Below are positions 1 through 24,327 of a stretch of DNA of 24,327 nt, one piece after another. Source of the stretch: a virus; IMG/VR virus record IMGVR_UViG_3300044681_000560, positions 1-24,327 of that record; one strand, given 5' to 3'. Positions within the stretch are counted from its first letter, which is position 1, and each line of letters opens with the position of its first letter. A model generated the notes under the pieces. That model made no database searches. It was not told the origin of the DNA and saw nothing but the letters and a program-made list of their open reading frames with translations. Position numbers and translations under genes: made by a program.

Positions 1-300
1 AACCTCACCAGTTCCTTGAACTGTATTTACTCTTATTGCACCAAAAGTTGAAATTCCGACACTCATTCCCAAGTCAGAAGTATTACCTACTCCAAGAACG
101 GTGTTTAGACTGACGGAACCACCACCTCCACCAGTTGTTCCAATTCCAACTCCACCAGGAGTGGAGCCATCTGATAGTTTGAGGGCAGGAATACTTGGGT
201 CAAAAAATATTTCACCAGCATCACCGACAAATGTTGCTGGGTCAGTTCCACCAAGTTTGTCAAGAAATAGCCTGTAAGTAGTGTTGGTTGATAAAGACAT
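1..300 (-). CDS. Virion structural/fibre-like protein, N-terminal 100 residues (cut by window edge)
   Basis: The ATG is at 300-298 and the frame stays open to base 1, so only the N-terminus is visible. It begins MSLSTNTTYRLFLDKLGG, then reads GDAGEIFFDPSIPALKLSDG, followed by Gly/Thr/Val-rich beta sequence (GIGTTGGGGS). This opening (a ligand-like 'EIFFDPS...LKLSDG' segment followed by glycine-rich strands) resembles structural proteins of T4-like cyanophages, as do the genes that follow in the same orientation. A TATAAATA late promoter lies 20 bases upstream of the ATG. No enzymatic motif is visible. The exact virion role (fibre, baseplate wedge accessory or decoration) cannot be decided from this fragment. 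Confidence 0.75.
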   Translation of the reverse strand, partial: MSLSTNTTYRLFLDKLGGTDPATFVGDAGEIFFDPSIPALKLSDGSTPGGVGIGTTGGGGGSVSLNTVLGVGNTSDLGMSVGISTFGAIRVNTVQGTGEV

Positions 301-320
301 TTCTTATAATACTTTTTAGT

Positions 321-328
321 TATTTATA
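321..328 (-). promoter_or_regulatory. T4-type late promoter TATAAATA
   Basis: Minus-strand TATAAATA lies 20 bases upstream of the ATG at 300. This matches the -10-only late promoter recognised by the phage gp55 sigma factor in T4-like phages. A hairpin at 336-358 sits directly upstream of it. Confidence 0.7.
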
Positions 329-555
329 AATTTCACCCACACCACCCTCCAGTGTGGGTATGAGAGACTGTGTTTAACCTCCCTATAGGTCTCGGTTAAC
401 GGGAGTTACAAAGATTAAAGAACTGTAACATTCCTTAACCTGTTGATGTATTTATCATATCAGATCTTCACTGATCTGTCAAGCACTAGGTAATATTGGC
501 CACTGAATACATCAAAGTAGAACCATTATAATGTTTTATATATCCATCCGTACCT
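329..555. other. Intergenic region with two hairpins and a second late-promoter-like site
   Basis: I see no gene here. Two inverted repeats stand out. One is CCCACAC/GTGTGGG at 336-342 and 352-358 with a 9-base loop. The other is CAGATC/GATCTG at about 461-478 with a 6-base loop. A GATAAATA late-promoter-like octamer (minus) lies at 449-456. Neither hairpin is followed by a T-tract on the minus strand, so they are not classical terminators. They may end or process the transcript of the gene at 556-1191. Short reading frames in this stretch are broken by stops. Confidence 0.4.
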
Positions 556-1191
556 TTAAACTGACATAGATCTTTTTACTTTTAATTCAAATACCCAAGT
601 TCTCCAGTTTCCAAAAAATGTATGCGAAACATTTGAAGAAGAAAATGAAGTAAGTCCACCAGTTAAAATGGGAGAAATGTTCTTTCTGCTAAAATGAAAT
701 ACTTCTCTTGAATAAGTATTTGCCGCAAAATATCTAGTCAAACCTGTTGGGGGATTATCAATACCACTTGTACTACTACCCAAAGAATGAGCACCAAAAG
801 CACAAATTACAGAAGTTCCATTTGTATTTTGTGGTGTTAATGCTGGGTAATTGATTGAATTACTTGATGCGGCAGAATTTCCTGAAACAGCACCAAAACC
901 AGCAACATTTCTAACAGGAATTGCCCACACTCGGGTAGCATTAACCCAAGTTCCAGAAGTATGACCTTCTCTTGTTGCAAAAGCATATGCTAAGACACTG
1001 GAAGTATTATTGCCACCAGCACTCCCAGCAACAGTCCAGGTTGGTGTGGTTGCTGTTGCAGCAGGCACACCGGGGGGAGTGTTATTAGCATTTCTAAATG
1101 CAAAAATTATAATTAAATCACCGGGTCTATGTGCAGGAATAGTTACTGATGTTCCTGTAGATGTTGATCCACCTAAAAATTGTATTGCCAT
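556..1191 (-). CDS. Beta-rich virion/fibre-associated protein, 211 aa
   Basis: The start is set at the internal ATG at 1191 (MAIQFLGGSTSTG), six bases after the stop of the upstream gene at 1197. The reading frame continues upstream to 1260, but that extension overlaps the neighbouring gene and has an atypical, aromatic-rich sequence. The protein is rich in Gly, Ser, Thr and Asn, with an N-terminal strand motif (SVTIPAHRPGDLIIIFAFRN) and a C-terminal NWRTWVFELKVK strand, so an all-beta fold is likely. Its position at the end of the fibre run suggests a tail-fibre or tail-tip accessory protein. I do not recognise a named family. Confidence 0.7.
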   Translation of the reverse strand: MAIQFLGGSTSTGTSVTIPAHRPGDLIIIFAFRNANNTPPGVPAATATTPTWTVAGSAGGNNTSSVLAYAFATREGHTSGTWVNATRVWAIPVRNVAGFGAVSGNSAASSNSINYPALTPQNTNGTSVICAFGAHSLGSSTSGIDNPPTGLTRYFAANTYSREVFHFSRKNISPILTGGLTSFSSSNVSHTFFGNWRTWVFELKVKRSMSV

Positions 1192-1196
1192 AATAC

Positions 1197-1853
1197 TTAG
1201 AAAACTAGCGTAGTATGTAAAAATGTTGGAGCACCAGAAAATGCAGATGTAGTAATCCAAACAAAATTGTTATCCGGAACAGTTGCATTATTAAAGGAGG
1301 TTGTTTCGACACCAGTAGTTGTACTACCAACAGAAATTCCACCAGTAACTACTTCTGTGCCCGATTCACTAATATCAGTACCATATCTTATGGAGAAAGT
1401 GACACCACTGCCCACCGCAGAAGTTCCAATTACAGATTGTATTTTGGTAAATGTGATTGAAGTTGGTGAGAAAAACATTGGGATTTTCTCAGCAGATCCT
1501 GGATTATCAATAGTTATTGATTTGAACTGAGTTGTTATACCCGATCCACCACCTCCACCTTCTATATTTATCGTACCAATACCAGAAGAAACAGTGACCG
1601 TAGAAATACCAGGGCCTCTAAAGTCAAATAAAGTAACTCCAGTTCCTACTGTCCCTCCTGCTGTTGCGATTTCAACTCCAGAAAATAAAGTTCCGGAAGA
1701 TGTGGTAACAATACCAGAAACTAATACATCACCAATCACATGAAGTTTTGATGTTGGAACTGTGGTCCCTATTCCAATATTATCTGTAGTCGTATCAACA
1801 TACAGATTTGGTTCACTTGCTAAATTGGCAGTATATCTGGTTCTATTTGCCAT
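1197..1853 (-). CDS. Fibre-like structural protein, 218 aa, sharing a module with the collagen-like fibre
   Basis: The protein begins MANRTRYTANLASEPNLYVD and continues with a short 'IGIGTTVPTSKLHVIGDVLVSG' type segment, of the kind seen in trimeric phage fibre proteins. About residues 62-97 (AGGTVGTGVTLFDFRGPG and the strands after it) are almost identical to the C-terminal part of the protein encoded at 5464-7278. The DNA is also near-identical over 107 bases (1564-1670 versus 5588-5694). The C-terminal half (TTQFKSITIDNPGSAEKIPM onward) is a separate beta domain. A TATAAATA late promoter lies 14 bases upstream. A role as a virion fibre component is inferred from composition and context. 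Confidence 0.75.
   Translation of the reverse strand: MANRTRYTANLASEPNLYVDTTTDNIGIGTTVPTSKLHVIGDVLVSGIVTTSSGTLFSGVEIATAGGTVGTGVTLFDFRGPGISTVTVSSGIGTINIEGGGGGSGITTQFKSITIDNPGSAEKIPMFFSPTSITFTKIQSVIGTSAVGSGVTFSIRYGTDISESGTEVVTGGISVGSTTTGVETTSFNNATVPDNNFVWITTSAFSGAPTFLHTTLVF
1564..1670. repeat. 107-base module, near-identical to 5588-5694
   Basis: I count only two mismatches over 107 aligned bases with 5588-5694. Both copies are read in frame within fibre-like genes and encode the VGTGVTLFDFRGPG segment. Confidence 0.85.
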
Positions 1854-1862
1854 TATGAGTTT

Positions 1863-2408
1863 TTAGGTATTTATAGAAGGCCACTCAGGCATTGCTGGTG
1901 GATTTACGACTTGCTCCGTTCCAATACCAGTTACAGAAGATTCATAAAGTCCTTTGAGTTCATCAACTGTTGTGACATTAGAAATCAAAGTTTCTCTTTC
2001 TTCTGATACTTCAATTACAGCAGCACGATAGGATGCAATTCCAACAGGAACATCAATATTTCTTTCAAACTTTCTTACAATATACCAATCAGTAGGAGAA
2101 AGAAGACTATTTGCTGTTTCTTTTGTTTGCTGAATATGAAGTGTTTTAAGACCTGTTTGGGTATATGATTCTCCCTCTTTAGGTGTCACTACTTCATCTT
2201 CAAGTTGTTTTGGAATTAGATTTCCATCTTGGTCATATCCCCAATAATATCTCTGGTCCCAAATAGGAGGGTCTGCTTCTTCAGTAATACCAATTGCTGC
2301 TCTTTGTTCTGGAGTAGCTAATCTTAACCAGTTTCTGGGATATTGAGTACCGTCTGGAGCAGTAAATGCTCTATCAAGTGCTAATGGTTTTCCTGCGAGT
2401 ATAAACAT
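1863..2408 (-). CDS. Fibre-region protein with a DUF4376/XkdW-like C-terminal part, 181 aa
   Basis: The N-terminal part (MFILAGKPLALDRAFTAPDG, then YPRNWLRLATPEQRAAIGI) looks like phage tail-fibre assembly or tail-collar accessory proteins that restate a 'build from residue' peptide. The C-terminal part (DWYIVRKFERNIDVPVGIAS, YRAAVIEVSEERETLI, VDELKGLY) has the 'D-W-Y/R-x3-...-R-A-A/V' pattern seen in DUF4376/XkdW-like domains. Such proteins are often found beside tail fibres. The family call is by resemblance only. A CATAAATA late-promoter variant lies 18 bases upstream, and the next gene's late promoter overlaps the stop codon. Confidence 0.7.
   Translation of the reverse strand: MFILAGKPLALDRAFTAPDGTQYPRNWLRLATPEQRAAIGITEEADPPIWDQRYYWGYDQDGNLIPKQLEDEVVTPKEGESYTQTGLKTLHIQQTKETANSLLSPTDWYIVRKFERNIDVPVGIASYRAAVIEVSEERETLISNVTTVDELKGLYESSVTGIGTEQVVNPPAMPEWPSINT
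1868..1875 (-). promoter_or_regulatory. Late promoter TATAAATA for the 1197-1853 gene
   Basis: Minus-strand TATAAATA is 14 bases upstream of the ATG at 1853. It overlaps the last codons of the upstream gene. Confidence 0.65.
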
Positions 2409-2426
2409 TTCTTTGAGGTTTATGAG

Positions 2427-2434
2427 TATTTATG
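2427..2434 (-). promoter_or_regulatory. Late-promoter variant CATAAATA for the 1863-2408 gene
   Basis: Minus-strand CATAAATA is 18 bases upstream of the ATG at 2408. It is a one-base variant of the T4 late consensus at the position used elsewhere in this window. Confidence 0.5.
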
Positions 2435-2446
2435 AGTGTTTATTGA

Positions 2447-4921
2447 TTATCGTGCGCGGGCGTATTGGAAGGGCGATTCGGCGAAGGCGGCGTATATGTA
2501 AGTACTACCGGAAATGTTCATCCCAAAGGCTGAACCGCTTCTTGCTTTGAAGCCGTTAGATAGAAAATCAGTATTTGAGTTTGTATCAACGCCCTCAGCA
2601 TTGGCAGCGTTTGGCTGGAGAATGAGATTAGACACGTTATAGGAGCTGCGGTTTGCATCAAGAATTACCCAACTGCCGCTACCTGTTGTATTCTTAATAA
2701 GAATCCACCTCGGCCTAAATCCGGTATAAACAAACGGACCATCCGCACTGCCGTTGCCCGTGTAGCTGCCAAAAGAAGAGTACCCGGCTACTGGGGCGAA
2801 GCAGTAGGCGACGTAGGTCGTAGTGTCGTTAGTTGGGTAATTTCCGCTCCCACCATCCGCACCAAGCGTAAGGACCGATGACCCAGGAGTTGTGTTGTTC
2901 CAATCGCCTGAAAACGTATCTGCTGCTGCCGTGCTATTCAGAAGCAGGTACTTTGTGTTACCCACAGAGGCATGATAAGTACGCCATCCAAAGCCTGTAA
3001 CAGCCCTACTTTTTATGAATATCAATTGTGGCGCTACGCCAAGACCGTGGCCAACTGTTGCGCCTGCTGTGCGGTTCCCTGTATAAGTAACAATCGAGAA
3101 CCCCGCACTGGGATTAGCCCTCACACTAGAAGTGATGGAGCCATCTTCGTTGGGGGCGGTGGTGTCTCCGGCGTCCCAGGTCCAGGCGACGTAGGTGACG
3201 CCAGACTTATTGACGTAATCACTATCGACACTACCAGCGGTGACACTGAAGCCCGCAGAATCAAACGAAGACAAATAGCCGTACTGGTTGGTGTTACCGC
3301 CACCCTCTGCCGTGGTGTTTGACGAATCAAGCTGCTTTAGTGAACCAGCGCCGCGAACAATGTCGTAAAGCTGGTGGCCAACGCTATACGCTTGGTTTCT
3401 TTGCTTGATCCACACAAAATCGGGACTCATGTTTAAGCCCGTGAGACTTCTGTTGCCACCTGTGCCCGACCACAGCAGCACATCCATCACCGTGGACGGG
3501 TCTTCAATCGTCGGGGCGGGCAGGTTTGCCGTGCAGAGCGCCTTGAAGCCGCTGGGGGCGGTGTAGGCGAAGGGGCGTTGGCCGAAGTTGGCAGTATGAC
3601 TATTGGCATTGCTTAAATTATTGCCGTTGCCACTTAATGTGGGTATATAATCAGCGTTATCTAACGTAATAGCATTTCCATAAGCTGCGCCGTTTCTATA
3701 GATTTGCAGAGAAAGGGTGTCTGCATCATACGCAACGCCGTACACATCTCCAGCGGTCGCATTTTTTAACAATTCAACTAGCACACTGTTTTTCCATATT
3801 CCTCCGTCATTTGCCACTCCATTCTCAACGTTTACTCCACTCCACGTGGAAGTCCCGACTTTTGCTACACCAATAGCGCCTCCATTGACGAATCCAGAAA
3901 CACTGAAAATGCTGTTTACTGTTACCTCAAAATACCATTTGCCAGACCGAGGAATTGCAACAGTTCCAAAAGATCGCGCATTGGCTAGCTTGGCGTCAAG
4001 ATTTCCATTGCTTAATTCAGCCCCATTGGCAGTGATGACGCTCAGCGGATTCCAAGTGCAGTAATTCCCCCTCACCTCACCACCAACACCCGTATCCGTC
4101 TCGGTGCCATTAGTGGGAACGTCTACGAGGGAGTCGTTGCCTGCACCAGCGGTAACGCTGATGTTGTTGACAGTCCACGTGTTGCCGTTGCCAGAAGAGT
4201 CCGTCCCTAATGCGGCGGCGGTGCTGTTATCAGCGAAATCAAGGTGGAATCCGTTTGTACCGTAGGAACCACCGCTGAAGGCTTTCGGTTGCCAGATGCC
4301 GTTGTCGTCGAACTCACCAAAGCTGGTGGGGTCTAACGCTTGGCCGTCGATGAAGTGGATGTCGGCGAGGTAGCCAGAGAAATAGTAAGCAGCCTGAGCG
4401 CCCCAACGTCCGATAGATGTAGCGCTAGTATTGTTTGTATAACCGTCGTAATTTTGCGTCGGGTCGGTATTTGTTGAAAAGGTAGTAACACGAGATCCGT
4501 TCACATAGAAGCGCACCCTGTCTGCCGCTGTTCCGTTGGTCGTGTCGTAAGAGACAACAATGTGATACCAAGCGGAAACGTCCCGGAATACTTGTGTTGT
4601 AATCTTCTGCCAAACAGCAGTATTAGTCCAGTCCGCAATACGAATAGTATCCGTATTCTCGAGGCGCAGCATAAAGCCGTTTTCTGCGCTGGAGTTGCCA
4701 TTTCCCCAAATGTACTGATAAGTGCCCAGCCCACTCCGCTTCACCCACCCCGCCCAGGTCCACGTCTTCCTATTTCCAGCGGATGATGGCGTCCGAGACA
4801 AGTAGGCACTGTCACTACTGTTGAAACGCACGCTGCGTTCGATGGCGTATCCTTCTGCTTCTGCTGCTACAGCACCTGTTCCAAGAAGTCCAACAGGTAA
4901 AAGTTCGTTAGGTAAACTCAT
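2447..4921 (-). CDS. LamG/concanavalin-like and SPRY-like adhesin, 824 aa
   Basis: About residues 28-205 look like a LamG/concanavalin-A-like jelly roll (AYLSRTPSSAGNRKTWTWAG, WYHIVVSYDT, RVRFYVNGSRV, GYLADIHFIDGQ). Residues of about 285-465 look SPRY-like (SGKWYFEVTVNS, YGVAYDADTLSLQIYRNG). The C-terminal third carries three related beta modules, each with a 'PxxIxIK' type core (MSPDFVWIKQR, VAPQLIFIKSR, FRPRWILIKNT). Glycan-binding folds in a fibre operon suggest host-receptor or surface-polysaccharide adhesion. The ATG overlaps the preceding stop in an ATGA junction (4921-4918), implying translational coupling. Base composition differs from the neighbours: sampled lines are 50-58% G+C, against about 33% in the gene upstream. 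This fits transfer or module exchange. Confidence 0.8.
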   Translation of the reverse strand: MSLPNELLPVGLLGTGAVAAEAEGYAIERSVRFNSSDSAYLSRTPSSAGNRKTWTWAGWVKRSGLGTYQYIWGNGNSSAENGFMLRLENTDTIRIADWTNTAVWQKITTQVFRDVSAWYHIVVSYDTTNGTAADRVRFYVNGSRVTTFSTNTDPTQNYDGYTNNTSATSIGRWGAQAAYYFSGYLADIHFIDGQALDPTSFGEFDDNGIWQPKAFSGGSYGTNGFHLDFADNSTAAALGTDSSGNGNTWTVNNISVTAGAGNDSLVDVPTNGTETDTGVGGEVRGNYCTWNPLSVITANGAELSNGNLDAKLANARSFGTVAIPRSGKWYFEVTVNSIFSVSGFVNGGAIGVAKVGTSTWSGVNVENGVANDGGIWKNSVLVELLKNATAGDVYGVAYDADTLSLQIYRNGAAYGNAITLDNADYIPTLSGNGNNLSNANSHTANFGQRPFAYTAPSGFKALCTANLPAPTIEDPSTVMDVLLWSGTGGNRSLTGLNMSPDFVWIKQRNQAYSVGHQLYDIVRGAGSLKQLDSSNTTAEGGGNTNQYGYLSSFDSAGFSVTAGSVDSDYVNKSGVTYVAWTWDAGDTTAPNEDGSITSSVRANPSAGFSIVTYTGNRTAGATVGHGLGVAPQLIFIKSRAVTGFGWRTYHASVGNTKYLLLNSTAAADTFSGDWNNTTPGSSVLTLGADGGSGNYPTNDTTTYVAYCFAPVAGYSSFGSYTGNGSADGPFVYTGFRPRWILIKNTTGSGSWVILDANRSSYNVSNLILQPNAANAEGVDTNSNTDFLSNGFKARSGSAFGMNISGSTYIYAAFAESPFQYARAR

Positions 4922-5451
4922 AATGTTCCAATTCCAATCAATGAGTTAGCAACAATACTAGTAGAAGATCTCACAAAATATGTAATACAATCAAGAGCAC
5001 CAGCGCCAGTACTTAATGTAGGTACTGTTGAACTTGGAAAATCCCAGTGTGATCCAAAACCAACTGTATGACTTCCTGTGCTCTGCAAAATTTGAATAAT
5101 GCCAGACTGTCCTACAGTAGTATTAGATGGATTTGATAATACAATACTACCAGTCAAAGTTAAACTAAAATTATTTCCCGTACTAAAATCTAATGCTGTA
5201 TCGGCATCAGTAGTTCCAAGTCCAACAACACTACTTGCAGCACTTCCTTCTACAAATAAATTGGTTGGTGATGATGTGGTATTTACACCCAGAGTAGATG
5301 CTGTTGCTACTGCAGTAATATTTAAACTTGTTGCACCAATACTAGTAGCATTTACAATACCACTATCAGTCAAATCAATATTATCATTAATTGAAAGTTC
5401 CTGTATCTGTCCAGAGGATACATTATAAATTAAAGGAAATCTATCTGCCAT
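4918..5451 (-). CDS. Small fibre-like structural protein, 177 aa
   Basis: It starts MADRFPLIYNVSSGQIQEL and then NDNIDLTDSGIVNATSIG, an N-terminal signature I associate with T4-like cyanophage structural proteins. The rest is Ser/Thr/Gly-rich beta sequence (NTTVGQSGIIQILQSTGSHT) with no enzymatic motif. The stop overlaps the start of the LamG-type adhesin (ATGA), so the two are probably made together. That would suit a short adaptor or spacer protein for the adhesin, which is inference. A CTAAATA late-type element lies 9 bases before the ATG. Confidence 0.72.
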   Translation of the reverse strand: MADRFPLIYNVSSGQIQELSINDNIDLTDSGIVNATSIGATSLNITAVATASTLGVNTTSSPTNLFVEGSAASSVVGLGTTDADTALDFSTGNNFSLTLTGSIVLSNPSNTTVGQSGIIQILQSTGSHTVGFGSHWDFPSSTVPTLSTGAGALDCITYFVRSSTSIVANSLIGIGTL

Positions 5452-5460
5452 TGTTTTTTT

Positions 5461-5467
5461 TATTTAG
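5461..5467 (-). promoter_or_regulatory. Late-type element CTAAATA
   Basis: Minus-strand CTAAATA is just upstream of the ATG at 5451 and overlaps the stop codon of the preceding gene. Its similarity to the late -10 element is weaker than for TATAAATA. Confidence 0.4.
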
Positions 5468-7278
5468 AAATTAAGTGTACCGATTCCTGATCTTAAAAGT
5501 ATTGTAGCACCAACTCCTACCAGATTTATAGTTTGTGCTGTTGTGCGAGTTCCTATTGTTAGACTACTTGTTACTGTTCCACCTGTAATATTTATCGTAC
5601 CAATACCAGAAGAAACAGTGACCGTAGAAATACCAGGGCCTCTAAAGTCAAATAAAGTAACTCCAGTTCCTACTGTTCCTCCTGCTGTTGCAATACCAAC
5701 TCCAATAATACCACCAACAAATCCAACAATTTCAACAATATCATTTAATGATACTCCATCATTGAGAACAATTGAAGTTCCATTTGATGCAGTATATTGA
5801 TCTTCACTTAACTTTGCACCATTTAAGAATACATCAACAAATCCAACATTATAAGTTGCACTGAATGTTGTTTGTGCCTCTGTTGCAATATATGAAACAA
5901 CATTTTTAGACATTCCAATATTTGATTCTCCATAATTAGTTGAAGAAACTGTGACAGTAGTAATACCACCAGAATAAGATGCCGATACACCACTACCAAC
6001 AAAATTAATTGTTGTTACTGCAGTGCCGATGGTAGATCCTTCATCTTGTATTGTAATATTGGAACCACCACCATCAATAGTTACTGTTACTTCACTATTA
6101 TCTCCGGTAGCAATAACACCAGAACCAACAAAATTAATACTAGTTACAGCAGTACCAAGAATACTTCCTTCATCTTTAATAGAAATTGCACCTCCACCAC
6201 CTCCACCAGTAGCAGTTATAGTTACATTACCTGTTGATTGATCTACAGAAATTCCAGAACCAGCAGTAATAGAAGTTACAATGCCAGTTAAGTTTATACC
6301 AGACCCATTATAAGAAGTTGCTGTTACGATTCCAGTATAAAAAGCATTTCCTGCTGGACTTCCAATCGTAGAACCTTGAACTTCAATAACACCAGTATTT
6401 GAATCTAGTGTAATTGCAGTTCCAATAGAAATTTTATTATTTGTTGCGTCTAAAGTAATTCCCGTTCCAACTTTAATTGTATTTTCAGTTGGGTCTAAGG
6501 TAATTGTACCAGTTCCAACTGAAAGAATGCCAGTGATTCTTGCATCTCCTTGAACCCAAAGAGCCGTTGAACCAGTACTAACTACATCGGTTCCAATTGC
6601 AACATTACCAGTTGTGTATATTCCTGGGTTTGAATATCCCCAAAAAGAATCACCAGGAGTTCCCTGAATACCCTGATCACCTTGAAGACCTTGAGTACCT
6701 TGAGTACCTTGAATACCCTGATCGCCCTGCAATCCTTGAGTTCCCTGATCACCTTGAAGACCTTGAGTACCTTGAGTACCTTGAATACCTTGAATACCCT
6801 GATCACCTTGAAGACCTTGAGTACCTTGAGTACCTTGAGTTCCCTGAATACCTTGAATACCCTGATCACCTTGAAGACCTTGAGTACCTTGAGTTCCCTG
6901 AATACCCTGATCACCTTGAAGACCTTGAGTACCTTGAGTACCTTGAATACCTTGAATACCCTGATCACCTTGAAGACCTTGAGTACCTTGAGTTCCCTGA
7001 ATACCTTGAATACCCTGATCACCTTGAAGACCTTGAGTACCTTGAGTTCCCTGAATACCCTGATCACCCCGCAATCCTTGGGTTCCTTGGAGTCCTTGAG
7101 TACCTTGATTTCCTTGGGTTCCTTGAATTCCTTGAATACCCTGATCACCTTGCAATCCTTGAGTTCCCTGAATAACACCAGCATACCCCACCCACTGCTT
7201 TCCATTCCATACATAGGTGCTGTCAGCAGTTGAAAATGTCTGACCAATTGTAGGAGAACTAGGAAAATTTATTGCCAT
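5464..7278 (-). CDS. Collagen-like fibre protein with Gly-X-Gln repeats, 604 aa
   Basis: Residues 1-37 form an N-terminal segment (GQTFSTADSTYVWNGKQWVG) typical of cyanophage fibre proteins. Residues 38-208 are 57 uninterrupted Gly-X-Y triplets, nearly all GIQ, GTQ, GLQ or GDQ, which predicts a collagen-type triple helix with almost no proline. The rest is beta-rich. It contains GIYTTGNVAIGTDVVSTGST, shared with the neighbour at 7305-9395; two internal copies of 'DEGS-x-GTAVT-x-INFVGSGV'; and a C-terminal module (GTGVTLFDFRGPGISTVTVS) shared with 1197-1853. Trimeric tail-fibre shaft plus tip is the most likely role. An AATAAATA late promoter precedes it. Confidence 0.85.
   Translation of the reverse strand: MAINFPSSPTIGQTFSTADSTYVWNGKQWVGYAGVIQGTQGLQGDQGIQGIQGTQGNQGTQGLQGTQGLRGDQGIQGTQGTQGLQGDQGIQGIQGTQGTQGLQGDQGIQGIQGTQGTQGLQGDQGIQGTQGTQGLQGDQGIQGIQGTQGTQGTQGLQGDQGIQGIQGTQGTQGLQGDQGTQGLQGDQGIQGTQGTQGLQGDQGIQGTPGDSFWGYSNPGIYTTGNVAIGTDVVSTGSTALWVQGDARITGILSVGTGTITLDPTENTIKVGTGITLDATNNKISIGTAITLDSNTGVIEVQGSTIGSPAGNAFYTGIVTATSYNGSGINLTGIVTSITAGSGISVDQSTGNVTITATGGGGGGAISIKDEGSILGTAVTSINFVGSGVIATGDNSEVTVTIDGGGSNITIQDEGSTIGTAVTTINFVGSGVSASYSGGITTVTVSSTNYGESNIGMSKNVVSYIATEAQTTFSATYNVGFVDVFLNGAKLSEDQYTASNGTSIVLNDGVSLNDIVEIVGFVGGIIGVGIATAGGTVGTGVTLFDFRGPGISTVTVSSGIGTINITGGTVTSSLTIGTRTTAQTINLVGVGATILLRSGIGTLNF
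5588..5694. repeat. 107-base module, near-identical to 1564-1670
   Basis: This is the second copy of the shared fibre module, with two mismatches by eye. It encodes the C-terminal GTGVTLFDFRGPG region of the collagen-like protein. Confidence 0.85.
6562..6609. repeat. 48-base identical segment shared with 7617-7664
   Basis: The two copies are identical over 48 bases and continue as a weaker match on both sides. Both encode NVAIGTDVVSTGSTA in adjacent fibre genes. Confidence 0.8.
6655..7167 (-). repeat. Tandem 9-base repeat region encoding Gly-X-Gln triplets
   Basis: Fifty-seven consecutive 9-base codon triplets of the form GGN-NNN-CAR are arranged in higher-order blocks, mostly GIQ(GIQ)GTQGTQGLQGDQ. 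The blocks are very similar at DNA level, so length change by slippage or recombination is likely. The region is coding, not a CRISPR array. Confidence 0.9.
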
Positions 7279-7293
7279 TACGGATTTTTTAAG

Positions 7294-7301
7294 TATTTAT
7301 T
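7294..7301 (-). promoter_or_regulatory. Late promoter AATAAATA for the collagen-like gene
   Basis: Minus-strand AATAAATA is 15 bases upstream of the ATG at 7278. Confidence 0.6.
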
Positions 7302-7304
7302 TTA

Positions 7305-9395
7305 CTAAACTAAAGTAGTTGATAAAGAACCATCAGTATTTACATTCAATCTCCAAGCAACACCATTTGCATCGGTAAGGATGAGACCTTGTGAGGTATT
7401 TACTCCAACCTTTACATCACCATTAACATCAAGAGTTGCTGTTGGTTGTGTAGAACCAATACCAACACTACCAATACCAGTTGTAGTGATGATGGTCCCA
7501 CCTACACCGACATTTAGATTTTGTACAGTAATAGTATCAGTATTTCCATTAAGTGTTATGGTTCCTTGACCGACTGAAAGAATACCAGTAATACGAGCAT
7601 CACCTTCTACCCATAAAGCCGTTGAACCAGTACTAACTACATCGGTTCCAATTGCAACATTACCCGTTGTATAAATTCCAGGATTAGCATCTACCCAAAA
7701 ACCACCACCTGAAGCAGTTACAGTTACAATACCAGATGAAATTGGAGATACTGTTAGATTATCACCAAAATCAACAGCCGTTACAATACCAACATAAGTG
7801 GGATAGTTGTCATAAACATTCAATCCAACATCAATAGAACCAGAAGGGTTTGCATCAACCCATTGCGAACCATCAATATCAGTGTAGTAAATAAAAGTTC
7901 TTCCAATATCCAAGTCATACCAGAGATTTCCTTCTTCAGGATCTGTTGGTGCAACATTAGTAATTGCAATCGCAACATTCCCACCACCACCAGAAAATGC
8001 AGTTCCGATAAACTTACCAACTGAAGAATCATACTGAAGAACATTTCCATTTACCTTTGCAGTATTTCTATCGACATCATCAAGAAACTCAAGACGTGTT
8101 TCACCACCTCCACCAATCGTAGCAAGTTGCTGCTGAATACGATTGATGAATAAACGATAGTGTTGCTGAAGTTGGTCTAGTGTTACAAAATTCTGGTCAA
8201 GAGGAGTAAGAGGATCTTTATTATCAGTAGAAGGTGGTTCTACAATAATATTCTCTGTAAGAATTTCTTTTTCACTAAACTTTTCAAATACTTCTTCAAG
8301 ATATTTGATTTTCTTTCCAAGTTTATGATTTTGACTTTCAAGTTCTTGGAGATTAATTTTACCTAATGTTTCCTTGACTTCTTCCTGAATTGCCTTCAGA
8401 TTTTTGTTTTGAACTTTAATATGAGTTTCATTACGAAGAATATCAACTTCCAAATCAGAAACTTTTTTCTTAATTTGGTTTTTATAATCTTCTGTGCTCT
8501 GTTCTGTAAGTCTGACTTGTCTTGATAGTTTATTTACATCTTCAATTTTCTGATTGATAATATCAACCAAATCAGTATTGTCAACATCAATAGAACTTAC
8601 CTTTTCAAGAATACCAGATACAGTTTCATCCAGTTTTTCCTGAAACTCATTCAGTTTGTTTTCGGTAGTAGAGTTAAACTCTTCTAACTTACTTTCAGTC
8701 TTTCTCTCAGTCTCAACAATAAATCCCTTATACTTTGGAATGTCTTGTTCTTTGAATTCCTGAACAAGATTTCCCAATACTTTAAAGTCTTCAAGAATTC
8801 CAGCAAGACTTTGATCATTAATTCCTTGAAGAGTTTCTGTAAGTTCCTGATACTTATTGTCAACAAACTCACCAATACCTTCAAGAGTTTGATTTACATT
8901 TTCTTCTAGTCGGGTAAAACGATTATCAGTGCGTAGTTCACTATCTACAATCAGTTTCTTATATTGAGGAACTTCTACTTCTAAAAACTCATTTACAGAT
9001 TGAGTTAACCCAGAAACATCTAAACGAATTTCGGTAAGTTTATTTTCATTAATACCTTTAACTTTATTTTGAACGTCACGAATACTTTGCTCAACTACAA
9101 GAAGTTGAGACATCATTGCACGATCCAAATCTTCCTTTTTCAGAAGAGTTTGAATTTCTGTTTGAATATCTTCTACCTTTTCTGAAAGATGATTAACTCT
9201 TTCAATATTGACACGATAATTATCAAGAGTATCAGAAAACTCTGAAAGAACTTCTATCTTACTTAGATTGCTTTTAAATGCTTCAAAGGCATCAGAAAAT
9301 GTATTCAGTTCTGGTGCTTTTACCATTTCCTGAACTGAATTATCAACAGTAGCAATATCTTTTTTAAAATATTCTGACGGTTTTCTAAGTACCAC
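7305..9395 (-). CDS. Long coiled-coil fibre/structural protein, 696 aa
   Basis: Residues of about 20-390 are rich in Glu, Lys, Leu and Asn with heptad-like spacing (LDNYRVNIERVNHLSEKVED; KKKVSDLEVDILRNETHIKV) and predict a long coiled coil. A glycine-rich hinge (IGGGGETRLEFLDDVDRNTA) leads into a beta region with DPEEGNLWYDLDIGRTFIYY. A C-terminal fibre module (GIYTTGNVAIGTDVVSTGST) is shared at DNA level with the next gene. The end (PTATLDVNGDVKVGVNTSQG) resembles the 'LDVNGDV' motif that precedes fibre tips. A trimeric proximal fibre or whisker-like rod is likely (inference). An AATAAATA late promoter lies at 9421-9428. Confidence 0.8.
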   Translation of the reverse strand: MVLRKPSEYFKKDIATVDNSVQEMVKAPELNTFSDAFEAFKSNLSKIEVLSEFSDTLDNYRVNIERVNHLSEKVEDIQTEIQTLLKKEDLDRAMMSQLLVVEQSIRDVQNKVKGINENKLTEIRLDVSGLTQSVNEFLEVEVPQYKKLIVDSELRTDNRFTRLEENVNQTLEGIGEFVDNKYQELTETLQGINDQSLAGILEDFKVLGNLVQEFKEQDIPKYKGFIVETERKTESKLEEFNSTTENKLNEFQEKLDETVSGILEKVSSIDVDNTDLVDIINQKIEDVNKLSRQVRLTEQSTEDYKNQIKKKVSDLEVDILRNETHIKVQNKNLKAIQEEVKETLGKINLQELESQNHKLGKKIKYLEEVFEKFSEKEILTENIIVEPPSTDNKDPLTPLDQNFVTLDQLQQHYRLFINRIQQQLATIGGGGETRLEFLDDVDRNTAKVNGNVLQYDSSVGKFIGTAFSGGGGNVAIAITNVAPTDPEEGNLWYDLDIGRTFIYYTDIDGSQWVDANPSGSIDVGLNVYDNYPTYVGIVTAVDFGDNLTVSPISSGIVTVTASGGGFWVDANPGIYTTGNVAIGTDVVSTGSTALWVEGDARITGILSVGQGTITLNGNTDTITVQNLNVGVGGTIITTTGIGSVGIGSTQPTATLDVNGDVKVGVNTSQGLILTDANGVAWRLNVNTDGSLSTTLV
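7617..7664. repeat. 48-base identical segment shared with 6562-6609
   Basis: This is the second copy of the NVAIGTDVVSTGSTA-encoding module. Identity over 48 bases in adjacent genes suggests recent recombination or duplication. Confidence 0.8.
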
Positions 9396-9420
9396 TATTA
9401 CAACAACTTACATATAACAA

Positions 9421-9428
9421 TATTTATT
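9421..9428 (-). promoter_or_regulatory. Late promoter AATAAATA for the coiled-coil gene
   Basis: Minus-strand AATAAATA is 25 bases upstream of the ATG at 9395. It is back-to-back with a plus-strand CTAAATA at 9441-9447, forming a small divergent promoter region. Confidence 0.55.
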
Positions 9429-9440
9429 ATACACCAAAAT

Positions 9441-9447
9441 CTAAATA
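9441..9447 (+). promoter_or_regulatory. Plus-strand late-type element CTAAATA
   Basis: CTAAATA is 20 bases upstream of the ATG at 9468. It is the only promoter-like element I see for the plus-strand block. Confidence 0.4.
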
Positions 9448-9467
9448 ATTAAAACTGCTTCCCAACA

Positions 9468-9659
9468 ATGCCAAGGGAATGGAACACTCCCAAAAGAGAA
9501 CCTTGGAATGCACCTATACATAATATTCTAAAAGCAATCGACAATCACACTCAAGAATACTTCAAGAGTGGTGATATTTGGCATCTACAAAAAGCAGATT
9601 TGTTAAGACAATACTTAAGAGAACTCAAGGATTTTATACATAGGTCAGAAGGAAGATGA
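9468..9659 (+). CDS. Hypothetical protein, 63 aa
   Basis: A small, charged, helix-rich protein (MPREWNTPKREPWNAPIHNI, then WHLQKADLLRQYLRELKDFI) with no membrane segment or known motif. Its stop overlaps the start of the next plus-strand frame (ATGA at 9656-9659), which argues that this block is translated as a coupled unit. No good Shine-Dalgarno is visible before the ATG. I do not recognise its function. Confidence 0.6.
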   Translation: MPREWNTPKREPWNAPIHNILKAIDNHTQEYFKSGDIWHLQKADLLRQYLRELKDFIHRSEGR

Positions 9660-9826
9660 AAAAGATTTTTCTTATTGGATTGTTGGTTATGAGATTAATC
9701 ACCAACGAGGGAGTATTCAATGAGAATAGGAGACCGCAACCAAAGAGACAATTCCCAGAAATCATCAGGTTCATCAGAAGACCAGCAAAAAGAGGTAGGA
9801 AAAAAGCAAAGTTCTATCCTGAATAA
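9656..9826 (+). CDS. Small basic protein with hydrophobic N-terminus, 56 aa, nested with the next gene
   Basis: The start overlaps the previous stop (ATGA), suggesting coupling. The N-terminus (MKKIFLIGLLVMRLI) looks like a short signal peptide or membrane anchor. The C-terminus is strongly basic and Pro/Arg-rich (RFIRRPAKRGRKKAKFYPE). The last 107 bases overlap the 109-aa gene starting at 9720 in another frame. Nested small membrane/basic genes next to a lysozyme recall Rz/Rz1-type spanins, but no lipobox cysteine is present here, so that label is not supported. It could be a chance frame. Confidence 0.4.
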   Translation: MKKIFLIGLLVMRLITNEGVFNENRRPQPKRQFPEIIRFIRRPAKRGRKKAKFYPE

Positions 9827-10049
9827 ATTAATCTTTGCTGTTTGCTGTTCTATTATTGGATTTGTTGGTTTAAATTTTGTTGCCTGTAATTTTATGATTC
9901 CAGGTACAACAAACTATGCAAATCTTTTAGGTGGATTAAAAAATCCCCCTCCAACAGATTGCAAAGAATCTGAAAGAAGAGGATTTGAAACTTTATTAAC
10001 TATATTAACTACAGTAATTGCACTAAGAACTAAAGTAGAAGAAGATTAA
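9720..10049 (+). CDS. Small membrane protein, 109 aa, possible holin-like
   Basis: The start ATG at 9720 has a strong GAGGGAG ribosome site seven bases upstream. The N-terminal 30 residues are polar (Gln/Ser/Lys-rich). A transmembrane helix follows at about 36-60 (LIFAVCCSIIGFVGLNFVAC). After a Pro-rich linker, a second shorter hydrophobic helix lies at about 89-102 (FETLLTILTTVIAL), ahead of a charged tail. Small size, one or two membrane segments and a position beside the lysozyme gene fit a holin or other lysis protein. Its orientation is opposite to the lysozyme, and the two genes overlap by four bases tail to tail. The holin role is inference. Confidence 0.6.
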   Translation: MRIGDRNQRDNSQKSSGSSEDQQKEVGKKQSSILNKLIFAVCCSIIGFVGLNFVACNFMIPGTTNYANLLGGLKNPPPTDCKESERRGFETLLTILTTVIALRTKVEED

Positions 10050-10660
10050 GACTTCCAAAGATTACCTTCTGCTTTTCTTCTTCTTGCTAATCCTGCTTCA
10101 ACATTAGTACCAGGATTTCTATAAAGATATAAAGCATCAGGAACTTTGTCCCATTCTTTATTCTTTAGGCATTTAGTAATAGTATTAAAGTTAGAACCAC
10201 CGTAAAAACCGGCACCAAGATTATAAGCAAAGCTGAGCAAAGCACCTCTTTGCCCATCAGTCATCTCACTCCAATAAGGTATTTTTTGTAGGGAAGGAAG
10301 AAACTCCCTTCTCAATTGATAATACAATAGATCATCTGCTTCATCTTGAGTGATTGTATTACCAATCATAAATCTAGTTCCATCTTTTCTTCTGGTACTT
10401 CCCCAACCTATTGTGATAGGTAATCCACCAGTAAGAGGATCATAATATGCCTTAAGATGACATCCTTCAAATTCCTTAATTAAATCAACACCCCTTTCAG
10501 GAAGACCTTCCAGTGTTGGTTCAATCTTTTGATTTCTAAATCTTCTAGCAAATTCATCTATAATTTCTTTATGAACTGATGCTTGAAGAAAATTCCAGGC
10601 ATCTAATTGATGTGGAAGATCTTGATGATGTTTTACAGCATCAATAAATTTAATAGTCAT
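10046..10660 (-). CDS. GH24-type lysozyme/endolysin with N-terminal extension, 204 aa
   Basis: The start is the ATG at 10660, with AGAAGG six bases upstream; a TTG two codons earlier is less likely. Residues 57-204 match phage GH24 lysozymes. The 'EFEG' motif carries the catalytic Glu (E65), nine residues before D74 (AYYDPLTGG), and T83 lies in the TIGWGS segment. Next come a typical MTDGQRGALLSFAYNLGAG helix and a C-terminal RRRKAE motif. The Asp-Thr spacing is three residues longer than the classic E-8-D-5-T. The first 55 residues form an extra helical region of unknown role. The enzyme cuts the glycan strands of peptidoglycan at lysis. It lies two bases after the L,D-transpeptidase stop, so the genes are coupled. 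Confidence 0.9.
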   Translation of the reverse strand: MTIKFIDAVKHHQDLPHQLDAWNFLQASVHKEIIDEFARRFRNQKIEPTLEGLPERGVDLIKEFEGCHLKAYYDPLTGGLPITIGWGSTRRKDGTRFMIGNTITQDEADDLLYYQLRREFLPSLQKIPYWSEMTDGQRGALLSFAYNLGAGFYGGSNFNTITKCLKNKEWDKVPDALYLYRNPGTNVEAGLARRRKAEGNLWKS

Positions 10661-10662
10661 AA

Positions 10663-11175
10663 TCAACCTTCTTGATAAACAGAAACAAAAACAGTTCCCT
10701 TTTTAGTAAGTGGAAGCAAATGATCTTTCAGATGTTGGTTATGCATTCTAACACAACCATGAGTTGAGAAAAGTCTCTGCATCGGTGCCCAAGCACCAGG
10801 CCATCCACAAGCAGATCCTCCACCATGAACCATAATTCCAGCACGACCATATTTTGCTTCTTGACCTTCAAGTTCTACAAGGTCAAAACTATACCAACCA
10901 TATGCCATTAAAGTTCTATCATATGAAGGATTTGCACCCACATTTTCATAGTCCTTATAGATGGTTCCAATCTTATAAAGACCTGGAGGAGTGTCTGTAT
11001 TTGTCAGTTTAAACTCAAAGTCACTTCCTTGACCTCTTGCCAATGCAGGAAGTTCCCACAAAAGTTTTCCAGTAAAATCATATGCCTTTGCTGTTTGAGA
11101 AATATCATTCACAATGATATGAGTATCACCAGATTTAAATCCAAAATCTTGTGGTTTCTTTTTAGGTCCAATCAT
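10663..11175 (-). CDS. YkuD-family L,D-transpeptidase-like protein, 170 aa
   Basis: The C-terminal half carries the YkuD active-site signature: H117 in IMVHGGG, then S137-T-H-G-C141-V-R (STHGCVRMHN), with Cys141 as the expected nucleophile. The N-terminal part (THIIVNDISQTAKAYDFTGK, then TPPGLYKIGTIY) is the usual beta-sandwich start of the fold. There is no signal peptide, so like an endolysin it would need a holin to reach the wall. TTTAGGAGAAACAAATG gives a strong ribosome site inside the upstream gene's stop region. In bacteria these enzymes make 3-3 crosslinks or attach proteins to peptidoglycan. In a phage lysis cluster, a hydrolytic or crosslink-altering use is plausible but unproven. 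Confidence 0.88.
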   Translation of the reverse strand: MIGPKKKPQDFGFKSGDTHIIVNDISQTAKAYDFTGKLLWELPALARGQGSDFEFKLTNTDTPPGLYKIGTIYKDYENVGANPSYDRTLMAYGWYSFDLVELEGQEAKYGRAGIMVHGGGSACGWPGAWAPMQRLFSTHGCVRMHNQHLKDHLLPLTKKGTVFVSVYQEG

Positions 11176-11184
11176 TTGTTTCTC

Positions 11185-11340
11185 CTAAATTCTAAATTCT
11201 TCTAATCTATCTAGCAACTGATTGAAGTGTTTATTTGCAAATGATTTTTGTTCTTCAGAGCAATGCTCGTAGTTAATTTTATTTTTTTGCTGTAAGATAA
11301 GAACCTTCAGTTGGTCCTTCGTAAGTTGTCCTCTTGGCAT
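11185..11340 (-). CDS. Small hypothetical protein of the lysis operon, 51 aa
   Basis: An ATG at 11340 opens a 51-codon frame (MPRGQLTKDQLKVLILQQKN, ending NQLLDRLEEFRI). It is highly charged and helical, with no membrane segment. Its TAG stop sits inside the TTTAGGAGAAAC ribosome site of the L,D-transpeptidase gene, a tight operon arrangement. A CTAAATA late-type promoter lies 21 bases upstream of the ATG, in the loop of the terminator at 11341-11378. Function unknown; it could be a regulator or chaperone of the lysis enzymes. Confidence 0.65.
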   Translation of the reverse strand: MPRGQLTKDQLKVLILQQKNKINYEHCSEEQKSFANKHFNQLLDRLEEFRI

Positions 11341-11378
11341 AAAAAATAAAACTCTGCCTCCTATTTAGAGACAGAGTT
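11341..11378 (-). terminator. Rho-independent terminator of the redox operon
   Basis: The minus strand forms an 11-bp stem, AACTCTGTCTC with GAGGCAGAGTT (one T-G wobble), with a 7-base loop, followed by TTATTTTTT. It lies 20 bases beyond the peroxiredoxin stop. Confidence 0.85.
11362..11368 (-). promoter_or_regulatory. Late-type promoter CTAAATA inside the terminator hairpin
   Basis: CTAAATA occupies the loop and one adjoining stem base of the terminator hairpin and is 21 bases upstream of the 51-aa gene's ATG. This is the same spacing as other late promoters here. Confidence 0.5.
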
Positions 11379-11398
11379 AAGATTTATTAAGTGTTATT

Positions 11399-11926
11399 TC
11401 AAACAGTAGTGCCAACCTTGATTGTAGATTTTACATACTCTAGAACTTTTTCTGGAGTTGTTTCACCATATGGATCTTCTTTTGCATTATCGCACTTGCC
11501 AGGTTCTTCAAACAGTTTTTCAATCAAACCATTATCTACCACAGCAGCATATCTCCAAGAACGCTCACCAAAACCAAGATTGGTCTTGGCAACGAGTTGA
11601 CCCATAGAGCGAGTGAAATAAGCATTGCCATCTGGAATGAGTTTTACATTTTTGATCCCTTGGTCTTTCTCCCAAGCATTCATCACAAATGCATCATTAA
11701 CAGAGATGCAATATATAGCATCAATACCAAGAGCATCAAACTCTTCATATCTTTCCTCAAAACCAGGCAGTTGATAAGCACTGCAGGTAGGAGTGAAAGC
11801 ACCAGGAAGTGAGAAGATGATTACACGCTTTGCAGCAAAAAGATCATCTGTTGTTTTAGTTACAAACTCACCATTTTCCCTAAAAATAAATTCAACATTA
11901 GGAACAGTATATTGTTCTTTACGCAT
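11399..11926 (-). CDS. Peroxiredoxin (Prx5/AhpE-like thiol peroxidase), 175 aa
   Basis: The start is set at the ATG at 11926 (MRKEQYTVPN) because GGAGG lies five bases upstream; upstream ATGs at 11938 and 11944 fall inside the hli gene or its stop. The peroxidatic site is clear: LPGAFTPTCS with Cys48, preceded by the VIIFSLPGAF strand. Further Prx features are DAIYCISVNDAFVMNAWEKD and the GFGERSWRYAAVVDNG strand. The enzyme reduces peroxides using thiols, probably in the host cytosol, and would protect photosynthesis during infection. It is the last gene before a terminator in the ferredoxin-hli operon. A cysteine near the C-terminus (EEPGKCDNAKEDP) may be the resolving residue. Confidence 0.92.
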   Translation of the reverse strand: MRKEQYTVPNVEFIFRENGEFVTKTTDDLFAAKRVIIFSLPGAFTPTCSAYQLPGFEERYEEFDALGIDAIYCISVNDAFVMNAWEKDQGIKNVKLIPDGNAYFTRSMGQLVAKTNLGFGERSWRYAAVVDNGLIEKLFEEPGKCDNAKEDPYGETTPEKVLEYVKSTIKVGTTV

Positions 11927-11937
11927 AGGAACCTCCA

Positions 11938-12057
11938 TCACCAAATTCCAGGAATAATTTGACCTGTTGTGAGATAAGTGCCTACAGCAATTACAAATCC
12001 TAGCATTGCCAGTCTTCCATTCAGTCTTTCGTTTTCTTCAGTCCATCCGAATTTCAT
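11938..12057 (-). CDS. hli: High-light-inducible protein, 39 aa
   Basis: A 39-residue frame begins [20 protein letters not shown] and ends TTGQIIPGIW. It contains the chlorophyll-binding E-x-x-N-G-R-x-A-M motif (E10, N13, R15) within a single transmembrane helix, the whole minimal Hlip fold. Hlips bind chlorophyll and carotenoid in the thylakoid membrane and protect photosystem II assembly under stress; phage copies are typical of marine cyanophages. The ribosome site is AAGGAGAAAACAA before the ATG. The stop lies between two possible starts of the peroxiredoxin gene. It is short even for a phage Hlip. Confidence 0.93.
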   Translation of the reverse strand: MKFGWTEENERLNGRLAMLGFVIAVGTYLTTGQIIPGIW

Positions 12058-12284
12058 TTGTTTTCTCCTTGATAAGGGTGTTTTTGTTTTAATTCTGGGT
12101 TTGAATTACAAACCAATTTTTCTTTGATAGGTTTAATAACAATAAACTTATCATTCTTAAGAGTGCCAGCAATCTTAACTTCTAGTTCTACGTTTCGATC
12201 CCAGGCACCACTGTCAACCAATTCTTGAAGGGCAATTGAGAATTGCCCCAACATTGCAACTGAAGATGGTTGGATTGCCGTCAC
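12054..12284 (-). CDS. Hypothetical protein between ferredoxin and hli, 76 aa
   Basis: The frame is open from a TTG at 12317, but I prefer the GTG at 12284. It overlaps the ferredoxin stop as GTGA and has AGGAAGAG a few bases upstream. The product ([20 protein letters not shown], then [20 protein letters not shown]) is a small soluble alpha/beta protein without cysteines except one near the end. It overlaps the start of the 39-aa hli by four bases. Its fixed place between ferredoxin and an Hlip suggests a role in electron transfer or pigment-protein handling, but I know no family for it. Confidence 0.65.
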
Positions 12285-12574
12285 AGGTTCTCTTCCTGTT
12301 CGGTAAGGATCACACAATCACTGGTGGGATATGCCACACATGTTAGCACCCAACCATCCTCAAGTTGATCATCATCAAGGAACGATTGCTCCTCATTATC
12401 TACGGTGCCAGAGATGAGTTTTCCCGCACAAGCAGAGCAAGCACCTGCTTTACACGACGAAGGAAGGTCAACACCTGCATCTTCTGCTGCTTCAAGAATG
12501 TACTGGTCATCTCGACACTGGATTGTAGTTTCTGTCCCATCAGGTGTTTGAAGAGTAATATTAAAAGTAGTCAT
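12281..12574 (-). CDS. petF: Plant-type [2Fe-2S] ferredoxin, 97 aa
   Basis: The cluster ligands are all present: C41-x4-C46-x2-C49 ([13 protein letters not shown]) and C79 (WVLTCVAYP). Length and layout match photosynthetic ferredoxins, with an N-terminal ubiquitin-like strand ([12 protein letters not shown]) and an acidic surface ([14 protein letters not shown]). It would accept electrons from photosystem I and pass them to host or phage reductases. Phage ferredoxins of this type are known in cyanomyoviruses. The ATG overlaps the stop of the upstream 28-aa gene (TAATG), so the two are coupled, and it shares the sigma70-driven operon with hli and peroxiredoxin. Confidence 0.95.
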
Positions 12575-12660
12575 TAATAAGTCTCACAAATTTTTTCTAC
12601 GGATGCTGCCAACAGAACAAAAAAGGCAACAGATGTTATTGTAAAGATAATTGAAGTCAT
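12574..12660 (-). CDS. Single-pass membrane microprotein, 28 aa
   Basis: An ATG at 12660 with a near-perfect AGGAGGT ribosome site eight bases upstream opens a 28-codon frame: [20 protein letters not shown], then VEKICETY. It is essentially one transmembrane helix with a short charged C-terminus. Its TAA overlaps the ferredoxin ATG (TAATG). In size and shape it resembles the tiny one-helix subunits of photosystems and cytochrome b6f (Psb/Pet type). I cannot assign it to any of them by sequence. The strong ribosome site and coupling make it a convincing gene. Confidence 0.7.
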
Positions 12661-12676
12661 TGTCAATACCTCCTAC

Positions 12677-12871
12677 TTAGAAGACCCCGAAGAATAGATT
12701 ACCAGTGACCATATAAGAAATAGCACCACAAATAATACCGACCATAGCCCAGCGCCCATTATACTTCTCCTTTACTTGATTGGGAGTGTCCATACCATAG
12801 TTTTCATAATACATAGTGGGTTCTTTTGCCCACATATTCTGTTGTCCACGATCATTAGTCGTTACAGTCAT
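12677..12871 (-). CDS. hli: High-light-inducible protein, 64 aa
   Basis: The C-terminal half carries the Hlip chlorophyll-binding motif E35-K-Y-N38-G-R40-W-A-M in a transmembrane helix (AMVGIICGAISYMVTGNLFF). The N-terminal 34 residues are polar (MTVTTNDRGQQNMWAKEPTM) and would face the stroma. It is the first gene of the operon. The sigma70 promoter TTGACA-N17-TATACT starts about 28 bases before the ATG, so expression should begin early with host polymerase. Function as for the other Hlip: thylakoid photoprotection and chlorophyll handling. Confidence 0.94.
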   Translation of the reverse strand: MTVTTNDRGQQNMWAKEPTMYYENYGMDTPNQVKEKYNGRWAMVGIICGAISYMVTGNLFFGVF

Positions 12872-12898
12872 TTCCGTTTTATTACGAATTGTTACATC

Positions 12899-12927
12899 AG
12901 TATATATGCCTATTGGTGGTTTGTCAA
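12899..12927 (-). promoter_or_regulatory. Sigma70 promoter TTGACA-N17-TATACT (redox operon)
   Basis: On the minus strand, TTGACA (12927-12922) is followed by exactly 17 bases and then TATACT (12904-12899), upstream of the 64-aa hli. It overlaps the stop of the GT25 gene, so it is positioned to start the hli-petF-hli-peroxiredoxin operon independently of the glycan operon. Confidence 0.85.
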
Positions 12928-13703
12928 GAGGGATTTGTTATCCTTCCAAGATATGGATCATAGTTCATGATGTCACTTATACTTAAATCAGGTCCATTTT
13001 GCTTCCAAAAGTTTAATATTCCCTCATAACTTTGCTTATGAAACATATCAATATGTTCTGGATGAATTGAAGACCCTAGATCTAATTTATACAGTAATAA
13101 TGGAATACTAAAGGTATTCCCACTATTATAAATCAAATCATCTGCAACTGCCCTAGGTTTTACTCCGTTATCAAGTTTATACTTTTCCTTTCTGACATGA
13201 TGCTTGAGTAATTTAGTTGCATGATGACGAGTAATTAAATAAGCAGCAGTAGAAAAATCATTCACAAACCTCTTGTGAAGTTTTACATGAATGTTTCCAG
13301 TGCAAATAATAGATAGTTGAATTACATCAAAGTCATATGGCACTTTAGATATCACTTCGTTCCAAGTAAAATTCCAATATTTAACTGTTTCTAAATTACA
13401 ATCATCTTCCATAATGATTGCATAAGGAGTATCAGTTGTCTCGTACCAATGTTTAATTGCTTTAAGATGAGAAGTGGTGCAACCAATTTCTCCAGATGTC
13501 ATCATTTCAGGATATCTTCCAGAAATGATATCACTTAAATCATCTTGACGACCATCATATGCAGAAATTCGAGTATAATTTTCAATTTCCCAATACTTAA
13601 ATTGTTCCTCCATATATTCCTTTCTTTCTGGTTGCCCATCAAGATTTAAGTAATATATTGGTCCAAAATTTTTTAACTTGTATGCAGACTTATTTTTATC
13701 CAT
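12924..13703 (-). CDS. GT25-family glycosyltransferase, 259 aa
   Basis: The sequence follows the LPS/collagen glycosyltransferase family 25 pattern. It has an N-terminal YYLNLDGQPERKEYMEEQF ('I/LNLxxRxxR'-type start), SAYDGR, then GEIGCTTSHLKAIKHWYET, then the acidic metal/nucleotide site AIIMEDDCNLE. The C-terminal part holds HHVRKEKYKL and a VADDLIYNSG element. GT25 enzymes usually add galactose or related sugars to LPS or proteins. It is the last gene of the operon and overlaps the preceding glycosyltransferase by eight bases. The host or virion acceptor is unknown. Confidence 0.85.
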   Translation of the reverse strand: MDKNKSAYKLKNFGPIYYLNLDGQPERKEYMEEQFKYWEIENYTRISAYDGRQDDLSDIISGRYPEMMTSGEIGCTTSHLKAIKHWYETTDTPYAIIMEDDCNLETVKYWNFTWNEVISKVPYDFDVIQLSIICTGNIHVKLHKRFVNDFSTAAYLITRHHATKLLKHHVRKEKYKLDNGVKPRAVADDLIYNSGNTFSIPLLLYKLDLGSSIHPEHIDMFHKQSYEGILNFWKQNGPDLSISDIMNYDPYLGRITNPS

Positions 13704-14508
13704 TGTATTTTTTAAGATACTTTTGTTTTGAATAATATTTTCTCAGATTTTCTTTATCCATTTTTTGTATTTGTTCCCACAAATCACTATTTTTTTGCAT
13801 GTGGGGATTATTAAACCAAGAGTTATGTCCTCTGGAATGTTCTAAGTGATAAACAAAATTTTCAATTCTTCCCACATTATAACCTAATGTAGTAAATCTG
13901 TAAAATCTTTCTTTATCTTCTGGAGCGTATGCAACAAAGTTTTCATTTTCCATTCCACCTTCGATATAAACTCTCCTATTAAAAAATTGAACCCAACCAA
14001 AGTCTGAAGTATGTATCTTTGAATTATTATCTAGATGTGAATACTCATATGTCTCCAAAAAGTTGGAGACAATTTCATCAGTAGCAAAAACTTGTTTCTG
14101 ATACATTCCAAGTCCATATGGATATACTACATCGCAGACATTACGATTAACTAAATCATATGCTTCACAATAAGATTTTTTGGGAAGAATAGCATCGCAA
14201 TCATAATTTACAACTATTTCAGTATTAGACTCAATAATCATTTCATTTAAAACTTTTTGCCTATGAAATGAAGTATTGTCAGATTTTTCAAAAATATGAT
14301 TAATATTCAAATCAGTTTCAATAATATTTTTAAGAATTGGCAGTGCTTCCTTCTTAAAAACTGATTCAGAATCTACTTCTTTTATAATGATATTTGTATC
14401 AAAATTCTCCAATAAAAAAGCAGTTGTAGTAATAACATTACGAAGTCTGTCAGAAGACTCTATTCTTATTGGAATTATAAATGTTGCTTTTTTTAAATCA
14501 ATTTTCAT
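13696..14508 (-). CDS. GT-A fold glycosyltransferase (galactosyltransferase-like), 270 aa
   Basis: The N-terminus is a GT-A type nucleotide-sugar region (KATFIIPIRIESSDRLRNVI) with a D-x-D-like site at NYDCDAILPKKS. The C-terminal part (GGMENENFVAYAPEDKERFY) resembles the 'GG-x-x-E-D' acceptor/catalytic motif of GT7/GT27-type galactosyltransferase C-terminal domains; here it reads APED. There is no signal peptide or membrane segment. It overlaps the GT2 gene by 11 bases. Local A+T is extreme (one 60-base line is about 17% G+C). Donor and acceptor cannot be told from sequence. Confidence 0.78.
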   Translation of the reverse strand: MKIDLKKATFIIPIRIESSDRLRNVITTTAFLLENFDTNIIIKEVDSESVFKKEALPILKNIIETDLNINHIFEKSDNTSFHRQKVLNEMIIESNTEIVVNYDCDAILPKKSYCEAYDLVNRNVCDVVYPYGLGMYQKQVFATDEIVSNFLETYEYSHLDNNSKIHTSDFGWVQFFNRRVYIEGGMENENFVAYAPEDKERFYRFTTLGYNVGRIENFVYHLEHSRGHNSWFNNPHMQKNSDLWEQIQKMDKENLRKYYSKQKYLKKYNG

Positions 14509-15250
14509 CTGGATATATTCTAGTATTTTTATTTTTCTCTAAAACATAATTCAATTCTTCTTCATTTACTACCCAAGACCCTTCAGCATGATCAATAATT
14601 TTATTATACTTCACATTAGACGAACTAATTCTATTGCTATGTTCTCTGTTTGATATTAGATATTCTTCCAATATAAAAGGAAATCCATGAAGATATCTCA
14701 TTCTATGATAAAAATCAGTATCCATCAATAGTTGGAGTTTTTCATCAAACTCTTCAAATTTTTCAGTTAAGAAAGAAACGCAAGATGGACTACCTAGAAG
14801 ATTTCTTCCTTCTAGCATCATATCAGTCCATTTCGGAATCATTGGTCTGAAATGATCAGTACCATTATTAGTGTGAGCAAATCCACTCAAACACCAGTTA
14901 CAAGATTGCTCATCAAAAGTTTTTTTTATTTTTGACAGTGCAAGTTTATTAATAAAAAGATCGTCCTGAAAAATAAGTTTTGTAATTTTTCCACTACACA
15001 TTTCTACTGCAGAATTTGTGTTGGCAGGCCCATTGCCAATATCTTTAGTATTTTTAAAGTATCTAATACTAAAATAATTTGCATACTCCTCACAAACCTC
15101 AAATATGGAGATATCTTTAGATTGATCAGAAACACAAACCTCAAAGTTATCAAAATCTTGATAACGAATTGTTTCAAACAGTTCTGAAAGATATTGATTT
15201 CCAATACCTTTCATCTCGTATGTGGGAATAGCAATGGAAATTTCGGTCAT
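14498..15250 (-). CDS. GT2-family glycosyltransferase, 250 aa
   Basis: It begins with the classic GT2 start (MTEISIAIPTYEMKGIGNQY), then FEVCVSDQSKD and NTKDIGNGPANTNSAVEMCS, with the metal-binding LIFQDDLFIN (D-D) in place. The later MDTDFYHRMRYLHG matches the 'D-x-D/E...R' acceptor side seen in this family. Cytoplasmic, processive or single-transfer activity on polysaccharide is expected. Its start is coupled directly to the GT11 gene upstream (ATG and TAA share a base at 15250). Confidence 0.85.
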   Translation of the reverse strand: MTEISIAIPTYEMKGIGNQYLSELFETIRYQDFDNFEVCVSDQSKDISIFEVCEEYANYFSIRYFKNTKDIGNGPANTNSAVEMCSGKITKLIFQDDLFINKLALSKIKKTFDEQSCNWCLSGFAHTNNGTDHFRPMIPKWTDMMLEGRNLLGSPSCVSFLTEKFEEFDEKLQLLMDTDFYHRMRYLHGFPFILEEYLISNREHSNRISSSNVKYNKIIDHAEGSWVVNEEELNYVLEKNKNTRIYPDEN

Positions 15251-16032
15251 TAAATCTTAGTCCAACGATCAGGAACAATATCTTCTGTATTGTGATTTGC
15301 AGTATAACCAGAGTCGCCAAACCATCGAGAAGGTGCTATTACATTATCACTACCAGACAACCAAGCTCCCCACCATGAGAATGAAGAATTGGCAATAATA
15401 TGATGACTACACATCGACATTAAACACATATCAACAAGATTCCAATTAGATTCGGAAATCATAAATCTATCTGGTTTAAAAATGTCTTGCTCTTTACACC
15501 AATCAGTATCATCTGAAAAAATAAGAACTGGGAGATCAGAATCAAATTTACTTAATGCTTCCTCATAGTACTCCAACGGACAGGGTGGATGATCCACTGA
15601 TTTTTCAACATAATCAGTTCTTCTGACATGCAAAGAAATAACCTGTTCAAAATCAAATGCTTCTTTACAAGGATTTAGAACTTCATCTTTGAAGGTAAAA
15701 TCTTCACGAATGCTATCTGCAATATGTGAAAAATATTTTTCGGTTTGAAAATATCCATACAAGTTTACATTATCTGAACAGTTATCAACATACTCTTGAG
15801 AGTAATTGAACTGATTTTCTTGATAGTAAGTTGCAGACAAAAGTTTTTTATTTTTTAAATTGGGAAGAGTAAATGCTTCAAATAGTTGGTGATCTTCCCA
15901 TTCGTTTTTGAATTCAGAATTTGGAATACAGAACTCATATCCCTTCGTTTTGGCAATTCCACGAAGAGATGCATACTGAAACATTTGATTTCCAAGTCGT
16001 CCATGACGACCTAAGTGATTAAATCCGATCAT
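15250..16032 (-). CDS. GT11 alpha-1,2-fucosyltransferase-like protein, 260 aa
   Basis: The family motifs are clear. N-terminal GRLGNQMFQYASLRGIAK is the 'GxLGNQxFQYA' motif. H135-V-R-R-T-D-Y is the GDP-sugar binding motif I. ANSSFSWWGAWLSG (residues 214-227) is the third motif. The length is close to bacterial GT11 enzymes. These enzymes move L-fucose from GDP-L-fucose to galactose by an alpha-1,2 link. No fucose pathway enzyme lies in this window, but a GDP-mannose 3,5-epimerase in the same operon would supply GDP-L-galactose, a close analogue. It overlaps DUF5672 by four bases. Confidence 0.92.
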   Translation of the reverse strand: MIGFNHLGRHGRLGNQMFQYASLRGIAKTKGYEFCIPNSEFKNEWEDHQLFEAFTLPNLKNKKLLSATYYQENQFNYSQEYVDNCSDNVNLYGYFQTEKYFSHIADSIREDFTFKDEVLNPCKEAFDFEQVISLHVRRTDYVEKSVDHPPCPLEYYEEALSKFDSDLPVLIFSDDTDWCKEQDIFKPDRFMISESNWNLVDMCLMSMCSHHIIANSSFSWWGAWLSGSDNVIAPSRWFGDSGYTANHNTEDIVPDRWTKI

Positions 16033-16703
16033 AATTTTGTATTTTTTGGCAAGTGATAATGAAACCCAAACGGAATTATTCCTTCAGTCTCTTTAATTGG
16101 TTTTTCGTGAGAAAATTTTGCTGCAACTTCTATTGGGGCAAACTTACACCCATGTCTTTCGTATATATGTCTATTATGAACACATATATTTCCATCTTCT
16201 GCAAAGTTATTTGCATTCATATGTCTATAGAAATTTCCTTGATTTACATTCCATTCAACATACTCGTGTTTAGGAACGTCTAAAAGTTTTTTACTCCTTA
16301 AAGTAAATCCACCATTTCCAACTCTTTGATGATTGCCAAAAGGATCAATATAGGAAGTTTCCGAAAATTCCCAAGGAGCTCCAATATAGTCATAATTCAA
16401 CCAGGATTCATCCCATTTATCTGGATTAATTACAAATCCATCTGCTTGAATTAATAAACAGTGAGAAGTACTTACATGATTTGTCAAATTATAAATGCAA
16501 TAGTAACTATAATCATTAATATTATTAATCCTATAACATTCAGAATATTCAATAAAATCTGGAAGGTCTTTTGGTCTTTCATGAGTTACCAATTTTACTG
16601 ATCCAAAGTTAATTCCTTCAACACTCTTCCGAAAGGCAAAATATGTTTGAGGTAATTTTATTGAAGATATGCAAATTAAAGTTACATCAGGAAGATTTAT
16701 CAT
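16029..16703 (-). CDS. DUF5672-type putative glycosyltransferase, 224 aa
   Basis: The 'YIGAPW' motif (YDYIGAPWEFSE) followed by RVGNGGFTLRSKK is the hallmark of DUF5672 proteins found in surface-glycan clusters. HCLLIQADGFVINP provides an acidic Q-x-D-G site like a GT donor pocket. The C-terminus has GNICVHNRHIYERHG and a HEKPI element. No membrane segment is visible. The start at 16703 overlaps the methyltransferase gene by 17 bases. Enzymatic sugar transfer is inferred from family context, not shown. Confidence 0.82.
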   Translation of the reverse strand: MINLPDVTLICISSIKLPQTYFAFRKSVEGINFGSVKLVTHERPKDLPDFIEYSECYRINNINDYSYYCIYNLTNHVSTSHCLLIQADGFVINPDKWDESWLNYDYIGAPWEFSETSYIDPFGNHQRVGNGGFTLRSKKLLDVPKHEYVEWNVNQGNFYRHMNANNFAEDGNICVHNRHIYERHGCKFAPIEVAAKFSHEKPIKETEGIIPFGFHYHLPKNTKL

Positions 16704-17295
16704 TATTTTTTAATCCCCAAAAATAAAGATCTTGACAAGGGTTAATACGAATCCTCATGTCCTTAATAAATTCTGTTGGATTATCATAATCGATTGTACT
16801 ATGAAATTCATATTTTGAGAACACCTCATCAAAAGATTCTTCAAATGATTTTCTAAAATCTTCCTCATCAAGATTTTTATAATATTCCCATCCAATATTT
16901 ACTGTTAATGGAGAAGACCCTTTATCAGTTCTAGAAGTTCCATGTTCTGGCCTCCCTGTTGTAGCACATGTGAAAAATACCAATCCCCCTGGTTTACACA
17001 TTCTTACCATATTTGCAAAGGTTTCCGCCCAATATGGATTATGCTCAAAACATTCTCCAGAGGCACAAACGTCAAATGTATCATCTGGAGCATCATAGTC
17101 TTGCCCATGAACAACCAAATCAACCCCATTTCCCTCACCAACATCTATTCCTAAATATTCACAATTCGAAAAAAAGGATCTCATACTACCATTAATATTC
17201 AAACTTCCAACTTCTAAAACTTTTTTATTTTCAAAATGTTCAGGAAATTTATGCTTAACATAAGAAATAAAATCTTGCTGAGTGCTATGAGCCAT
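16687..17295 (-). CDS. Class I SAM-dependent methyltransferase, 202 aa
   Basis: Motif I reads KVLEVGSLNINGSMR, followed by the acidic beta2 end YLGIDVGEGNGVD, a DYDAPDDTFDVCASGECFEH motif IV/post region, and the MCKPGGLVFFTCATTG strand. This is the Methyltransf_11 layout. The HNPYWAETFANMVRMCKPGG helix is typical of enzymes in glycan clusters that O- or N-methylate sugars. It lies four bases after the other methyltransferase, so the two are co-translated. Its substrate is unknown; a small-molecule or lipid target cannot be excluded. Confidence 0.85.
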   Translation of the reverse strand: MAHSTQQDFISYVKHKFPEHFENKKVLEVGSLNINGSMRSFFSNCEYLGIDVGEGNGVDLVVHGQDYDAPDDTFDVCASGECFEHNPYWAETFANMVRMCKPGGLVFFTCATTGRPEHGTSRTDKGSSPLTVNIGWEYYKNLDEEDFRKSFEESFDEVFSKYEFHSTIDYDNPTEFIKDMRIRINPCQDLYFWGLKNNDKSS

Positions 17296-17299
17296 ATTT

Positions 17300-17881
17300 T
17301 TATTTTGTGAGTTTTAAAATGTACAGTCCGTTTTTCCATCGTTGCAATAAATCTTCATATTTTTGTTTACCGGACATATTAAATTTTTCAGATTTAGTGT
17401 ACCCGATAGACTTTGATAATTCCAAAAGAGGTTCTACCCAAGAAGGATTTATAACATCTTCAACAATTAAAATACCCCCTTCTTTAATTTTTGAGTAGTA
17501 ATTTGAAATTATATATTCAAAAGATTCATATGTATGTGGTCCATCATCAATTATAATATCAAAATAAAGATCTTCAAATAAATTTAATGCTTCTGGAGAA
17601 TACATATCTATTTTATAGCAAGTTGTATTCTCTATAGGAGAAAAGTTTTCAATATCACCCCCATAAACTTTGGAATCTGGATGAAAGTGCTCTTTCCATA
17701 TTTTAATCGATCCACCTCCCCTAATTCCTATTTCTAAAATATTAATAGGTGAATTTAAGTATGATTTAAATTGATCTTGATAAAAATAATCATAATAACC
17801 TAATTGATACTTATCAGTGCAATATCCACCTTTAAGATATCTTTCGGATAAAGTAATAGTTGGTTCCATTTTAGTTCTAGG
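17300..17881 (-). CDS. Class I SAM-dependent methyltransferase, 193 aa
   Basis: I set the start at the ATG at 17881 (MPRTKMEPTITLSERYLKGG), five bases into the end of the epimerase gene; a second ATG is at 17866. The frame runs further upstream, but that part is an out-of-frame copy of epimerase sequence. Motif I is NILEIGIRGGGSIKIW, beta2 is KVYGGDIENFS, and motif IV is FDIIIDDGPHTYES, a layout shared with cephalosporin hydroxylase-like and macrolide/sugar O-methyltransferases that use a metal-binding D-D-x-x-H. An O-methyltransferase acting on a sugar is likely. Confidence 0.83.
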   Translation of the reverse strand, partial: PRTKMEPTITLSERYLKGGYCTDKYQLGYYDYFYQDQFKSYLNSPINILEIGIRGGGSIKIWKEHFHPDSKVYGGDIENFSPIENTTCYKIDMYSPEALNLFEDLYFDIIIDDGPHTYESFEYIISNYYSKIKEGGILIVEDVINPSWVEPLLELSKSIGYTKSEKFNMSGKQKYEDLLQRWKNGLYILKLTK

Positions 17882-18923
17882 CATTTTTAATTTTCTCCTC
17901 GATCCAGTTATAAGTCTTTTGAATTCCTTCTTCAAGACTTTGTGAATAATCCCATCCAAGTTTTTCGCGGATAAGATCATTATTAGAGTTACGACCACGA
18001 ACACCAAGAGGTCCATCAATATGAATTTTTTCTACTTTTTTACCAGCAACTTTAGCAGCAGTATCTACAAGTTGATTGATAGTAACCATTTCCTCCGAAC
18101 CAATATTGACGGGACCTTGGAAATCAGAATCCATCATTCTACGGGTTGCTTCGATGCATTCATCAATATACAGGAAGGAACGAGTTTGTAAGCCATCTCC
18201 CCACACCTCGATGGATCCACCTTCTTCTGGAAGATAGGCAACCTTTCGGCAGATCGCTGCTGGTGCTTTCTCCCTTCCACCTTCCCAGGTTCCTTCAGGT
18301 CCAAAGATATTATGATACCTAGCAACCCGAACAGGGATCCCGTAATTACGAGAATAAGCGAAAAACAACCGCTCTGAGAACAGTTTCTCCCAACCATATT
18401 CAGAATCGGGTGCTGCTGGGTATGCTGATTCTTCACGGCAATCTGGGTTATCTGGATCGAGTTGATTGTGCTCAGGATACATGCAAGCAGATCCAGAGTA
18501 GAAAATTTTAGTCTTATTTACACCGTCTCTTTTATTACGTTCCTTTTGCATTTCCAGAACGTTCAGATTAATCGTTGCAGAGTTATGCATAATATCTGCA
18601 TCGTTCTCACCAGTGAAAACAAATCCCGCACCACCCATATCAGCAGCAAACTGATAGATCTCATCAAATGATTGAATATGATTATCTGGAACCAAGTGAT
18701 AAAAATTTCCCAAGTAACCTTTAAACTGAAGACAAGCAGCAACGAATTTTACATCCCGGAGATCTCCAAGAATAAACTCATTTGCCTCCGTTTCAGAAAA
18801 CTCCGGAAGTTTCAAATCTACACCTCGAACCCAGTATCCTTCAGATCGAAGTCTTCTAACCATGTGACTTCCAATGAAACCACCAGCACCAAGGACCAGT
18901 GCTGTTTTAGTATACTCACTCAT
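17877..18923 (-). CDS. gme: GDP-mannose 3,5-epimerase, 348 aa
   Basis: This is an extended short-chain dehydrogenase/reductase very close in sequence to plant GDP-mannose 3,5-epimerases. The NAD-binding G12-A-G-G-F-I-G18 (LGAGGFIGSHMVRR) is followed by the diagnostic QFAADMGGAGF, then SGSACMYPEHNQ with Cys147, YGWEK (Y176, K180), and VARYHNIFGPEGTWEGGREK. The enzyme turns GDP-D-mannose into GDP-L-galactose (and GDP-L-gulose). It is the first gene of the glycan operon, behind TTGATT-N17-TATAAT. Its G+C is visibly higher (a sampled line 52%) than in the downstream transferases, hinting at separate origin. Confidence 0.95.
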   Translation of the reverse strand: MSEYTKTALVLGAGGFIGSHMVRRLRSEGYWVRGVDLKLPEFSETEANEFILGDLRDVKFVAACLQFKGYLGNFYHLVPDNHIQSFDEIYQFAADMGGAGFVFTGENDADIMHNSATINLNVLEMQKERNKRDGVNKTKIFYSGSACMYPEHNQLDPDNPDCREESAYPAAPDSEYGWEKLFSERLFFAYSRNYGIPVRVARYHNIFGPEGTWEGGREKAPAAICRKVAYLPEEGGSIEVWGDGLQTRSFLYIDECIEATRRMMDSDFQGPVNIGSEEMVTINQLVDTAAKVAGKKVEKIHIDGPLGVRGRNSNNDLIREKLGWDYSQSLEEGIQKTYNWIEEKIKNA

Positions 18924-18946
18924 AATTTTTTTCTTTATGTATTATC

Positions 18947-18975
18947 ATTATACCTATAATTGGTGTCATAATCAA
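18947..18975 (-). promoter_or_regulatory. Sigma70 promoter TTGATT-N17-TATAAT (glycan operon)
   Basis: On the minus strand, TTGATT (18975-18970) is followed by 17 bases and TATAAT (18952-18947), 23 bases before the epimerase ATG. A CTAAATA late-type element at 19008-19014 lies just upstream, so early and late transcription are both possible. Confidence 0.8.
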
Positions 18976-19021
18976 GAGGTATGACAACAAAAATAAAGTA
19001 ACTGGATTATTTAGAATGAAT

Positions 19022-19174
19022 TTAACTACCCCAACCATTTAAAAATTTCTCCAAAGGATCTCTGCCAGTTTTAACGATCTCACAAGCTCTTTTGTAAAAC
19101 ATATTATTAGTGTTACCAGATTTTTCAAAAGTTTCCTTTATCTTAATCCAGTTATTAAGAGTATGATTATCCAT
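19022..19174 (-). CDS. Small hypothetical protein, 50 aa
   Basis: An ATG at 19174 opens a 50-codon frame: MDNHTLNNWIKIKETFEKSG, then NMFYKRACEIVKTGRDPLEK and FLNGWGS. It is a compact helical, positively charged protein with one cysteine and no membrane part. The codon pattern and an ending at a clean TAA look like a genuine phage small gene. A short hairpin (GGTAT/ATACC, 19208-19223) lies upstream. I see no clear ribosome site or known family. Confidence 0.55.
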   Translation of the reverse strand: MDNHTLNNWIKIKETFEKSGNTNNMFYKRACEIVKTGRDPLEKFLNGWGS

Positions 19175-19224
19175 TTAAAAATGGCAAATGATTTACTATT
19201 TACCATCGGTATCAATTTATACCC

Positions 19225-19476
19225 CTATTTAATTTCAAATTCTAACTTCCGAACTTTACGATTTCTTCTTTCTTCTTGATATGCTAGATCTTCTCTGCTG
19301 AAAGATGACTTTGATTTTTTAGTTTGATTTGTAGTAATTAATTCTACTAAACTCAAATCTAAAGCAGTAATTGTTTCCCCTTTGACAGTAGTTAAATTAT
19401 CACATCCGCAACATTTAGTTTTTGTTGGATGTGATTCTAATGTTATATTGCAATTCTTGCATCTTATTTTTAACAT
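19225..19476 (-). CDS. Zinc-ribbon-like small protein, 83 aa
   Basis: The N-terminus has two paired cysteine motifs, C6-x2-C9 (RCKNCNIT) and a CCGC cluster at about 22-25, spaced as in a zinc ribbon. A short beta segment (DNLTTVKGETITALDLSLVE) follows, and the C-terminal tail is strongly basic and acidic by turns (REDLAYQEERRNRKVRKLEF). Nucleic-acid or protein binding is plausible. I associate this type with conserved small proteins of T4-like cyanophages but cannot name a function. An AATAAATA late promoter is 18 bases upstream, touching the tRNA 3' end. Confidence 0.7.
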   Translation of the reverse strand: MLKIRCKNCNITLESHPTKTKCCGCDNLTTVKGETITALDLSLVELITTNQTKKSKSSFSREDLAYQEERRNRKVRKLEFEIK

Positions 19477-19494
19477 TGTTCCACATAATTTAGA

Positions 19495-19502
19495 TATTTA
19501 TT
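19495..19502 (-). promoter_or_regulatory. Late promoter AATAAATA
   Basis: Minus-strand AATAAATA lies between the tRNA 3' end (about 19505) and the zinc-ribbon gene, 18 bases before its ATG. Confidence 0.55.
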
Positions 19503-19504
19503 AA

Positions 19505-19575
19505 TGGCGGGTGAGGGAATTGAACCCCCTCCTGAAGCTTATGAGACTTCTGTGCTACCTTTACACTCACCCACG
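19505..19575 (-). tRNA. tRNA-like gene, anticodon CAT (Met, or Ile if lysidine-modified)
   Basis: The anticodon arm is good: GAAGT-CTCATAA-GCTTC with T33 before CAT. The D arm (GTGT/GCAC) and the T arm (GTTCAATTC loop) are recognisable. The acceptor stem pairs as GTGGGTG with CACCCGC but only if it borrows the last T-stem pair; in standard numbering the first pair is C-C and position 8 is G, not T. An acceptor shifted one way would have an encoded CCA. The molecule is therefore atypical and could be degenerate. Ends are uncertain by one or two bases. Confidence 0.7.
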
Positions 19576-19579
19576 ATGA

Positions 19580-19596
19580 GGAGGCAAAATGCCTCC
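19580..19596 (-). terminator. Hairpin after the porin gene
   Basis: GGAGGC/GCCTCC with a 5-base loop lies nine bases past the porin stop. No T-tract follows, so it may be an RNA-processing or stability hairpin between the porin mRNA and the tRNA rather than a full terminator. Confidence 0.5.
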
Positions 19597-19604
19597 AATG
19601 TTTA

Positions 19605-21071
19605 TCAGAACTTGAACGTCGTCTGGATTACACCACCCCAGTTAGAGGAGTTGCCAACGAGACGTTGGTTGTCACTACCGTAGATGATAGCAGGAGTGAC
19701 ACTGATGTTGTCAGACACTTGATACTTGTAAAAGATTTCAAGCATCGTGGACTTCTCAAGGTTAGAACCAGTAGGAGCTTGACCAATAGCAACACCAGCA
19801 GAGTTACCATCAACAAACACATCATCCCAAGTGAGACCAGCAAACCAGGACTGACTGTTGGTAGCAGCACTTTCAGTACCACTTACGGTATTCCAACCAT
19901 AACCACCAGAGATGGAGGGAACCCAACCAGATTGAGTGGGCTGCCAGTATGCGTTGATAGCATAACCGTTAGAAGTCTGACCGGGAACCAGAGTTCCAGA
20001 AGCACCATTCAGACCGTTGTAGGTACGAACACGGGTGCCTTCAGTGCCATAACGATAACCGAAAGCAGCACCCCAGTTATCACCACGATAACCAACTTGT
20101 GCCAGAGTATTCAGAGCACCAGATTTATCGAACTCACCAGTAGAACTATCAGCACCATTCTGTGCCACATAGTTTACACCAGCAACAAGACCTTTCTTAC
20201 CATACTGAACACCGAAACCAGAACCAGTTGCCTTGTTATAAACACCAGGAGCACCAGCAACAGCAAAGAAGTCAAGGATACCAGACTTATATGCAGTAGG
20301 CACCCAAGCCATTTCAGTGTTACGAACCAGAGCACCAGCAGTAAGAGTGGTGCTACCGTTGAACACAGGGAACTGATAATACAGACGGTCGATAACTACC
20401 GCATCACCCATGTCTCCTTGAGTGTTGTCTGCTTTATCCAGTTTGAAGATAGATGAGCTGGAACCGAAAGGATTGCTGCTGAAGTTAGAAGAACGCAGAC
20501 GGGTCTTGAGAAGGTCCTTGCCAGTGAATGAAGTATCCAGGTTCAGACGCAGATCGTAGTTGAATGCAGTACGAGTGATGTCACCACCTTTAGTTTGGTA
20601 GTCATCAACACCACCAAGAACGAAGGATGCCTCACCACGCAGTTTGGTTGTAGTGGAGAACTGTTGTGCTTCAAGTGTAGTCACTTGTGCTTCCAGTTTA
20701 TCAACACGACCACGAAGAACTGCAAGTTCTGCAGCAAACTCATTAGCAAGACGCTTGAGTTCATCAGTAACTTCAGTCACACGATCCAGACAAGCATTCA
20801 GAAGTGCTGCTGCCTCATATCGGGTCATTGCACGACCACCACGGAAAGTGCCGTTAGGATAACCAGCAACGCAACCATAACGCTCTACAAGGTTGCTGAG
20901 TGCAGAGTATGCCCAATCGGTTGGTTGCACATCAGAAAATTGAGTAATACTTGTAACCTGTTCTGAAGAATATTGGGTTACTCCACTCATATTGAGTTCT
21001 GCAGCATTCACAGCAGGAGCAACGATCCCCAGAGCAACAGGTGCAAGCATCAGTTGTTTGAAAAATTTCAT
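19605..21071 (-). CDS. SLH-domain cyanobacterial outer-membrane porin (Som/OprB type), 488 aa
   Basis: A signal peptide (residues 1-23, MKFFKQLMLAPVALGIVAPA ending VNA) is followed by an SLH domain at about 44-98 (FSDVQPTDWAYSALSNLVER, GYPNGTFRGGRAMTRYEAAA). A coiled coil at about 100-137 (VTDELKRLANEFAAELAVLR) comes next. Then a long beta-barrel of alternating strands, from about 140 on, ends in phenylalanine (IQTTFKF) as outer-membrane barrels do. This is the exact order of cyanobacterial major porins (SomA/SomB). The SLH part binds peptidoglycan-linked polymer, and the barrel passes small solutes or inorganic nutrients. It has its own TATAAATA late promoter and lies between two tRNA genes. 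It was probably acquired from a host. Confidence 0.95.
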   Translation of the reverse strand: MKFFKQLMLAPVALGIVAPAVNAAELNMSGVTQYSSEQVTSITQFSDVQPTDWAYSALSNLVERYGCVAGYPNGTFRGGRAMTRYEAAALLNACLDRVTEVTDELKRLANEFAAELAVLRGRVDKLEAQVTTLEAQQFSTTTKLRGEASFVLGGVDDYQTKGGDITRTAFNYDLRLNLDTSFTGKDLLKTRLRSSNFSSNPFGSSSSIFKLDKADNTQGDMGDAVVIDRLYYQFPVFNGSTTLTAGALVRNTEMAWVPTAYKSGILDFFAVAGAPGVYNKATGSGFGVQYGKKGLVAGVNYVAQNGADSSTGEFDKSGALNTLAQVGYRGDNWGAAFGYRYGTEGTRVRTYNGLNGASGTLVPGQTSNGYAINAYWQPTQSGWVPSISGGYGWNTVSGTESAATNSQSWFAGLTWDDVFVDGNSAGVAIGQAPTGSNLEKSTMLEIFYKYQVSDNISVTPAIIYGSDNQRLVGNSSNWGGVIQTTFKF

Positions 21072-21102
21072 ATAGTTTGTTAAGAATTACAACTACAGTT
21101 TT

Positions 21103-21110
21103 TATTTATA
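21103..21110 (-). promoter_or_regulatory. Late promoter TATAAATA for the porin
   Basis: Minus-strand TATAAATA is 31 bases upstream of the porin ATG and just past the 3' end of tRNA-Gly. Late timing would make the porin a late protein. Confidence 0.65.
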
Positions 21111-21131
21111 ATTCCCAGATGTTTCTGGGGA

Positions 21132-21202
21132 AGCGGGTAAGGGGATTCGAACCCCTGACTACAACTTGGAAGGATGGCATGTTACCACTACACTATACCC
21201 GC
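21132..21202 (-). tRNA. tRNA-Gly (TCC)
   Basis: The acceptor GCGGGTA pairs with TACCCGC. The D arm is GTGT/ACAT. The anticodon loop is CTTCCAA, giving TCC, which reads GGA/GGG glycine codons. The T arm is AGGGG-TTCGAAT-CCCCT. The discriminator is T and CCA is not encoded. Two pairs of the anticodon stem (CCATC/GTTGT) are mismatched. GGA/GGT-rich fibre and collagen-like genes in this window would use such a tRNA. A perfect sigma70 promoter lies just upstream. Confidence 0.9.
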
Positions 21203-21210
21203 ATGTGTAA

Positions 21211-21245
21211 GGGAGTATTATAACTCCCTACTATTCAGTTGTCAA
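21211..21245 (-). promoter_or_regulatory. Consensus sigma70 promoter TTGACA-N17-TATAAT (tRNA-Gly)
   Basis: TTGACA (21245-21240), 17 bases, then TATAAT (21222-21217), fifteen bases before the tRNA 5' end. The -10 sits in the loop of a GGGAG/CTCCC inverted repeat (21211-21228). It could also drive read-through into the porin gene. Confidence 0.88.
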
Positions 21246-21254
21246 GTATGTATA

Positions 21255-21617
21255 TTATACCCTAGTATAGCATACATTGGCAACCCCTTGTCCGGGAGAT
21301 GCAATTTTACCAAAAGCTCCATAGGACAAGTCAAGAGATCTACCAGCAACAAAAGGTCCTCTGTCATTCACTCTTACAATTACAGACCGACCATTTGATT
21401 GATTGGTAACTTTTAATTTAGTGCCGAAGGGAAGAGATTTATGAGCGGTTGACAACCCATATGCGTTGTATCTTTCTCCATTGGCAGTAGTTTGTCCGTG
21501 ATATCCATCACCTACTCCATAATGTGATGCAAGGGAACATCCGCTTGCTGCCTTTGCTGTGATGGGTGCCAGTCCAACAAGACCAAAGGCAAGTATTGAA
21601 ATTGTTTTAAAAAGCAT
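21255..21617 (-). CDS. Secreted RlpA-like double-psi beta-barrel protein, 120 aa
   Basis: The start is set at the ATG at 21617, which gives a proper signal peptide (MLFKTISILAFGLVGLAPIT, cleaved near AKAA-S); the frame's upstream extension has no such order. The mature part is a minimal RlpA domain with SLASHYG, GYHGQTTANGERYN, PFGTKLKVTN and the signature RVNDRGPFVAGRSLDLS (D85 and E48 are candidate catalytic residues). RlpA proteins are lytic transglycosylases or peptidoglycan-binding proteins acting on denuded glycan. The SPOR domain of bacterial RlpA is absent. Cys27 and Cys116 could form a disulphide. A periplasmic wall role in infection is likely. Confidence 0.9.
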   Translation of the reverse strand: MLFKTISILAFGLVGLAPITAKAASGCSLASHYGVGDGYHGQTTANGERYNAYGLSTAHKSLPFGTKLKVTNQSNGRSVIVRVNDRGPFVAGRSLDLSYGAFGKIASPGQGVANVCYTRV

Positions 21618-21622
21618 TAAAT

Positions 21623-21700
21623 TTAATTGAATTCTACATCCCAATAGAAGGGGGGTACACCACACCTCTCGGTGGGCACCTTCCTGGGCTCTAATTTCAT
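21623..21700 (-). CDS. Possible 25-aa microprotein
   Basis: An ATG at 21700 opens a 25-codon frame (MKLEPRKVPTERCGVPPFYW, then DVEFN) ending at a TAA five bases before the RlpA ATG. It covers an unusual GC-rich island in an A+T-rich leader, and the peptide is proline-rich with Cys and Trp. A CTAAATA element (21737-21743) lies 36 bases upstream. No good ribosome site is visible. It could be a leader peptide for rlpA or a chance frame. Confidence 0.3.
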   Translation of the reverse strand: MKLEPRKVPTERCGVPPFYWDVEFN

Positions 21701-21748
21701 AATCAAAAACTCATTCTAAAAATCATTATGAGTGATTATTTAGTAATT

Positions 21749-21937
21749 CTAAAGAATGTCCGAAATATACTCTAGTGATACCACTTCAAGTTCTTCATTT
21801 TGAACTACCCATTCTTGAATTTCAAGATACAAAGCAGTTGCTTCTTTAGACTTACCATTCAAACACAATTCGTGCATTCTGTCAATTCTTCGATCAATTT
21901 CAAGTCTACACAATTCTCTCAACTCAAGTCGATTCAT
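21749..21937 (-). CDS. Small helical hypothetical protein, 62 aa
   Basis: A charged all-helical protein (MNRLELRELCRLEIDRRIDR, KEATALYLEIQEWVVQNEEL) with no membrane segment or metal site. The ATG overlaps the end of the nuclease-like gene by 14 bases, and AGGAAAG lies about nine bases upstream, so translation is coupled. Function unknown; small Leu/Glu-rich proteins like this are often regulators or inhibitors in T4-like phages. Confidence 0.65.
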   Translation of the reverse strand: MNRLELRELCRLEIDRRIDRMHELCLNGKSKEATALYLEIQEWVVQNEELEVVSLEYISDIL

Positions 21938-22352
21938 AATAATCTTTCCTGAAGTATCTCCCTAGGATATTGCTATTATAGTACCTAGGCTCTCCAGTGT
22001 CAAGGGATTCAGTTAAAACATTGTTTAGAAACAACTGTTTAGTTTCTTCGTAATTAGTTTTACCTATTGTTTTATGTAATGATAGTATGAATCTTTTAAA
22101 CTTATCCTTACCATACTTCTTTACATCTTCTTTTAATTCTGGACAGGATCCATAATACTTTTTCCAATCACTTTCCTGTTTAACTTTTCTAGACTTACCC
22201 TTCGGTTTTCTAAAAGACCAAAAATACTTTCTTCCCAAATAAATTCTGGAAGTCTCAGTGCATTCAATACGATAAACAAAACCAAAGTAATCCAATATGT
22301 CAGGTGAATCAAACACCTGTCCTTGATATATCCAAGGGTTCTCATAGGTCAT
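21924..22352 (-). CDS. GIY-YIG-like endonuclease (Seg/homing type), 142 aa
   Basis: The 'GIY-YIG' half-motifs appear as GFVYRIE (24-30) and RIYLGRKYFW (36-45), a variant with FVY and YLG. Basic KPKGKSRKVKQESDWKKYYG follows, typical of phage homing endonucleases of this class. The catalytic glutamate is probably E102 or E103 (TNYEETKQLF), and a conserved Asn appears at YYNSNILGRYF. No separate DNA-binding C-terminal domain is obvious, so it is short. It has a TTGACA-N17-TAGAAT early promoter and a GATAAATA late one. Homing or restriction-like roles are inference. Confidence 0.78.
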   Translation of the reverse strand: MTYENPWIYQGQVFDSPDILDYFGFVYRIECTETSRIYLGRKYFWSFRKPKGKSRKVKQESDWKKYYGSCPELKEDVKKYGKDKFKRFILSLHKTIGKTNYEETKQLFLNNVLTESLDTGEPRYYNSNILGRYFRKDYYEST

Positions 22353-22374
22353 AAAGCCTTTAATAATTAAGCCT

Positions 22375-22382
22375 TATTTATC
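22375..22382 (-). promoter_or_regulatory. Late promoter GATAAATA (nuclease gene)
   Basis: Minus-strand GATAAATA is 22 bases upstream of the nuclease ATG. Confidence 0.5.
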
Positions 22383-22401
22383 CTTCATCCCTAACAGAGT
22401 G

Positions 22402-22430
22402 ATTCTAACGACCTATGAGAACAATGTCAA
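22402..22430 (-). promoter_or_regulatory. Sigma70 promoter TTGACA-N17-TAGAAT (nuclease gene)
   Basis: TTGACA (22430-22425), 17 bases, TAGAAT (22407-22402) on the minus strand, just after the HAD gene stop. Confidence 0.78.
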
Positions 22431-22433
22431 GTA

Positions 22434-23831
22434 TTACTTTGTTGCCTGATAAGAACGTACCTTAGATTCACCAGTTTTCTTATCTGGTGCTACCATATGA
22501 GTTTTGATTTTCTTTGATACTGGTACATTCTTCTTCTCTTTCTCAAATGCCTTATGTACTTTGGCAGCATCATCATACATATGAACTTTGCTAGCACCAC
22601 TCTTCTTCGCAACAGCATTAGCAACCTTCACTTTCTTCTCACCAACATCACCACCCTTCATTCCACCAGTGTAGTGAATCTTTGACTTATCTACATCAAC
22701 ACCGTGCTTCTTGAGGTGTCCTTGGAATTCACTTGGTTTATCAAACTTAGAACGAGCAGTAATAAGGTGAACGTTTTGTCCTCTTGCCTGCTTTCTCTTG
22801 ATATCTTTGATTACTTTCTTATTTGGACTTGAAGTTTCCTTGAACTTCTTGGCACTCTGGAACTCACCGAAGTCATAAGAATGACCTTTCTCCAACTTAT
22901 GAGTGTTGAACTCCTGGTTACTTAAACTCTTAACTCTCTTACCAGATGAGTCCTTAACGTGAACCTTGACGTTTGGTTTGCCCTTTTTACCGTGAGAAAA
23001 CAAGGTCTCATCGACATCATATGCGTGAACTGTTTTCTTGGGTCTAGTTCCTCTTGCCTTTTCTAAAAGATATTCTTCATCTACTTTCTTTTTATTATAT
23101 TGCTTCCAAGCAGTCGCATAAGCAATTGCTCTTTCTCTATCGGTCAGTCCATCTTTGGAGTAACCTTTCTTGATATGCTTCACCATTCTTTCGAATTTTG
23201 CCCCAGGAGGTGCTTTCTCTACCAATTCCACCTCTTCCTTGGGAACACAATTTGGAACGGTCTTACCACCTTTCTTCTTTGTTCCTATTGGTTCATATCC
23301 CTTCCAACAAGGATTTGTATTCCTTAAAGTTTTTTCTTTCTTTGCTTCATCCAAAATCATTCTCATTCTATCTTTAGATGCTTCAAATTCTTCCTTCTTA
23401 TGCATTGCTTCCCAATATGAATCCCAATTCTCCTTATCTTTTTTTGCCTGCTCTCTTGATGATGGAGTAAATGAAGATGCCTTATTTCTAGTACCTTGTC
23501 CCAATGGAACTCTCTTTTTAGGACCAGATGCTGCTGCTCTTTTTGCCATTTTCTGGATTTCTGGATCTGAACCAGTTCTCTTTACACTGCCAATTGTTTT
23601 AGTTACAGGATCCCAATGTGCTTCACCAAGTTCAACTTCCTCACTGTTTACTTTAGGCAGTTTCACTGCTGCTGCCTTTTTCTTTTGGAGTTCTACTGCC
23701 TTTGGTCCTAACTGTCTTGCTGCACTTGGAGTGAGTGCTCCTGCACCAGAAGATTTCCTAACTTCAAAACTAGGAGACTTAGCTTCGTAAACTTTACTAT
23801 ATGCTTCTCTAATATTATTAAGACCAGACAT
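22434..23831 (-). CDS. Modular protein with C-terminal HAD-like domain, 465 aa
   Basis: Very Lys-rich and modular. The N-terminus (MSGLNNIREAYSKVYEAKSP) and repeated EEVEL blocks resemble T4-like cyanophage virion/internal proteins. Residues 172-198 (NPCWKGYEPIGTKKKGGKTV) and 206-247 (APPGAKFERMVKHIKKGYSK, TDRERAIAYATAWKQYNKKK) are short modules I associate with such proteins. The C-terminal part is a HAD-type fold: motif I YDVDETLF (D272, D274), motif II LITAR (T358), a Lys-rich motif III near 399-401 (GEKKVKVANAVAK), motif IV MYDDAAK (D420, D421). All catalytic elements look intact, so a phosphatase or nucleotidase acting on phage or host metabolites, or on nucleic acid ends, is possible. 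It has its own TATAAATA late promoter. Confidence 0.8.
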   Translation of the reverse strand: MSGLNNIREAYSKVYEAKSPSFEVRKSSGAGALTPSAARQLGPKAVELQKKKAAAVKLPKVNSEEVELGEAHWDPVTKTIGSVKRTGSDPEIQKMAKRAAASGPKKRVPLGQGTRNKASSFTPSSREQAKKDKENWDSYWEAMHKKEEFEASKDRMRMILDEAKKEKTLRNTNPCWKGYEPIGTKKKGGKTVPNCVPKEEVELVEKAPPGAKFERMVKHIKKGYSKDGLTDRERAIAYATAWKQYNKKKVDEEYLLEKARGTRPKKTVHAYDVDETLFSHGKKGKPNVKVHVKDSSGKRVKSLSNQEFNTHKLEKGHSYDFGEFQSAKKFKETSSPNKKVIKDIKRKQARGQNVHLITARSKFDKPSEFQGHLKKHGVDVDKSKIHYTGGMKGGDVGEKKVKVANAVAKKSGASKVHMYDDAAKVHKAFEKEKKNVPVSKKIKTHMVAPDKKTGESKVRSYQATK

Positions 23832-23852
23832 AATACTCTTACTTTTTACAAG

Positions 23853-23860
23853 TATTTATA
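23853..23860 (-). promoter_or_regulatory. Late promoter TATAAATA (modular HAD gene)
   Basis: Minus-strand TATAAATA is 21 bases before the ATG at 23831. It overlaps the T-tract of the nrdB terminator. Confidence 0.7.
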
Positions 23861-23884
23861 AAAAAAGAGGGTCCGAAGACCCTC
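23860..23884 (-). terminator. Rho-independent terminator of nrdB with UUCG loop
   Basis: GAGGGTC-TTCG-GACCCTC followed by seven T on the minus strand, four bases after the nrdB stop. The stable UUCG tetraloop and T-tract make this the clearest terminator in the window. Confidence 0.93.
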
Positions 23885-23888
23885 CAAA

Positions 23889-24327
23889 TCAAAGTTTAAA
23901 TCCTGCAAAAGTATCTGTCTTCACATCTTGCTTAATGCCACCAACAACATAAGATTCAACTTCTGTTTCTTGTGGTGCCACTTGAAGACCTTTAGAACTA
24001 ATCCAATGCTCCGTCCAAGGAAGTGGATTATTTTTAGCAGCAATATCATAAATTGGTTTGATTCCAATTGCTCTCATTCTTCGATTAGCAATCCACTCAA
24101 CATAATTGTTGAGTAGTTTATCATTCAGACCAATCATAGAACCATCTTTGAAGAGATACTGTGCCCACTCCTTTTCCTGATCTACGCAATTCCTGAAGGT
24201 AGAAATTACCCAATCTTGTTCTTCTTTAGCAATTTGCTGCATTTCCGGATCATCCCCTTCACTCCACTTATTGAGGATGTTTTGAGTAATGACAAGGTGC
24301 TGATTTTCGTCTCTTGCGATGAGAGAG
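23889..24327 (-). CDS. nrdB: Ribonucleotide reductase beta subunit, C-terminal 145 residues (cut by window edge)
   Basis: The frame continues past the ATG at 24242 to the window edge. The upstream part contains SLIARDENQHLVITQNILNK, the 'ARDE-x-x-H' diiron-ligand motif of class I RNR small subunits. Further on are KDGSMIGLN, YVEWIANRRMRAIG and NPLPWTEHWISSKG. The C-terminal tail TDTFAGFKL is the typical peptide that docks to the large subunit. It makes deoxyribonucleotides for phage DNA replication together with NrdA, which must lie outside the window. A UUCG-loop terminator directly follows. Confidence 0.95.
   Translation of the reverse strand, partial: SLIARDENQHLVITQNILNKWSEGDDPEMQQIAKEEQDWVISTFRNCVDQEKEWAQYLFKDGSMIGLNDKLLNNYVEWIANRRMRAIGIKPIYDIAAKNNPLPWTEHWISSKGLQVAPQETEVESYVVGGIKQDVKTDTFAGFKL

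Follow-up and report, generated by a model that had tools for sequence, protein, structure and literature searches.

The closest described systems are the internal head proteins of T4 (IPI, IPII, IPIII and Alt), which carry a capsid-targeting sequence (CTS), are processed by the prohead protease gp21 and are ejected into the host; gp21 cleaves after L/I-X-E (PMC9026906). The N-terminus of both IPII and IPIII is MKTYQEFIAE|A. Enzymes are likewise known from cyanophage virions. The cytidylyltransferase (T4-GC190) is a virion protein in S-SM1 (PMC3037559) and in S-CREM2 (PMC10665884), and together with the SAM hydrolase gp6 and the APH-like kinase gp14 it belongs to a group of enzymes that mass spectrometry has detected in virions (PMC3037559, PMC10665884). 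The virion-detected S-CREM2 proteins gp6, gp13, gp14, gp136 and gp154 have T4-like leaders, e.g., MKNFSSFLTE|A. The searchable literature that combines “cyanophage” with “capsid targeting” yielded a T4 review only.

S-CREM2 offers a further observation in this connection. Its operon gp15-gp12 (OR473000, 7704-13331; locus L087) has the motif TATAAATA before gp15. Its four products, namely an APH-like kinase, a pair of small proteins and a protein with the annotation CRISPR-Cas9 nuclease, are all in the virion proteome. Capsid-targeting-like leaders begin gp12, gp13 and gp14 (RFASFMAE|A, MKDLHSFLTE and VKRFDAFLTE, respectively).

The gene considered here lies in a 24 kb virus record (24,327 nucleotides; hereafter the window), within which its surroundings were read. 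It occupies positions 23831..22434 on the minus strand, a strand that the original prediction had not given, and encodes 465 amino acids from an ATG start as an open reading frame without an internal stop. That prediction described a Lys-rich modular protein with an intact HAD-type phosphatase, and the description is confirmed: the reading frame, the motifs and the modules are all real. We believe, with a probability of about 0.6, that the gene encodes a late, head-packaged and protease-processed carrier of a phosphatase resembling that of the T4 polynucleotide kinase (Pnkp); the substrate is the least certain step.

By analogy, the protein would work like the T4 internal proteins. It has in common with them a late promoter, a basic composition and L/I-X-E sites, and the phages with this gene likewise encode gp21, gp22 and gp23. 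Unlike them, it has a HAD phosphatase as its cargo, the leader in the window is not a canonical CTS, and several shuffled modules precede the cargo, whereas the T4 proteins have a leader of 10 residues. The comparison with the cyanophage virion enzymes is similar. The gene is, like theirs, outside the main structural block and has a late-type promoter; however, those enzymes have the canonical MKxFxxFxxE leader, whereas in the phosphatase a mosaic N-terminal part takes its place. No virion proteome was found for a phage that carries the gene.

Relatives were found in viral contigs (127 in the first search and 147 in the second). In named phages, tblastn found no relative of the HAD domain and matched the modules only; the scan of species genomes also found no relative. 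The tblastn matches in Pseudomonas phage Drael01 and Enterobacter phage IME523 were weak (about 45 residues, E 1-4), and the former was dropped as a chance match, since its strand is opposite to that of the annotated genes at the locus.

The 3' part of nrdB (23889..24326, minus strand) lies upstream, and a gene for a SegE-like GIY-YIG protein (21924..22352, minus strand) lies downstream; among the best 80 loci with the HAD gene, nrdB was seen in 70 and SegE in 74. The SegE-like protein is named “NAD synthetase” in cyanophage records and in PHROG 447, but it is of the SegE GIY-YIG type according to Pfam (E 6e-52). In phage Sf-CH8 the position flanked by nrdB and the SegE-like gene is taken by SfCH8_135 (L084, 2524-4653), a modular protein of 709 residues annotated as a cytidyltransferase. 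We considered it as a cytidylyltransferase fusion and rejected this; no nucleotidyltransferase motif was seen by eye, and the database name therefore seems wrong. In S-CREM2 the region after nrdB includes gp168-gp170, annotated as a peptidase and two lysozymes. Elsewhere in the window an L,D-transpeptidase (YkuD) gene (10046-11175, minus strand) adjoins a phage lysozyme gene.

The late promoter is the first line of evidence. The cyanophage late promoter motif is NATAAATA (PMC2984593), and a T4-type late promoter motif, TATAAATA, is found 29 nt ahead of the ATG (23853..23860, minus strand). Within the 120 nt ahead of the start codon, TATAAAT is present in the window and in 44 of 49 distinct relatives, at a distance of about 30 nt from the ATG; the expectation is 0.042 per 120 nt. 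An intrinsic terminator (GGAGGGTC-TTCG-GACCCTCT and a T-run; 23866..23885, minus strand) directly follows nrdB, and similar hairpins are visible at the equivalent place in most relatives. The downstream SegE-like gene has a sigma-70-type promoter of its own, TTGACA-17-TAGAAT (11 of 12 positions; 22402..22430, minus strand); the HAD gene therefore constitutes a separate late unit. As a sequence motif, then, the gene has the late promoter expected of a T4-type internal head protein. In S-CREM2 virion and non-virion proteins could not be told apart by the late motif alone (p 0.19), perhaps because most genes are in operons. At 300-328, 1853-1875 and 21071-21110 of the window (minus strand), TATAAAT also occurs 22-39 nt ahead of three further minus-strand reading frames, of which two are tail-fibre-like and one is porin-like.

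The leader is less clear. Residues 1-16 (MSGLNNIREAYSKVYE; 23784..23831, minus strand) constitute a possible capsid-targeting leader, and at the equivalent place relatives have FKRFYSE|G or YKSFYTE|G. In some relatives the leader (YQSFYSE|G, FKRFYSE|G) is similar to the T4 sequence MKTYQEFIAE|A. The leaders were scored with a matrix built solely from other proteins, which supersedes our first regular expression, loosened after the data were seen. On this matrix the leader of the window is at the 76th percentile of the background, i.e., it is ordinary and does not qualify as a canonical capsid-targeting sequence. Taken together, the HAD leaders are above the background (p 5e-7, for sequences that are not independent); four of them are at or above the 98th percentile and many others are not canonical. 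Considering that the leader of the window reaches only the 76th percentile, the targeting step is one that we infer. The virion protein gp160 of S-CREM2 likewise lacks a canonical leader, so packaging routes other than such a leader exist.

Four modules follow on the minus strand: residues 17-70 (23622..23783), ending in VELGE|A; residues 71-162 (23346..23621), ending in MILDE|A; residues 163-205 (23217..23345), NPCWKGYEPIGTKKKGGKTVPNCVPKEEVELVE|K, which match PHROG 9737; and residues 206-257 (23061..23216), KFERMVKHIKKGYSKDG..AYATAWK, ending in EEYLLE|K. The short cyanophage-type modules of the original prediction are thus real, and single modules recur in cyanophage proteins, as do the blocks NPCWKGYE..NCVPKEE and KYERMVKHIKKGY..AYATAWK. 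PHROG 9737 and PHROG 12887 match single modules, PHROG 30733 matches residues 204-459 (E 2e-8), and all three families are of unknown function. The N-terminal part is mosaic and evolves quickly. We compared 72 pairs of distinct architectures with HAD domains of 88% identity or more, and in 66 of them less than half of the sequence ahead of the HAD domain was common to both members. When this part was compared with the S-CREM2 proteome, the sole significant match was gp160 (E 2e-7), with which the module of residues 163-205 is shared. The protein gp160 was detected in purified virions by mass spectrometry with 7 peptides (PMC10665884). Another protein, SCREM1_219 of S-CREM1, has two modules in common with the window protein.

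The distribution of prohead protease sites differs sharply between the two parts of the protein. In 28 distinct architectures the N-terminal parts contain 148 [LI]xE sites against 82±8 in shuffled sequences, and the HAD domains contain none against 14.8±3.6; these statistics overstate the significance because the relatives are not independent, and chance alone would put only about 0.5 sites in a single HAD domain. The controls were non-virion S-CREM2 proteins, at 1.18 times the expectation, and the scaffold gp144, at 2.94 times. The broader pattern [LIVMFY]xE[AGSK] shows no excess in the N-terminal parts (82 against 75.6±8.3). Every complete junction with the HAD domain reads [IL]xE|K despite differing upstream modules; in the window it is YLLE|K, with a cut predicted after residue 257. 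L/I-X-E sites of the gp21 type that could free a mature part are thus present, in the form of a motif.

An N-terminal part rich in [LI]xE, as in the scaffold gp144, and composed of mosaic, Lys-rich modules could also belong to a component of the prohead core or scaffold, which is packaged and cut, and whose HAD domain acts in assembly or stays in the head without being ejected. We consider this improbable. The catalytic motifs are under purifying selection and the HAD domain is free of [LI]xE, which suggests that the enzyme outlives processing; in addition, the T4 internal proteins are ejected (PMC9026906).

The head machinery that packaging would need is encoded by phages with this gene. Of eight long contigs carrying the HAD gene, six encode gp21, with gp22 and gp23 beside it, and gp23 in such contigs has FL[YGAS]E| near residue 55 where its N-terminus is complete. 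The cytidylyltransferases in these contigs have the leader MK[ST]FxxF[FVI]xE|A and a late motif ahead; thus, at least one enzyme with a T4-type capsid-targeting leader is encoded together with the HAD gene. The gene psbA was found in 8 of 10 contigs carrying the HAD gene. In contigs G004 and G005 (those of loci L066 and L076) the psbA match is split in two and one piece holds stops, a pattern as from an intron or a broken gene.

The original prediction also proposed an enzyme carried in the capsid. This is partly supported: the late promoter, the [LI]xE distribution, the gp21 genes and the module shared with gp160 speak for a head protein, and the leader of the window does not. A location in the head is likely in our estimate, and ejection into the next host has about even odds. 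It is tempting to propose instead a late cytoplasmic enzyme of nucleic acid end repair or nucleotide turnover, with the modules as fast-evolving tails that have no role in packaging, considering that the gene sits between nrdB and a nuclease-like gene, that the fold resembles both Pnkp and AphA, and that the leader is not a canonical targeting sequence. However, the gene has its own late promoter apart from nrdB, [LI]xE is found at every HAD junction, and modules are shared with the virion-detected gp160; we regard the cytoplasmic enzyme as a rather poor prospect and keep to the packaged one.

Residues 258-465 (22437..23060, minus strand) constitute the HAD phosphatase domain, which is very probably an active enzyme. 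All four HAD motifs are present, as had been proposed, and each catalytic motif is intact. Motif I is D272-V-D274-E-T, in agreement with DxDx[TV] with the nucleophile and the acid/base Asp, so D272 had been correctly assigned to it; motif II is T358-A-R360; motif III contributes the lysine K399 (with D395); and D420-D421 form motif IV. An alignment of 25 members that are 69-92% identical to the window protein shows no variation in motifs I, II and IV or in D395 and K399. Loss of motif I in relatives, which would have spoken against an enzyme, was looked for and did not occur: the motif is present in all relatives long enough to show it. Purifying selection acts on the gene: 106 usable pairs give a median NG86 dN/dS of 0.098, a rough estimate, because the median dS of 1.2 is close to saturation. 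The Lys-rich character also holds, with 16.0% K (net charge +19) ahead of the HAD domain and 21.6% K (net charge +30) within it.

For the HAD domain no Pfam or NCBIfam model gave a match, and sequence searches of the PDB gave nothing usable. Since no such model recognises the domain, its assignment is based on the motifs, the predicted fold and PHROG 415. Of the 25 members, 24 match this last family, which is annotated “polynucleotide kinase” (best E 3.3e-6; E 4e-4 for the window). The AlphaFold2 model of the domain (mean pLDDT 79, from a shallow alignment) has a HAD fold: 112 chains superimpose on it with Z of at least 8, and the top matches listed are mostly HAD phosphatases. VIA-align ranks the T4 polynucleotide kinase 3'-phosphatase as the closest solved fold (5uj0_B, Z 13.8, with an rmsd of 2.7 over 134 residues), followed by 4xrp (Pnkp1, Z 13.2), 1ltq (Z 12.9) and then AphA (Z 11.0). 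Foldseek alone placed AphA first, with weak E-values.

Among predicted viral structures, relatives occur at 26-32% identity, one of them of 840 residues and named for a deaminase; a more distant match, of 915 residues and 20% identity, bears the name of a cytidyltransferase. These two matches suggest that the domain is found in further long fusion proteins.

The T4 3'-phosphatase (PseT) can be compared residue by residue. Its D165, D167, S211, R213, D254, K258 and D278 correspond to D272, D274, T358, R360, D395, K399 and D421 here, the counterparts being assigned by motif order and spacing. Its catalytic residues, which we take to be D165, D167, R176, R213, D254 and K258, have counterparts in five of six cases; R176 aligns with Lys, by which it is seemingly replaced. 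The two domains are only 14% identical, their sequence profile comparison is weak, and the window domain has a longer insert after motif I, which contains a conserved NQEFNTHKL..GH.YDF.EF block. Unlike the whole T4 Pnkp, the 465 amino acids contain no kinase domain that we could find.

The nearest solved folds are polynucleotide 3'-phosphatases, and among the targets named in the original prediction DNA (or RNA) 3'-ends therefore fit best; nucleotides are possible, and (p)ppGpp is without any support. Nucleic acid 3'-phosphate ends are thus the most likely substrate class, with nucleotides as the main rival; we nonetheless assign a 3'-phosphatase activity tentatively, at somewhat less than even odds. 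A protein packaged as proposed could act on a nucleotide or a small phosphate ester, on the model of AphA, the class C acid phosphatases or the phage dNMP phosphatases. AphA is top by Foldseek and in the second group by VIA-align, and the matches among predicted viral structures in BFVD include a phage deoxynucleoside-5'-monophosphatase. Against this, the Pnkp-type phosphatases rank highest, by about 2 Z units, and PHROG 415 is annotated as polynucleotide kinase; we think a small-molecule substrate unlikely, though by no means negligible.

The packaged Pnkp-like phosphatase would then operate as follows. The late promoter would fire together with the virion genes, and the leader and the Lys-rich modules would carry the protein into the prohead core. 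A gp21-type prohead protease would cut after [LI]xE, at residue 257 (YLLE|K) among other places, and thereby free the basic HAD domain, which is roughly 208 residues long and has no such site. The freed phosphatase would be packed with the DNA and enter the next host alongside it, where it would most likely act like the phosphatase half of T4 polynucleotide kinase and strip 3'-phosphates from the ends of nucleic acids. The marks of a late, protease-cut and head-packed protein thus imply that the virus may bring a phosphatase into the next cell with its DNA.

T4 is known to pack and inject head proteins, and the cyanophage proteomes repeatedly list enzymes without an explanation of how they reach the virion. 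A sequence rule consisting of a late promoter, a leader, [LI]xE spacers and a site-free cargo ties T4 ejection to the cyanophage virion enzymes, and for uncultured phages it predicts which proteins the virus brings into the cell. Perhaps, and we put this forward with some reserve, T4-like cyanophages run a modular delivery, in which exchangeable targeting and DNA-binding modules, with prohead protease sites between them, are shuffled ahead of enzyme cargos, here a Pnkp-like phosphatase; the head protease would release an enzyme for repair or counter-defence, and this would reach the next host together with the DNA. Should the cargo be a 3'-phosphatase, the virus would have a repair enzyme on hand from the first minute of infection, and this enzyme could mend the ends of viral DNA damaged by sunlight or those left by host defence nucleases.
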